Under the pieces are notes generated by a model that was not told the origin of the DNA, made no database searches, and worked only from the letters and a program-made list of their open reading frames with translations. From Planctomycetota bacterium (GTDB lineage: Bacteria; Planctomycetota; Planctomycetia; Gemmatales; Gemmataceae), in NCBI GenBank assembly GCA_016873095.1, contig VGYC01000024.1:1-54334 (forward strand): DNA of 54,334 nucleotides, written 5' to 3'. Shown here piece after piece: positions 1 through 54,334 of this stretch. The position numbers and the translations under genes are program-made. The stretch's first letter is position 1, and each line of letters begins with the position of its first letter.

Positions 1-128
1 TCGGGACCATCACCGCCATGCGGTAAAACGGGCCTGCTTCGGCAGACCCATCATAGGCTCGACCGGAGCCTTTTATATTGACCTGCATCGGGGCACGCCT
101 CGTCGGTCTGAGGCGAAGCCTCGCTAGC
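1..128. repeat. 128-bp terminal inverted repeat, left copy
   Basis: Bases 1-128 are the exact reverse complement of 54207-54334. The match stops at the palindrome GCTAGC (123-128); the next base on each side does not fit. The segment contains an inner palindrome around GAGGCTTCGCCTC (on the complementary strand). No complete gene is seen in it. Because both matches begin exactly at the window ends, the simplest reading is that the assembly broke inside a multi-copy element and both contig ends carry the same element edge. A real long inverted repeat is the alternative. Confidence 0.95.
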
Positions 129-325
129 CTTTAACTTACTGGGCCACGGAATGTCGGGAAGGAGATCTGATACAAGTGTTCGGCGCGTGCTCGTGACGGC
201 GATCAAAAAACCAGGCTGCCGTGCTTTTGGCGGCATGTTGCGTAAAAAGGACTGCATGACGTTCCTTTCCGTCCTGTGAATGTAGTTTCACTTGCGAGTT
301 TCTTGATTCCGGCTGCGTCGCCTTG
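129..325. other. intergenic region upstream of the first kinase gene
   Basis: No gene with plausible codon use or a ribosome binding site is seen here on either strand. I see no convincing promoter pair and no terminator. It is presumably the 5' region of the kinase gene plus whatever the left repeat interrupted. Unlike the right end, I could not recognise a gene fragment next to this repeat copy. Confidence 0.5.
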
Positions 326-1879
326 ATGTTGGGGTCGCCTGCGCCGAGGTCTTTCGTGATATCGCTTGAGCTACAATGTCCGGAATGCCGCACGCCCTTT
401 CAACAGACTCTCTCGGCGTCGGAAGAGAAGGTGTTTTGTCCGTCGTGCCATGCTGAAGTCCAGGCGGTGACTACGGATCACAATGAGCCCATCCTGGTAT
501 TGGATGAAAAGTCCCCGTTGCCCGCGGCATGTGTTCGCCTGAGGAAAAAAAGAGTCCAGACCGCGCGGGATGGAGGGCGGCCGTGCGCCCTGAGCCTCGA
601 CCTGCCGGATTTTCGCATTATTCGTAAGCTCGGCGCGGGGGGCATGGGGACGGTATATCTGGCCCGGCAAATCAGCAAGGACCGGTTGGTAGCATTGAAG
701 GTGCTTTCCGAGTCGCTGGCACGCAAGCAGAATCTCGTCGCGCGCTTCCATCGCGAGGAAACGGTGCTGGCCAGTCTGGACCATCCAGGCATTGTTCGCT
801 TCTTCGGGGCGGGAAAAAGCGACGACGTACCGTTCTTCGCCATGGAGTACATCGACGGCTATAGCGCCGCCATGCTGCTCGCCCGTCTTGGTCGCTTTCG
901 CGTCGGCGACGCTCTGTTCATCGTTCTACGCTGCGCCGCTGCCCTGCAATTCGCTCATGAACGCCGGATCATTCATCGCGACGTCAAGCCGGAAAACATC
1001 ATGATTACCCGGCTGGGGCACGTGAAGCTGACCGACATGGGGTTGGCGAAATCGCTGCCGGAGGACCTGTCGCTGACAGACTCGGGGACATCCATTGGCA
1101 CGCCCAGGTACATGGCGCCGGAACAGATTCGCAACGCCAAGAAAGCGGACCAGCGCTCCGATATCTATGCTCTGGGCGGCGTGCTGTATCACTTCCTTAC
1201 CGGGCAGGCCCCGTTCCAGGGGACGTGCACGATGGACCTGCTGCTGGCCAAGGAACGTGGCATGTTTAGCTCGGCACGTCAGCAGAATTCGGAAGTGCCT
1301 CCGCGACTCGACCTGGTGCTGGACAAGATGCTGGCGAAGGACCCTCGCTATCGCTACCAGACCTGCGAGTTGCTGATTGAAGATCTCGACCGACTCGGTC
1401 TCGCCAACGAGAATCTCAAGCTCAATCCGTTGCACGTGGCGGCTGCCGTCAGCGCAGAGGCTGCATTCGACCGCGTCGAGATTCTCATGATTCACGACAA
1501 CATCAAGGACATCCTGCTGGTCGAACAGGCGCTTGCGGACAACGAGATGCGCAACAGCTTGACGGTGGTTCCCGGCGGCGTCGAAGCTCTGGAGCTATTG
1601 CAACGTGAAAATGAGCCATTGCCAAATCTGATCATCCTGGGACGCGATGTCCACGCGCCTGGGAGTCTGGATGTCTTGCGTGCGATCAACGATTGTCCGA
1701 AGCTACGCGCGATCCCGCTGATTATTTTCACGGCCGTCGCGGACACGGCTGCTTTTCTCAGCGAGCACGGTTTGCAAACCCGGTTAACCGTCACCAAGCC
1801 GGAGGATCTCGCTCACTTCGAGCAAATCGTGCAATCGGTGCAGGGGTTTTGCCTGACGGTCGCGGAGCGGCTTGATTAG
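326..1879 (+). CDS. Ser/Thr protein kinase fused to a degenerate receiver domain
   Basis: This is a predicted cytoplasmic signalling kinase. Counting from the ATG at 326, a zinc ribbon lies at the N-terminus (CPEC and CPSC, about residues 18-41). A Pkn-type kinase domain follows (about 96-356) with the glycine loop GAGGMG, an ATP-binding lysine in ALKVL, HRDVKPEN, DMG in place of DFG, and APE. Residues ~383-505 look like a two-component receiver: the conserved Thr (IIFTA) and Lys (TKPED) are present, but the phospho-acceptor Asp position reads ILGRD, a glycine. The receiver is therefore probably not phosphorylated and may serve as a docking module. No transmembrane segment is seen. A GTG at 356, six bases after GAGGT, is a good alternative start and would put the zinc ribbon at the very N-terminus. 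The substrate is unknown. Confidence 0.9.
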   Translation: MLGSPAPRSFVISLELQCPECRTPFQQTLSASEEKVFCPSCHAEVQAVTTDHNEPILVLDEKSPLPAACVRLRKKRVQTARDGGRPCALSLDLPDFRIIRKLGAGGMGTVYLARQISKDRLVALKVLSESLARKQNLVARFHREETVLASLDHPGIVRFFGAGKSDDVPFFAMEYIDGYSAAMLLARLGRFRVGDALFIVLRCAAALQFAHERRIIHRDVKPENIMITRLGHVKLTDMGLAKSLPEDLSLTDSGTSIGTPRYMAPEQIRNAKKADQRSDIYALGGVLYHFLTGQAPFQGTCTMDLLLAKERGMFSSARQQNSEVPPRLDLVLDKMLAKDPRYRYQTCELLIEDLDRLGLANENLKLNPLHVAAAVSAEAAFDRVEILMIHDNIKDILLVEQALADNEMRNSLTVVPGGVEALELLQRENEPLPNLIILGRDVHAPGSLDVLRAINDCPKLRAIPLIIFTAVADTAAFLSEHGLQTRLTVTKPEDLAHFEQIVQSVQGFCLTVAERLD

Positions 1880-1975
1880 CTCGTCATGCGCGGCAGGTTG
1901 CGCCAGAAGCGCGCGTTGCAGACGGTCCACCGCCTGCCATTGTAGCATCGAGTCGTTCCAGGAGCGTCCAGAAGC

Positions 1976-3088
1976 TCAGGCGGCGTCCTGCTGCGGCCTG
2001 TCGGCGAACAGCGGGCCGATGGGAGTTGGAAGCTGGCTCGGACCGACGGGGCCGACGGCGTCGCCGTTCCAGGCATGACTGCGGACACATTCGAGGATGC
2101 GCTGGGCTACGCGCAAGGCAGCGCAAGCGTCCGCGCCGTTGACGCGCGGGCGGCTTCCCGTCCGCACGCACTGGATGAAGTGCCTTAACTCACAGGTCAA
2201 CTGATCCTGGCCATGACCGTCGATCTGCACGCGTTCAAAGTGCTTCGTGAACAGGTCATCGCGCAGCGTTGCTCGGAGCGCGGGTTCGAGCTTGTTCGGA
2301 TCGAGTCCTTGCTGACGAATCAGGGCCGACGGCTGGACGAGCGTCAGGGTGCGCTTCTGATAGTCGAGGCGGGCATAACCTTCGGGCGCCCAGACGTGCA
2401 TCTTGCGGCACGGCGCGGCGCTGGCCCGGCTGGCGGTGACGTTGGCGACACAGCCGTTGGCGAAGTGCAGACGCGCGCTGGCCACGTCCTCATGCGGCCC
2501 GAACAGGCTCACTCCCAGCGCCTCGACTGACACGACCGGAGCGCCAACGAGCGTCAGCAGCAAGTCGAGGTCATGGATCATCAGATCGTGGACCACGCCG
2601 ATGTCGGTGGATCGTCCCGTGAAGGGCCCGAGGCGCTCGCAGGTGATGAACTTGGGCTGCAAGGGTCGCGAGACCAGGTCCTCGAATGCGGGGTTGAAGC
2701 GCTCGATATGGCCGACTTGCAGGGCGGCGCCGTGCCGCGCTGCCATTTCTGCGAGGGTCTCGGCCTCGTCGAGGGCAGCCGCCAGGGGCTTCTCGACCAG
2801 GAGCGGGATGCCGCGGCGCAGAAACTCGGCTGCAACCTGAAAGTGAAAGCGCGTCGGCACGACCACGGTGGCGGCATCGACCAGGTTCAGCAACGGCCAG
2901 TATTCGGTGAACGCCGGCACTCCCAGACGGCGCGCGACGGCTTGCACTTGCTCGGCATTCACGTCGGCCACGCCTACCAGCTCGACGTCGGGCAGGCTCG
3001 CCAAGATACGGGCATGCTCCTTGCCCAGGTGGCCCACGCCGATGACGGCCATCCGCAATCGATTTCCAGCTTGTATATCCATCTTCAT
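1976..3088 (-). CDS. Gfo/Idh/MocA family NAD(P)-dependent oxidoreductase
   Basis: The protein is a Gfo/Idh/MocA dehydrogenase of about 370 residues. An N-terminal Rossmann fold carries VIGVGHLGKEH. The family signature EKPLA follows near residue 110, and HDLMIHDLD marks the start of the C-terminal substrate domain. These enzymes oxidise or reduce sugar-type substrates with NAD(P). It lies directly downstream of lpxC on the same strand, with stop and upstream frame almost touching. A role in lipid A sugar chemistry, such as the UDP-GlcNAc 3-dehydrogenase GnnA, is therefore attractive, but this rests only on context. I chose the ATG at 3088 (MKMDIQ); the frame is open back to a TTG at 3166 that overlaps the lpxC stop, but those 26 residues do not look conserved. 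The C-terminal ~25 residues are Pro-rich and probably not part of the fold. Confidence 0.85.
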   Translation of the reverse strand: MKMDIQAGNRLRMAVIGVGHLGKEHARILASLPDVELVGVADVNAEQVQAVARRLGVPAFTEYWPLLNLVDAATVVVPTRFHFQVAAEFLRRGIPLLVEKPLAAALDEAETLAEMAARHGAALQVGHIERFNPAFEDLVSRPLQPKFITCERLGPFTGRSTDIGVVHDLMIHDLDLLLTLVGAPVVSVEALGVSLFGPHEDVASARLHFANGCVANVTASRASAAPCRKMHVWAPEGYARLDYQKRTLTLVQPSALIRQQGLDPNKLEPALRATLRDDLFTKHFERVQIDGHGQDQLTCELRHFIQCVRTGSRPRVNGADACAALRVAQRILECVRSHAWNGDAVGPVGPSQLPTPIGPLFADRPQQDAA

Positions 3089-3162
3089 CTCGTGCCGTGG
3101 ACGAATCAATTGCTTGCGGTTTGCCGGCTCGCGTGCGGGCCAATGCCAGAGAATACAAGCGG

Positions 3163-4038
3163 TCAAGCCGCGACCGGTTGGCGCATGGACAATTGCCTGG
3201 CCAGCGCCCGCACCAGTTCGACATTGAGCGGATGGCCGGAGCGATAGGCGACCACGTGACCCTGCAGGTCATGGCCAAAAAGCGACAGGTCGCCGACCAG
3301 GTCTAGCACTTTGTGGCGGGCCGGCTCGTTGCCGTAGCGCAGCTCGTTGTGCAGCAAGCCTCGGTCGCCGAACACCAGCAAATCGCTGATCTTCGTGCGG
3401 GCGCCCAGTCCCTGTCGCCTGAACGCTTCGGCCTCAGCTTCCAGGAGAAAAGTCCGTGTGGCAGCAAGTTCGTTGACGAAGCTCTCCGGAGTCACGGTCT
3501 GTGTATGCCGTTGCCGATGGATGGAAGCCAGGGGACCGTAGTCGAGCAGGTAACTGATGCGCAGCTCCGCCCGCGGCGAAGGATGCAGCGCGAGCGTGGC
3601 GCCCTCGTGCGCCACCAGTACGCTTGATGTCGGCATGTAGACCGCCTTGCGGCCGGCTTGCAAGCGCGTGCCCGTTGCGCGGAGAACATCAACAAAACCC
3701 TGCGCGGAGCCGTCCAGCCCAGGAGGTTCCGGTGCGTTGACTTCGATGAGGCAGTTATCAATGTGCAGGCCGGCGAGCGCGGCCAGTACATGCTCCACCA
3801 GGCCGATGGCATGCGGCGCGTGGCCCAGCGTCGTGCGGCGTCGCGTGCCCGTGACGTGCTCCACGCGCGCCGGAATCCTCACCGGGGCCGGCAAGTCGGT
3901 ACGTATGAACGCGACGCCCGCGTCCACGGGGGCCGGCAAGAAACGCAAGCGGACGTCAGCCCCCGTCAGGAAGCCGACGCCCATGATTTCAGCCGGTCCA
4001 GCCACGGTCTGCTGAGCCCGGTAAGTGACTTTCTTCAC
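3163..4038 (-). CDS. lpxC: UDP-3-O-acyl-N-acetylglucosamine deacetylase
   Basis: LpxC is the zinc enzyme that commits UDP-3-O-acyl-GlcNAc to lipid A synthesis in the cytoplasm. The 291-residue length is close to the usual ~300. Visible motifs are VEHVLAAL (E82, H83), LDGSA (near residue 109), HKVLD (H242, D246) and GHPLN (H269). These match the zinc ligands and catalytic residues known from E. coli H79, H238, D242 and H265. The gene sits between an OmpH/Skp-type chaperone and a Gfo/Idh oxidoreductase on the same strand, which forms an outer-membrane biogenesis operon. Its presence supports a lipid A-bearing outer membrane in this organism. Confidence 0.95.
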   Translation of the reverse strand: MKKVTYRAQQTVAGPAEIMGVGFLTGADVRLRFLPAPVDAGVAFIRTDLPAPVRIPARVEHVTGTRRRTTLGHAPHAIGLVEHVLAALAGLHIDNCLIEVNAPEPPGLDGSAQGFVDVLRATGTRLQAGRKAVYMPTSSVLVAHEGATLALHPSPRAELRISYLLDYGPLASIHRQRHTQTVTPESFVNELAATRTFLLEAEAEAFRRQGLGARTKISDLLVFGDRGLLHNELRYGNEPARHKVLDLVGDLSLFGHDLQGHVVAYRSGHPLNVELVRALARQLSMRQPVAA

Positions 4039-4065
4039 TGTGCCATCCTTGGTGTTGATCCCCTC

Positions 4066-4092
4066 GCGGCTTCGCGCAGGGCGCGAAGCCGC
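4066..4092. other. perfect intergenic hairpin between ompH and lpxC
   Basis: GCGGCTTCGCGC pairs perfectly with GCGCGAAGCCGC over 12 bp around a 3-nt loop. On the minus-strand transcript it falls between the ompH-like stop and the lpxC start. No T-run follows, so it is unlikely to be a full terminator. It may stabilise or process the operon mRNA, or reduce read-through into lpxC. Confidence 0.6.
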
Positions 4093-4104
4093 AAGCGGGT
4101 GAAG

Positions 4105-4752
4105 CTATTGTTTCTGGTAGCCGGCCTGCACCAATGTGCGATTGAGCGAATCGGCAACCGCCATCGAAATGTCCAGGCCGTCAGCCATGTACATGGGTAC
4201 GATGGCGCCGCCCATCTCCATGCCTTGCACCTTGCGCGAAATGTTGGCGAAGTTCAGCGGATCCGCGCCGCTCTTCTGGTTCTCGCCGTAGGCCAGCACG
4301 ATGTGGAAGCCCTGTTGCTGCGCGTGCCGCTTGACGGCTTCGTTGACTTCCTTGTAGAGCTGGACGACCTGCTCCTCGTTCTTCTTGCCGACGAGTCGCT
4401 GGGCCTCGCGGCCAAGGTCTTCCAGGTCGCGCTTGTTCTTGAGAATGCCCTGCTCGTACTGCTCGCGCTTGGTGGGATCGCCGTAAACCTTGGGGTCATT
4501 CTGCAGGTCTTGCTGCCACTTCATGATCTCCGCCTTGAGGCGCTCGCCCTTGTCCTTGATGGGCTTCAGGAGCGCTTCCATCTCCTGCTTGTAGGTCGAG
4601 GCCTTGGTGTAGTTCTGGAAGACAGTGACGATGTTGACGAACGCCACGCGTGTCTGCGCGGGCGGCGTGGCCGGCGTTTGCGCCAGCAATTGTCCCAGGT
4701 AAGCGGCGGTCAGGACAGCCAGTCCCCCCGCCATGATCACGATCTTTTTCAT
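4105..4752 (-). CDS. OmpH/Skp family periplasmic chaperone
   Basis: This 215-residue protein has a signal peptide (MKKIVIMAGGLAVLTAAYLG, cut near residue 25). A Skp-like core follows: a short strand (VAFVNIVTVFQNY) and then long charged helices (about 50-150), as expected for the tentacle coiled coil. Skp-type proteins hold unfolded outer-membrane proteins in the periplasm. The gene is first in a minus-strand cluster with lpxC and a Gfo/Idh oxidoreductase, similar to the skp-lpx linkage in other Gram-negative bacteria. A GGAGGCC stretch lies a few bases before the ATG at 4752. The C-terminal 40 residues (from about GMEMGG) extend beyond a standard Skp and may be lineage-specific. Confidence 0.88.
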   Translation of the reverse strand: MKKIVIMAGGLAVLTAAYLGQLLAQTPATPPAQTRVAFVNIVTVFQNYTKASTYKQEMEALLKPIKDKGERLKAEIMKWQQDLQNDPKVYGDPTKREQYEQGILKNKRDLEDLGREAQRLVGKKNEEQVVQLYKEVNEAVKRHAQQQGFHIVLAYGENQKSGADPLNFANISRKVQGMEMGGAIVPMYMADGLDISMAVADSLNRTLVQAGYQKQ

Positions 4753-5087
4753 CTCTCTGGCCTCCTTCTATGTTCCAGCCCTCTGCACCCTACGTTCCGG
4801 TTAGGGGCGGTGGTTTCTACCCAACGACCAGAGGCAGGTCAAGGTGAACGGCGCGCGTCCGATCGCACCGCCTCCCCTTCCCAGACTGCCGAAGTTGGAC
4901 GCTTTCCTGCGGGGCATCGAGATGCTGTTTATCCACCCCTTGGTTTTGCGATTGACAGTGCAAGCTGGGGTGCTTGGTAAAGATGGGAAGCAATCGCTCT
5001 TGCCAGCCCGAACAGCGCTCTTTTACGATTTCCGCGCACCTGCTATCATCCGTCTCCGATCAATCTCTACACTCTTTCGAGAGCGAC
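4753..5087. other. intergenic region between divergent ompH-like and lipoprotein genes
   Basis: No gene is supported in these 335 bases. The right part holds a sigma70-like promoter for the lipoprotein (separate entry). A second -35-like TTGACA at 4952-4957 lacks a good partner at the right distance. The promoter for the minus-strand ompH-lpxC operon should lie in the left part but is not obvious. Confidence 0.5.
5022..5049 (+). promoter_or_regulatory. candidate sigma70-type promoter for the lipoprotein gene
   Basis: TTTACG (5022-5027) and TATCAT (5044-5049) are separated by 16 bases, about 40 bases before the ATG at 5088. The -10 matches consensus at five of six positions. The call rests on sequence alone. 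Confidence 0.4.
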
Positions 5088-5540
5088 ATGGGGTCCGCCT
5101 TCATCATCGGGCGCTGCCCGCTGTTCTTGACGATGCTGGCCGCGGTCGTGCTGGTCCTCGGGCTCGCCGGCTGCAAGGGTAAGTCGGACAAGTACATGCC
5201 GGTAACCGGCAAGGTGACGTACCGTGGCTTTCCCCTTCAGCAGGGGACGATTGTCTTCACGCCGAACACGGCGCTGGGCACGCAGGGGGAGCTTGCGATC
5301 GGCGAGATCGGCCGCGACGGCACTTTTAGCCTGCGTACCGGCAATGCCTACGGGGCCGCGGCGGGCCATTATCGGGTAACGGTCGCTGCTGTTAGCGCCG
5401 ACGGAGCTTCGATCCCCGGGCAAGCCTTCCGCACGCCGGTCTCGCTGCTGCCGGAGAAGTACAGCGATCCGGAACTTTCCGGCCTGGAATGCCAGGTAAT
5501 GGACGACAAGGCAAACAGCTTCGGGTTCGAGTTGCGATGA
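5088..5540 (+). CDS. small secreted lipoprotein, transthyretin/carboxypeptidase-regulatory-like
   Basis: The 150-residue product has a lipoprotein signal peptide with lipobox LAGC (Cys29). A short beta-rich domain follows that begins PVTGKVTYRGFPLQQG and includes GTIVFTP and a GHYRVTV strand. This pattern is typical of the many small planctomycete lipoproteins with a carboxypeptidase-regulatory or transthyretin-like fold. Their function is not known; they are assumed to sit at a membrane surface. The ATG at 5088 gives a clean signal peptide, whereas the frame upstream of it does not. It stands alone between divergent ompH and the downstream methyltransferase. Confidence 0.8.
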   Translation: MGSAFIIGRCPLFLTMLAAVVLVLGLAGCKGKSDKYMPVTGKVTYRGFPLQQGTIVFTPNTALGTQGELAIGEIGRDGTFSLRTGNAYGAAAGHYRVTVAAVSADGASIPGQAFRTPVSLLPEKYSDPELSGLECQVMDDKANSFGFELR

Positions 5541-5739
5541 CTGTGACAAGACTGATAATAGAACTGGTCGGCCAAACGAACCACCCCCATGTGGCCGGAA
5601 ACTCTGATTCGCAATCTATGCTGGCAACAGAACTTGCGACGATGCGTCGAGTGGTCGGCCAAGTTGCGCGAGAGTCACCACCCACGCTCGAGGCACTGAA
5701 TTCCGGGCTTTGACAGCCTCTTACTTCGGGGATTCACGG

Positions 5740-6489
5740 ATGAATCGCATTCTTCACGGCGTTGCCCGGGCCATCGCGGAGGCGTTCCCGTTGCCGGAGC
5801 CGATCGTCGAGATTGGCGCTTACCAGGTGGACGGGCAGCGCGGCATCGCCGACCTGCGTGGACTGTTTCCTGGCAAGATGTACCAGGGCATCGATCTCCG
5901 GCCGGGGCCGGGGGTCGATCGCGTTGCCGACATCGAGTCGCTGCCCTATCCGAACGGCTCCGTCGGCACCATCATCGCCATGAACACGCTGGAGCATGTG
6001 CAGCGCTACTGGCGCGGACTGGCCGAGATCAATCGTGTGCTGAGTCCCGACGGCGTCGTGCTCATCTCCTGCCCGTTCTACTTCAAGATTCACAACTACC
6101 CGGGCGACTTCTGGCGCTTCACGCCCAAGGCACTGGACCTGCTGCTCGAAGACTATCCGACACGCATCGTCGGCTGGCACGGCCCGCGCAATCGTCCGGC
6201 CAACGTCTGGGCGCTGGCCTGCGGCCACGAGAGCACGCTGGTCACGCCGGAGTCGTTTGCCCGCTACCGCGAGTTGCTGGCGATTCACGCAGTAGAACCG
6301 CTGAGTCGCTGGCGAAAGTGGCGCTATCAGCTGGCCAGTCAAATCTTTGGCCGGCGACCCTTCCAGCCTTTCCTCGAGCACAATCGCTGGGAAACGACAT
6401 GGACCACGCAAAACCAGACCGCCGAGCTTCAGCACGAGAACCCGACGTCTCGGTCTGCATCGCCAACTGGAACTGCCGAGAGCTACTGA
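5740..6489 (+). CDS. class I SAM-dependent methyltransferase
   Basis: A Methyltransf_11-type protein of about 249 residues. Motif I reads IVEIGAYQVDGQ, followed by the acidic strand YQGIDLR. An ESLPYPNGSVGTI segment precedes NTLEHV, and there is a post-motif LSPDGVVLISCP. A substrate of sugar or glycolipid type is suggested by its neighbour, a GT2 glycosyltransferase whose start lies inside this gene: the two overlap by 91 bp. The C-terminal ~30 residues within the overlap are Thr/Ser/Gln-rich and probably unstructured. The ATG at 5740 has GGGGATT upstream and is preferred over a TTG at 5710. Confidence 0.82.
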   Translation: MNRILHGVARAIAEAFPLPEPIVEIGAYQVDGQRGIADLRGLFPGKMYQGIDLRPGPGVDRVADIESLPYPNGSVGTIIAMNTLEHVQRYWRGLAEINRVLSPDGVVLISCPFYFKIHNYPGDFWRFTPKALDLLLEDYPTRIVGWHGPRNRPANVWALACGHESTLVTPESFARYRELLAIHAVEPLSRWRKWRYQLASQIFGRRPFQPFLEHNRWETTWTTQNQTAELQHENPTSRSASPTGTAESY

Positions 6490-7391
6490 GGGGCTGCCTG
6501 CAATCGCTCAGCGATGAGGCCCAGGGCATGCGCCTCGAGACCATCGTCGTGGACAACGCGTCCGCCGATGGCGCCGCCGACATGGTCGATCGCGAATTTC
6601 CCGGAGTCCGCCTGGTGCGAAATCGCGAGAATCGCGGCTTCGCTCGGGCCAACAACCAGGCCGCTGCCCAGGCTCAGGGCCGGCATCTTTTCTTTCTCAA
6701 CAACGATACGCGTCTGCCTCCTGGGGCCTTGAGCCGGCTCGTCGATTATCTTGAAACGCATCCGGAAGTCGGCATTGTTGGCCCACGGCTGCGCGACGGT
6801 GACGGCCACGTGCAGATTTCCTATCGCCCGCGGCCGTCGCTCGGTGCGCTTTTGCATCGTACGTGCCTGTTTCGCTGGACAGGGCTGTTTCGCAAGTCCT
6901 ACCAGCGCTATCGCCGCTGGCACTTCGATGCCGAGCGCGTGCAGCCGGTGGAAGTGTTGATGGGGGCGGCGATGCTGGTCCGCCGCGACCGCTTTCGACA
7001 GCTGGGCGGCTGGGATGAGGATTTCCGTTTCGGCGGCGAGGACCTGGAACTCTGCTATCGCGTCAACCAGCAGGCGCCGGTGGTCTATTATCCCGAGGTC
7101 GAGATCACGCACTTCGGCCGCGCCAGTACCCGGCAGAATCCACTCGCCACCACGCACATCGCCGCCGGTCTGGTGCAGTATCTCCGCAAGACCGGCTGCT
7201 CGCGCACGGGCATTCTCTGCTTCAAGCTTGCCGTCACCCTCGACGCGCCGCTGCAACTCGTCGGCAAGTACGTGCAGTACACCTGGCGTCGCCTGCTCGG
7301 CAAGCGCAACAAGGCGGAGCAGAGCCGCGTCGTGGCCCAAGGTCTGGCACGCTTCCTCACGCGCGGACTGATTTCCTTCTGGAAGGCATAG
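6399..7391 (+). CDS. family 2 glycosyltransferase
   Basis: A GT-A fold transferase of about 330 residues, similar to rhamnosyl and other GT2 enzymes. It has VSVCIANWNC at the N-terminus and VVDNAS for nucleotide binding. FFLNNDT holds the DXD-like site, and GGEDLELCYR (EDxE-type) contains the acidic catalytic base. The C-terminal part is basic with a hydrophobic stretch and may associate with the membrane. It starts inside the upstream methyltransferase gene, which implies co-transcription and translational coupling. The pair probably decorates a surface glycan or lipid. The frame is open back to 6318, but the ATG at 6399 gives the expected GT2 N-terminus. Confidence 0.88.
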   Translation: MDHAKPDRRASAREPDVSVCIANWNCRELLRGCLQSLSDEAQGMRLETIVVDNASADGAADMVDREFPGVRLVRNRENRGFARANNQAAAQAQGRHLFFLNNDTRLPPGALSRLVDYLETHPEVGIVGPRLRDGDGHVQISYRPRPSLGALLHRTCLFRWTGLFRKSYQRYRRWHFDAERVQPVEVLMGAAMLVRRDRFRQLGGWDEDFRFGGEDLELCYRVNQQAPVVYYPEVEITHFGRASTRQNPLATTHIAAGLVQYLRKTGCSRTGILCFKLAVTLDAPLQLVGKYVQYTWRRLLGKRNKAEQSRVVAQGLARFLTRGLISFWKA

Positions 7392-7500
7392 GCGAGCGGC
7401 AAACCCTCATCGCAAATCATCGGCCACGAGATCGCTTCTTGAGCTCATTTTTTTGGCCGCGGGGGTGTGTATCGGTATCCGCCTTGGACATATGGTGCGC

Positions 7501-8253
7501 TCACTCGGCAGCACGAAACTGCTTCAATAACCGCGCCATGTCGTCGGGTAGCCCCATGGTCCAGCTGAGCCGTTTGCCAGTGCGTGGATGGCTGATGGCA
7601 AGGTGGGAAGCATGAAGGGCAGGGCGGTGAAAGCCGCTGGGGTCGGGGAGCGGCTTGCCATGCACGGGCCGGTCGTAGATGCGTTCGCCGCATAACGGCG
7701 TGCCGGTCTCGCCGAGGTGGATGCGGACCTGGTGAGTGCGGCCCGTCTCCAGGCGGCATTCGACGAGCGAATTATCGCCCAGGTCTTCGACGAGCCGAAC
7801 CTCTGTTACCGCATACTTGCCGCCGCCGCTGGTCGAGCTGCCTCGCCGGCCGTCGCCGCGGTCTTCGACCAGGTGCGATGCGATGCGCTCGGTCTTCCCC
7901 TTGCCGCGGACGAGGGCGAGGTAGCGGCGCTCGACAGCCGTGCCGCGAAACTGCCTGCCGAGCTGGCTTTCGGCCGCCGCCGTCAACGCCAGCACCAGCA
8001 GCCCGCTGGTTTCCTTGTCGAGTCGGTGCACGGCCCTTACCCGGATTTGGGGAGCGCCCTTGCCGGCGCGTTTCGACTTCAAGAGGGCCGGCAACACGTC
8101 CACGAGCGTCGCCGGCAGGAAGCGCTGAGCGCGTTTGCCGAACTCTGCGGCTTCGTGGCGATGCCGCACGGTAGTCAATCCAGCCGGCTTGTCCACCACG
8201 ACGATGTCATCGTCGCGATAGACGATCCGGATATCGTCATGCACTCTCTTCAT
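7501..8253 (-). CDS. RluA-family RNA pseudouridine synthase
   Basis: The 250-residue protein contains the RluA signature VHRLDKETSGLL with the catalytic Asp (D79). It also has the C-terminal RTHQVRIHL motif and the VVDKPAGL strand near the N-terminus. Such enzymes convert uridines to pseudouridine in rRNA or tRNA; the target cannot be told from sequence. No S4 domain is seen, so it is the short form. Its ATG overlaps the stop of the upstream EamA transporter by four bases (ATGA), so the two are translationally coupled. Confidence 0.9.
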   Translation of the reverse strand: MKRVHDDIRIVYRDDDIVVVDKPAGLTTVRHRHEAAEFGKRAQRFLPATLVDVLPALLKSKRAGKGAPQIRVRAVHRLDKETSGLLVLALTAAAESQLGRQFRGTAVERRYLALVRGKGKTERIASHLVEDRGDGRRGSSTSGGGKYAVTEVRLVEDLGDNSLVECRLETGRTHQVRIHLGETGTPLCGERIYDRPVHGKPLPDPSGFHRPALHASHLAISHPRTGKRLSWTMGLPDDMARLLKQFRAAE

Positions 8254-9200
8254 GCACTTTCTTCATGACGCGCCTTGAACGAGGACCCGCCGGAGCGAAC
8301 CAGCGCCACGCCGGTCAAGATGATCAGGATGCCGGCGCCGAGATAGGCATTCGTCTCCTCGCCCGCCAGCCAGCCGACCAGCACGGCTATGACCGGGTTT
8401 ACGTAAGCATAGGTGCTCACCCGGCTGGTGGAGACATGCGCCAGCAACCAGTTGAAGGATACAAAGCCGATCAGCGAACCGACAATGAGCAAGTACAGAA
8501 ACGCGCTGACGGCAGTGGCTGTCCATTGTTCGGGCAAGCGCTCGACCTCGCCGGTGAGCACGCCGAGGAAAGCGAGAACGCCGCCGCCGAGGACCATCTG
8601 CCAGGCAGCTCCGGCCAGACGCGTGCTGGCCAGCCGTTGCCGTCGCAGCACGATCGATCCTGCCGCCCAGCACCAGGCCGAGCCAAGCACGAGCAGCAAG
8701 TTCACGTCTTGTCCGAAGATGCTGGTCTGCTGAAGTTTGTGGCCAAGCAACAGCACGACGCCGCCTAGGCCGACGATGAGTCCGAGCCAGCCCCGGCCAT
8801 TGAGCTTCTCGCCATCCGCCGAGATCATTTCCATGACGCCGACCCACAACGGCGTGGTGGCCGCGATGACGGCCGCCAGTCCGCTGTTGACCGTTCGCTC
8901 CGCAAAGTTGATGAGCCCGTTGCCGCCCACGAAAAGAAAGAGCGCGGACAGCGCGATGCCGCGCACGTCGCTTGCCGGCAAGCGCCACGCTTCGCGGCGC
9001 AAGGCGAGAAAGACGAGCAACAGTGCTCCCGCCAGACACACACGCGTGCCGCCGAACAACGCCGGCGGCAACTGCTCGTCACGCACTCCCTTCTGCGTCG
9101 CCAGATACGTCGTCCCCCAGGAGATGTACACCAGCGCGAACGCCAGCCCGATGGCCCAGGCGGCCGGCGGCTTGGCAGATGAGTCAGGGTCGGCTTGCAT
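8250..9200 (-). CDS. EamA/DMT-family transporter
   Basis: A 316-residue integral membrane protein with ten predicted helices in two EamA repeats. The first repeat begins GLAFALVYISWGTTYLA; the second begins near LAGAAWQMVLGGGV and ends with PVIAVLVGWLAGEE. Family members export amino acids or other metabolites; the substrate here is unknown. The gene is the first of a two-gene minus-strand unit with the RluA-like gene. It faces the trmB-like gene across a 62-bp gap that holds a 14-bp palindrome. Confidence 0.88.
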   Translation of the reverse strand: MQADPDSSAKPPAAWAIGLAFALVYISWGTTYLATQKGVRDEQLPPALFGGTRVCLAGALLLVFLALRREAWRLPASDVRGIALSALFLFVGGNGLINFAERTVNSGLAAVIAATTPLWVGVMEMISADGEKLNGRGWLGLIVGLGGVVLLLGHKLQQTSIFGQDVNLLLVLGSAWCWAAGSIVLRRQRLASTRLAGAAWQMVLGGGVLAFLGVLTGEVERLPEQWTATAVSAFLYLLIVGSLIGFVSFNWLLAHVSTSRVSTYAYVNPVIAVLVGWLAGEETNAYLGAGILIILTGVALVRSGGSSFKARHEESA

Positions 9201-9241
9201 GTCTGGCAGGCAGGCGTGTATGAGGTCACGGGCAAACCGAT

Positions 9242-9255
9242 ATTCTACATAGAAT
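9242..9255. promoter_or_regulatory. palindrome with outward-facing -10-like boxes between divergent genes
   Basis: ATTCTA-CA-TAGAAT is a perfect 6-bp inverted repeat in the 62-bp gap between the EamA gene and the trmB-like gene. On each strand TAGAAT resembles a -10 box. On the plus strand it would place transcription start almost on the ATG at 9263, giving a leaderless mRNA. No good -35 box supports either direction, so this could equally be an operator or chance. Confidence 0.3.
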
Positions 9256-9262
9256 TATCTGC

Positions 9263-10033
9263 ATGAAACCTCGCCGCCACATCGAGCGCGAGTTCGGCGT
9301 CCCAATCGCGGGTGAGATCCTCGATCAATCGCTGTGGACCAGCACGGCGCTCAAGAAGCTACCGCAAGCCGGGCCGCTGTCATGGGAGTCAATCTTCAAT
9401 CGGCGAGCGCCAGTCGTGCTTGATCTCGGTTGCGGCAATGGCCGCTTCCTCATCGGCAGCGCGGTGTGGCGTCCGGACCACGATCATCTGGGCTGCGACA
9501 TCCTGCCGCTGGTGCTGCGCTATGCCACGCGCCGCGCCAACCAGCGAGGCCTGGCGAACATTCGCTTCGCCGCCATCGATGGCTTTCGGTTGCTCGACGA
9601 GCATGTCGCCCCGGCCAGCGTCCAGGAGATTCACTGCTACCATCCACAACCCTTCTACGATCCACGTGACGTGTCGCGCCGACTGGTCACACCCGCGTTC
9701 CTGGTCCGCGTGCATCGTTCGCTGGCGGCGGGTGGCAAGTTTTTCATCCAGACTGACAATCCCGGCTACTGGCGGTACATCGAGGAAGTGCTGCCGGTTT
9801 TCTTCGACGTACATCGGCAAGAGCGGCCGTGGCCGGATGCGCCGAAGGGTCGCACGCGCCGCGAGATCATCGCCTTGCGCCGACGCCTGCCCGTTTTCCG
9901 CGCCTGGGCAATGCCGCGGCCGGAACTGGATGTCGAGCAGGCGCTGCGTCTCGCGGAGGCATTGCCTCTACCTACCTTCGATGCCGATCGTGCGCTGCGT
10001 GAGGTGGATGAAATGGAGCAAGCGCATGGTTAG
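9263..10033 (+). CDS. TrmB-like (tRNA m7G46) methyltransferase with altered active-site motif
   Basis: A Rossmann methyltransferase of 256 residues arranged like TrmB. LDLGCGNGRFL is motif I (54-63), and GCDILPL and IRFAAIDGF follow. There is a late GGKFFIQTDNPGYWRYIEE block and a C-terminal PKGRTRREI similar to the TrmB T-x-x-E/R region. TrmB normally carries a FPDPWPK motif whose Asp is catalytic; here the aligned segment reads YHPQPFYD with Gln at that place (Q129). It may be a divergent TrmB with relocated catalysis or a paralogue acting on another RNA. The stop codon overlaps that of the convergent lpdA gene. Confidence 0.72.
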   Translation: MKPRRHIEREFGVPIAGEILDQSLWTSTALKKLPQAGPLSWESIFNRRAPVVLDLGCGNGRFLIGSAVWRPDHDHLGCDILPLVLRYATRRANQRGLANIRFAAIDGFRLLDEHVAPASVQEIHCYHPQPFYDPRDVSRRLVTPAFLVRVHRSLAAGGKFFIQTDNPGYWRYIEEVLPVFFDVHRQERPWPDAPKGRTRREIIALRRRLPVFRAWAMPRPELDVEQALRLAEALPLPTFDADRALREVDEMEQAHG

Positions 10034-11445
10034 CTGCTCTGCCGCACCTTGTACAGATGGGTCGCCAGGCCGTGCAGCGACTCCGCCGCCTCCATCAGAG
10101 TCTCCGTGAGGGTCGGGTGCGGATGAATCGTCATGGCCAGGTCGCGGGCGGTGGCGCCCATCTCCAGGGCCAGCACGCCTTCGGCAATCCACTCGCCGGC
10201 GCCGGCACCGGCGATGCCGATGCCCAGCAAGCGGTCGCTCTCCGGATCGACGATGATCTTGGTGACGCCGTCGGTGCGGCCCAGCGTGGCGGCGCGGCCA
10301 GACGCCAGCCAGTGGAAACGGGCCACCTGCACCTCGCGCTTCTGCTTTTTCGCCTCGCTCTCCGTCAGGCCGCACCAGGCGATTTCCGGATCGGTGAAGA
10401 CGACGGCGGGAATGGCGCGTGGATCCCAGGCGGCCGGTTCCCCCAGCAGCGCCTGCACCGCCACCTTGCCCTCGTGGGCGGCCTTGTGCGCCAGCATCGG
10501 CTCGCCGGCAACGTCGCCAATGGCATAGATCGTTGCATCGGCCGTGCGCCGCCGTTCATCGATCTTGATGAATCCGCGTTCGTCGACTTGCGCCTTCGTC
10601 TTTTCCAGCCCGAGATCGCGCGAGTTCGGCCGGCGGCCGACAGCCATCAGCACGCTCCCGCAAGTGACCTCCTTTTCCTCCAGTTCCTCGCCCTCCAGTG
10701 TCGCCTTCACGCCACCTTGGACTTCCGTCAGCTTCGCGACCTTGGTGTTGAGATGAATCTTGCGGAACAGCGGTTCGAGCCGCTGATGCAATGGCCTGAC
10801 CAGATCGGGATCGACGCCCGGCAACAAGGTTCCCGTGAGTTCGACGACGGTGACCTTGCTTCCCAGCGAGGCGTAAACGGTCCCCATCTCCAGTCCGATA
10901 TAGCCGCCGCCAATGACCAGCAGCGATTCCGGAACCTTGTCGAGCTTGAGCGCCGCCGTGGAGTCGAGCAAGCGCGGGCTGTCGAGGTCCAGCGCCGGCA
11001 AGCGGATCGGGCTGGAGCCCGTGGCGACGATGGCGTGCTTGAACGTGACGCGCTGGCCGTTGTCGAGCAGCAGCGACGAGGAATCCTCGAAGCGTGCCCG
11101 GCTTGACAGCCATGTCACCTTTCGGCGCTTGCACAGCTCCGCGAGATGGTTGGCCATCGTGTCGACGATCTTGTCCTTCCGGGCGCGAAGCGTGTCGAGG
11201 TCGATCTTGGGTGCCGGGAAGCTCAGGCCCCAGGCCGCGGCGTCCTTGGCCTGACCGATGACGTGGGCTGCGTGCAAGAGCGCCTTGGACGGGATGCAGC
11301 CCGCATGCAGGCAGATGCCGCCGGGCTTCGCCTGGGCATCGATCAAGGCGACTTGCAAGCCACGGTCGGCCGCCAGGAAGGCGGCCGCGTAACCGCCGGG
11401 GCCGGCGCCGATCACTGCCAGGTCGCATGTCGTGGTCTCGGGCAT
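10030..11445 (-). CDS. lpdA: dihydrolipoyl dehydrogenase
   Basis: The E3 subunit of 2-oxo acid dehydrogenase complexes, an FAD flavoprotein that reoxidises dihydrolipoamide with NAD+. The 471-residue length is normal. FAD binding is marked by VIGAGPGGYAAA, and the redox-active disulfide by GGICLHAGCIPSK (C45, C50). The NAD site is VIGGGYIGLEMG, and YAIGDVAGEPMLAHKA is the second FAD motif. The interface has HPHPTLTE with the catalytic His. No E1 or E2 genes are adjacent, so it may serve several complexes. It is convergent with the trmB-like gene, sharing overlapping stop codons. Confidence 0.95.
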   Translation of the reverse strand: MPETTTCDLAVIGAGPGGYAAAFLAADRGLQVALIDAQAKPGGICLHAGCIPSKALLHAAHVIGQAKDAAAWGLSFPAPKIDLDTLRARKDKIVDTMANHLAELCKRRKVTWLSSRARFEDSSSLLLDNGQRVTFKHAIVATGSSPIRLPALDLDSPRLLDSTAALKLDKVPESLLVIGGGYIGLEMGTVYASLGSKVTVVELTGTLLPGVDPDLVRPLHQRLEPLFRKIHLNTKVAKLTEVQGGVKATLEGEELEEKEVTCGSVLMAVGRRPNSRDLGLEKTKAQVDERGFIKIDERRRTADATIYAIGDVAGEPMLAHKAAHEGKVAVQALLGEPAAWDPRAIPAVVFTDPEIAWCGLTESEAKKQKREVQVARFHWLASGRAATLGRTDGVTKIIVDPESDRLLGIGIAGAGAGEWIAEGVLALEMGATARDLAMTIHPHPTLTETLMEAAESLHGLATHLYKVRQSS

Positions 11446-11576
11446 GCTGCTCTCCGTGAGGGTGAGCGAATGCCAAATGACAGGGTCGCTCCATGCTCAT
11501 TGTAGGAAGCGGCGCTCCTTGCCCAGGCGGCGGGCGTAGACACGATGAATCACCCGAGGACCCAAGGGAGGCCGTC

Positions 11577-12587
11577 ATGCGTCATCTCGCGCCGATCATC
11601 GTGTTGCTTGGCTTGACATGGGAAGCGGCCGGCGACGGACTATGCCGGCCATGCGGCCGCGCAGCCCGGTGGGTGCGGGCTGAACAACGGCGACCCAGGT
11701 ATGCGGATTTGCGCTGGCGGCTGACGCCGGGGCAGGTGTTCCATCAGACGACGGAAGCCGAGACGCGGCAGAAGATGAAGGTTTTCGGGATGGCCGTTTC
11801 GCAGCGCCAGAAGCAGCGAACCGTCTTGCGCTGGCAGTTCAAAGCTTGGGACGACGAAGGCATGGCAGTCTTCCGTTGCCAGATAGTCGATCTGCACTTC
11901 GAGATCGATATCGGCGGCAAACGACTCACTTCTTATCTTCCAGAGGACAAGCAACCGTCGCCACTGGCGGACATGATCACGGCACTGAAAAATGACGAAC
12001 TTCAGGTGCTGGTGGATCATGATGGCACGGTGGTTGGGGTCAAGCATACGATGACCGAGTTCATCAACTGGCGAAATGCGCAACCGCAATTCGAGCCACT
12101 AGGCAAGAGTATTCTGGGCGGACTGCACGAGCAGGCGCGACTGGTCTTCAGTTCCACGCCGAACCGAATCGTCAGGACCGATGAGCCGATTCAGCAAGAC
12201 TCGACCAGTCCGTTAGCGGACACACCGTCGCTGTCGTTACGATTCCGTGATCGATTGGCATGGCGCAACAATGAAAAGAACCTGCACCATTTCGCCCTGG
12301 AAGGCGCCAGCGATTACTCTGGATTGGTGAAAGCACCCGGGGTTAAGCTGATCAGGCCACCGCCGCCGGGCAAGCGGCGCGGCACGGTTTCGTTTGACGC
12401 CGTCAGACATCGTCTGAGCAGCTTGGCAATCACGGCAACTTTCTCAGGAACCATCGAGATCGACATTGGCGGTCAAATGACCAGCGTCGCGATCGAGCAG
12501 GAACAGACCACGCGCGTCCGGATCACGGATCACCGGCCGGCCCGCGAAAGCACGTCGGCCATTCCGCAGTCGCGACCTAAGCAATAA
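11577..12587 (+). CDS. secreted DUF6263-like protein
   Basis: The 336-residue product starts MRHLAPIIVLLGLTWEAAG, a signal peptide, and then shows a beta-rich domain opening with LRWRLTPGQVFHQTTEAE. This resembles planctomycete proteins grouped as DUF6263, whose function is unknown. GGGAGGCCGTC just before the ATG at 11577 is a strong ribosome binding site and decides the start. The C-terminal 30 residues are Arg/Ser/Pro-rich. It precedes the large kinase-WD40 gene by 57 bp on the same strand, so the two may be co-expressed. Confidence 0.65.
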   Translation: MRHLAPIIVLLGLTWEAAGDGLCRPCGRAARWVRAEQRRPRYADLRWRLTPGQVFHQTTEAETRQKMKVFGMAVSQRQKQRTVLRWQFKAWDDEGMAVFRCQIVDLHFEIDIGGKRLTSYLPEDKQPSPLADMITALKNDELQVLVDHDGTVVGVKHTMTEFINWRNAQPQFEPLGKSILGGLHEQARLVFSSTPNRIVRTDEPIQQDSTSPLADTPSLSLRFRDRLAWRNNEKNLHHFALEGASDYSGLVKAPGVKLIRPPPPGKRRGTVSFDAVRHRLSSLAITATFSGTIEIDIGGQMTSVAIEQEQTTRVRITDHRPARESTSAIPQSRPKQ

Positions 12588-12644
12588 GATGGTCCTGTCG
12601 TTTTTCCGTCCGGAGGCAGCGCGGTAGATGGTGGTAAACAGCCC

Positions 12645-15600
12645 ATGGCGATCAGCACGGTAGGAGATTTGGCCCGAATCCTGCGGCAGCTGCGGTTGCT
12701 GGAACCGGCGCAGCTTGATGAGCTCGACGGTCCCCTAGTGAAGCAATTCGGCGATCCCAAGGCGCTGGCCCGAGAGCTGGTCAAGCGCGGCTGGCTGACG
12801 CCGTTTCAGGTCAACCAGATCTTCACGGGACACGCCGCCGAGCTCGTGCTGGGTTCGTACATCCTCCTCGACCGCCTTGGTGAAGGCGGCATGGGGGAAG
12901 TTTTCAAGGCGCGTAACTGGAAGCTCGGCCGCGTCGTTGCCCTGAAGCTCGTACGCAAGGAGCGCGTGTCCCGGCCGGAAACGATTCGCCGCTTTCAGCG
13001 CGAGATCCGCGCCGCCGCCAAGCTCATCCATCCCAACGTCGTCCATGCTCACGATGCCGACGAGGTCAACGGCACGCACTTTCTCCTGATGGATTTCGTC
13101 GAGGGCATCGACCTGGCCCGGCATGTCAAGCAGTCCGGCCCGCTGCCCATCCCGCTCGCCTGCGAGTATATCCGCCAGGCGGCGCTCGGCTTGCAGCATG
13201 CCCATGAGCACGGCATGGTGCACCGCGACATCAAGCCGCACAACTTGCTCCTCTCGGTCGTCCGCGGCTCGAAGAGCGATGGCCAGAAGTCCGGCGATGC
13301 CCGGCACGTTGTCAAGATTCTCGACATGGGTCTGGCGCGGCTGCAGCAAGCGGAAGACGGCGACCAGTCCTCGACGTCGTTGACGCAAGAGGGACTGGTC
13401 CTGGGCACGGTGGACTACGTGGCTCCGGAGCAAGCGATCAATGCCCATGGCGCGGACATCCGCGCGGATATCTACAGCCTCGGTTGCACGCTGTATTTCT
13501 TGCTGACCGGCCAGGTGCCGTTTCCCGGCGGCACGGCGACGGAGAAGCTGATCCGGCATCAGTGCGATCAGTGTGTTCCAGTTGAGTCGTTGCGGCCGGA
13601 CGTGTCGCCGGGACTGGCGGCACTCCTGCGGCGCGTGATGGCCAAGCGGCGTGAGGATCGCCCGCAAACGCCCGCCGAGCTGGCCGACGCCTTGCAAACG
13701 TTGCTGGACGGCGGCGAACTTGCCGACGCGCCGGCGAGCCGGCCGGCAATGCCCGGACCTGACGAAGCAAGTGCGTTCGCCGCACTTGACACTTCCGGCA
13801 CGGTGACCATTTCCTCGGATTCGTCCCTGTCCTCGCGACGTTCACGCTCCTCGCCGGGAAAGGCTCTGTGGATCGGCGGTGCTACCCTGGCCGCGTTCTT
13901 GGTAATCATCGTCGTTATCTGGATGAACGCGCGCGAGACGCGACCGGTCAAACCAGGACCGGAGAAGAGCGTGCCCGTGACGCTTGCCTATCAGGTAGAA
14001 GCCGGGCGGCGCTGGCAGGACACCGGCATCGACGTCAAGGCGGGTGCCGCGCTTGCGATCACGTTCAAGGGAAAATGGCAACTCAAGAGCGGGTTGGAAG
14101 CCGCCGCTGCCGGGGACGAGAAAGCACCGCGTGTGCGCGCTGTTGCCAGCGAGGCGCCAATCCTTTGCCTGCTCGCCCGCCTCGGCGATTCGGCTGAAAT
14201 GATCCCTCTGGGAATGGAAAAAGAGTGGAGGCCTGCCGCGGATGGTCGGCTCTTTGTGCAGCCGAATTACCTCGATCTCGACGAACTGAGCGGCAATATC
14301 CGCATGGAAATAAAGGGAGCCAGCGCGGGCAAGAATTCGTTCCCCAGGCCCGCACCTGTCCGGATTCAAAGCGCGGAAGCCGAGCTGCGCACGCTGCAAG
14401 CACGCATGCTTCATCGCAAGGAGGATGCAGAAGTCCTTCGCCGAGATCTGCTCGAATTCACGAGTCGCTACAGTGACACGACGCAAAGCATGGTGGCTGC
14501 CGAACTGCTGATGCCGCTGGCGGCGCCGCTTGACGGTCTGGCACCGACGGGAAGCATCGACGCCGCACAGGCGCCGCCTGGCCTGGTCACTGTTTTTGGC
14601 GGCGACGACGGCAAGCCGATCAGCGTCCTGTCGCGCAGCCGCGATGACCTCCGGCTTGCGACGCTGACGTCGGGTGGCGCTGCCCGCATCTGGGATGTGC
14701 TGGCCGCAAAGCCAATTGTCGGACCCTGGGATAAGTCATCCGTTCGTGCGCTCGCCATGAGCCCGGATGGCAAAACCCTGGCGGTGGTTACCGGCAGTGA
14801 CTCCGTCAAGGAGTGGGACATAGACAGCGGGAAGCTCCGGTCGAGCCAGTCTCAGGATGCCGCGGTTCATTGCCTCGACTACAGCGGTGACGGCGACCGC
14901 CTGGCGGCCGGATTCGACGACGGCGCCGTGGTCGTCTGGAAGTCCGGCACACAAACGGAGCTGTTCCGCGACAGGTTGGCAAAGACGGCAATCATCTGCG
15001 TTCGCTTCCGTGCCGACGGCCGGCTGGCTTCATCCGCGGCCAATCGCTCGATGCGCCTGTGGGACCTCGCTGGCAAGAGTAAGCAAGTCGCCTGGAATTC
15101 GCCGGAGTTGGCGGACACGCTGGCCTTTCGTCCGGATGGCGGCATGCTGGCGCTGTCGGGAAAATCGCTTCGGGTGTTCGACCCGGCCACGGGACGCGGC
15201 CTGTTTACCGTGCGCAATCCGGAGAATGGCGCTGGCGACTGCGTTGCCGCTTTTCGACCTGACGGCGCGGTCCTGTACTTCGCAGACGGCCAGGGCAAGC
15301 TGTTTCTCTGGGATACGGGAAAGCGCAGGCAGCTGCGCCGACTGGACATGCCCAGACGGGTGACGTGTCTGGCGTCGTCATCCGACGGCCGCCATCTCTT
15401 CACCGGCAATAGCGACGGCAGCGTGCTCCTCTTGCGACTTGGTCCATCCGAGTATCTATCCGGCAAGTCGAAAAGTCCGGGTTCCAATCCTCTCGACGGC
15501 CTGCAACGTGCCGACATTTCCGACTCCGAACTGGCCCTGGCAACCGACAAGCTCACGGACGCACCGCCACGAGAGTTGGTGGCCGTCCTGGGTCAAGGCC

Positions 15601-17315
15601 CGCTGCGGCACGGCGGCGGTATCAATGCCATGACCATCAGTCCAGACGGCAAGTACGTGGCCAGTGCCGGCGACGATCACCGCGTCAAGATATGGGATGG
15701 CGCGACCGGCAAGCTGCTTCGGGAATGCAACGGACACACGTCCTCAGTCCTGAGCCTGGAGTACAGCGCGGACGGTAGCTTGCTTGCGTCGGCCGGCAGG
15801 GACAACACAGTTCGCATCTGGAATCCCGCGGACGGCAAGCAGCGCGAGATGTTTCGTGATAATCTGGGCGATGTCGTGGTGCTGGCCTTCGATGCGCGGG
15901 CCGCACGGATCGCCTGCGGATGCAATAACGGCGGCATCAGAGTTTTCAGCATGCGTCCTGACAAGCCGCTCCCGTGGCTCACTGGGCATGCCGGCTTGAT
16001 CAAGAGATTGGCGTTCAGCGCGGACGGCGCCAGCCTCTATTCGGCCGGCATTGATGGCCGGCTTTTCGATCGACAGCTGGGCGTCAACAAGCTCGACGCC
16101 GAGCTTCAAAACAAGGGAGGTCTCGGACATCCGTGTTTTCTTCCAGACAAAGGCGGCATGATCGCTGTCGATCCCGACGGCAAGGTCATCCAGATTGCCT
16201 GGGATGGCGAGCGCAAGCTGCTACCGCTGAAAGGGTCGCCGCGCGCGACAGCCATGGCCGTCTCCAGCAACGCCAAGATCTTGGCTGTTGCTGACTCCGA
16301 TGGAACCATTGGCCTGCATGACCGCATCACCGGCCGGCGACTGCGCCTGCTGCCGAACCGCTTCCCCGTCATCAGCCTCGCTTTCAGCGGCAACGGCGAG
16401 GTTCTGCTCGTGGAGACAGCACATGGCTTTCGCGTCTGGCAACTTGACTCGTGGAAAGAGACGGTGCTGCTCATCGGCCATCACGACGCTGTACGCAGTC
16501 TCGCCCCAACACCGGACGGCAAGTCTCTGATCTCTGGCGGACTGGGCGGCTCCATACTCTTGTGGGATCTCGCGAAGGCGACGGCGAGCCAGGGACTTTA
16601 TCACGGCGACGGCACGCCCTTGACCAGCCTGTCGCTGGCGCCGGACGGCGGCCGACTGGCAGCATCGTCGCGCGGCCGCTGGATCAAGTCCTGGACTGTG
16701 CCCGCCGGCAGAGAAATCTTCGCGCGCCGCCTCACCGTCATCCCCAATAACATTGCCTGGTCGCCGGACGGCCAGCAGGTTGTCATCGCGCTCGAAAACG
16801 GCAATCTCGAAACATGGGACGGAACGAGCAGCCTGCTGAGATCATCGCTCAAGACGCATCCGACGGGAATCAGCAGATTGGCCTTCAGCGCCGATGGCCG
16901 GCGTCTGGCCACAGCCGGCCGCGAACGCGCCGTCAAACTCTGGCAGTGGCGGCCCTTTCGCGAGCTGACCCCATTCTATCTGACACATCCGATCGATAGC
17001 CTGGCCTTTGCGTCAGACAACGAACGCCTGGCCATCGGCAGCAATGAAATTCACATCAAGGACACGCTCCGCAACAAGAACGTGGCGGAGTTGGAAGGAG
17101 GCACGCCCCCCATCCGCCTGGCCTATCATCCACGCAAGGCATTTCTTGCCAGCGCCGATGCCGCCGGCCATCTCAACATCTGGCACGACACGACGAATGT
17201 CTGCCGCTGGCGATTTTCCGCCGCGCTGCACAGCGTCGCCTTCTCCGCCGACGGCCGTTACTTGTTCGCCGGCAGCGCTTCCGGTTTGATAATGGTTTTT
17301 CGCGTGCCTTCCTGA
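12645..17315 (+). CDS. membrane Ser/Thr protein kinase with C-terminal WD40 propellers
   Basis: A 1556-residue sensor-type kinase. An N-terminal helical module (1-65, with KRGWLTPFQVNQI) is common in planctomycete kinases. The kinase domain (about 71-350) shows GEGGMGEVF, ALKLV (K101), HRDIKPHN (D195), DMG (227-229) and APEQ. A Ser-rich linker leads to one transmembrane helix (408-427). Outside it are about 200 residues that include a small jelly-roll-like part, then WD40 repeats filling roughly 640-1556. These are seen as repeated blocks such as SPDGKYVASAGDDHRVKIWD and enough for two propellers. By known topology the kinase is cytoplasmic and the propellers lie across the membrane, where they would bind an unknown ligand. 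No downstream target gene is evident. Confidence 0.93.
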   Translation: MAISTVGDLARILRQLRLLEPAQLDELDGPLVKQFGDPKALARELVKRGWLTPFQVNQIFTGHAAELVLGSYILLDRLGEGGMGEVFKARNWKLGRVVALKLVRKERVSRPETIRRFQREIRAAAKLIHPNVVHAHDADEVNGTHFLLMDFVEGIDLARHVKQSGPLPIPLACEYIRQAALGLQHAHEHGMVHRDIKPHNLLLSVVRGSKSDGQKSGDARHVVKILDMGLARLQQAEDGDQSSTSLTQEGLVLGTVDYVAPEQAINAHGADIRADIYSLGCTLYFLLTGQVPFPGGTATEKLIRHQCDQCVPVESLRPDVSPGLAALLRRVMAKRREDRPQTPAELADALQTLLDGGELADAPASRPAMPGPDEASAFAALDTSGTVTISSDSSLSSRRSRSSPGKALWIGGATLAAFLVIIVVIWMNARETRPVKPGPEKSVPVTLAYQVEAGRRWQDTGIDVKAGAALAITFKGKWQLKSGLEAAAAGDEKAPRVRAVASEAPILCLLARLGDSAEMIPLGMEKEWRPAADGRLFVQPNYLDLDELSGNIRMEIKGASAGKNSFPRPAPVRIQSAEAELRTLQARMLHRKEDAEVLRRDLLEFTSRYSDTTQSMVAAELLMPLAAPLDGLAPTGSIDAAQAPPGLVTVFGGDDGKPISVLSRSRDDLRLATLTSGGAARIWDVLAAKPIVGPWDKSSVRALAMSPDGKTLAVVTGSDSVKEWDIDSGKLRSSQSQDAAVHCLDYSGDGDRLAAGFDDGAVVVWKSGTQTELFRDRLAKTAIICVRFRADGRLASSAANRSMRLWDLAGKSKQVAWNSPELADTLAFRPDGGMLALSGKSLRVFDPATGRGLFTVRNPENGAGDCVAAFRPDGAVLYFADGQGKLFLWDTGKRRQLRRLDMPRRVTCLASSSDGRHLFTGNSDGSVLLLRLGPSEYLSGKSKSPGSNPLDGLQRADISDSELALATDKLTDAPPRELVAVLGQGPLRHGGGINAMTISPDGKYVASAGDDHRVKIWDGATGKLLRECNGHTSSVLSLEYSADGSLLASAGRDNTVRIWNPADGKQREMFRDNLGDVVVLAFDARAARIACGCNNGGIRVFSMRPDKPLPWLTGHAGLIKRLAFSADGASLYSAGIDGRLFDRQLGVNKLDAELQNKGGLGHPCFLPDKGGMIAVDPDGKVIQIAWDGERKLLPLKGSPRATAMAVSSNAKILAVADSDGTIGLHDRITGRRLRLLPNRFPVISLAFSGNGEVLLVETAHGFRVWQLDSWKETVLLIGHHDAVRSLAPTPDGKSLISGGLGGSILLWDLAKATASQGLYHGDGTPLTSLSLAPDGGRLAASSRGRWIKSWTVPAGREIFARRLTVIPNNIAWSPDGQQVVIALENGNLETWDGTSSLLRSSLKTHPTGISRLAFSADGRRLATAGRERAVKLWQWRPFRELTPFYLTHPIDSLAFASDNERLAIGSNEIHIKDTLRNKNVAELEGGTPPIRLAYHPRKAFLASADAAGHLNIWHDTTNVCRWRFSAALHSVAFSADGRYLFAGSASGLIMVFRVPS

Positions 17316-17429
17316 AAAGTCGATAGACGCTGCATGCGCCGGCGACCCGTTCTACAATTCCCGACGCGCCTTGCTATAAAGAAATGAGTTTGTCCGCGGT
17401 TCTCCCAAGTCCCCATGGGTAAGCACGGA

Positions 17430-20400
17430 ATGCCGAAGCGCACCGACCTCAAGAAGATTCTGCTCATTGGCTCGGGGCCGATCATCATCGGCCAGGCGTG
17501 TGAGTTCGATTACAGCGGTACCCAGGCGTGCAAGGCCCTGCGCGAGGAGGGGTACGAGGTGGTGCTGGTCAACTCGAACCCGGCCACCATCATGACCGAT
17601 CCAGGCACGGCCGACCGCACCTACATCGAGCCGCTTGCCTGGGAGGTCATTGCTCAGGTCATCGAGCGCGAACGTCCGGACGCGATCTTGCCGACGCTTG
17701 GCGGGCAGACGGGTCTCAACATCGCCATGGACCTGTTTCGCCATGGTGTGCTCGAGAAATACGGAGTGGAGATGATCGCGGCCCGTGCCGACGTCATCGA
17801 CAAGGCGGAGGACCGGCAGAAGTTCAAGGAAGCGATGATCAAAATCGGTCTCGACGTGCCGCGCAGCGGGTTGGTGCGCAGCCTGGCCGAGGCCCAGACG
17901 GTCCGCGAGGATATCGGTTTGCCTTGCGTGTTGCGGCCGAGCTTCACGCTGGGCGGTTCCGGCGGCGGCATCGCTTACAACCGCGAAGAATTCAACGATC
18001 TCATCACCTATGGTCTCGGGTTAAGCCCGGTCGGGCAGGTGCTGATCGAGGAATCGGTCATCGGCTGGAAGGAATTCGAGCTGGAGGTGATGCGCGACCT
18101 GGCTGACAACGTCGTCATCGTCTGTTCAATCGAAAACCTGGATCCGATGGGCGTGCACACGGGGGACTCGATCACCGTGGCCCCGGCGCAGACCTTGACC
18201 GACAAGGAGTATCAGCGGATGCGCGATGCCGCCATCCGCATCATTCGTGAGATTGGGGTCGAGACGGGCGGCAGCAACATTCAGTTCGCCGTCCACCCGG
18301 AGACGGGCCGGATGATCGTCATTGAGATGAATCCGCGCGTGAGCCGGTCGAGCGCCCTGGCAAGCAAGGCCACCGGCTTTCCGATCGCCAAGATCGCTGC
18401 GAAACTGGCTGTCGGGTATCGGCTTGATGAGCTACGGAACGACATCACGCGCGAAACACCGGCCTGCTTCGAGCCAACAATTGACTACGTGGTCACCAAG
18501 ATCCCGCGCTGGGCATTCGAGAAGTTTCCGGACGCCAATGCGACACTGACGACACAGATGAAGTCCGTCGGCGAGACGATGGCCATCGGCCGCACTTTCA
18601 AGGAATCGTTGCAAAAGGCGCTGCGCGGCCTGGAGACGGGTCAATTTGGCCTCGGCTGTGACCGTCACGATCTCTGGGGCACGCTTGCACAGCCGGACGG
18701 CGCCGCCATTGTGCAAAAACTGTCAACACCGAACTCGGAGCGCATCTGGTATGTCCGCTACGCCATCAAGGCGGGCATGAGCATCGACGAGATTCATCAG
18801 CGCAGCCGGATTGACCCCTGGTTTCTGCATCAGATCCGCGAGATCATCGCAACGGAGGACAAGCTCCGCGCTTGCCCGAGCCTGGACGCTGCCGATGCGG
18901 ATTTGTGCTGGCAAGCCAAGCAGCATGGATTCGGCGACAAGCAACTCGCCCACCTGTGGAACTCGACCGAGCGCGAAGTGCGCCGGGTCCGCCAGGAGCG
19001 AGGCGTCGAAGCCGTCTTCAAGCTCGTGGACACCTGCGCTGCCGAGTTCGAAGCGTACACACCGTACTTCTATTCGACGTACGAGCGCCCGGAACGCCGG
19101 CTGCAGGGTGCCGACACGCTCAGCTCCGCCCCTACCCCCGAATGGAGAGGGCAGGACGAAACTCGTCCCAACGATGGCCGGCGGCGCATCATGATCCTGG
19201 GCGGCGGACCCAATCGCATCGGCCAGGGCATTGAATTCGACTATTGCTGCTGTCAGGCGGCCTTCGCTCTCAAGGAAGCTGGCTATGAGACCATCATGGT
19301 CAATTCCAATCCGGAGACCGTGTCGACGGATTATGACACCAGCGACCAGCTCTTTTTCGAGCCGTTGACCAGCGAGGACGTGCTCAATATCTGCGATCGC
19401 GTGCGACCGACCGGGCTGATCGTTCAGTTCGGCGGACAGACGCCGCTGAACCTGGCCCGCGCTCTCGAGCGGGCCGGTGCCCCGATCATCGGCACCAGCG
19501 TCGATTCCATCGACATGGCCGAGGATCGCGAGCGCTTCCAGGTTTTGGTGGAGCGTCTCGGCCTCAAGCAGCCGGCCAATGGGACGGCACTGGACGTCCA
19601 GCAGGCCATCCACATCGCCCGTCGCATCGGCTATCCGGTGCTGGTCCGGCCCAGCTACGTGCTCGGTGGGCGGGCCATGGAGATCGTCTACGATGAGGAA
19701 TCGCTCACCAAGTTCGTCCTACGCGCCCTGGAAGTCTCGGCCGGTAAACCGATCCTCATCGACAAGTTCCTGGAATCCGCCATTGAGGTGGACGTCGATT
19801 GCTTGTCGGACGGCCAGCGAACCATCATCGGCGGCGTCATGCAACATATCGAGGAAGCCGGGGTTCATTCCGGCGACTCGGCTTGCGTCATTCCGCCGCA
19901 TAGCTTACCGCCCGAGATCGTCGAGGAGATCAAGCGGCAGACGCGCGCCATGGCGATGGAACTGAACGTCAAGGGCCTGATGAATGTGCAGTTCGCCGTC
20001 CAGGCGAGCGAAGGATTTACCGTCTACGTGCTCGAAGTCAACCCGCGTGCCAGCCGGACCGTCCCCTTCGTCGCCAAGGCGACAAACGTTCCCCTGGCTC
20101 GACTGGCATCGCTGGTCATGGTCGGCAAGACGCTGGACGAACTGGGTGTCTTCGATGAGGTCGTGCCCGAGCATTTCTCGGTGAAGGAGAGCGTCTTTCC
20201 CTTCAACAAGTTTCCAGGCGTGGACATCATCCTGGGTCCGGAAATGCGCTCGACCGGGGAGGTCATGGGCATTGCTGACAACTTTCCGATGGCGTTCGCG
20301 AAGAGCCAGCTGGCGGCCAACAGCGCGTTGCCGCAAAGCGGCAATATATTCATCTCGGTGGCTGACCGTCACAAGACGGAGGTCGTCTCTGTCGCCCGAG

Positions 20401-20735
20401 CGTTGGCGGACATGGGCTACAGCCTGATCTCGACGCACGGCACCGCCCAGGTGCTGCAAGCGGCCGGCATCGACGTCCAGGAGATTCCCAAGATTCAGGA
20501 AGGGCGGCCCAATCTGCTCGATTACATGAAGAATGAGCAAGTGGCCCTGGTCATCAACACTCCGAGCGGCAAGGGGGCACGAACGGACGAGGGCAAGATT
20601 CGCGCCGCTGCCGTGGCACACGGAGTGACGTGCATTACCACTCTGGCCGCCGCTCAGGCCGCGGTGGAAGCGTGCCGGGCGCTGCGGCGCGGGCAGCTCA
20701 CCGTGAAGGCATTGCAGGACTGGTTTACAAGGTGA
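17430..20735 (+). CDS. carB: carbamoyl-phosphate synthase large subunit
   Basis: CarB makes carbamoyl phosphate for arginine and pyrimidine synthesis, using ammonia from CarA. Both halves are present. Each begins with a biotin-carboxylase-like fold ([34 protein letters not shown]) and contains an ATP-grasp domain. The C-terminal MGS-like allosteric domain has [15 protein letters not shown]. The product is about 1100 residues against ~1073 in E. coli. The excess is mainly a linker of about 25 residues around residue 560-585, encoded by unusual sequence (see the repeat entry). I chose the ATG at 17430 (MPKRTDLKK), the usual CarB start, over 17415. No carA is in the window. Confidence 0.96.
19124..19155. 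repeat. possible small dispersed-repeat insertion inside carB
   Basis: The stretch with CCGCCCCTACCCCCG followed by GAATGGAGAGGGCAGG reads unlike the rest of carB. It encodes a Pro/Trp/Arg-Gly-rich linker absent from standard CarB. Its C-run/G-run layout resembles intergenic hairpin repeats common in planctomycete genomes. It stays in frame between the two CarB halves. Repeat status is inferred, not shown, because I see no second copy in this window. Confidence 0.35.
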
Positions 20736-20800
20736 CTGCTGCAGTGTTGCATTGTTGAAATGCGCCGGCAAATTATCTGTTCCGCGCCGCCTGGCGTGTG

Positions 20801-20806
20801 TATACT
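20801..20806 (+). promoter_or_regulatory. candidate -10 box for the RNA-binding protein gene
   Basis: TATACT lies 60 bases upstream of the ATG at 20867, in the 131-bp gap after carB. No convincing -35 is present at 16-18 bp. A leader of about 55 nt would follow. Confidence 0.3.
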
Positions 20807-20866
20807 AGTTCACAGTTGCTCCCAGCGGGGGGCGTTTCGCGCGTTTCTTTTTTGAGGAGGCCCTTC

Positions 20867-21217
20867 ATGGGCAAGAAGTTGTACGTGGGCAATCTGCCCT
20901 ACACCATCACCGATGGGGATCTGGAGCAGATGTTCTCGGCCCACGGAACCGTTCAGTCGGCTCAGGTGATCATGGACCGTGACACGGGCCGATCCAAGGG
21001 TTTCGGGTTCGTGGAGATGGGCAGCGACTCCGAGGCCCAGGCGGCCATTTCCGCCCTTAACGGCGCCGATAAGGATGGTCGGACGTTGACGGTGAACGAG
21101 GCGCGGCCCAAGACCGACGGCGGCGGCGGTGGTCGCGGTGGACGTGGCGGCGGTGGTGGCGGCGGCGGACGCGGTGGCCATGGCGGCCATGGCGGCGGTG
21201 GCCGTGGACGCTACTAA
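20867..21217 (+). CDS. glycine-rich RRM RNA-binding protein
   Basis: A 116-residue protein with a single RNA recognition motif: RNP2 is LYVGNL (5-10) and RNP1 is KGFGFVEM (44-51). A tail of Gly with Arg, His and Tyr follows from about residue 87. This architecture is shared with cyanobacterial and planctomycete Rbp proteins that bind single-stranded RNA and are often cold-induced. GAGGAGG seven bases before the ATG fixes the start. It is monocistronic, with its own promoter region and a strong terminator, which fits high expression. RNA targets are unknown. Confidence 0.92.
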   Translation: MGKKLYVGNLPYTITDGDLEQMFSAHGTVQSAQVIMDRDTGRSKGFGFVEMGSDSEAQAAISALNGADKDGRTLTVNEARPKTDGGGGGRGGRGGGGGGGGRGGHGGHGGGGRGRY

Positions 21218-21261
21218 GCAAATTTCCCAGATTGCTCTCCACCGCGTGGCGAGAATCAAGG

Positions 21262-21291
21262 AACCCGGCTTCCGATGGAGGCCGGGTTTTT
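21262..21291 (+). terminator. intrinsic terminator of the RRM gene
   Basis: AACCCGGCTTCC pairs with GGAGGCCGGGTT (12 bp, one G-U pair) around a 3-nt GAT loop, followed immediately by a short T-run. It lies 45 bases after the RRM stop codon. Confidence 0.85.
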
Positions 21292-21402
21292 GCGTTTGAC
21301 CCCGGTTGTGCAACCGCCCTGGTCGATAACGCTCCACTGCATCAAGCTGACATGGCAGCCGACGCTGCACGACATCAGCCAGGCGACTCTAGCGAGGTGT
21401 CC

Positions 21403-22629
21403 ATGCCCGTTCTACTCATCGGCACGCTCGACACCAAGGGGCAAGAGATCGCGTTTGTCCGCGAGTTGCTGACACGCGAGCGTGTTGCCACGCTCACGGC
21501 CGACGCCGGCGGGCTGAGCCCGCCTCCGTTTCAACCCGACATCACGCGCGATGAGTTGTTCGCCGCCGCCGATGTGAAGCTTGCGGATATCATCAAGGCC
21601 GGTGATCGTGGCCGAGCGGTCGAGGCGGCGGCGCGCGGCGCGGCGGCCATCGCCGTGGATCTTTGCAAGCGCGGCGAACTGGACGGCATTCTCGCCCTCG
21701 GCGGCTCGGCTGGCACGACCATCGGCACCGCCGCGATGCGCGCCCTCCCCTTCGGCGTCCCGAAGCTCATGGTCTCCACTCTCGCCAGCGGACAGGTCAA
21801 GCAGTATGTCGGCGTCTGCGACATCCTCATGTTGCATTCCGTCGTCGACATCAGCGGTCTGAATCGCATTAGCCGCACCGTCCTGGCAAACGCAGCAGCG
21901 GCCATGGCAGGCATGGGCAGAAATCGGCACGCAGAGGACAGAAGTCAGCAGTCGGACAAACACGTGATCGCCGCGACGATGTTTGGGGTGACGACGCCTT
22001 GCGTGGAGGCGGCCCGCAGCATCGTGGAGAAGCGTGGCTTTGAGGTGCTGGTCTTTCATGCCACGGGGACCGGCGGCATGACGATGGAATCATTCATCCG
22101 CGACGGCCTGATGCGCGGCGTGCTCGATCTCACGACCACGGAACTGGCGGATGAGCTGGTCGGCGGCATTCTCACGGCGGGACCAGATCGCATGACAGCG
22201 GCTGGACTTCGCGGCGTCCCGCAGGTGATCTCGCTTGGCGCGCTCGACATGGTAAACTTCGGGCCCCCGGACACGGTGCCCGAGCGGTTCAGGAGTCGCC
22301 GTTTCTATCAGCACAATCCAACGGTGACGCTGATGCGGACCACGCCCGCGGAAAACGACCGCCTTGGCCAGGAGATCGCGCAAAAGGCCAGCGCCGCCGC
22401 CGGACCGACGACCGTGCTGGTCCCGCGCCGCGGCGTGTCGGCCATCGATCGCGAGGGGCAGCCATTCTGGTGGCCGGAAGCCGACGCCGCACTCTTTCAG
22501 AGTCTGCGCAACTGGATGAGCCCGCAAGTAAGGCTCATCGAGACAGACCTGCATATCAACGACCCCGAGTTCGCGGAGCTGGCGTCAAGCGCGCTGCTGG
22601 AGATGCTGGCAATCCAGGAAAGTCGCTGA
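21403..22629 (+). CDS. Tm-1-like / UPF0261 family protein
   Basis: The 408-residue protein begins PVLLIGTLDTKGQEIAFV and contains LALGGSAGTTIGTAAMRALP, GVCDILMLHSVVDI, AATMFGVTTPCV and VFHATGTGGM. These are the hallmarks of the family named after the tomato Tm-1 virus-resistance N-terminal domain, which binds ATP and has two Rossmann-like domains. The bacterial function is not established. A charged insert with GRNRHAEDRSQQSDK sits between the two domains. The ATG at 21403 gives the conserved N-terminus; the frame extends upstream through the RRM terminator, which is not coding. It is convergent with the DUF2330 gene. Confidence 0.88.
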   Translation: MPVLLIGTLDTKGQEIAFVRELLTRERVATLTADAGGLSPPPFQPDITRDELFAAADVKLADIIKAGDRGRAVEAAARGAAAIAVDLCKRGELDGILALGGSAGTTIGTAAMRALPFGVPKLMVSTLASGQVKQYVGVCDILMLHSVVDISGLNRISRTVLANAAAAMAGMGRNRHAEDRSQQSDKHVIAATMFGVTTPCVEAARSIVEKRGFEVLVFHATGTGGMTMESFIRDGLMRGVLDLTTTELADELVGGILTAGPDRMTAAGLRGVPQVISLGALDMVNFGPPDTVPERFRSRRFYQHNPTVTLMRTTPAENDRLGQEIAQKASAAAGPTTVLVPRRGVSAIDREGQPFWWPEADAALFQSLRNWMSPQVRLIETDLHINDPEFAELASSALLEMLAIQESR

Positions 22630-22679
22630 GCCCGACGCACCTGCGTGCTATTCAAGCTTCGCGCAGGCGTGCCGGGCTC
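22628..22679. terminator. long imperfect hairpin between convergent genes
   Basis: GAGCCCG (22628-22634, overlapping the stop codon) pairs with CGGGCTC (22673-22679). Further partial pairing occurs inside (CGCACCTGCG against CGCAGGCGTG). Its position between the stops of the Tm-1-like and DUF2330 genes suggests a bidirectional terminator, though no T-run is present. Confidence 0.45.
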
Positions 22680-22710
22680 AGTGCTGAGCTGGCAATACGG
22701 CGAACCAGAA

Positions 22711-24096
22711 TCATGGAGGCGAGGTCGGCAAGATCTCCTCGTACTCGGAGAAGTCCTCGTTCTGGCCTTCGCGGGCGGCTACCATGAGTAGGTCGTCATT
22801 CATCTCATCGCGGGCGAAGATCTTGCGAAACTTGGTGATGAACTTGCCCTCGATGAGGTGGCCGGCCAGGTGGCGGAGATTCTTGACATCCTCGGGCGGG
22901 GCTTCGCGGACCAGGTAGCCGAAGGGTCGTTCTTGTCGGGCCTTGGCCAGCCGGGCATGAATGACCTTGATGATCGCGGCGGAACGCTGTGCGTCCTTCA
23001 TGTCCGCCTGGGTGAAGCCTTCATCGACATTTGGAACTCTCTCGCTGTAGGGCGCCTGGCCTTGCAGCACCTTGATGTCGGCGGCGGTGAAGCGGCGTGC
23101 CCATTCCATCGTCGTCGGGGTGTGTCCCTGCTTGTTGGGCAACGGCCTCTGGCCCGGCTGAAAGTTGAAGCCGAGGGCCTGCCCGCGTTGCAGGATGCCG
23201 GGAATGTCGCCGCCGATAACCTTGAGCCAGTCGCCGCCACGACCGGGCAACCCGCCCGGCGTGCAGCCGGAAGCCGCTTGCAGCATCGGCAGCCAGGTGT
23301 ACTTGTAGCTCATTTCGCCCGGCAGATCGACCTTGTAGGGCGCCTGAACATAGAAGAGGGCTTCGGTCTTGTCCTTCACCGAGATCTGCGTGATCTTGAG
23401 TGGATAGACCAGCTTGTCGGAGCTGAACTGGAAGCGTGTCGGCGTGACCTCGCCGGCGAAGCTGCCGTCCTTGTTCTTCTTCATCTGCATGGTGTCGATC
23501 TTCATGACCGTGAACAGCCATTTCTTCTGTACGTAGTGGTTGAGCGTGGCCTCGTCGCCGGAGTAGCTGTACTTGTTATCCTTGAGCCACTGAAAGAGAT
23601 CGTCGGCGCGGTCGGCGGCGATGATCTTGTAGTCCAGCGAGCCGACGACGCCGGCTTCGAGGACAACGACGGCCGGCTTGCGAAACTGTTCGGAGAGCTT
23701 TTCGCTCTCCTCGCGAGCGCCGCCGCGCCCCTTGGCAAAGGCTCCAAGATTGCGCAGACGCCGCACGGGCAGCAGGTTGGAATGCGGGAACTCGCGCTTC
23801 TTCATGATGGAGAATACCGCGAGGTGCTTGAAGAAGTCGCGGGGCATCTCATGCAGCGTAGGCCGCGACGGCGTCGGGATCACCATGCCGAAGTCCTGGG
23901 CATTGCCCTCGAACTTGGGTTGCACGGTGAAGCTCTCGAGCTTCTTCTCCGGATCCCAGGTGATGAAGGCCTTCTGGGCCGGCTGCAGAATGTCGGCGTT
24001 CTTGGCCGAGAAGTAACAGCAGGCAGCGTCGAGCGTTGCCGGGACAGCGCCGGCCAGGGCTAGCGATGCCGCCAGCATGAGCCAATTATGTCGCAT
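22711..24096 (-). CDS. secreted DUF2330 protein
   Basis: A 461-residue exported protein. A signal peptide (LMLAASLALAGAVPATLDA) is directly followed by ACCYFSAKNADILQPAQKAF, the typical start of mature DUF2330 proteins with adjacent cysteines. FGMVIPTPSRP and YSGDEATLNHY occur further on. The domain's function is unknown. The gene is last in a minus-strand run after the selenoprotein and zinc-ribbon genes, separated by 84 bp that include a hairpin, so it may have its own transcript. Confidence 0.82.
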   Translation of the reverse strand: MRHNWLMLAASLALAGAVPATLDAACCYFSAKNADILQPAQKAFITWDPEKKLESFTVQPKFEGNAQDFGMVIPTPSRPTLHEMPRDFFKHLAVFSIMKKREFPHSNLLPVRRLRNLGAFAKGRGGAREESEKLSEQFRKPAVVVLEAGVVGSLDYKIIAADRADDLFQWLKDNKYSYSGDEATLNHYVQKKWLFTVMKIDTMQMKKNKDGSFAGEVTPTRFQFSSDKLVYPLKITQISVKDKTEALFYVQAPYKVDLPGEMSYKYTWLPMLQAASGCTPGGLPGRGGDWLKVIGGDIPGILQRGQALGFNFQPGQRPLPNKQGHTPTTMEWARRFTAADIKVLQGQAPYSERVPNVDEGFTQADMKDAQRSAAIIKVIHARLAKARQERPFGYLVREAPPEDVKNLRHLAGHLIEGKFITKFRKIFARDEMNDDLLMVAAREGQNEDFSEYEEILPTSPP

Positions 24097-24130
24097 ATCG
24101 ATGCCCTCTCATTGAAAGGATGCGCGAGTA

Positions 24131-24166
24131 CGAATCGTGACGGAGGTTCCCTATATCGACGATTCG
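24131..24166. terminator. hairpin between the selenoprotein gene and the DUF2330 gene
   Basis: CGAATCGT (24131-24138) and ACGATTCG (24159-24166) form a perfect 8-bp stem with a 20-nt loop. It lies 15 bases beyond the stop codon of the minus-strand selenoprotein gene. There is no T-run; partial termination or mRNA processing is possible. Confidence 0.4.
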
Positions 24167-24180
24167 CCGGACACAAAGGA

Positions 24181-24528
24181 TTACTTTATCAGCTCCTTGT
24201 AAGCTTCCTCGCTGAAGCCCACGAGCAGCGTCTTGCCCTTGCGGATGGTCGGCGCCCGCAAGTTGCCGGACGGACCCAGAAGATGCGCCAGCAGCGTCTC
24301 GTCGTCCGGCTTGTCGTTTTTCATGTCGAAAGTGACGATCTTTTTCCCGCGTGCGGCGACGACCTTGCTTGCGGCGCGCGCCAGGGCAAGGGCCTCCTTG
24401 GGGCCCTGTTTTTGCTTGCTCGCATCCTGGACTTGCGAAATGCCGACGACGTTGGACTCAAGGAACCCTTGAGCCTTCTGGCAGCTCGTTCAGGACTTGC
24501 GGTGGTACAGCCAGTCGATCTTGTTCAT
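24181..24528 (-). CDS. ArsC-like selenoprotein (in-frame UGA, UxxC motif)
   Basis: Read through one TGA at 24490-24492 (codon 13), this 115-residue frame encodes a small thioredoxin-fold protein of the ArsC/Spx type. It starts MNKIDWLYHRKS, continues U-T-S-C-QKAQGFLE, and later has RAPTIRKGKTLLVGF with the family cis-Pro region and a C-terminal helix. The UGA falls at the first position of what would be a redox CxxC motif, the place expected for selenocysteine. A stem-loop starts 14 nt after the UGA (separate entry). AAGGG lies before the ATG at 24528, only 28 bp after the zinc-ribbon gene stop, so they are co-transcribed. Standard gene callers would miss or truncate it. A nonsense pseudogene is the alternative, but the remaining 102 codons are intact and well formed. 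No sel genes are in the window. Confidence 0.82.
24454..24475 (-). promoter_or_regulatory. candidate bacterial SECIS hairpin
   Basis: On the minus strand, CTCAAGG and CCTTGAG form a perfect 7-bp stem around a 3-nt GTT loop. Two further G-C pairs extend it below a bulged U on the 3' side. It begins 14 nt after the UGA. Bacterial SECIS elements are known to be hairpins within about 40 nt of the UGA, with a small apical loop starting with G. Confidence 0.6.
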
Positions 24529-24556
24529 TGTCGTTACCCTTGCAGTTTTAGCGCGG

Positions 24557-25672
24557 CTAGGCATCGCCCCGTATTCTCTTTCTATGGCGCGGCTGCTGTT
24601 CTGCCTCGTCTTGCTCCTCGCGGGGCCCGTCCTTTTTCCGCTCGGGTCGAAACAGCGATTCAAATACGGGCAAGGCTTCGGGGGGAAACGAGATCAACGG
24701 CAGGTCCTGCTTGGCAGGTTTATTCTCGCTATCGACGTCAAACCAGTGGAGCTGGGCGTCCACGCCGGACGCCGCGCAGCCCGGACAAACGTAAGCCGTC
24801 ATCGCGATCTTCAGAGTGTCGTCGTCGTTGCCGCCGTCGTCGAAGCGCTCCAGCTGTCCTTCGGCGAAGTCCTTTTGCAGCAGTTCGATGGTCCTGGCTC
24901 GATCGCCGTCCATAAGGACCATGCGCGTGCCCAGGTCCCTCTTTTCCTTCCAGCGGTTGCAGTCCACGCAAAACGGCGTGCCGGCAATGATCACGCCCAG
25001 AATGCAGCACATGAACAGGACGCCCAGAATCTCGATGCCCCAGTAGATGAAGGTGCCGACGTAGCCGAGGTTGATGCCGCCGCCGCGTCCGGCTCGGCCG
25101 AGCAACTGCACGCCTGCCGTCGCTTGCGCGTCGATGAACTGGCCAAATGTCAAGCCCGCCTCCCTGGCGCCGCTGTGAACGTAATCGAAGTAGTGCATCG
25201 CCGCCATGGCGACAATGCCACCCAGCATTCCGGCCACGACTCCAAACCACGGACTGGTCACCTTTCCGGCATGCATGCCCAGCCAGCCGGCCATGACGAC
25301 CACCACACCGATGGCAATCGGAAATACGAAGATCAGGTAGAACCACTGGCCGATGAAGCTGGCCAGCCAGCCGCTCGCCACGCCGGCGACAAGAACCAGG
25401 ACCAGCACGAGCATGGCCCCAAGCGCGGGGATATTCCCGGAGGCCTGGTGCGGCTCAGCCTCAAAGCTGGGCAGGCGCGGCGGCTCGTATTCTGCGGCCG
25501 CCGGCACGGGCGGCGGAGTCTGGCGGGCGCGGGGGACAGCTCGCGCGTTCGTGTCTTCCGCCTCGGGCAAGCGAAATTTGTGCCGGCATTGCGGACAGGC
25601 AATCAGCACGCCGCTCTTGTCGTCGCCGGCCCTCAACGATTTGCCACAATTGGGACAGGTGCACTGAATCAT
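24557..25672 (-). CDS. zinc-ribbon multi-pass membrane protein of unknown function
   Basis: The 371-residue protein starts with a zinc ribbon (CPNCGKSL and CPQCRHKF, residues ~6-34). A Pro-rich linker leads to about four or five transmembrane helices between ~80 and 240, for example LGAMLVLVLVLVAGVASGW and GVLFMCCILGVIIAG. A cytosolic C-terminal half carries two further Cys pairs (CVDC, and CPGC in YVCPGCAASG). It ends in a highly charged tail. I do not recognise a named family. It lies between the MoeB-rhodanese gene (91 bp) and the selenoprotein gene (28 bp) on one strand. This proximity suggests a shared thiol, metal or redox theme, but nothing more can be said. Confidence 0.75.
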   Translation of the reverse strand: MIQCTCPNCGKSLRAGDDKSGVLIACPQCRHKFRLPEAEDTNARAVPRARQTPPPVPAAAEYEPPRLPSFEAEPHQASGNIPALGAMLVLVLVLVAGVASGWLASFIGQWFYLIFVFPIAIGVVVVMAGWLGMHAGKVTSPWFGVVAGMLGGIVAMAAMHYFDYVHSGAREAGLTFGQFIDAQATAGVQLLGRAGRGGGINLGYVGTFIYWGIEILGVLFMCCILGVIIAGTPFCVDCNRWKEKRDLGTRMVLMDGDRARTIELLQKDFAEGQLERFDDGGNDDDTLKIAMTAYVCPGCAASGVDAQLHWFDVDSENKPAKQDLPLISFPPEALPVFESLFRPERKKDGPREEQDEAEQQPRHRKRIRGDA

Positions 25673-25763
25673 GGCTTTACCAAGAATCTCCTGGCTGGGC
25701 TCAGTGCCGACCGGCGCAGGCGCGCAAGCGGCTCCCGGGATTCTGACGCATTTCGCAGCCGGG

Positions 25764-26948
25764 CTAATACGTCGCCATCTCGGTATCGATCCGTTCGGCC
25801 CACGCCAGGATGCCGCCCTTGAGATTTTTCAGGCGCGTAAAGCCTTGTTCGCGCATGAACTGTACCGCCCGAGCGCTGCGCATTCCGCTCTTGCAGTGAA
25901 CGATGATCTCCTTGGAACGGTCCAGTTCGCCGAGCCGGCCGGGCAACTCGGCCAGTGGGATCAACACGCTGCCGGCGATCCGGCAAATCTCGAATTCCGG
26001 CGGATTGCGCACGTCGAGAATGACTACCGGCTCGCCATTTTTCACGCGGGTGTTCAATTCCTCGACGGTGATTTCCCAGGTCTGCGCGCCGGTTGCCGCC
26101 GGCGGCGCCTCCTGGCCGCGGACGCCGCAGAATTCCTCATAGTCGATGAGCTTGGTGATGGTCGGCCTGTCGCCGCACAGCGGGCAATTGCGATTGCGGC
26201 GAACCTTGAACTCCTGGAAACGCATCTCGAGGGCGTCGTAAAGCAGCAGCCGGCCAATGAGCGGTGACCCACGGCCCAGGATCAGCTTCACAGCCTCTGT
26301 CGCCTGGATGCAGCCGATTAGCCCAGGAAGGATGCCCAGCACGCCACCCTCGGCGCAGCTCGGCACCTCGCCGGGCGGCGGCGGCTCTGGATACAGGCAC
26401 CGATAGCACGGCCCGTGCGGCGGATAGAATACCGATGCCTGGCCGTCGAATCGAAAGATGCTGCCATAGACATTCGGCTTGCCCAGCAGCACGCTGGCAT
26501 CATTGGTGAGATACCGGGTCGGAAAATTGTCGGTGCCGTCGATAATCAAGTCGTACGGCTCGATTATGCCAATGGCGTTCTTGGCGGTGAGCCGGGTCTC
26601 GTAGAGATCGACGACGACTTCCGGGTTGATGGCCTGAATGCGGTCGCGCGCGGAATGCAGCTTGGGCCGGCCAACGTCCGGCGTGCCGTGGATGACCTGC
26701 CGTTGCAGGTTGCTGAAATCGACAACGTCGAAATCGACCAGGCCAATCCGGCCGATTCCAGCCGCGGCGAGATACAGTCCCAGCGGAGCTCCCAAACCAC
26801 CGGCGCCGATCAGCAGGACCTTCGCCGCCTTGAGTTTCTTCTGCCCGTCAACGCCGACTTCCGGCATGATCAGGTGCCGGCTGTACCGCGACATCTCCTT
26901 CGGAGACAGCTGGATCCCGTCACCGGTCAGTTCTAGGGTTGCAGACAT
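25764..26948 (-). CDS. moeB: MoeB/ThiF-type adenylyltransferase with C-terminal rhodanese domain
   Basis: An E1-like enzyme that adenylates and, through its rhodanese domain, sulfurates the C-terminus of small sulfur-carrier proteins such as MoaD or ThiS. Residues 1-275 hold the ThiF fold: ATP site LLIGAGGLGAPLG (46-58), VDFDVVDFSNLQRQ, DGTDNFPTRYL, and a zinc site C181/C184 with C255/C258. Residues ~292-394 are a rhodanese domain with the active Cys352 in VHCKSGMRSARA. The fused form (MoeZ-like) is common in bacteria without a separate sulfurtransferase. Its carrier protein is not encoded nearby. It heads the minus-strand run that includes the selenoprotein gene. Confidence 0.9.
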   Translation of the reverse strand: MSATLELTGDGIQLSPKEMSRYSRHLIMPEVGVDGQKKLKAAKVLLIGAGGLGAPLGLYLAAAGIGRIGLVDFDVVDFSNLQRQVIHGTPDVGRPKLHSARDRIQAINPEVVVDLYETRLTAKNAIGIIEPYDLIIDGTDNFPTRYLTNDASVLLGKPNVYGSIFRFDGQASVFYPPHGPCYRCLYPEPPPPGEVPSCAEGGVLGILPGLIGCIQATEAVKLILGRGSPLIGRLLLYDALEMRFQEFKVRRNRNCPLCGDRPTITKLIDYEEFCGVRGQEAPPAATGAQTWEITVEELNTRVKNGEPVVILDVRNPPEFEICRIAGSVLIPLAELPGRLGELDRSKEIIVHCKSGMRSARAVQFMREQGFTRLKNLKGGILAWAERIDTEMATY

Positions 26949-27087
26949 TCTCGTGTTCTTCTCCGCAATTGTTCGAGTTGCTACCAGGGAGTCATGAAAT
27001 GACCATCTAGCATCCTAAAGTAATCTGCGCGTACCGGCAACCGTGGTGTTTCTTGTCCGCAAGGGCTACGGCGCATACGACAATCGC

Positions 27088-28359
27088 ATGAAATCCACAT
27101 TACCTTGCCTGGCAATACTGGTTGCATGGCTCCTCTTGACACCTTTGACCGCTGCCGACGAGTCAAAGCTCTCTGCCGCCGACTGGCCGCGCTGGCGCGG
27201 TCCGAATGCGGATGGCGTCGCCGACGGCGGCAAGCTGCCGTTGCGCTGGAGCGTCGAGGACAACATTCGCTGGTCCGTGAAGCTGCCCGGGTGGGGCACC
27301 AGCTCACCGGCCGTGTACGGCCAGCGCGTGTTCATCACCTCGCAGACCCAGGAAGGCAACAAGAAGTCGCTGCTCACGCTGTGTTATCACCGCGCTACGG
27401 GCAAGATGTTATGGCGGCACGACTTTGGATTTGGCGTCAATCAATCGACCAACAAGAAGTCCAACCTGGCCGTCAACACCCCCGCGGTCACGGCCGATGC
27501 CGTCTATGTTGCCTTCGGCAACGCCGATGTTGCTCGCTATTCCCACGACGGCAAGCTGTCCTGGGTGACGCGCTACCTGCCGCGCTTCGGCGACCCAAAG
27601 ATGGCCTGGGGTTATTGCCTCAGCCCGCTGGTCGTGGACGATGGCGTGCTCTTTCCGTGGAACCATCACAAGGGGCCGTGCTTCCTGCTGGCGCTGGATC
27701 GGCAATCCGGCGACATTGCCTGGAAGAAGGAACGGCCCATCGGCACGGCCCACGCCACGCCTTTGCTGGTCGAGCACCACGGGCAGCGCGATCTCCTGGT
27801 GCCGGGACAGAACCGGCTCACCGCCTTTGATGCCAGGTCGCACGCCGAGCTATGGAGCTATGGCGAGGGTTCGGGACCGTACAATGGCGAAATCATCTCC
27901 AGCCCAGTTCACGCCGACGGCGTCGTCTACCTGCAACTCTGGCGGCAGAGCCTGATCCACGCCATCCGCCTGCGCGGCGACCAGAAGCCGCCCGAGAGAA
28001 TCTGGGTCAGCAAGAAGCCAGGCCCGGTCGAGCCATCGCTGCTCTTCTATCGCGGCCTGCTCTACTCGCTCCTGGACAACGGCGTGCTCGTCTGCCTCGA
28101 CGGCAAGACGGGCGACGAGGTCTATCGCGAACGGCTGGCCGGCGAATGCAACTCGTCACCGGTTGCCGGCAACAAACATGTCTATGTCAGCGACAACGCC
28201 GGCAAGACGTATGTCGTCAAGGCCGGCCGAGAGTTCCGCTTGGTGGCCACCAACAGTCTTGGCGAACGCATCACCGCTTCGCCAGCCATCTCTGGCGACC
28301 AGATGATCTATCGAACCGATTCGCATCTCTACTGCATAGGTCGAGGCGCGAAGCCCTAA
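27088..28359 (+). CDS. secreted PQQ-type beta-propeller protein
   Basis: A 423-residue exported protein. A signal peptide (MKSTLPCLAILVAWLLLTP) is followed by DWPRWRGPNADGVADG, a signature of many planctomycete PQQ-like propellers. Repeated blades follow with motifs such as TGKMLWRHDF, SGDIAWKKERP and DGKTGDEVYRE. These are BamB/quinoprotein-like folds. I see no clear dehydrogenase active site, so it may be a binding or scaffold protein in the periplasm. The ATG at 27088 gives the clean signal peptide. It stands alone on the plus strand, divergent from moeB and convergent with the cupin gene. Confidence 0.85.
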   Translation: MKSTLPCLAILVAWLLLTPLTAADESKLSAADWPRWRGPNADGVADGGKLPLRWSVEDNIRWSVKLPGWGTSSPAVYGQRVFITSQTQEGNKKSLLTLCYHRATGKMLWRHDFGFGVNQSTNKKSNLAVNTPAVTADAVYVAFGNADVARYSHDGKLSWVTRYLPRFGDPKMAWGYCLSPLVVDDGVLFPWNHHKGPCFLLALDRQSGDIAWKKERPIGTAHATPLLVEHHGQRDLLVPGQNRLTAFDARSHAELWSYGEGSGPYNGEIISSPVHADGVVYLQLWRQSLIHAIRLRGDQKPPERIWVSKKPGPVEPSLLFYRGLLYSLLDNGVLVCLDGKTGDEVYRERLAGECNSSPVAGNKHVYVSDNAGKTYVVKAGREFRLVATNSLGERITASPAISGDQMIYRTDSHLYCIGRGAKP

Positions 28360-28372
28360 AACGGATCCGTTG

Positions 28373-28405
28373 CGTTGCCACCCCGGTCTCTTACCCCCGG
28401 CAACG
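28373..28405. terminator. weak hairpin between convergent genes
   Basis: CGTTGCC (28373-28379) pairs with GGCAACG (28399-28405), a 7-bp stem with a 19-nt C-rich loop between the PQQ-propeller and cupin stops. There is no T-run; a bidirectional terminator role is a guess. Confidence 0.3.
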
Positions 28406-28410
28406 AATAT

Positions 28411-28776
28411 TTACTCGGCGTCGCGGTGCACCGTTGCCGGCGAGAAGGCCGGCAGACAGATGGCGATGTACTCGGCGCCGTCCGGCCCGGGGGTGCTGTA
28501 CTGAATCCATTCGCCCTTGTGGGCGACGACGGCCTGTCCAGCGTTCACGTCCATGGTCCCCGCCTTGTGTTTCACGCGCAGCGTTCCCTTGAGCACGATG
28601 GTGAACTCGTTGAACTCGGGCGTCTGCCCCGGTTCCACCCACCCCGATGGACTGCGCATGTGCGCCACGCTGATCGCGTCATCCCGGCTATTGACCCGGC
28701 CAATGAACTCATCGATCAACTTCGGCTTGTTGCCGGCCGCCTCGATTCGGGTCGGCTTGGCTATCAGGGTCGGCAT
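28411..28776 (-). CDS. small cupin-domain protein
   Basis: The 121-residue protein has a single cupin fold. GWVEPGQTPEFNEFTIVLKG is motif 1, with Glu in place of one His, and VNAGQAVVAHKGEWIQYS is motif 2. Such proteins bind a metal or a small ligand, and the function is not predictable. AAAGGAG upstream of the ATG at 28776 decides the start; the frame stays open further upstream, but without a start signal. It is monocistronic. Confidence 0.85.
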   Translation of the reverse strand: MPTLIAKPTRIEAAGNKPKLIDEFIGRVNSRDDAISVAHMRSPSGWVEPGQTPEFNEFTIVLKGTLRVKHKAGTMDVNAGQAVVAHKGEWIQYSTPGPDGAEYIAICLPAFSPATVHRDAE

Positions 28777-28843
28777 GCCATGCTCCTTTGATGTGAGTAC
28801 ATTATTCTTGCGGGCGCGCCGCAAAGCAAGCGAGCTCAAGTAA

Positions 28844-29104
28844 ATGAATTTTAGCAAATGCGTGCTACGCGGAATGATTGCAGGTGTCCTGTGTGGCGCT
28901 GTGTACGGCTGCCGGGGTTTCGATTCCGAGCCTGCTCCGATCATGAGCAAGGAGTTGTCGATGGCCATCGGCGCGGTCTTCTTTGGTGTTTTCGGTGCAG
29001 CGGGAGGTGGCCTCATCAGTTGCATTTCTCAATTATTCTACCCACAACCTCCGCCGTCCGACTATGAACGCAACGACTCCGCAAGCGAACAGTCCGAGCA
29101 TTGA
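28844..29104 (+). CDS. small hypothetical membrane or lipid-anchored protein
   Basis: An 86-residue frame with hydrophobic stretches GMIAGVLCGAVYGCRG and MAIGAVFFGVFGAAGGGLIS. It ends in a polar tail rich in Pro, Ser and Glu. The first stretch ends in a Cys that could be a loose lipobox (VYGC). The ribosome binding site is weak. It fills the gap between divergent cupin and convergent ispH and has no recognisable relatives. I consider it a probable but unproven gene. Confidence 0.45.
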   Translation: MNFSKCVLRGMIAGVLCGAVYGCRGFDSEPAPIMSKELSMAIGAVFFGVFGAAGGGLISCISQLFYPQPPPSDYERNDSASEQSEH

Positions 29105-29154
29105 TAGCAACCACTATCCATCTACACTTCCCGAACGCGCCGTGGGACACAGGC

Positions 29155-29994
29155 TTACGCGATCTCTTGTAGCGCGGCGCGAACCTCTTGAATGCTGGCG
29201 TCGAGGGTGGAGGTGCCGGCGGTGAGGCCGACTGTGCGCATGCCGGCAAACCAGACGGGGTCGAGATCGGCGGCGGACTGGACATGGAAGGCCGTGACGC
29301 CACGCTCCTGGCAGCGGGCCACCAGTTCGCGGGTGTTGTTCGAGTTCTTGCCGCCGACCACCACCATCGCTTGAACCTGTTCGAGCAAACGCTCCAGGGC
29401 CTTCTGGTGGTCCTTGGTGGGATGGCAAATCGTATCGACGAAGCGAATCTCGGCATCGGGATTCTGCTTCGCGATCGCTTCGCGCACCGCTGCGGCCAGA
29501 CGCGCCGGCGTGGTCGTCTGGCACATGATCCCCAGCCGGCGCGACGGGTAGCGGCGCACATCTTCGACGCGTTCCACGACCGCGAAATCGCTCAAGTCCT
29601 CGACGATCCCCTGCACTTCGACATGCCCAGGGCGACCGACGACGATCACGAAATAACCGTCGCGCTGCAGGTTCTGCGCCGCCTGATGAGCGCGAGCGAC
29701 GAGGGGACAGGTCGTGTCCACGAGCGCCTTGCCGGCCGACTCCAGCCGCCGCCGCTCCTTGTCGCTGATGCCGTGGGCGGTGATGAGCACCGTCTCGGTG
29801 ACGGGGAGCGATCGGCGTCCGTTTTCCGCGAGCATGCGGAAGCCGCGGTCGCGCAACCGCGTCAGCACCGCTTCATTGTGCACCAGCTCACCATGGATGG
29901 TGACCTGATCGGGGCGCTCGACCCGGTCGAGCACGGCCAGGGCGTCGCGGACGCCGAAGCACATGCCCGCGACATCTGCCAGCAGAACTTGCAT
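29155..29994 (-). CDS. ispH: 4-hydroxy-3-methylbut-2-enyl diphosphate reductase
   Basis: IspH is the 4Fe-4S enzyme that performs the last step of the MEP isoprenoid pathway, giving IPP and DMAPP. The 279-residue protein keeps the three cluster cysteines C12 (GMCFGV), C96 (DTTCPLV) and C190 (DTICHPT). It also keeps H124 and the catalytic E126 in GHVEVQG, and ITAHGIS near residue 73. The motif after the third Cys (HPTKDHQ) differs from the usual ATQxRQ, so it belongs to a divergent branch. It follows the winged-helix regulator by 96 bp on the same strand. Confidence 0.93.
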   Translation of the reverse strand: MQVLLADVAGMCFGVRDALAVLDRVERPDQVTIHGELVHNEAVLTRLRDRGFRMLAENGRRSLPVTETVLITAHGISDKERRRLESAGKALVDTTCPLVARAHQAAQNLQRDGYFVIVVGRPGHVEVQGIVEDLSDFAVVERVEDVRRYPSRRLGIMCQTTTPARLAAAVREAIAKQNPDAEIRFVDTICHPTKDHQKALERLLEQVQAMVVVGGKNSNNTRELVARCQERGVTAFHVQSAADLDPVWFAGMRTVGLTAGTSTLDASIQEVRAALQEIA

Positions 29995-30090
29995 GCGCGC
30001 TTCCTTTCAATCTTTGGCGATCCAGTCCATGAACCGCGAATCGGGGCACCGCGTAACCGCTTTGCCGGGCAAAGCATGGTTGCAAAAAAA

Positions 30091-30483
30091 CTACTGCGGC
30101 GTCAGGCCGGGCAGCAGCCGCGGCTTGTCGTTGCTGGCGGGTGTCATGGCCAGCGCGTCGGTCACAACGCTCTCCAGCACGTGCACATAATCCAGGAATC
30201 GTTGCCGCCCGGCGGGGGTCAACCGGACCAGCGTCTGCGGCCGATTGTTGCCGTAGCTCTTCCAGACCTCGACCAGGCTCGCTTCGCAGAGGATCTGCAG
30301 GTGCCGGCTCAGATTGCCGTCGGTCAAGGAACACAGGTCCTTGAGGTCGTTGAAGACCAGTCCCTGCGGATGGCCCGCCAGCGACGTGAGGATGCCGAGT
30401 CGGGCCTTCTCGTGAATGACGCGGTCCAGCCCGTCGTAGGCATATCGGCCTGGGCTGTCAGGCAAGTTCTTGTTCTTCGCCAT
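30091..30483 (-). CDS. winged-helix transcriptional regulator (HTH_34-like)
   Basis: A 130-residue DNA-binding protein. A winged helix spans residues ~20-100, with HEKARLGILTSLAG, the recognition region LTDGNLSRHLQILCEASLVE and a wing at YGNNRPQTLVRLT. The C-terminal helix would dimerise. It matches short regulators of the HTH_34/ArsR-like type that lack effector domains. It overlaps the end of the upstream membrane-protein gene by 26 bp, so the two form one unit. Such pairs usually have the regulator repress the unit; a perfect 18-bp palindrome lies downstream of the promoter. Confidence 0.85.
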   Translation of the reverse strand: MAKNKNLPDSPGRYAYDGLDRVIHEKARLGILTSLAGHPQGLVFNDLKDLCSLTDGNLSRHLQILCEASLVEVWKSYGNNRPQTLVRLTPAGRQRFLDYVHVLESVVTDALAMTPASNDKPRLLPGLTPQ

Positions 30484-31084
30484 GTCGCCGCTCCAGGGCC
30501 CAGTAAAGGATCGCCGCCGTGGTCAGCTGGCCGATGCCAAAAGGCAATCCCATCAACCAGGGATTCAAAGCGTATTCACCTTGTGCGAAGGCCAGGCACA
30601 GCATGCCGACCATGAAGTAAAACGCGCCGACGGCCAGGGTCGCTTTCGGCAACAGCCGCCAGGACGCGAAAATGCCGAGACTGAAGAGCAGGTTCCACAG
30701 GCCGGGAAGCATCCACACGCTGTCGGGAGCGTGCCGCACCAGCACCAGCGTGACAAGTCCGCCGGCCGCGATGGCCGGGCAAAACTGCTCCAGCGCCAGC
30801 CGTGTCTTCTCGGGCTCGAGCGTGGAGGCGCGATGGCGCAGATGCCAGATCATCTCGATGCCGGTGGCCAGCATGCTCAGGAACGCAGCCCCTAGCCAGA
30901 GCGTGAGATAGATGGCAACGTTGGCCATCGGCTCCGGGAGCCAGATCGACTGCGCCGCCGCCGTGCCCAGGGCCAGCACGCCTGAAAAAGCGATCGGCAG
31001 CGCCCGGTAACCCCGAAACACCTCGGTCCGGGCCAGTTGCTGGCGAATCTCGGTAATCTGCGTCAGGGCTTCGTGGAGTTCCAT
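30458..31084 (-). CDS. multi-pass membrane protein paired with the regulator
   Basis: The 208-residue protein has a cytosolic N-terminal helix (ELHEALTQITEIRQQLARTE) and then about six transmembrane segments, for example ALPIAFSGVLALGTAAA and ATLAVGAFYFMVGMLCLAF. Membrane proteins of this kind are often encoded beside HTH_34-type regulators; their job is unknown. The ATG at 31084 is preferred, although the ribosome binding site is poor. The stop overlaps the regulator start by 26 bp. Confidence 0.75.
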   Translation of the reverse strand: MELHEALTQITEIRQQLARTEVFRGYRALPIAFSGVLALGTAAAQSIWLPEPMANVAIYLTLWLGAAFLSMLATGIEMIWHLRHRASTLEPEKTRLALEQFCPAIAAGGLVTLVLVRHAPDSVWMLPGLWNLLFSLGIFASWRLLPKATLAVGAFYFMVGMLCLAFAQGEYALNPWLMGLPFGIGQLTTAAILYWALERRHGEEQELA

Positions 31085-31123
31085 GGCTCGTCCCGGAGGG
31101 AGTGTGCCCCTCACAGTGAATAC

Positions 31124-31141
31124 ATCGGTCCCTGGACCGAT
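31124..31141. promoter_or_regulatory. candidate operator palindrome
   Basis: ATCGGTCC-CT-GGACCGAT is a perfect 8+8 inverted repeat. It lies about 10 to 28 bases downstream of the predicted transcription start of the membrane protein-regulator operon. Its size and place fit a dimeric winged-helix repressor acting as a roadblock. Inferred from position. Confidence 0.5.
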
Positions 31142-31158
31142 TGAACTTTACATGGCAA

Positions 31159-31186
31159 AGTCTAGCAGGGCTCTTATCTGAGTCAA
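31159..31186 (-). promoter_or_regulatory. sigma70-type promoter of the regulator operon
   Basis: On the minus strand TTGACT (31186-31181) and TAGACT (31164-31159) are spaced by 16 bases. The start of transcription would be near 31152, about 70 bases before the ATG at 31084. Confidence 0.55.
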
Positions 31187-31203
31187 GTCCAGTTCTCTTT
31201 GTT

Positions 31204-34200
31204 CTATCGCAACGGTTTTTGCCACGCGTCCCTGAGTTCGTCCAGCGCCAGCCACACGATCCATTCACCGTTCGCGCCGGCGATACGCAGTCGCTTGTCG
31301 GCAACCGTCCTGCCCAGTAGCTGAACAGGAATCGAGCTTGCTCGTTCGCGAAACGTTGCTTCATGCTCGGGCATCACTTCAACGATAAAGCGCGACGTCG
31401 ACTCCGAAAACAGCTCGACGGAATCGGGCAAAGGCCGCGCTGACAGGCCGGTGACATCGGCGCCGATGTCGCCGGCAAAGGCCATCTCCGCGAGGGCGAC
31501 GGCCAGGCCGCCCTCACTCAGGTCGTGGCAGCTACGCACCAGGCCGGCAGCGATGGCCGTGTGCAGCGCTGCGAAGATCCGCGGGGCCAGTTCGAGGTCC
31601 ACTTGCGGGACTGTGCCGCCGTTCTGCCCCGTGACCAGGTGCAGGTGTGAGCCGCCCAGCTCATCGCGCGTGACGCCAATCAAGAACAAGAGATTGCCAG
31701 GTTCCTTCAGATCCATGGTGACGCAGCGGCGCACGTCCGGCACCCGGCCCATGGCGCTGATGAGCAGCGTCGGCGGGATCGTGATAGTCCTGTCGCCGGC
31801 GCGGAATTCGTTGTTCAGGCTGTCCTTGCCGCTGATGAACGGCATGTTGAAGGCCAGGGCCACGTCGCGGCAGGCCTCGGCGGCACGAACCAGCGACCCG
31901 AGCACTTCCGGCCTGTCGGTATTGCCCCAGCAGAAATTGTCGAGCAGGGCGATGAAGCGCGGATCGGCGCCAACAGCCACGACGTTGCGAACCGCCTCGT
32001 CGATGGCTGCCGCCGCCATCGCGTACGCATCGAGATCGCCGTAGCGCGGATTGATGCCGCAACCGACTGCGAGACCCTGCCGGCTGCCGAGCACGGGCGT
32101 GACGACCGCCGCGTCGCCTGGGCCGTCGTCGTGGACGCCGACCAGCGGCTTGATCACCGTGCCGCCTTGGACCTCATGGTCATACTGGCGGATGATCCAT
32201 TCCTTGCTGCACACGTTGTACGACGACATGATTGCGAGCAAAACCTCGCCGGGACGCGCGGCCGGGTGATGTTCCACGGGAGGGCGAGACTCCACGGGAG
32301 GACGAGACTCCACGGGAGCGCAAGGCTCCGCGGGAGGGCGAGGCTCCTGCCGAGCCGCACCATCGTCGAGATTCCGCAAGGTCCGTGGCTCGGCGACAGG
32401 CTCGCCTGTCCAGATCGCTCGCCTCGTAATGTCGGGTCTTCCATCGTGCAGGAAGTGCATGTCGAGGTCGGCGACCTGCTGATTGCAATAAAAGAGTCGC
32501 AGCTTGCCGGTTTCCTCGAACGTGCCGATGGCGGTGGCCTCGACATCCTCGCCACGGCACAGCGCTTCCAGCGCCGGCCAGCGCTCCGGCGGCACGGCCA
32601 GGATCATGCGTTCCTGGGCCTCGGAGATCCATATCTCGGTGTAGGATAGGCCCTCGTACTTGAGGGGTGCGCGGTCGAGGTGGACGGAAGCACCGAGCTT
32701 TTCGCCCATTTCGCCGACGGCCGAACTGAAGCCGCCCGCGCCACAATCGGTGATCGCGTGATAAAGACCCAGGTCACGCGCTTGCAAGATCACATCGAGT
32801 AACTTCTTCTCTGTGATGGCGTTGCCGATCTGCACGGCGCCGGAACTCACTGTCTCCGATTCGCTGGTCAACTCGATGGAGGAGAACGTCGCTCCGTGGA
32901 TGCCGTCGCGTCCCGTGCGGCCGCCCACGGCGACGATGAGATCGCCCGCCTTCGGCTGCTTGACGCAGCGATGGACCGGGATCAACCCGACGGTGCCGCA
33001 ATAGACCAGCGGGTTGCCCAGATAGCGCGTGTCGAAACACACCGCGCCGTTCACGGTGGGGATTCCCATGCGGTTGCCGTAGTCGCGGACGCCGGCCACC
33101 ACGCCGTGCATCACCTTGCGCGGATGAAGCACGCCGGCCGGCAAGCTTTCTGGAGGTGTGTCGGGCGGTGCAAAGCAAAAGACGTCGGTGTTGCAGATCG
33201 GCTTGGCGCCGAGTCCGGTGCCGAGCGGATCGCGGATGACACCGCCGATTCCGGTATTGGCGCCGCCATACGGCTCGATGGCCGACGGATGGTTGTGGGT
33301 CTCGACCTTGAAGCAGACGTTGAAGCAGTCGTCGAAACGAACCACGCCGGCGTTGTCCTCGAAGACGGAGACGCACCAGTCGTCCTTGCCGAGGCGGCGG
33401 CGAATCTCTTGCGTGGCGCCGAAGATGGTTTCCTTCAGGAGGTTGTCGTAGCGCCGCACGCCCCCGGCCTCGTCCGTCAATTCAATCGTCCCCTTGAGAG
33501 TCTTGTGCGAGCAATGCTCCGACCACGTCTGGGCCAGCGTCTCCAGTTCCACATCCGTCGGCTCGCGGCCCAGAGAGCGGAAATGTTTCTGGATGGCTTG
33601 CATTTCGGCGAAATTGAGCGAAAGCCCGCCCGTCCGGCTGACGGCCACGAGAGCCGTGTCGTCGATCTCGCGAATCGGCACCTCGAGCCGTTCAAACTGA
33701 TAGGAGGAGCCGGGAGTAAGATGATCGAGCCGCAGTACGCCCTCGATGACCTGTTCGATCGCCTCGTTGGCAAGGACCTTGCGAAACAGGGTATCGCGGG
33801 CATCGTCAGGCATGGGGGCCGCTGCGTAATAGCGGCGAAACGTGCGCACGCCCGTGAGGGGGACTCGCAGATAGCGGGCAGCTTCGGCGACGCTCTGGGC
33901 GACCGGGTCCATGACGCCCGGCTTGAGCAAAACCGTGGCAAATGGCTGTATTTCCCGGCCATCGACTGACAGTGACTGTACGGCACCCGCCTCGACAAGG
34001 CGGCCCAGTTCGGCCAGCGTGTCCACCAGCAACTCGTCGCGCAGCAACTCTGCTTGCTCTCGGCGTAGATTGCCTTCCAGCAGAAAGCCACGCGTGGAAC
34101 GCTCGACCAGCGGCACGGCACAGTGCGTGTGCGTCAGCAGTTCGTGCTCGCGGCAGACACGCTCGGACTCGGAATCGAAGCGGCGCGGGATTATCTCAAC

Positions 34201-34212
34201 TTCCCAGAGCAT
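31204..34212 (-). CDS. purL: phosphoribosylformylglycinamidine synthase (PurS-PurL fusion form)
   Basis: PurL converts FGAR to FGAM in purine synthesis. The 1002-residue protein has an N-terminal PurS-like part (LWEVEIIPRRFDSESERV). The catalytic region follows with SEHCSHKTLKG, ETHNHPSAIEPYGGA, DCGAGGFSSAVGEMGE and a second AIRS-type half (HDLSEGGLAVALAEMAF). No C-terminal glutaminase is fused, so PurQ must come from elsewhere. A Pro/Glu/Arg-rich insert of about 25-30 residues between the halves is encoded by tandem 18-bp repeats. The frame is open to 34422, but MLWEVEI at 34212 is the natural start. It overlaps the tyrA stop by 17 bp, indicating coupling. Confidence 0.93.
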   Translation of the reverse strand: MLWEVEIIPRRFDSESERVCREHELLTHTHCAVPLVERSTRGFLLEGNLRREQAELLRDELLVDTLAELGRLVEAGAVQSLSVDGREIQPFATVLLKPGVMDPVAQSVAEAARYLRVPLTGVRTFRRYYAAAPMPDDARDTLFRKVLANEAIEQVIEGVLRLDHLTPGSSYQFERLEVPIREIDDTALVAVSRTGGLSLNFAEMQAIQKHFRSLGREPTDVELETLAQTWSEHCSHKTLKGTIELTDEAGGVRRYDNLLKETIFGATQEIRRRLGKDDWCVSVFEDNAGVVRFDDCFNVCFKVETHNHPSAIEPYGGANTGIGGVIRDPLGTGLGAKPICNTDVFCFAPPDTPPESLPAGVLHPRKVMHGVVAGVRDYGNRMGIPTVNGAVCFDTRYLGNPLVYCGTVGLIPVHRCVKQPKAGDLIVAVGGRTGRDGIHGATFSSIELTSESETVSSGAVQIGNAITEKKLLDVILQARDLGLYHAITDCGAGGFSSAVGEMGEKLGASVHLDRAPLKYEGLSYTEIWISEAQERMILAVPPERWPALEALCRGEDVEATAIGTFEETGKLRLFYCNQQVADLDMHFLHDGRPDITRRAIWTGEPVAEPRTLRNLDDGAARQEPRPPAEPCAPVESRPPVESRPPVEHHPAARPGEVLLAIMSSYNVCSKEWIIRQYDHEVQGGTVIKPLVGVHDDGPGDAAVVTPVLGSRQGLAVGCGINPRYGDLDAYAMAAAAIDEAVRNVVAVGADPRFIALLDNFCWGNTDRPEVLGSLVRAAEACRDVALAFNMPFISGKDSLNNEFRAGDRTITIPPTLLISAMGRVPDVRRCVTMDLKEPGNLLFLIGVTRDELGGSHLHLVTGQNGGTVPQVDLELAPRIFAALHTAIAAGLVRSCHDLSEGGLAVALAEMAFAGDIGADVTGLSARPLPDSVELFSESTSRFIVEVMPEHEATFRERASSIPVQLLGRTVADKRLRIAGANGEWIVWLALDELRDAWQKPLR
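32273..32344. repeat. four tandem 18-bp repeats inside purL
   Basis: Units at 32273, 32291, 32309 and 32327 follow the pattern TCCACGGGAGGGCGAGAC with one to four changes. The array ends into TCCTGCCGAGCC. The period of 18 keeps the purL frame and adds repeated six-residue units of the type VESRPP. One reverse-frame translation (REGEAPAEP) is familiar from dispersed planctomycete repeats. Confidence 0.85.
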
Positions 34213-35035
34213 CGCGTACCTTCTTGGCTTGAGTGAGCAGCGCGTCCATCGCCTTCCAGTCGCTGGCGTCGAGAGCCTGGCCGAAGTCGCCAAGCCGATG
34301 CGTGAGCTGGCCGAGCGCGTCACGGACGGCTGTTTGATTGTGGGCGAAGATGGCCGTCCACAGTTCGGGGTCACCGGCGGCCACGCGCGTCGTGTCGCGA
34401 AACCCGGTGGCAGCCAGCTCAAACAGCTCAGCCGGCAGCAGACCCGCTAGTGCCGCGGACAGCAGGTGCGGCAGATGACTCGTCAGCGCCAGCGCCCGGT
34501 CATGCTCCTCGGGTGACATCAACTTGACACGCGCGCCCAGGGCCGTCCAGAACGCGCGAATGCGTTCCACGGCGCCGCCGTCGCTGCGCGGCGTCGGCGT
34601 GATGACTGTCCAGCGATCCTGAAACAGGTTTGCTGCCGCGAACTCCGGCCCGCGTTTCTCCGAGCCAGCCAGTGGATGGCTGCCGACGAAGTACACATGG
34701 CCTGGCAGGTGCTTGTCGATTTCCGCCACCAGCTTTGCCTTGGTGCTGCCGGCGTCCGTGAGCAGGGCCCCGGAGGGACAATGCCTGGCGGCTTCCACAG
34801 CTTGCGCGGCGATACGATCCACCGGTGTGGCAAGAACCACGATGCTGGCCTCGCGTACGGCGCCGGCGAAGTCGAGAAAACCATCATCGATCGCGTTCAG
34901 GGCACACGCACGCTCGAGACTGCCGCGTGTCCGGCCAACGCCCAGAACGCGCCGGGCGAGCCCGCGTTCCTTGGCCGCCATGCCGATCGAGCCACCGATC
35001 AAGCCGACACCAATGATGGTGAGCGTGTGGAACAT
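34196..35035 (-). CDS. tyrA: prephenate dehydrogenase
   Basis: TyrA oxidatively decarboxylates prephenate to 4-hydroxyphenylpyruvate for tyrosine synthesis. The 279-residue monofunctional form has the NAD site TIIGVGLIGGSIG (7-18) and TDAGSTKAKLV. The catalytic His lies in VGSHPLAGSE, and LTSHLPHLLS follows. No chorismate mutase or ACT domain is present. It is upstream of purL with a 17-bp overlap, although the two pathways are unrelated. Upstream lies the long intergenic region that carries the riboswitch on the other strand. Confidence 0.93.
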   Translation of the reverse strand: MFHTLTIIGVGLIGGSIGMAAKERGLARRVLGVGRTRGSLERACALNAIDDGFLDFAGAVREASIVVLATPVDRIAAQAVEAARHCPSGALLTDAGSTKAKLVAEIDKHLPGHVYFVGSHPLAGSEKRGPEFAAANLFQDRWTVITPTPRSDGGAVERIRAFWTALGARVKLMSPEEHDRALALTSHLPHLLSAALAGLLPAELFELAATGFRDTTRVAAGDPELWTAIFAHNQTAVRDALGQLTHRLGDFGQALDASDWKAMDALLTQAKKVRDALGS

Positions 35036-35284
35036 GGCGGAAGATCCGGCGTGAAACTCTCAGAAAACCGTGGCGCGTGTCTGCTGGAGATTATAGGAAC
35101 AAGAGGCGATTTTCTTGCTGTCGCGTTCGGTCAGATGGGAAAAAACAGTGAAAAAATGAGCGCGAGATTTGACTGACCTCTTTCCGCAACCTAAGGTTTC
35201 GACATCGGAGGGATCGAGGATGCTCGCGGCTGCATGGAATTGGTGGCGGCCGCGATAACTCGAAAGTTCTTCTGATAACCTCTT
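35036..35284. other. intergenic region between tyrA and the riboswitch
   Basis: No gene is supported. The promoters of tyrA (minus) and of the Tad locus (plus) should be here. A -10-like GATAAC at 35274-35279 would place transcription start near 35285, exactly at the riboswitch P1 stem, but no good -35 is seen. Confidence 0.4.
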
Positions 35285-35370
35285 CATCCTCGAAAAGGCA
35301 ATGCCGCGACCAGGCGGCAGCGCAAAGCTGCGGGTCCGTCACAACGGGCAGCCGGGCCACCGAAGGGATG
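35285..35370 (+). ncRNA. GEMM-I (cyclic-di-GMP-I) riboswitch candidate
   Basis: The segment matches the GEMM-I consensus in order. P1 is CATCCT (35285-35290) with GGGATG (35365-35370). AAAAGGCAA follows, then hairpin P2 TGCCGC/GCGGCA (35302-35307/35314-35319) and the conserved GCAAAGC (35322-35328) running into CGGGTCC. P3 is GCTGC/GCAGC (35327-35331/35348-35352) with inner CCGT/ACGG, and AGCCGGGCCACCGA closes the motif. The P2 loop is GACCAG, not the usual GNRA. The base aligned to Vc2 position 20 is G (35297), as in c-di-GMP rather than cGAMP binders. It lies 122 nt before the first Flp pilin ATG. The expression platform is unclear; CCCCTCCG at 35395-35402 could pair with the pilin ribosome binding site CGAAGGGG at 35478-35485 with one mismatch. 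Confidence 0.82.
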
Positions 35371-35492
35371 GGCGGGTGTGGGAATCGTCAATCTCCCCTC
35401 CGTTCTCTCTGCGTGCCCATTGCCAAGCCAGCGAGATGGAGTTGCCAGGCGGCCTTGAAAAAAGGGCGGCCCAATGACGAAGGGGCATTGAC

Positions 35493-35678
35493 ATGCGTGA
35501 CTTCCTGAACCGACTCGCCGAGCTCTATCGCTCGGAAGATGGACCGACGGCGGTGGAGTATGCAGTCATGCTTGCCCTGATCATCGCGGTGTGCGCCGTC
35601 TCCATCGCCGCGGTGGGTACGAACACGAACACCAAGTTTGCCAACCCGGTCTTGAGCCAGGCGCTTGGAGGTTCCTAG
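35493..35678 (+). CDS. flp: Flp-type IVb pilin 1
   Basis: A 61-residue prepilin. A short charged leader (MRDFLNRLAELYRSEDG) is cut after Gly. The mature part then starts PTAVEYAVMLALIIAV with Glu5 and Tyr6 of the Flp class, and one long hydrophobic helix continues. It would be processed by the peptidase encoded downstream and assembled into a Tad pilus. GAAGGGG seven bases upstream of the ATG is the ribosome binding site and may be masked by the riboswitch platform. A close second copy follows 108 bp later. Confidence 0.92.
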   Translation: MRDFLNRLAELYRSEDGPTAVEYAVMLALIIAVCAVSIAAVGTNTNTKFANPVLSQALGGS

Positions 35679-35786
35679 ATGCTGCGTAGTGGTAGTGTTT
35701 CTTCATAGGGTTTTCCGAGTTCAGGTTGGCTGCGGGGTGCAATCGGCCGGACGGAAATGAGGCTTCTTTCCTGAAAGGAACGAACG

Positions 35787-35954
35787 ATGCGTAAGTTTTT
35801 TGTGGACTTGCTGACGCGTGAAGACGGCCCGACCGCGGTTGAGTACGCCGTCATGCTGGCCCTGATCATTGTGGTGTGCATTACCGCCATCACGGCCATC
35901 GGCACCAATGTCAACACCAAGTTCAACACGGTTGCGACCACCCTCGCTTCCTAG
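35787..35954 (+). CDS. flp: Flp-type IVb pilin 2
   Basis: A 55-residue prepilin (MRKFFVDLLTREDG, then PTAVEYAVMLALIIVV) nearly identical in the cleavage site and helix to the upstream pilin. The N-terminal leader and the C-terminal tail (NTKFNTVATTLAS) differ. AAAGGAA precedes the ATG. It is a tandem duplicate. A strong hairpin sits after it, which fits a highly expressed pilin transcript that is partly separated from the rest of the locus. Confidence 0.92.
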   Translation: MRKFFVDLLTREDGPTAVEYAVMLALIIVVCITAITAIGTNVNTKFNTVATTLAS

Positions 35955-36004
35955 TCGAGAAACCGGGTGAAGCGGTTGGGCTCGCGCTGCGGGCCATTGA
36001 ATTT

Positions 36005-36039
36005 GGCGAGCCGCGGGGCCACGTGCTCTGCGGCTCGCC
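36005..36039 (+). terminator. strong stem-loop after the pilin genes
   Basis: GGCGAGCCGC (36005-36014) pairs perfectly with GCGGCTCGCC (36030-36039) around a 15-nt loop, followed by TTGTAT. It would cause partial termination or protect the pilin mRNA end, giving more pilin than secretion machinery. Confidence 0.6.
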
Positions 36040-36094
36040 TTGTATCGTGCTTGCTTGCTGATTTTGCATCTCGGTGCGTTGGAGGATGTCGTTC

Positions 36095-36679
36095 ATGAGT
36101 CTTTTCACAGCAGCTAACTGGCCACTCCTGGTCATCTGCGCAGGTATGATCGCCGCCGCCGTCATCGACTGGTGGAAGTTCAAGGTTCCCAATCGCTTGA
36201 CGTTTCCTCTCATCATCAGCGGCTGGCTGCTTGGCGTGTGCAATAACTTTGGCCTGGGAGCCGGGGAGGGAGGTGTCGGCGCCAGCTTGCTCGGCACTCT
36301 GCTGGCCTTCGGCCTGATGCTGCCCATTTACGCCATCGGCGGCATGGGTGCCGGCGACGTCAAGATGACCATGGGCTTCGGAGCCTGGATGGGCGCGTTC
36401 TACGGTTTGCCGGATGGACTCTGGATCATCGTCTACGCATTCTGCGCCGGCACCATCGTTGGTGGTGTCATCGGCATGGCGATGATGATGCTTCGTGGGC
36501 GCTACCGGCAGAACGTGGCCAACGTGAAGGAGATTGTCGGCGACCTGTTCACATCACCCAGCATCGGCGAGGTCGCCAATCGCGCCAACAAGCGACGTCC
36601 TCGCTGGCACCGGTTGCCCTACGGCGTGCCGCTGTGCATTGGCTTTGTCGGCTATCTGATCTACCTGCACGGTTTCTGA
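36095..36679 (+). CDS. cpaA: A24 prepilin peptidase of the Tad system
   Basis: CpaA/TadV cuts Flp prepilins at the inner membrane. The 194-residue protein has several membrane helices and the two catalytic aspartates in VIDWWKFKVPN (D25) and GGMGAGDVKM (D88). It lacks the methyltransferase domain of PilD, as usual for Tad systems. TTGGAGG nine bases before the ATG at 36095 decides the start; alternative starts lie 9 and 21 bases upstream. It follows the two pilins and precedes cpaB. Confidence 0.92.
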   Translation: MSLFTAANWPLLVICAGMIAAAVIDWWKFKVPNRLTFPLIISGWLLGVCNNFGLGAGEGGVGASLLGTLLAFGLMLPIYAIGGMGAGDVKMTMGFGAWMGAFYGLPDGLWIIVYAFCAGTIVGGVIGMAMMMLRGRYRQNVANVKEIVGDLFTSPSIGEVANRANKRRPRWHRLPYGVPLCIGFVGYLIYLHGF

Positions 36680-36682
36680 GAA

Positions 36683-36709
36683 TTGCGAGTCTTGACTTGA
36701 AACTCGCAA
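36683..36709. other. hairpin in the 242-bp gap between cpaA and cpaB
   Basis: TTGCGAGT and ACTCGCAA form a perfect 8-bp stem directly after the cpaA stop. It is followed by AACTTGAAACTTG-type sequence. Apart from this the gap holds no gene; a further promoter for cpaB is possible but not clear. Confidence 0.45.
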
Positions 36710-36921
36710 CTTGAAACTTGCCAGATCGCCCAGGTTATCGGGTCGGCGGCAAAGAACGCAAAACCGATAGCTTCACTGCAACCGTAAAAGTTCAAGTTAT
36801 TCTTCCCGCTCGGTCGAAAATAGCATCGTGGCGGGAAACGCGCACGTTTCTTCGACTTGCTTTTCCCGCCACACCGGTGAACCGGAACCGCTGGGAATAG
36901 CACCCAAACGGAGGTTCACCG

Positions 36922-37980
36922 ATGAAACCGAAAACGATGATCCTGCTGGTGATGGCGGTCACGTGCGGCCTGGGGGCTAGCTACATGACCAGCCGGTTGC
37001 TGGCCGAACGTACGCAGGAGGCGCCGGAGACCGTCAAGGTCCTGGTGGCACGCAAGGAAATGCCGACGGGCACGTCCATAACGAATCCGCCGGATGCATT
37101 CATCCCCAAGGAGTACGTACGCGGTACCGAGCCCAAGGACGCGATCGAAAGCTACGATCAGATCAAGGGCCGCGTTCTCAAGCAGCGCTTGCGTGAAGGC
37201 GATCACGTTCGTGCCGAGGACCTGATGAGCGACAAGGACGCCCTCATGCAACATCTGTTGCAGAAGGGCTACCGTGCCATCGGCCTGCGCGTCAGCATCG
37301 AGTCGATCGCAGGCGGCTTCGCCGCTTTGCCACTTTCGCGCGTGGACATCATCTCCACGGTGCGCCGCGGCGATGAGGGCAAGTCGCATTCGACGACGCT
37401 GTTGCAGAACGTTCTCGTGTTGGCGGCGGACCAGCAGACGGTGGCGGATGGCAAGGGAGCCTTGCCGGCCACGACGGTGACCGTTGCTTTGAAACCCGAA
37501 GACGTTCAGAAGGTCAACCTGGCGAAAGAAATGGGACAGCTGAGCCTGGCGCTGCGAGCTTTCGGCGACGACAAGCGCATCGACCTTGCTGCGACCACCG
37601 GCGACTCCCTGTACGGCGACCGTCGCTCCGAAAGTGAAGGGCCTGCCTTGAACGTGAAGCCGGAAGTTGTGCCAGAGGTCAAACCGGAAGCGCCAACGCC
37701 GGAGCAGGAAGCGCCAAAGTTTCGCTACCATGTGACGATCATCACCAACGGCAACAAGCAAGATCGTGTGGAATTCAAGCTGGACGAGAACAATCAGGTC
37801 ATCTCTTCGCGGCTATTGCCTCAAGAAGGAGCCGTGGTTCCGCGATTGGATCCGCCCAGCACGCCGCCGGCGATGCCGCCGTTGAATCCGGCCGTGCCGC
37901 CGCAGTTACAGCCGCCGGGCGCAACGCCCAATGGCGTTCCGCCAGGACAGGCGACGCCCGTGCCGCCGAATTTCTTTTGA
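36922..37980 (+). CDS. cpaB: Flp pilus assembly protein CpaB (RcpC-like)
   Basis: A 352-residue periplasmic protein held by an N-terminal helix (MILLVMAVTCGLGASYM). It has an SAF-like domain (VKVLVARKEMPTGTSI; GRVLKQRLREGDHV) and the CpaB/RcpC core (GYRAIGLRVSIESIAGGF; DIISTV; LLQNVLVLAAD). RcpC-type proteins act at the outer-membrane secretin. The C-terminal 60 residues are Pro-rich with many PP runs. GGAGG precedes the ATG. It is followed by the secretin gene. Confidence 0.9.
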   Translation: MKPKTMILLVMAVTCGLGASYMTSRLLAERTQEAPETVKVLVARKEMPTGTSITNPPDAFIPKEYVRGTEPKDAIESYDQIKGRVLKQRLREGDHVRAEDLMSDKDALMQHLLQKGYRAIGLRVSIESIAGGFAALPLSRVDIISTVRRGDEGKSHSTTLLQNVLVLAADQQTVADGKGALPATTVTVALKPEDVQKVNLAKEMGQLSLALRAFGDDKRIDLAATTGDSLYGDRRSESEGPALNVKPEVVPEVKPEAPTPEQEAPKFRYHVTIITNGNKQDRVEFKLDENNQVISSRLLPQEGAVVPRLDPPSTPPAMPPLNPAVPPQLQPPGATPNGVPPGQATPVPPNFF

Positions 37981-38107
37981 CCGTGTGTAGTGAGGTGTAG
38001 ACGCAGGGCGAGGGACGGAAGCCTCGCCATTGAGATTCGCAATCGCAGCGAGGGATCCAGGTGGGTGCCAGCACCTATCCTGCACATCTAATTCGAGAGG
38101 TGAAAGG

Positions 38108-39850
38108 ATGCACCGCAACAAGTGCCGATGCCTTATGATCCTGGCGCTCGCCGCTCTGGGACTCATAAGCCTGGGAGAACTGGGGCCGCATGCCGCCGCG
38201 CAACAGGTTGTCGGCGGGCCGCGCCTCGACGTACCTCTCGGCTCGACCGTCCCGTTGCAGATGACCAACAAGCAATTCATCCGGGGCGCACGCAGCGAAA
38301 ACCCGGCTATTGCCACCATCACCATCAAGGTGGACGACCCACGGACCGCGCTCGTCAAGGGCGAGAAAACCGGCATCACCAAGATCACCTTGACGGACAA
38401 CGTCGGCAATGACGAGGTCTATGAAATCTACGTCGGCAAGTCGAATGAGCAGCTGCGACAGGAATTCCTCGTTTTGGTTCGCAAGGCAATTCCAACGGCC
38501 ATCGTTGACGCCGTTCCGAGCGGTTCAACCACGATCATCACGGGCACCGTCGCCAATCCGGAGACTATCCAGTCCGTTCTCGAAATTGCCCGCGGCGTAT
38601 TCGGCGAGGCACAGCCAGGTCGCGGCATCATTAACGGCATGACGGTCGGCGGCGTGCAGCAGGTGCAGCTGGACGTAGTCGTCGCCGTCGTCAACCGCAC
38701 CGAGCTGCGCAACATGGGATTCGAATGGTTCCAGACCAGCCGGACTCAGTTCATCGGCAACACGTTCAAGAATCAAGCCCCCGGCGACTCGTTCTCGGCG
38801 GCAGGAACCCTGCTCAACGTGCTGGCGCCGATCAGCAATTTGGTGTCCACGCCCAACGCCGCTTTTGCGGTGTCCGATAGCCAGAGTTACGGATTCTTCG
38901 GGTTCCTGACGGCTCTGCGCAACGAGAATGTGGTAAAGATCATGGCCGAACCACGGGTCGTGACACTGAGCGGTCGGCCTGCTTATTTCGTGGATGGCGG
39001 CCAGACTCCCATCATCACCTCGTCGCTTGGCGGAACCAATGTCACCTACAAGAACTTCGGCACGGTTATCAATTTCTTGCCCGTGGTGCTGGGCAACGGC
39101 AAGATTCACCTGGAAGTGCAGCCGGAAATCAGCAACTTCGACAATCGCTTCGCGGTCGCCGTCGGCGGCGTCAGCCCCATCGCTGCTCCGGGTTTCAACA
39201 CCCGGGCGGCCCGCGTTGCCGTGCAGATGGAAGACGGGCAGACGCTTGCCATCGGCGGCTTGATCCAGAACGAAGTCACGGGCCAGGCCAACAAGGTTCC
39301 CTGTCTCGGCGACATGCCGTACTTCGGCTACCTGTTTCGCACCGTGAGTTACAGGGAGGAAGAGAAAGAGGTGTTGATCCTGATCACGCCGCACCTGGTT
39401 GATCCTCTGGATTGCCTGCAGATTCCCAAGCTTCTGCCTGGTCAGGAAACGCGCAGCCCCGACGACTTCGAGTTGTTCCTTGAGGGCATCCTGGAGGCGC
39501 CGCGCGGACAGCGGACCATCTGCTGTCCGGGTCATCGACCGGCGTACGTCAACTCGCCGAATAACGGTACGATTCCCGCACACGGCGCACCCGCGTTGAT
39601 GAGGCCCAGTCCGTTCCCCAACGCCATGCCGATGCCGGGCGCCGTTCCGCTGCCAGGCGGCCTCCCCGTCCCGAGTGGCGTGCCCGGAACGACGCCCCCG
39701 AATCCGTTCCCCGGCCCCAGTGACATGCTGCCGCAGGCCCCGACCCAGCGGTTGATCCAGCCCGCCGGCTCGGCCGGTTTCGAGGAAAGCACGGAGATTC
39801 TGATCCCGCAGCCGCTGCCCGCAGGGCCGCTGCTGGCTCCGGCGGAATAA
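38108..39850 (+). CDS. cpaC: type II/IV secretin CpaC (RcpA-like)
   Basis: The 580-residue outer-membrane secretin of the Tad pilus. It has a signal peptide (LMILALAALGLISLGELG) and an N-terminal pilus-associated domain (LDVPLGSTVPLQMTNKQF). A BON-like segment follows (SGSTTIITGTVANPETIQ). The secretin core spans about 195-460, with VVAVVNRTELRNMGFEW, VKIMAEPRVVTLSGRPAYF and the closing EKEVLILITPHLV. The last ~100 residues are Pro/Gly-rich and may extend outside the channel. The ATG at 38108 follows GAGAGGTGAAAGG. It ends at a strong terminator. Confidence 0.93.
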   Translation: MHRNKCRCLMILALAALGLISLGELGPHAAAQQVVGGPRLDVPLGSTVPLQMTNKQFIRGARSENPAIATITIKVDDPRTALVKGEKTGITKITLTDNVGNDEVYEIYVGKSNEQLRQEFLVLVRKAIPTAIVDAVPSGSTTIITGTVANPETIQSVLEIARGVFGEAQPGRGIINGMTVGGVQQVQLDVVVAVVNRTELRNMGFEWFQTSRTQFIGNTFKNQAPGDSFSAAGTLLNVLAPISNLVSTPNAAFAVSDSQSYGFFGFLTALRNENVVKIMAEPRVVTLSGRPAYFVDGGQTPIITSSLGGTNVTYKNFGTVINFLPVVLGNGKIHLEVQPEISNFDNRFAVAVGGVSPIAAPGFNTRAARVAVQMEDGQTLAIGGLIQNEVTGQANKVPCLGDMPYFGYLFRTVSYREEEKEVLILITPHLVDPLDCLQIPKLLPGQETRSPDDFELFLEGILEAPRGQRTICCPGHRPAYVNSPNNGTIPAHGAPALMRPSPFPNAMPMPGAVPLPGGLPVPSGVPGTTPPNPFPGPSDMLPQAPTQRLIQPAGSAGFEESTEILIPQPLPAGPLLAPAE

Positions 39851-39930
39851 CTACCCGTAGGGTCGTTTTTCTCGCTCATGATTCTTAATTTCTCTGCGGC
39901 CCGAACAGCATGCAGGCCGAGCATTAACCC

Positions 39931-39972
39931 GCGCGAAACCCGGTTTCAGACCCGAAACCGGGTTTTTCGCGC
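39931..39972 (+). terminator. intrinsic terminator after the secretin gene
   Basis: AAACCCGGTTTC (39936-39947) pairs with GAAACCGGGTTT (39954-39965) around a 6-nt loop and is followed by TT. GCGCG outside pairs with CGCGC. This splits the Tad locus into two transcripts; the 282-bp gap (39851-40132) should then hold a promoter for cpaE, which I could not pin down. Confidence 0.8.
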
Positions 39973-40132
39973 CGAGAATTTGGATGACACCGGAAATAAT
40001 GCTACGGTTCTAGTGGTCTTAAGAGCCGTTCCGGATGCAAGCGGCTCGATGACACTTGGGGCGGGGTGGTGACCTGTTCCAAACGACTATTGCCCAGATT
40101 GTTCGAAAGGCAGCTTTTTTTCGGTGGTACCG

Positions 40133-41329
40133 ATGAAGGACGTGCAACGCGTAGCCATCGTGGATCCTTCGGATGCCACACGCGAACCGCTCCGGAACTT
40201 GCTCCTGGGGGTGGAGACGGTATGGCTCGAGGCCGAGTGTTCACGCTACGAATTCTTTATTGACGTGGCGCGGCAATCGAATCCGGATCTTGTCGTGGTG
40301 TCGCTAGACTCGGACCACGCCAAGGCCTTGCAGCTCATCTCGCACCTGGTAGGCGAATTCCCTGGTATGCCCATTCTGGCAGTGAGTGCCCGCGGCGACG
40401 GGCAATCAATTCTGCAAGCTCTACGTGCCGGTGCCAAAGAGTTCTTGACGCAACCTGTGGTGCTCGAAGAGTTGTTGATTGCATTGCAACGGCTGGCGCA
40501 GGGCCGGATCGCCAGCGACGGCACCTCGACTTCCAACGGCATCTCAAAGGTCGAATCGCTCGTGGTCGCAGTCATTGGCTCGCGCGGCGGGGTCGGCTGC
40601 ACCAGCCTGGCCGTCAACGTTGGCTGCAATCTCGCCCAGGATCCGAGACACAATGTCGCTCTCGTCGATCTCGATCTCGCGCTGGGTGACGCCGACGTTG
40701 CCCTGGACCTGATTCCGGATTATACGCTGGCGGACGTGGCCCTGAACATTGATCGGCTGGACATGACCTTTCTTCGCCGATCCTTGTGCAAGCACGACAC
40801 CGGGCTGTCACTCTTGCCTCATCCGATGCAACTGGAGGACATCGGTCTGATTCATGAAGACCATCTCCAGCGCGTCATCAATCTTCTGCGGGCAAGCTAT
40901 ACGCATCTGGTACTCGACCTGAGCAAGCGGTTCACGCCCACCGACTTCACAGCGATGCGACTGGCAGACGTTATTCTGTTGATCGCGCATCTGGAGCTGA
41001 CCAGCTTGCGCAACGTCGTTCGCATTCTGCACACGTTGCAAACTGAGGACGGCATGGCCGACAAGGTGCGTGTGGTCATCAATCGCGTCGGCTCCGAGGA
41101 CGGCGAGATTTCGCTGCCCAAAGCCGAAGAGACGATCGGGCAACCGGTCTACTGGCAAATACCCAATGACTACAAGGCCATGGTCGGATCCCGCAACGCG
41201 GGGGTGCCATTACTCAAGCACTCCCCACGCAGCAAGGCACACCTCAGCCTGGTAGGCCTGGCCAACGACTTGTGCGGCAAGGAACAGGAAACCAAAAAGG
41301 AGCGAAGGAGCTTCTTCTCGTTTAGGTAG
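40133..41329 (+). CDS. cpaE: CpaE/TadZ pilus localisation protein
   Basis: A 398-residue protein that places the Tad machine at its site. The N-terminal ~125 residues form a receiver-like domain ([24 protein letters not shown]). A ParA/MinD-like domain follows. Its Walker A is atypical, [11 protein letters not shown], with R151 and C156 where lysines are usual; [12 protein letters not shown] and a [11 protein letters not shown] acid motif are kept. Loss of Walker lysines is known for TadZ-type proteins and implies weak or no ATP hydrolysis. The ATG at 40133 is preferred over a GTG nine bases upstream. Confidence 0.9.
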
Positions 41330-41376
41330 ATATGAGTGGCACGGAGTCGGAACTCCATGTTGCCAAGGGAGTAGCC

Positions 41377-42756
41377 ATGTCGCGGCTGCAGAGTGGCTTG
41401 AAGAACCTGGGGTCATCAACCGGCAACTACAGTCGGCTTGGCGGCTTGTCACAGGCTGGCGGGCTCGATCGGAGTTCCAACAAGAGTTTCGAGGAACTCA
41501 AGCGGCTTATCCACGCGAAACTCGTGGACCAGCTCGACTTGTCGCGAGTCAGCGACCTGGCCGGTGACACGCTGCGCCGGGAAATCCGTCTTGTCGTCGA
41601 GCGCCTGTGCGATACCGAGAATCCGCTGCTCAACCGCATGGAGCGTGAGCGGCTCATCGACGAGGTACTGGACGAGACTTTTGGCTTCGGCCCGCTGGAA
41701 GTGCTGCTCAAGGATCCGACCATCAGCGATATCCTGGTCAACGGCCCGCACAAGATCTTTGTCGAGCGCCGCGGCAAGCTGGAAAAGACGGAGGTCAAGT
41801 TCCGCGACAACGAGCACTTGCTGCAGATCATCGACCGCATCGTGTCCAAGGTCGGGCGGCGTGTGGATGAAACGTCGCCGATGGTGGATGCACGCTTGCC
41901 GGACGGCTCACGCGTCAACGCCATCATTCCACCGCTGGCCCTAGACGGGCCGAGCATGAGCATACGTCGCTTCGGCGCCAACCCGCTCAAGCTCGAAGAT
42001 CTTCTGAATTTCAAGGCGTTCACGCCGGAAATCGCCATGTTGCTGGAGGCGTGCATCAAGTCGCGGATGAACATCATCATCAGTGGCGGCACCGGCTCCG
42101 GCAAGACGACCTTGCTCAACACGCTGTCCAGCTTCATTCCTCAAGACGAGCGCATCGTGACCATCGAGGACGCTGCCGAGTTGCAGCTGCAGCAAGAACA
42201 CGTGGTGCGCCTGGAAACGCGTCCGCCCAACATCGAGGGCAAGGGCGCGGTGAGTACGCGCGACCTGGTTCGAAATGCTCTGCGCATGCGCCCGGAACGC
42301 ATCATCATCGGCGAGTGCCGCGGCGCCGAGTCGCTGGACATGCTGCAGGCCATGAACACCGGGCATTCCGGCTCAATGACCACATTGCATGCCAACAGTC
42401 CGCGCGACGGCCAGGCCCGACTCGAAACCATGATCATGATGGCCGGCATGGAACTGCCCATCAAGGCCATGCGACAACAGATTTCGTCGGCCGTCGATTT
42501 GATCATCCAGGCCAATCGCCTCCAGGGTGGACCGCGCAAGGTCACATCCATCACCGAAGTGATGAGCATGGAGCAAGATACCATCATCATGCAAGAGGTT
42601 TTTCGGTTCAAGCAGCTGGGAATTGACCAGAATGGCCGGGCGTTCGGGCAATTTGAAGCGACGGGAGTGCGGCCGTCGTTTGTCAGCCGCCTCGAAGCCG
42701 CTGGCATCAAGCTGCCTTCCAACCTCTTTCAGGAAAGGGTGTTGCTACGCGATTGA
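41377..42756 (+). CDS. cpaF: Tad secretion ATPase CpaF/TadA
   Basis: The hexameric motor of pilus extension and retraction. The 459-residue protein has the N-terminal helical part ([18 protein letters not shown]). [20 protein letters not shown], typical of CpaF, follows. Walker A is [15 protein letters not shown], the Asp box [10 protein letters not shown], Walker [11 protein letters not shown], and the His box [21 protein letters not shown] six bases before the ATG at 41377 favours that start over 41332. It is followed by tadB after 91 bp. Confidence 0.95.
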
Positions 42757-42847
42757 GCCTTGAGCTATTCCGTTTCCAGCGTTCCGCAACAGAGTAGATG
42801 CCTGAACAATGTACACGGAATGTTGAAAACTTCCTAAGGACAGTGCA

Positions 42848-43807
42848 ATGACACCGATTCTGATTTCATTGCTGGTGTTTGTGGCCGTGGCCGGCGTTGT
42901 CGGCCTGGTCGCTTTCGTGCTTGCCGATACTCCGAGCCGGACTGCCGACCGTCTTGACCTGTTAACCGGCCGTCGCCGCAAGGAGGACGACGAAGCAGCA
43001 TCCATTCTCAAGAAGAGCGCCTTCGAGAACGACAAACGCTCCCTGCTCCACTTGCTGACTCCCAACATTCCCAGCTTGCAGAAAATCTTGATGCAGGCGG
43101 ATTGCCATATTTCCGCGAGCACGTTGTTCGGCATTGGTCTGGTGTTGGGAGTTCTGGGCGCCACGGGCAGCTGGCTGGCGGGAGTTCCCAGCTATCTCAC
43201 GCCGCTTGCGGGTCTGGTGATGTTCGTCGTCCCTTTCGGCTGGCTGCTCAACAAACGGCGCATGCGCCTGAAAGCCTTTGCTGCCCAGTTGTCGGACGCG
43301 CTGGAATTGGTGGCCCGCGCTTTGCGCGCCGGTCATAGCCTGGCGGCCGGTATGCACGTGGTCGCCGAGGAGATGCCGTCCCCCATCGCTGACGAGTTTG
43401 GCCGGGTCTACGAGGAACAGAACCTGGGTATTCCTATTGAAGACGCGCTGCGCAGCGTGTGTGATCGCGTCCCCAACCTGGATCTGCGATTCTTCGTAAC
43501 TTCGGTATTGATTCAGCGGCAGACGGGTGGCGATCTCTCGGAGATCCTTGACAAGATCGGCTATGTCGTTCGCGAGCGGTTTCGCATCCTGGGGCAGGTG
43601 AAAGCACTGACCGCGGAGGGGCGTCTCAGCGGCATCATCCTCATTGCCCTGCCGTTCGGCTTGTTTCTCATCATGCTGCACATCAAGCCGGACTATGTCG
43701 AGAAACTGTGGACTCACCCGACCGGCGTCAAGATGGGTGTGTTTGCCCTGATCGCCCAGCTGGTGGGCGCTCTGGTGATCAAGAAGATTGTGAACATCAA
43801 GGTGTAA
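42848..43807 (+). CDS. tadB: Tad inner-membrane platform protein TadB
   Basis: A T2SSF-type platform protein of 319 residues. An N-terminal helix is followed by a pair of helices near 95-140 (LFGIGLVLGVLGATGSWLAG). The cytosolic GspF domain has LSDALELVARALRAGHSL, IADEFGRVYEEQNLG and IQRQTGGDLSEILDKI. Two C-terminal helices close the protein. It would sit in the inner membrane with TadC on the CpaF motor. The tadC start follows 13 bp after its stop. Confidence 0.93.
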   Translation: MTPILISLLVFVAVAGVVGLVAFVLADTPSRTADRLDLLTGRRRKEDDEAASILKKSAFENDKRSLLHLLTPNIPSLQKILMQADCHISASTLFGIGLVLGVLGATGSWLAGVPSYLTPLAGLVMFVVPFGWLLNKRRMRLKAFAAQLSDALELVARALRAGHSLAAGMHVVAEEMPSPIADEFGRVYEEQNLGIPIEDALRSVCDRVPNLDLRFFVTSVLIQRQTGGDLSEILDKIGYVVRERFRILGQVKALTAEGRLSGIILIALPFGLFLIMLHIKPDYVEKLWTHPTGVKMGVFALIAQLVGALVIKKIVNIKV

Positions 43808-43820
43808 ATAGGTAGCAACC

Positions 43821-44762
43821 ATGCCGTACCTGGCAGACATTATCCCGATCATGGTCTTCTTTGGGATCGTGGCAGGCATCTGGGCAATCCTGTCTGCGCT
43901 GTCGCAGCGGAACAGCCGGGCGGCGGAGCGCCTGGCGCGATTGAGCCGGCCACAATCCATGGCCGACATCGAAGACCCCAGCAGCGGCAAGAATGATCGC
44001 TTTCAAAGCATCATCGAGACAGCCAAGGCCCTGTCCTCTCCAATGATGCCGCAGACTGACGTCGAGCAGGCGGCGCTGAAAATCAAGCTGGCAAACGCCG
44101 GTTTCCGCAGCGACACGGCACCGAAGATCTACTCTGGGCTGCGCCTCGCCAGCCTGGTGACGTTTCTGGTACTGGGCATAGTGATCTTTGTTCCAGGCCG
44201 CCCCTTGAATTTCGGCACGCTGCAATGGGTAGTCTTGCTCACGGGTGTTGGCTTTTATTTACCCAGTTTGATTCTCTGGTACCTGCGAAGCAAGCGTCAG
44301 GAGGCTATCTTTCTGACGTTGCCGGACGCTTTGGACCTTTTGGTTGTGTGCGTGGAGAGTGGCCTGGGACTGGATGCGGCCATGCGCAAGGTCGTTGACG
44401 AGATGAGCGACCACGCCAAGGTCATTTGCGAAGAACTGTCGCTGGCGAATTTCCAGCTGCAAATGGGTCGCCCGCGGCGCGAGGTGCTGCACGATCTGGG
44501 CGTGCGCACCGGCGTGGACGACGTCCGCGCTTTGGCGGCAATCCTGATCCAGGCTGACCGTTTCGGTTCCAGTGTTGCCCAGGCCCTGCGCGTGCAATCT
44601 GATTCGATGCGTACGCGGCGGAAGCAAATCGCGGAAGAGAAGGCGGCCAAGACAGCCGTCCAGCTACTCTTCCCATTGATTCTGTTTATTTTTCCCGGCA
44701 TTTTCGTGGTCCTGGTGGGGCCGGCCGCCATCAACATCATGGAAAACTTGTTGAAGAACTAA
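43821..44762 (+). CDS. tadC: Tad inner-membrane platform protein TadC
   Basis: The second platform protein, 313 residues. It has an N-terminal helix (IIPIMVFFGIVAGIWAILSAL), two central helices and a GspF domain with LPDALDLLVVCVESGLGL, ADRFGSSVAQALRVQSDSM and RRKQIAEEKAAKTAVQLLFP. The last helix is LILFIFPGIFVVLVGPAAI. Gene order tadB-tadC is conserved across Tad loci. Confidence 0.93.
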   Translation: MPYLADIIPIMVFFGIVAGIWAILSALSQRNSRAAERLARLSRPQSMADIEDPSSGKNDRFQSIIETAKALSSPMMPQTDVEQAALKIKLANAGFRSDTAPKIYSGLRLASLVTFLVLGIVIFVPGRPLNFGTLQWVVLLTGVGFYLPSLILWYLRSKRQEAIFLTLPDALDLLVVCVESGLGLDAAMRKVVDEMSDHAKVICEELSLANFQLQMGRPRREVLHDLGVRTGVDDVRALAAILIQADRFGSSVAQALRVQSDSMRTRRKQIAEEKAAKTAVQLLFPLILFIFPGIFVVLVGPAAINIMENLLKN

Positions 44763-44785
44763 CTCCAAACTTGAGGAGATTGGCG

Positions 44786-45481
44786 ATGAATGGATTCATC
44801 AAGAAAACACTGACCGCATTGCTTGTTGGGGGAGGTTCGGCGCTTTCCCTCGCGGGATTCACCGGTTGCAATTGTTGCCGCAACCACGTTGATCCATGCT
44901 ATCCGGAGCGCTACAACTACATGGCGCGTGACTCCGTCCTCGAAACCGTGATCAACCAGTCGCACAACGGGCATGTGCTGGACCAGACGGTGTGGAATCA
45001 CTTTTTCGAGACAGACAAGAACATGCCGACGGATAGGCTCAACGCCTATGGCCGCGAGCATCTGGCCTACCTGAGCCGGCGGCGGCCCAACCCGGACCCG
45101 AAAGTGTACCTGCAAACCGCCCACGACTTGGCGTACGACCCGAAAGCGCCGCCGGAAGCCTACGCCATGGCACGCTCCGAACTGGACTCCAAACGTCTGC
45201 AGGCAGTGCACAAGTATTTGACGGCACTGACGGCTGGCCGCAATCGGGGCTTCGACTTCATCGTGGCCATCCATGATCCGGCCCCGGTCGGCATCTCAGC
45301 AACGGCCATCGGTGGCAATACTCCGCCATTGCAGGTCCAGGGTGCCGTGCCACGGTTGTATAGCAACTTCCAGGGCATCCTGCCGTTTACCGGTGTGGCC
45401 ACTCAGGGTGGTGGCGGGATGGGTGGTGGTGCTGGTGGTGCTGGTGGCGGCGGTGGCGGTGGCGGTGGCTCGGGTTACTAG
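44786..45481 (+). CDS. secreted lipoprotein-like protein of the Tad locus
   Basis: A 231-residue product. A signal sequence (FIKKTLTALLVGGGSALSLAG) ends in FTGCNCC, a loose lipobox. A charged alpha-helical domain follows (residues ~40-165), and the tail is about 30 residues of almost pure Gly. GAGGAG upstream of the ATG at 44786 decides the start. I do not recognise the domain. Its place after tadC suggests a planctomycete pilus component at the envelope, perhaps in the role of a pilotin or CpaD-like lipoprotein; that is inference. A hairpin follows it. Confidence 0.7.
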   Translation: MNGFIKKTLTALLVGGGSALSLAGFTGCNCCRNHVDPCYPERYNYMARDSVLETVINQSHNGHVLDQTVWNHFFETDKNMPTDRLNAYGREHLAYLSRRRPNPDPKVYLQTAHDLAYDPKAPPEAYAMARSELDSKRLQAVHKYLTALTAGRNRGFDFIVAIHDPAPVGISATAIGGNTPPLQVQGAVPRLYSNFQGILPFTGVATQGGGGMGGGAGGAGGGGGGGGGSGY

Positions 45482-45534
45482 AGTAACAATCCTGTCTGTT
45501 GACTGGATTCAAAGGGCATCGCAAGTCCAGGGGC

Positions 45535-45563
45535 GTGCCAGTGGCGTTTGCGTCCACTGGCAC
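45535..45563 (+). terminator. perfect hairpin after the Gly-rich lipoprotein gene
   Basis: GTGCCAGTGG (45535-45544) pairs perfectly with CCACTGGCAC (45554-45563) around a 9-nt loop. There is no T-run. It may be a partial terminator or an intergenic repeat unit. Confidence 0.55.
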
Positions 45564-45624
45564 TCCTGCTGGGACCATATGGCTGCAAGGGATTCATCAA
45601 ACGAGGGGCAGCGGGGGCCGCGTC

Positions 45625-45894
45625 ATGATATTCTCGCGATATCATCATTTGTTCAGAAGTGGTCTCTTGTGGCTGTGCGTGTTCGCGGCTCTACCAATCG
45701 GCGATTCTGCCGTGATCGCGGGTGAACTCAACAGCAGGGTGTCATCAGAGGCCGCACAGGAAACCGCCGATCATGAGCGACTCTTGACTGCGAGTTGGTG
45801 GTGGAGTGCTTTTAACAGCCGGACGCGCATCATTCAAGTGACGACGCTGGCGGTTATCGTGGGTATCTTCATTCTCCAGTGGCGGCGAACATAA
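45625..45894 (+). CDS. small membrane protein of the Tad locus
   Basis: An 89-residue protein. It has an N-terminal signal or anchor (GLLWLCVFAALPIGDSAVIA), a polar middle with SSEAAQETADHERLL, and a C-terminal helix (VTTLAVIVGIFILQW) ending in RRT. It is not recognised. The ATG at 45625 gives the signal sequence, and the frame is open further upstream through the hairpin, which is unlikely to be coding. Its place in the Tad locus suggests a pilus accessory role. Confidence 0.55.
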   Translation: MIFSRYHHLFRSGLLWLCVFAALPIGDSAVIAGELNSRVSSEAAQETADHERLLTASWWWSAFNSRTRIIQVTTLAVIVGIFILQWRRT

Positions 45895-45927
45895 GTTCCT
45901 TTATACGACCATCATGGGTACTGCAGC

Positions 45928-47277
45928 ATGATCTCGAACCACAAGGTGTCGGCCGTCGACTGGGAGCCCGGTGCTATTCCTGAGGCCCCGACCGCTCCCG
46001 ATTCGCTTCAGCAAGCTGGGCTCTCGCTTGCGTTCATGAACCAGCTGATCCTGCGGACGCTGTATTCGCGCGGCGTGATGCTGGGGCTGGATTTGGCCCG
46101 GTTTCTCTGCTTACCATTCAAGGTCATCGAAGAATCGCTGCGTTTTCTGAAGGACGAAAAGTGTATTGAAGTGACTGGCGGTGACTTGATCGGCCGTGTC
46201 AGTTACCGTTTCACGTTGACCGAGCTAGGCCGGCGACGGGCGCAAGAGGCGGTCAAGCAATGCGCCTATATCGGCCCCGCGCCGGTGCCGCTGGAAGACT
46301 ATGTCGAGCAGGCCTATCGTCAGGCAGTCACGGGCATCTCGTGCAGCCCGGAACCGTTACGCGCGGCTTTTGGCCATCTCGTAATCAAGGAAGAACTGTT
46401 CGGCGCACTGGGACCGGCCATCGTCAGCGGCAAGTCGGTGTTCATCTACGGCCCGCCCGGCAACGGCAAAACCTCGGTCGCACGTGCCATCGGCGAATTC
46501 ATGAACGGTGCTGGCGGTGAGATCTATGTTCCGTACGCCTTCCTGGCCGAGAATAGCATCATCACTGTTTACGATCAGTCCATCCATCAGACCGTCGATG
46601 GTGATGCGAGCGAGCGCATGGAGGACAACGAAGCGACGATACGTCGGCTTCTGAATACGGGGACGGTCGATCCGCGCTGGGTGCGTATTCGCCGCCCTGT
46701 AGTGGTGACTGGCGGCGAATTGACGCTGTCCATGCTCGATCTCCGCTATAACGCTGACGCCAACTTTTATCAGGCGCCATTGCACATTAAGGCCAACGGG
46801 GGAGTGTTCCTGATTGACGATTTCGGCAGGCAACTTTGCAGTCCCAAGGAACTGCTCAATCGCTGGATTCTGCCGCTGGAAGACCGTCACGACTTTCTCA
46901 CGCTGTCGTCAGGCAAGAAGTTCGAAGTGCCGTTCGAACAGCTCATCATTTTCTCGACGAACCTGGATCCAAAGGACCTGGTGGATGACGCCTTCTTGCG
47001 GCGTATCCGCCACAAGGTCGAGATCGAGGCCCCAGGCCGTGATGTTTACGAGCGCATCTTCGCGATGGTCGCCAAACGTTTGGGCATGCCCCCTTGCCCG
47101 GAGGCCGTGGATTACCTGTATGAGCGCTACTATGACCGTGGCCGTTCGCCGCGAGCCAGCGATTGCCGAGATCTGCTGGAGATCATCCAGGCGATATGCC
47201 GATTTCGAAGACAGCCAGTTCAGTTGACGCGCGACCTCATGGTCGAGGCAGCACAAAGCTTCATCTGCGAGTTCTAG
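45928..47277 (+). CDS. AAA+ ATPase with N-terminal winged-helix segment in the Tad locus
   Basis: A 449-residue cytosolic ATPase. The N-terminal ~110 residues look like a winged helix (LILRTLYSRGVMLGLDLA; SLRFLKDEKCIEVTG; YRFTLTELGRRRAQEAV). The AAA+ domain has Walker A IYGPPGNGKTSVARA, Walker B NGGVFLIDDFGRQ, a sensor-1 Asn in FSTNLDP and an arginine-finger-like DDAFLRRIRHKVEIEAP. A helical lid follows. It is MoxR-like in layout. Canonical Tad systems have no such protein, so it is an added component, perhaps a remodeller of the motor or a regulator. It lies 33 bp after the small membrane protein and before tadD. Confidence 0.85.
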   Translation: MISNHKVSAVDWEPGAIPEAPTAPDSLQQAGLSLAFMNQLILRTLYSRGVMLGLDLARFLCLPFKVIEESLRFLKDEKCIEVTGGDLIGRVSYRFTLTELGRRRAQEAVKQCAYIGPAPVPLEDYVEQAYRQAVTGISCSPEPLRAAFGHLVIKEELFGALGPAIVSGKSVFIYGPPGNGKTSVARAIGEFMNGAGGEIYVPYAFLAENSIITVYDQSIHQTVDGDASERMEDNEATIRRLLNTGTVDPRWVRIRRPVVVTGGELTLSMLDLRYNADANFYQAPLHIKANGGVFLIDDFGRQLCSPKELLNRWILPLEDRHDFLTLSSGKKFEVPFEQLIIFSTNLDPKDLVDDAFLRRIRHKVEIEAPGRDVYERIFAMVAKRLGMPPCPEAVDYLYERYYDRGRSPRASDCRDLLEIIQAICRFRRQPVQLTRDLMVEAAQSFICEF

Positions 47278-47363
47278 GCAAGCTACATTGCAAATCGGCA
47301 CGGATACACGCCTCGGTAGTCCGTCAAGCGTGGTACGCTGGCAGCCGGAAAGTAGGAATGACA

Positions 47364-48173
47364 ATGGATTGTCGCATGACCCTGTTGCTGGCGCTTGGGC
47401 TGAGCTTGGGCAGCGCTGGCTGTGCATCGACGAGTCAATCGACCCCTGCCGAGGCCGCGCCGACGCCTGCTCCAGCCCCCATGCCGCCACCTGCCAGTTC
47501 TGCGCAGGCCGCCGACGGATCGACGGGTAAACGGCAACCCCTGCCGGGAACCTGCGTTGCCTGGGCCGTCTGTCGCGAACGCATGGCCGAAAAAGAGGGC
47601 GTCGGACCGGCCTTGAAGCAAAGTCTCTACGATCAGGCGCGCGACGCCTACCTGCAGGCCATCAAGATCGATCCGGAGCATATGCCTGCCTATGCCGGGC
47701 TGGCCCGCATATGTCAGCTGCAGAATCAGCCCGAAAAGGCGCTGGAAACCTATCATCAAGCGTTACAGAAGAAGCCGACTGACGCAACGCTCTGGCTCGA
47801 AATCGGCATGTGCCATTGCCGCGCCAAGCAATGGGAACTGGCCATCCGCAGCCTGGACAAGGCGATGGAACTAGATCCCAACAATCGCCGGCTGACGCAG
47901 GCCCTCGGCTTCTGCCAGGCTCGCGCCGGCCGCGCCAAAGATAGCGTCGAAACCCTGGCAAAAGTCATGCCGGCCGCAGAAGCGCATTACAATGTCGCCC
48001 GCATGATGCGACACATGCAACTGGACGACCAGTGCCGGCTGTACGTGCAGGAAGCGTTGCGGCTCGACGCCAACCACGCCGCCGCCCGCGGCTTGCTTGA
48101 TGCCCTGGATGGTCGTGCACCGCTCCCCGCCGAATCAGATTCCACCGCCGTGCAAATCGGCTTTGCCGAGTAA
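47364..48173 (+). CDS. tadD: TPR lipoprotein TadD-like
   Basis: The 269-residue protein has a lipoprotein signal (MTLLLALGLSLGSAGC) and a Pro/Ala-rich linker. Tetratricopeptide repeats span from about residue 90 to 245, for example ARDAYLQAIKIDPEHMPAYAGLA and ALETYHQALQKKPTDATLW. TadD-type TPR lipoproteins help outer-membrane assembly of the secretin. AGTAGGA lies just before two close ATGs (47358 and 47364); spacing favours the second. It is the last recognisable Tad gene; no TadE/F/G minor pilins follow. Confidence 0.82.
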   Translation: MDCRMTLLLALGLSLGSAGCASTSQSTPAEAAPTPAPAPMPPPASSAQAADGSTGKRQPLPGTCVAWAVCRERMAEKEGVGPALKQSLYDQARDAYLQAIKIDPEHMPAYAGLARICQLQNQPEKALETYHQALQKKPTDATLWLEIGMCHCRAKQWELAIRSLDKAMELDPNNRRLTQALGFCQARAGRAKDSVETLAKVMPAAEAHYNVARMMRHMQLDDQCRLYVQEALRLDANHAAARGLLDALDGRAPLPAESDSTAVQIGFAE

Positions 48174-48408
48174 TCTCTGTGCGAGTTTGCAACAGGCTGC
48201 GCGGAACTTTCAATCGGAAGTACGTTGCTTGCTCTGTCGCAGCGCTTCCTGCCAGCGATTATTGGAAGCTTCGCCCTCAAAGTAGCACGGAATTCTGATT
48301 CGTGCTACTTTGGCCGCGCAGCCCTCGGTAGATCTTCATTTACTTTCCGCATTTGCGCGCCAATCTCGGCCTGTCACGCACGAAGTTCTCTTGGGGAGAA
48401 ACGAGTTT
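48174..48408. other. intergenic region after the Tad locus
   Basis: No gene is supported between tadD and the nfeD promoter. The region holds one strong hairpin (separate entry) and otherwise nothing recognisable. Confidence 0.5.
48279..48311 (+). terminator. hairpin ending the Tad locus
   Basis: AAAGTAGCACG (48279-48289) pairs perfectly with CGTGCTACTTT (48301-48311) around the 11-nt loop GAATTCTGATT. The T-rich 3' arm fits a terminator about 105 bp after the tadD stop. The exact symmetry is also typical of dispersed intergenic repeats. Confidence 0.6.
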
Positions 48409-48436
48409 TTGACTCGGTTTTCCGGCCGGGTATAAT
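48409..48436 (+). promoter_or_regulatory. near-consensus sigma70 promoter of the nfeD-floA operon
   Basis: TTGACT (48409-48414) and TATAAT (48431-48436) are 16 bp apart. Transcription would start near 48443, about 68 bases before the ATG at 48511. Confidence 0.8.
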
Positions 48437-48447
48437 GATCTGGCCGG
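48422..48447. promoter_or_regulatory. inverted repeat flanking the -10 box
   Basis: CCGGCC (48422-48427) and GGCCGG (48442-48447) are perfect inverted arms spaced by 14 bases that enclose the -10 and the transcription start. It could be an operator that blocks RNA polymerase; the protein is unknown. Confidence 0.35.
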
Positions 48448-48510
48448 CGCTGGGGGGGTAAGTTGCGCCGGGCCATCTCGCGGAACTGGATCGCTAAAGA
48501 GGTTAGCGGC

Positions 48511-50739
48511 ATGGTCCTTGCCTGCCCACGATTGCATCCCTCATGGCGCCTTCTCGTCGTTGGGCTGGTGCTGGCGTGCCTTGCCGTGCTCGCTGGCAAC
48601 GCCGATGCTCAGGTGCCGGAGAAGCAGGGCATCTTCATCACCGTTGCCAATCATATCACGGATCGCGATGTAAGCGCGATCAAGAACAAGCTGATCAAGT
48701 TCGCTGAGAGGCGCGACAAGGCTGGTGGCAGCTTCACGATCGTATTCGATTTCAATCCGGGAGGCAGGCCAAGCGCCACCACGAATTTCGGCTCATGTCG
48801 TGACCTTGCCAAGCTGATCCGCAACCTTCGCCTCGGCCGGATCAGCCCGGTGCCTGCCGCTCACACCATCGCCTTCGTCAGCAATGACGTTACGCGACAC
48901 ACCGTGCTGCCGGTCCTGGCCTGCGGCGAGCTGGTCATGTCATCGAACACTGGCGAAAACGACAGGCCCGCGCGTATCGGCATGGTCCTTGGTCCTGACG
49001 ACGAGGCACTCGATGCCAGTGAACGGCAAGAGTACGAGCAAGTGGCGCAAGGATTCACGCGCGGCCTGGTCTTCCGCATGATCGACAAGAGCCTGGTCGT
49101 CAAGAAGACTCGCAGCAAGGACGGAGTCATTCGCTACCTCAGCCAGGAGGAGATCCAGAACGAGAACGATGCTGGCCGGGAGATCAGCGTCGATCCGGGC
49201 ATTCCGCCGGGCCTCGAGGTCGGCACGACGATGCTCGACGCTGACCGCGCCCTCGAATACGGGCTGTGCAAGGCAAACTATGGCAGTCGCTCAGCGTTGC
49301 AAGTCGCGCTCAAGTTGCCGCGCCGCAGCCTGACGGCCGAGGGATTGGTGGACACCACTCTTGTGCCCTGGCGCATTGAAGTCCGCGGCGAACTCGACCA
49401 GGGCAAGATCGACTCGCTCCGCCGCCGCATCAAGAAAGCCATCGGCAAGAACGCCAACTTCATCATTCTGCAGTTGGAGTGTGAGGGCGGCGCTACCGTG
49501 GATGCTGGCTCAATGGCGACAGAATTGACACGACTCACCGATGAGCAGCACTTGCCCGTGACGACCATCGCCTACATCCCCTCGCGGCGGCAGCTTGGTG
49601 CGGCGACATTTCTCGCTCTGGGCTGCAATGAGATTGTCATGGGCAGCGAGGCCGCGCTCGGCGACTTCAATTACCTTTCGGACAAGTCCCTCGCTGCCTT
49701 GAAACCGAAGCGCGACATGCTCGTCAAGCTGGCCCGCGATCAGGGCTATCCGCCGCTCTTGTTCGACGCCATGCTCACGCCCGGAATGGTGCTGTACCGC
49801 GTGCAAGCCAAGGCGGACCCGGGCGATTACCGGCTACTGACCGAAGAGGAACTGCGCAAGGATGCCGCGTCGGCGAATCCACGCTTCAGCCAGGTGGGGA
49901 GGATCGAGGCGCCGCCCGGCGAGCTTTTCAAGCTCAGCGGCCCGATTGCCAGGGAATGGCATGTGGCTTCGGCCATCGACGTCAACTCCCCGGAAGCGCT
50001 GTATCCACTCTACAATCTGGATGCGAGCAAGGTCCACGTCATGCGCGACGACTGGCTGGACATGGTGGCTGAGTTCTTCCGCGAGCCCATCGTAGTCGTC
50101 ATCCTGATCATGCTTGGGATCATCGGTCTGATTCTGGAGATAAAGTTGCCGGGCGTGGGCCTGCCGGGCATCATTGCGGCTATTTGCTTCGTCCTGTTCT
50201 TCTGGGCATACTCCTTTGTTGGACAGTTCACACTGCTGGCGGTGCTTCTGTTCGTGTTGGGGCTGATTCTCATCGGCATCGAGGTCTTCGTGTTGCCGGG
50301 CTTCGGCGTCACTGGCATCAGCGGCATCGTGCTGGTCATCGGCAGCTTGGCCCTGGTGACTCTGGAGAAAATGCCGGAAACCTCGCAGGACTGGGCAAAC
50401 CTGACGGGAACGCTGGCGATGCTGGGCATGAGCCTCGGCGCCGCCATCATCAGCGCGTTCGTCATCGCCATGTACTTGCCATCAATCCCGTACGCGAATC
50501 GACTGGTGCTCACGCCGCCGGGCGAAGGGGAACATGATCTGACAACTCCGCAACCATCCCCCTATGCGTCGCTGCTGGGCGCCATCGGCATCGCGGAGAC
50601 TACACTGCGCCCCGCCGGCAAGGCTCGCTTCGGCGATGATTTCCTCGACGTCATTGCCGAAGGCGACTACATCAATCCCGGTGGCCGTGTCCAGGTCATC
50701 GAGATCGAAGGAACGAGAATCGTCGTCAAGGAAATATAG
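48511..50739 (+). CDS. long NfeD-family membrane protein with two degenerate ClpP-class domains
   Basis: A 742-residue protein. It has a signal segment (LLVVGLVLACLAVLAGNADA), then two crotonase/SppA-like domains in tandem (about 38-270 and 288-480). A membrane region of several helices (about 530-670) and a C-terminal NfeD OB-fold (ending GGRVQVIEIEGTRIVVKEI) follow. NfeD proteases carry a Ser-Lys dyad with a SAG motif. Here the aligned positions read VTRHTVLPVLACG (R129) and RQLGAATFLALGCN (G363), so neither domain appears able to cut peptides. Long NfeD proteins work with flotillins on membrane order. It is transcribed with a short NfeD and floA. AGAGG before the ATG at 48511 decides the start. 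Confidence 0.87.
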   Translation: MVLACPRLHPSWRLLVVGLVLACLAVLAGNADAQVPEKQGIFITVANHITDRDVSAIKNKLIKFAERRDKAGGSFTIVFDFNPGGRPSATTNFGSCRDLAKLIRNLRLGRISPVPAAHTIAFVSNDVTRHTVLPVLACGELVMSSNTGENDRPARIGMVLGPDDEALDASERQEYEQVAQGFTRGLVFRMIDKSLVVKKTRSKDGVIRYLSQEEIQNENDAGREISVDPGIPPGLEVGTTMLDADRALEYGLCKANYGSRSALQVALKLPRRSLTAEGLVDTTLVPWRIEVRGELDQGKIDSLRRRIKKAIGKNANFIILQLECEGGATVDAGSMATELTRLTDEQHLPVTTIAYIPSRRQLGAATFLALGCNEIVMGSEAALGDFNYLSDKSLAALKPKRDMLVKLARDQGYPPLLFDAMLTPGMVLYRVQAKADPGDYRLLTEEELRKDAASANPRFSQVGRIEAPPGELFKLSGPIAREWHVASAIDVNSPEALYPLYNLDASKVHVMRDDWLDMVAEFFREPIVVVILIMLGIIGLILEIKLPGVGLPGIIAAICFVLFFWAYSFVGQFTLLAVLLFVLGLILIGIEVFVLPGFGVTGISGIVLVIGSLALVTLEKMPETSQDWANLTGTLAMLGMSLGAAIISAFVIAMYLPSIPYANRLVLTPPGEGEHDLTTPQPSPYASLLGAIGIAETTLRPAGKARFGDDFLDVIAEGDYINPGGRVQVIEIEGTRIVVKEI

Positions 50740-50751
50740 TTTTCAGTTTGA

Positions 50752-50797
50752 AGTGCTCAGTTTTCAGCAAGCAGATCGGCACTGAAAACTGCACACT
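50752..50797. repeat. imperfect inverted repeat between the two nfeD genes
   Basis: AGTGCTCAGTTTTCAG (50752-50767) is nearly the reverse complement of CTGAAAACTGCACACT (50782-50797). This AGTTTTCAG/CTGAAAACT pattern is typical of small intergenic repeats in this group. It would form a stem in the operon mRNA just before the ribosome binding site of the short nfeD. Confidence 0.6.
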
Positions 50798-50813
50798 GAA
50801 CACTGAGGAACAA

Positions 50814-51344
50814 ATGGACAACCCGGTTCTGGCATATGCCCTGATCGCGGTGGGCCTGGTTTTGCTGGCGGGAGAGCTGATCCTGTTCACGCACGGAATC
50901 TTGCTCGTGCTGGGCGTGGGAGCGGTGATCGTGGGCGTGACCATGACCTTCTCCGTCGGCACCTCGCAGGGGATCGTGTCACTGGTCGCGCTGGTAATTA
51001 TCATTCCGATCCTGGTACAGGTGCTCTTCCACTACTTCCCGCGCACGCCGGTCGGCAAACGCTTCATGCTGGGCGAGCGCGACGAAGACGATACACTGGC
51101 GAACATGCCGGTGAACTTGGAACTTGAGCAGCTACGCAATCGCTATGGCCGGACGTTGTCGGCTCTGCGGCCGTCCGGCATCGTCGATTTTGACGGCCGG
51201 CGCGTTGACTGCATCAGCGAAGGCACCATGATCGACCCAGGCCAATGGGTCCGGTGCATCGACGTTCGCGCCGGCACGGTCCTCGTTCGTCAGGTCGAAC
51301 GCCCGCCGGATCTCGCGGATATGGAGACGACACAGTTACACTGA
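50814..51344 (+). CDS. short NfeD-family membrane protein
   Basis: A 176-residue protein. It has two or three N-terminal helices ([52 protein letters not shown]) and a C-terminal OB-fold (about 105-165) with [20 protein letters not shown] and [17 protein letters not shown]. It is the 1510-C/YqeZ-tail type that partners a flotillin. GAGGAA precedes the ATG at 50814. Order NfeD-NfeD-FloA is well known from other bacteria. Confidence 0.9.
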
Positions 51345-51417
51345 TCGCATTCAGGGATCAGAGCTGATCGCTGAAACAGAACCAACGGCATTACGGAAAA
51401 CTACTTCGGAGCTTCCC

Positions 51418-52464
51418 ATGAAAGTGCACCTCTTCGCGGCAAACATCTTCGAGGGCAAGGAAGTCTTGTGGATCGGCGGGGCCATTCTGCTGCTGGTCTT
51501 CATGTTCTTCCTGGTGGTATTTCTCAGCTTCTTGCGGCTGTGGATCCAGTGCTTCCTGACGGGAGCTCGGATCAGCATCTGGGACCTGATCGGCATGAAA
51601 CTCAGGAATGTCGATTACCCGATGATCGTCCGGCAGAAGATCGCCCTGGTGCAAGCGGGTGTGAAGGTTGCGACGCAGGACCTGGAAGCGCATTACCTGG
51701 CGCGCGGCAACGTGCCCAAGACGGCGGCTGCCGTCATTGCCGCCCACAAGGCCGGCTTCGAGTGGGACTGGCGCCGTGCCGCCGCCATCGACCTGGCCGG
51801 TCGCGACGTCCTCGACGCCGTCAAGACCAGCGTCTATCCCAAGGTCATTGATTGCCCCGATCCCGCCAAGGGTCGCCCGACTCTCGACGGCGTTTGCAAG
51901 AACGGCATTCAGATGAAGGCTCGAGCCCGTGTCACGGTACGCACCAAGCTCGACCGCCTGGTTGGCGGTGCCACCGAGGAAACCATCATTGCCCGCGTCG
52001 GCGAGGGCATCGTCAAGGCCATCGGCTCGGCCGAGCATCACTCCGACGTGCTCGCCAATCCGAACCTTATCTCCCAGGCGGTGCTCAAGAACTCGCTGGA
52101 TTCGCAGACGGCGTTCGAGATTGTGTCCATCGACGTGGCCGAGATCGACGTGGGCGCCAACATCGGTGCCAACCTGCAGGCCGACCAGGCCGCCGCCGAC
52201 CTGCGCGTGGCCCAGGCCCAGGCCGAGAAGCGGCGGGCGCTGGCCGTGGCACAGGAGCAGGAAATGAAGGCTCTCGTCGAGGAGAACCGCGCCAAGCTGG
52301 TGCTGGCCGAGGCCGAAGTGCCGCTGGCGATCTCGCAAGCGTTCCGCGACGGCCATCTTGGCGTCATGGACTACTACGGATTGAGGAATCTGCAATCTGA
52401 CACCGAGATGCGCAACTCGATTGCCGGGACCTCGCAAAGTGGACGAAACGACAACCGAGCATGA
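51418..52464 (+). CDS. floA: flotillin-like protein FloA
   Basis: FloA organises liquid-ordered membrane microdomains. The 348-residue protein has an N-terminal hairpin anchor ([20 protein letters not shown]) and the segment [17 protein letters not shown] typical of FloA/YqfA. An SPFH domain follows (about 60-230), then an Ala/Glu/Gln-rich coiled-coil ([37 protein letters not shown]) and [19 protein letters not shown]. Both nfeD genes lie upstream in the same operon and are its usual partners. The downstream Pro-rich membrane protein starts 28 bp after its stop. Confidence 0.95.
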
Positions 52465-52492
52465 CGGCCCAGCAGAATCGCGGAGACTGAAA

Positions 52493-53149
52493 ATGGACTG
52501 GCTAAAGCTCATCATTCCGCTGATTTTCGTGGCGGTGTGGATTATTTCCCAGCTGGCGAAGAACAAGGAGCAGGCAGCGGGGAGAGCCAAGCCGCCGCCA
52601 TTGCCGCTAGATGACGAGGAGGCGCCGCGGGCGCGCCGCAGCGCCAGTGAGGTGGACCGCTTTCTGGAAGAAGTTCGCCGCCGCCGTGCCCGCGCCGAGG
52701 GCCGAACCGACAGTCCTGCCGTCGCGGACAGACCGCGATCGAAGCCGATCGCACAACGGCCACCGCCTCGGCCCGCTCCCGAGCCGGCACGCAGCCTGCC
52801 GCCGCTGGCGCAAGTCCCGCCGCCGTTGCCGATTCCATCTTTGGCGACGCCAACGCTGCCGCTGCCCGCCCCGCCGCCACTGCCGGCGCCGCGCAAGGCC
52901 ACGCCGGTAACAAGCAGTTCCAGGTTGCCGCAAGCCGAGATTGCCATCGCCGAGGTTGTGTCTGCCGATCGCCTCGCGCCGCTAGTCGCCGGCACCGTCG
53001 CCCGCCCTGCCCGTTCTCCCGCTGTCATGCAGGCGCTCAACTTGCTCGGCAGCCGGCAGTCCCTGGTCGCCGCCATCGTGCTGCGCGAAATCCTCGGCCC
53101 ACCGGTTTCGAAGCGAAAAGGGCGAGTGCCGGCGCGGCGCGTTTCATGA
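52493..53149 (+). CDS. single-pass membrane protein with proline-rich region
   Basis: A 218-residue protein. One N-terminal helix (LKLIIPLIFVAVWIISQLA) is followed by a charged segment (ASEVDRFLEEVRRRRARAEG) and about 70 residues rich in Pro and Ala. A C-terminal helix-like part ends with SLVAAIVLREILGPPVSKRK, which resembles the tails of other planctomycete membrane proteins beside floA. GGAGA precedes the ATG at 52493. It is probably in the nfeD-floA operon and could be a microdomain-linked scaffold; function unknown. Confidence 0.75.
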   Translation: MDWLKLIIPLIFVAVWIISQLAKNKEQAAGRAKPPPLPLDDEEAPRARRSASEVDRFLEEVRRRRARAEGRTDSPAVADRPRSKPIAQRPPPRPAPEPARSLPPLAQVPPPLPIPSLATPTLPLPAPPPLPAPRKATPVTSSSRLPQAEIAIAEVVSADRLAPLVAGTVARPARSPAVMQALNLLGSRQSLVAAIVLREILGPPVSKRKGRVPARRVS

Positions 53150-53181
53150 GACAAGCGTCGCGGCGTCAGCACGACACGACA

Positions 53182-53846
53182 TCATCGGACGTGCAAGGTG
53201 AATTCCGGATTGCCGAGCGGGTCCTTGCCGCGCGTCAGGCGAAATGATTTGCCGAAGATCGCCGACTTGAGCCAGCCCCCCTGCTTACGGGCCGCGATGT
53301 AGCCGCGGGCGCCGCGCTTGAAGATGTCAAACTCCAGCCGTTCGCCGCGGACATCGACCAGCCAGTATTCCTCGACACCGGCTCGCCAGTACAGGTCGTG
53401 AAGGATTTCGGTGTCCTTCTCGACGGAGCTGTCGCTGACGACTTCGAGTGCCATATCCAGCGATCCGGTCACTTCTACAAAGCCGTCACTGGCGCCTTCG
53501 ATGAGGCGCGCTCGCCCTGAGCGAAGCGATTCAAAAAGGACAAAAGCGCCGTCCGGCACCGTGGCCAGCTCGCAATCGTCGTTGGTGAAGAACAGGCCAT
53601 CGGGAAAGTACCGTCCGCGCTTTTCATTCCTTGCCAGGCCGCCAAGGACGAAGTTGTGTTCCTGCTTCACCTGGTTGTGCGTGAAATCTGCTCCTTGCTC
53701 AGGTCCACCCAGACCTCGCGCTGGAGGAAACAGATGCGGCCGGTTTCCGGGAAGTCGTCGGAATGCGCCCAGCGGCGGAAGGACGACAGATCGTCCACAC
53801 CATCGGGAATGGTCACGCGATCGGTGTACAGCATGAATGTGGTCAT
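53182..53846 (-). pseudogene. Uma2-family endonuclease-like gene with one frameshift
   Basis: Two frames together make one Uma2 (DUF820) protein of about 221 residues. The first part (from the ATG at 53846) starts MTTFMLYTDRVTIPDGVDDL and runs to VWVDLSKEQI. The second continues QVKQEHNFVLGG, has LDMALEVVSDSSVEKD (the family acidic/EVxSxS core) and VEEYWLVDVRGE. The frames join if one T is added to the TTT run at 53684-53686 (minus strand ATTTCACG to ATTTTCACG). This is either a real single-base loss or a sequencing error. Uma2 proteins are abundant PD-(D/E)XK-like proteins in planctomycetes and cyanobacteria; their role is unclear. Confidence 0.82.
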
Positions 53847-53950
53847 TGCTTGACCTCTGAGGCGGTTGTCCAAGCTCGCTTGGTGGTGTTGCGATTCAAC
53901 CGCCTGCCGCCCTAGCAAACGTCACGCCCTGGATTCGACTTACTCGTTCG

Positions 53951-54206
53951 CTACTTCTTGCGTGTCAGCTTGCCAGAAATGTCGAGATAAACCTTGCCGG
54001 CAGCGTCCTTGGCCTGAACATTCCACTCGAAGGAATCGTCTCCAAGAAATCGCCAGCGAGTGACCGAGGCTACGCCGGTCTGCGGGCGACTGGTAAAGGT
54101 TAACGTCCTGGAAGCCGGGTCCCATTTCCCTCCCGACGCCTCCACCATGTCACCCTGCGAACTAAAATGCCATACACGATAGGCCTTGCTGTTGGCGTCG
54201 TATGTA
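53951..54206 (-). pseudogene. 3' fragment of a DUF1579-like gene, cut by the terminal repeat
   Basis: Reading leftwards from the repeat edge, the frame runs TYDANSKAYRVWHFSSQG, then MVEASGGKWDPASRTLTF and on to DISGKLTRKK and stop. This is the C-terminal half of a DUF1579-type protein (function unknown, common in planctomycetes). The frame continues into the 128-bp repeat and meets a TGA there. The N-terminal half is missing from the window, so the repeat either interrupts the gene or marks an assembly join. Confidence 0.75.
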
Positions 54207-54334
54207 GCTAGCGAGGCTTCGCCTCAGACCGACGAGGCGTGCCCCGATGCAGGTCAATATAAAAGGCTCCGGTCGAGCCTATGATGGGTCTGCCGAAGCA
54301 GGCCCGTTTTACCGCATGGCGGTGATGGTCCCGA
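54207..54334. repeat. 128-bp terminal inverted repeat, right copy
   Basis: This is an exact inverted copy of bases 1-128. Its inner edge lies at GCTAGC (54207-54212) inside the DUF1579-like frame. It supplies an in-frame stop to that gene, which favours a mobile or repeated element at this place over native coding sequence. Confidence 0.95.

Follow-up and report, generated by a model that had tools for sequence, protein, structure and literature searches.

Does the leader RNA of a planctomycete Tad pilus operon carry a riboswitch, which second messenger would it bind, and in which direction would it act on pilin expression? Swimming and attached cells alternate in many planctomycetes, whose control of attachment is poorly known. 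The window, as we call the whole 54,334-nucleotide stretch of planctomycete DNA analysed here, contains such a leader at positions 35285-35492, between flp1 and a divergent prephenate dehydrogenase gene (34196-35035, minus strand). As that gene is divergent, the leader serves flp only.

Identification of a GEMM-I aptamer

When the whole window was scanned against Rfam at gathering thresholds, a single RNA was matched, RF01051 (c-di-GMP-I, or GEMM-I). The match spanned 35287-35364 on the plus strand, covered all 87 model positions and scored 42.0 bits against a cut-off of 35 (E = 6.6e-05, whole window against 4227 families). A search with this model had been proposed as a check in the original prediction, and its significant outcome bears out the GEMM-I identity given there; the 86-nt segment described does hold a real aptamer, but the core match is 78 nt. 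With P1 included, the aptamer extends over about 35279-35373. A second covariance model, R1, was built from 26 flp-linked aptamers of other planctomycete loci, with the window copy left out, and scored the window aptamer at 71 bits (E = 9.1e-19 over 756 kb). In a leader-only scan, the RF03167 subfamily (c-di-GMP-I-GGC) also aligned at full length, but its 38.9 bits fell short of its own cut-off, 59. Membership of RF03167 was therefore rejected and the window copy was classed under RF01051 only; other GEMMs of the same genome and of its relatives passed the RF03167 cut-off.

Conservation was examined across the flp-linked family. Near-invariant columns were defined as those at least 95% conserved in 40 other planctomycete flp-linked aptamers, and the window copy kept 34 of these 35, the sole mismatch being a U to C change in the 3′ part of the P3 base. 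In the family alignment, made with MAFFT and not fitted to structure, 96.6% of cells were paired and two-sided changes occurred at 15 of 26 pairs; the covariation score was 0.44, compared with 0.19 for shuffles and at most 0.11 with the partner strand slid. A chance resemblance might be suspected, given that the DNA is G+C-rich and the motif short. It is refuted by the E-values against all Rfam families and with the window-free model, together with the repetition of the same position in orthologous leaders, and its probability is negligible. Covariance-model evidence thus confirms that the leader RNA of the Tad pilus genes contains a genuine GEMM-I riboswitch, a sensor class for cyclic-di-GMP.

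Helices, loop and predicted ligand

The three helices expected of the class were present in the expected order on the plus strand, and all pair in the window sequence. P1 (CAUCC/GGAUG, 35285-35289/35366-35370) varies compatibly in the 26 other flp-linked aptamers. P2 (UGCCGC/GCGGCA, 35302-35307/35314-35319) has six pairs, all Watson-Crick and different in sequence from the consensus, and is closed by the hexaloop GACCAG. P3 (35327-35357) is a hairpin whose 12 pairs are interrupted by a two-base bulge.

The P2 loop is not GNRA, as had been noted from the outset. GNRA is a common accessory contact and not a defining one. Among the P2 loops of 142 distinct aptamers, 103 were scored as GNRA, about 18 were of other kinds, including CUCG and UUCG, and 21 were unreadable. 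The non-GNRA loop of the window copy is therefore real and uncommon. The accompanying idea that it may weaken the tertiary contact fared less well: since non-GNRA P2 loops occur elsewhere, the odd loop alone is no proof of a weakened switch.

The ligand contacts named for Vc2 are G20, A47 and C92 (PMC4744006). Alignment to Vc2 numbering placed their equivalents at 35297, 35324 and 35360, and all three are kept in the window copy; the other named bases were found at 35298 (G21), 35299 (C22) and 35321-35323 (C44-G45-C46). G20 is the ligand-discriminating base. Work on GEMM-Ia and GEMM-Ib associates G20 with c-di-GMP, while A at this position is typical of cGAMP types, among them the Geobacter GEMM-Ib riboswitches. 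The G at 35297, which the original prediction had also read, thus predicts c-di-GMP as the ligand of the window aptamer. GGDEF proteins are present, three of them with canonical GG[DE]EF.

A genuine GEMM-I fold that binds 3′,3′-cGAMP, or is promiscuous, was considered very improbable. The Geobacter GEMM-Ib relatives share the fold and bind cGAMP (PMC8835794), and two other flp-linked planctomycete copies have A at position 20 (L093, G027:C55:661-743; L081, G022:C322:2110-2184). Against this stand the G20 of the window copy and the NDxxGHxxGD type of the one GGDEF protein whose substrate motif was read.

The leader and its operon

Downstream of the aptamer, a single run of plus-strand genes encodes the components of a Tad pilus, in agreement with the predicted placement before a planctomycete Tad operon. 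The first gene, flp1 (35493-35678), encodes an Flp/Fap pilin that matched PF04964 with 24.3 bits (E = 2.7e-05), short of the curated 32.2-bit cut-off. The second, flp2 (35787-35954), scored 39.4 bits with the same family, above the cut-off, and the two pilins are 65% identical over the aligned part. They are followed by a prepilin peptidase of CpaA/TadV type (36086-36679, PF01478), CpaB/RcpC (36922-37980, PF16976 and PF08666), the secretin CpaC/RcpA (38030-39850, PF00263), a TadZ-like ATPase with a receiver domain and then the TadA ATPase (40124-42756, PF00072, PF01656 and PF00437), and two T2SSF proteins, TadB and TadC (42848-44762, PF00482).

The aptamer lies on the coding strand of flp1, and 122 nt separate P1 from the flp1 ATG (35493), the distance originally given. 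A Shine-Dalgarno-like GAAGGGG stands at 35479-35485 (plus strand). No intrinsic terminator was found between aptamer and flp1 in a scan of the window leader. An open reading frame of 58 aa (35301-35477) overlaps the aptamer and was assumed to be due to chance.

Upstream of the aptamer, the promoter-like motif TTGACTGACCTCTTTCCGCAACCTAAGGT (35168-35196, plus strand) follows a shared pattern, TTGAC-N15..20-TANN[TG]T. Of 40 Tad leaders with a GEMM, 35 contained the pattern, at 78-197 nt upstream of the aptamer model; of 25 without one, 19 did. The pattern was written after several sequences had been viewed. Mononucleotide shuffles, which preserve only single-base composition, gave it in 0.75% of cases, and the reverse strand gave none. 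A generic sigma-70 promoter scan did not report the motif at 35168-35196, presumably because its second hexamer is far from TATAAT. From the position of this motif, we infer a transcription start near 35204, which would place the aptamer within the transcript.

Occurrence in other planctomycetes

The distribution of the arrangement was determined in two surveys. The first covered 59 genomes, the window's own and 58 relatives, all 58 from outside the genus of the window's genome. RF01051 matched in 40 of the 59, and the surroundings of the matches were searched with the window's Tad proteins. Twenty-eight of 103 above-cut-off GEMMs, in 19 genomes, lay directly before flp genes, which were often followed by cpaA, cpaB, cpaC and tadZ. 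The second survey was an independent one, in which a CpaA alignment was used to search GTDB species genomes; it shared some genomes with the first and gave 80 loci. An aptamer was found at 40 of these, in every case on the coding strand and just upstream of flp. A lack of the motif in orthologous flp leaders had been named in the original prediction as a ground for abandoning it. That ground did not materialise: where a leader was present on the contig, about 40 of 65 carried the aptamer. Among the carriers are records with the names Gemmataceae, Isosphaeraceae, Thermoguttaceae and Pirellulaceae, and Blastopirellula marina DSM 3645 has the GEMM-flp/tad arrangement. The aptamer model also matched 98 of the 294 genomes in a wider sample of the phylum. 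By sequence comparison, GEMM-I before flp/tad is a conserved and widespread association in Planctomycetota. The planctomycete Tad arrangement proposed at the outset is thus real, but it is not peculiar to this locus.

The association has not been static. On the CpaA tree, no fewer than 15 changes are required to explain presence of the aptamer, compared with 20 for shuffled labels, which indicates that the aptamer is partly inherited and often gained or lost. The CpaA relative of highest identity found, L147, has no aptamer at the corresponding place, and L151 has a weak copy of 37.8 bits with four mismatches at near-invariant positions. Loss or weakening in such close kin leaves some room for decay of the window copy itself, which would then be a remnant, no longer functional, of a riboswitch from an ancestral Tad leader. 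It is also the lowest-scoring of the seven GEMM-I matches above the RF01051 cut-off in its own genome, and its P2 loop is odd. A decaying copy would nevertheless be hard to reconcile with helices that are all intact, including a P2 that has diverged from consensus while keeping its pairs, or with 34 of 35 near-invariant positions, a count equal to or better than that of most copies and better than that of L151. We regard a remnant as improbable. The riboswitch class and its position before the pilin genes support control of flp/tad by c-di-GMP, and the window copy is very probably a functional riboswitch acting in cis on these genes.

Predicted expression platform

Following initiation near 35204, the aptamer would fold first, and c-di-GMP bound at G20, A47 and C92 would stabilise P1 and P2/P3. 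The state of the aptamer would then set flp1 expression, and the operon would follow by coupling or through a shared mRNA. A candidate anti-aptamer strand, CAUUGCC (35418-35424, plus strand), is complementary to the core GGCAAUG (35297-35303). In the absence of ligand, these two may pair, leaving the flp1 Shine-Dalgarno partly free. In its presence, the candidate anti-Shine-Dalgarno strand GUCAAUCUCCCCU (35387-35399, plus strand) would be released to pair with AGGGGCAUUGAC, hiding the flp1 Shine-Dalgarno; the pairing is predicted to involve 35481-35492 when the aptamer is formed.

Folds of 35206-35540 were computed free and with the aptamer enforced. The predicted pair probability of GGCAAUG with CAUUGCC reached 0.72 in the free fold and was 0 with the aptamer formed. 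In the latter state, GUCAAU/AUUGAC pairing was predicted at about 0.9, with the GGGG of the Shine-Dalgarno almost fully paired, and the predicted cost of forming the aptamer was about 5 kcal/mol. The modelled mean openness of 35481-35485 fell from 0.49 to 0.17 on aptamer formation. This drop was matched by 4 of 300 shuffles, a one-sided 1.3% from a test set up once the fold had been inspected, and 2% were as extreme in the opposite direction. By itself, the pairing between the leader and the flp1 start region was not significant (p = 0.09). Masking of the ribosome binding site is thus thermodynamically plausible, according to these models, for the window leader only.

The comparison with relatives gave a different picture. 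A fold test of 37 relatives showed no trend towards Shine-Dalgarno masking, with a mean openness change of 0.01. When 38 leaders were run at 37 °C, Shine-Dalgarno openness went down in four and up in three; this run used a poor Shine-Dalgarno choice for the window, whose figures above come from the separate fold with the right one. The candidate anti-Shine-Dalgarno strand at 35387-35399 was not conserved in relatives. General masking for the family was therefore not supported across the 38 leaders. Gating of the pilin ribosome binding site by a CCCCTCCG stretch, as originally suggested, is predicted for the window leader but lacks comparative support. Given a functional riboswitch, the fold effect in the window leader argues for a translational OFF switch, and the lack of a common trend in the 37 relatives keeps the probability of such a switch only a little above even.

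The main alternative is a Rho- or translation-coupled ON switch, or an effect on transcript stability, by which c-di-GMP would raise flp/tad expression and the masking helix would be a folding accident. This has a substantial chance of being correct, if somewhat short of even. It would fit pili made in sessile cells, and general masking is absent in the relatives. Vc1, of class I, and the pilin-linked class II switch of Clostridioides difficile both point the same way, the latter having been found to be ON by experiment before a type IV pilin gene (PMC4744006). Platforms also vary by lineage: the Gemmatales leaders L161 and L166 each contain a long hairpin rich in G+C, and in L161 a T run comes after it. 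A home-made terminator scan of the relatives gave mostly weak matches. Against an ON switch are the modelled closing of the Shine-Dalgarno upon aptamer formation in the window leader and the intrinsic terminator not found there. Within the OFF reading, a more elaborate version, in which the platform has been rebuilt around the binding core, seems unlikely. Here, bases 25-26 would have changed from AC to UG and GGCAAUG would be captured by CAUUGCC, so that, in a switch lacking the usual tetraloop contact, c-di-GMP would turn off translation of the Tad pilin.

Relation to known riboswitches

The closest known counterparts are Vc2 and Vc1 of Vibrio cholerae (RF01051), which resemble the window copy in the three-helix aptamer, in G20, A47 and C92, and in their location in the leader of a surface-structure gene. 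The window copy differs in having GACCAG where Vc2/Vc1 has a GNRA tetraloop, in its target, a Tad pilin operon, and in its predicted expression platform. The C. difficile class II riboswitch is alike in being a c-di-GMP riboswitch before a pilin gene, but it belongs to an unrelated aptamer class, serves another type IV pilus and is found in Firmicutes. The Geobacter GEMM-Ib riboswitches differ from the window copy in ligand and in the base at position 20. A c-di-GMP riboswitch conserved before planctomycete Tad/Flp pilins was not described in the open-access titles and abstracts searched, which cover the older GEMM literature in part. The arrangement is thus a widespread use of a known riboswitch class, not a new class, and the use is apparently undescribed. 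If the conserved switch acts, it would couple an attachment organelle directly to c-di-GMP in Gemmatales/Isosphaerales and Pirellulales relatives alike. The arrangement can be tested in cultured strains, B. marina DSM 3645 (L188) being a carrier.

Other GEMM RNAs in the surveyed genomes

The window's genome has a second, canonical GEMM before a lone flp gene (L038, G000:C49:21202-21290, 74 bits), whose pilin is 86% identical to that of flp2 in the window. At another locus (L131, G051:C14:50593-51547; the same locus as L190), the whole GEMM-flp unit is tandemly duplicated, with two identical aptamers 870 bases apart. In L123, L120, L083, L041 and others, C21-G46 replaces G21-C46 (GCC...ACGG or GCT...GCGG), a compensating swap beside the ligand. 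Three GEMMs of the window's genome (L041, L042 and L043, on G000:C74, C11 and C111) lie near the start codons of secreted-looking proteins; inspection by eye suggested one trypsin/HtrA-like protease, one large surface protein and one subtilase-like protein.

Among the GEMMs of the surveyed genomes, two groups stand out by a conserved 3′ extension combined with the lack of a conserved downstream gene. The first, class B, comprises 17 copies, including one in the window's genome (L040:5917-6100, minus strand; G000:C133:6148-6241). After its near-invariant linker, GGGAWGGACGGGACC / GGGAWGGACGGGACCC, come a hairpin and T run resembling a terminator, and a crude ORF call places the next predicted gene on the opposite strand in many copies. 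The exact pattern was absent from the window and, within a 392-genome phylum sample, occurred only in the window's own genome, the other 391 being without it. The layout is comparable to that of the Bdellovibrio merRNA (PMC3627812), and class B looks like a stand-alone c-di-GMP-binding RNA, which we offer as a lead. The second group, L039 (G000:C149:16503-16594) and about 20 relatives, has CGCCTTTC before the GEMM and a conserved GGGAT..GACCGGCGAAGAGCCCGTCCGTCCCC after it. In the phylum sample in which 98 of 294 genomes matched the aptamer model, where 13 candidates were scored per genome and counts are therefore lower bounds, many members of family f49 (e.g. G105, G175 and G299) had at least 12-13 GEMM matches per genome.
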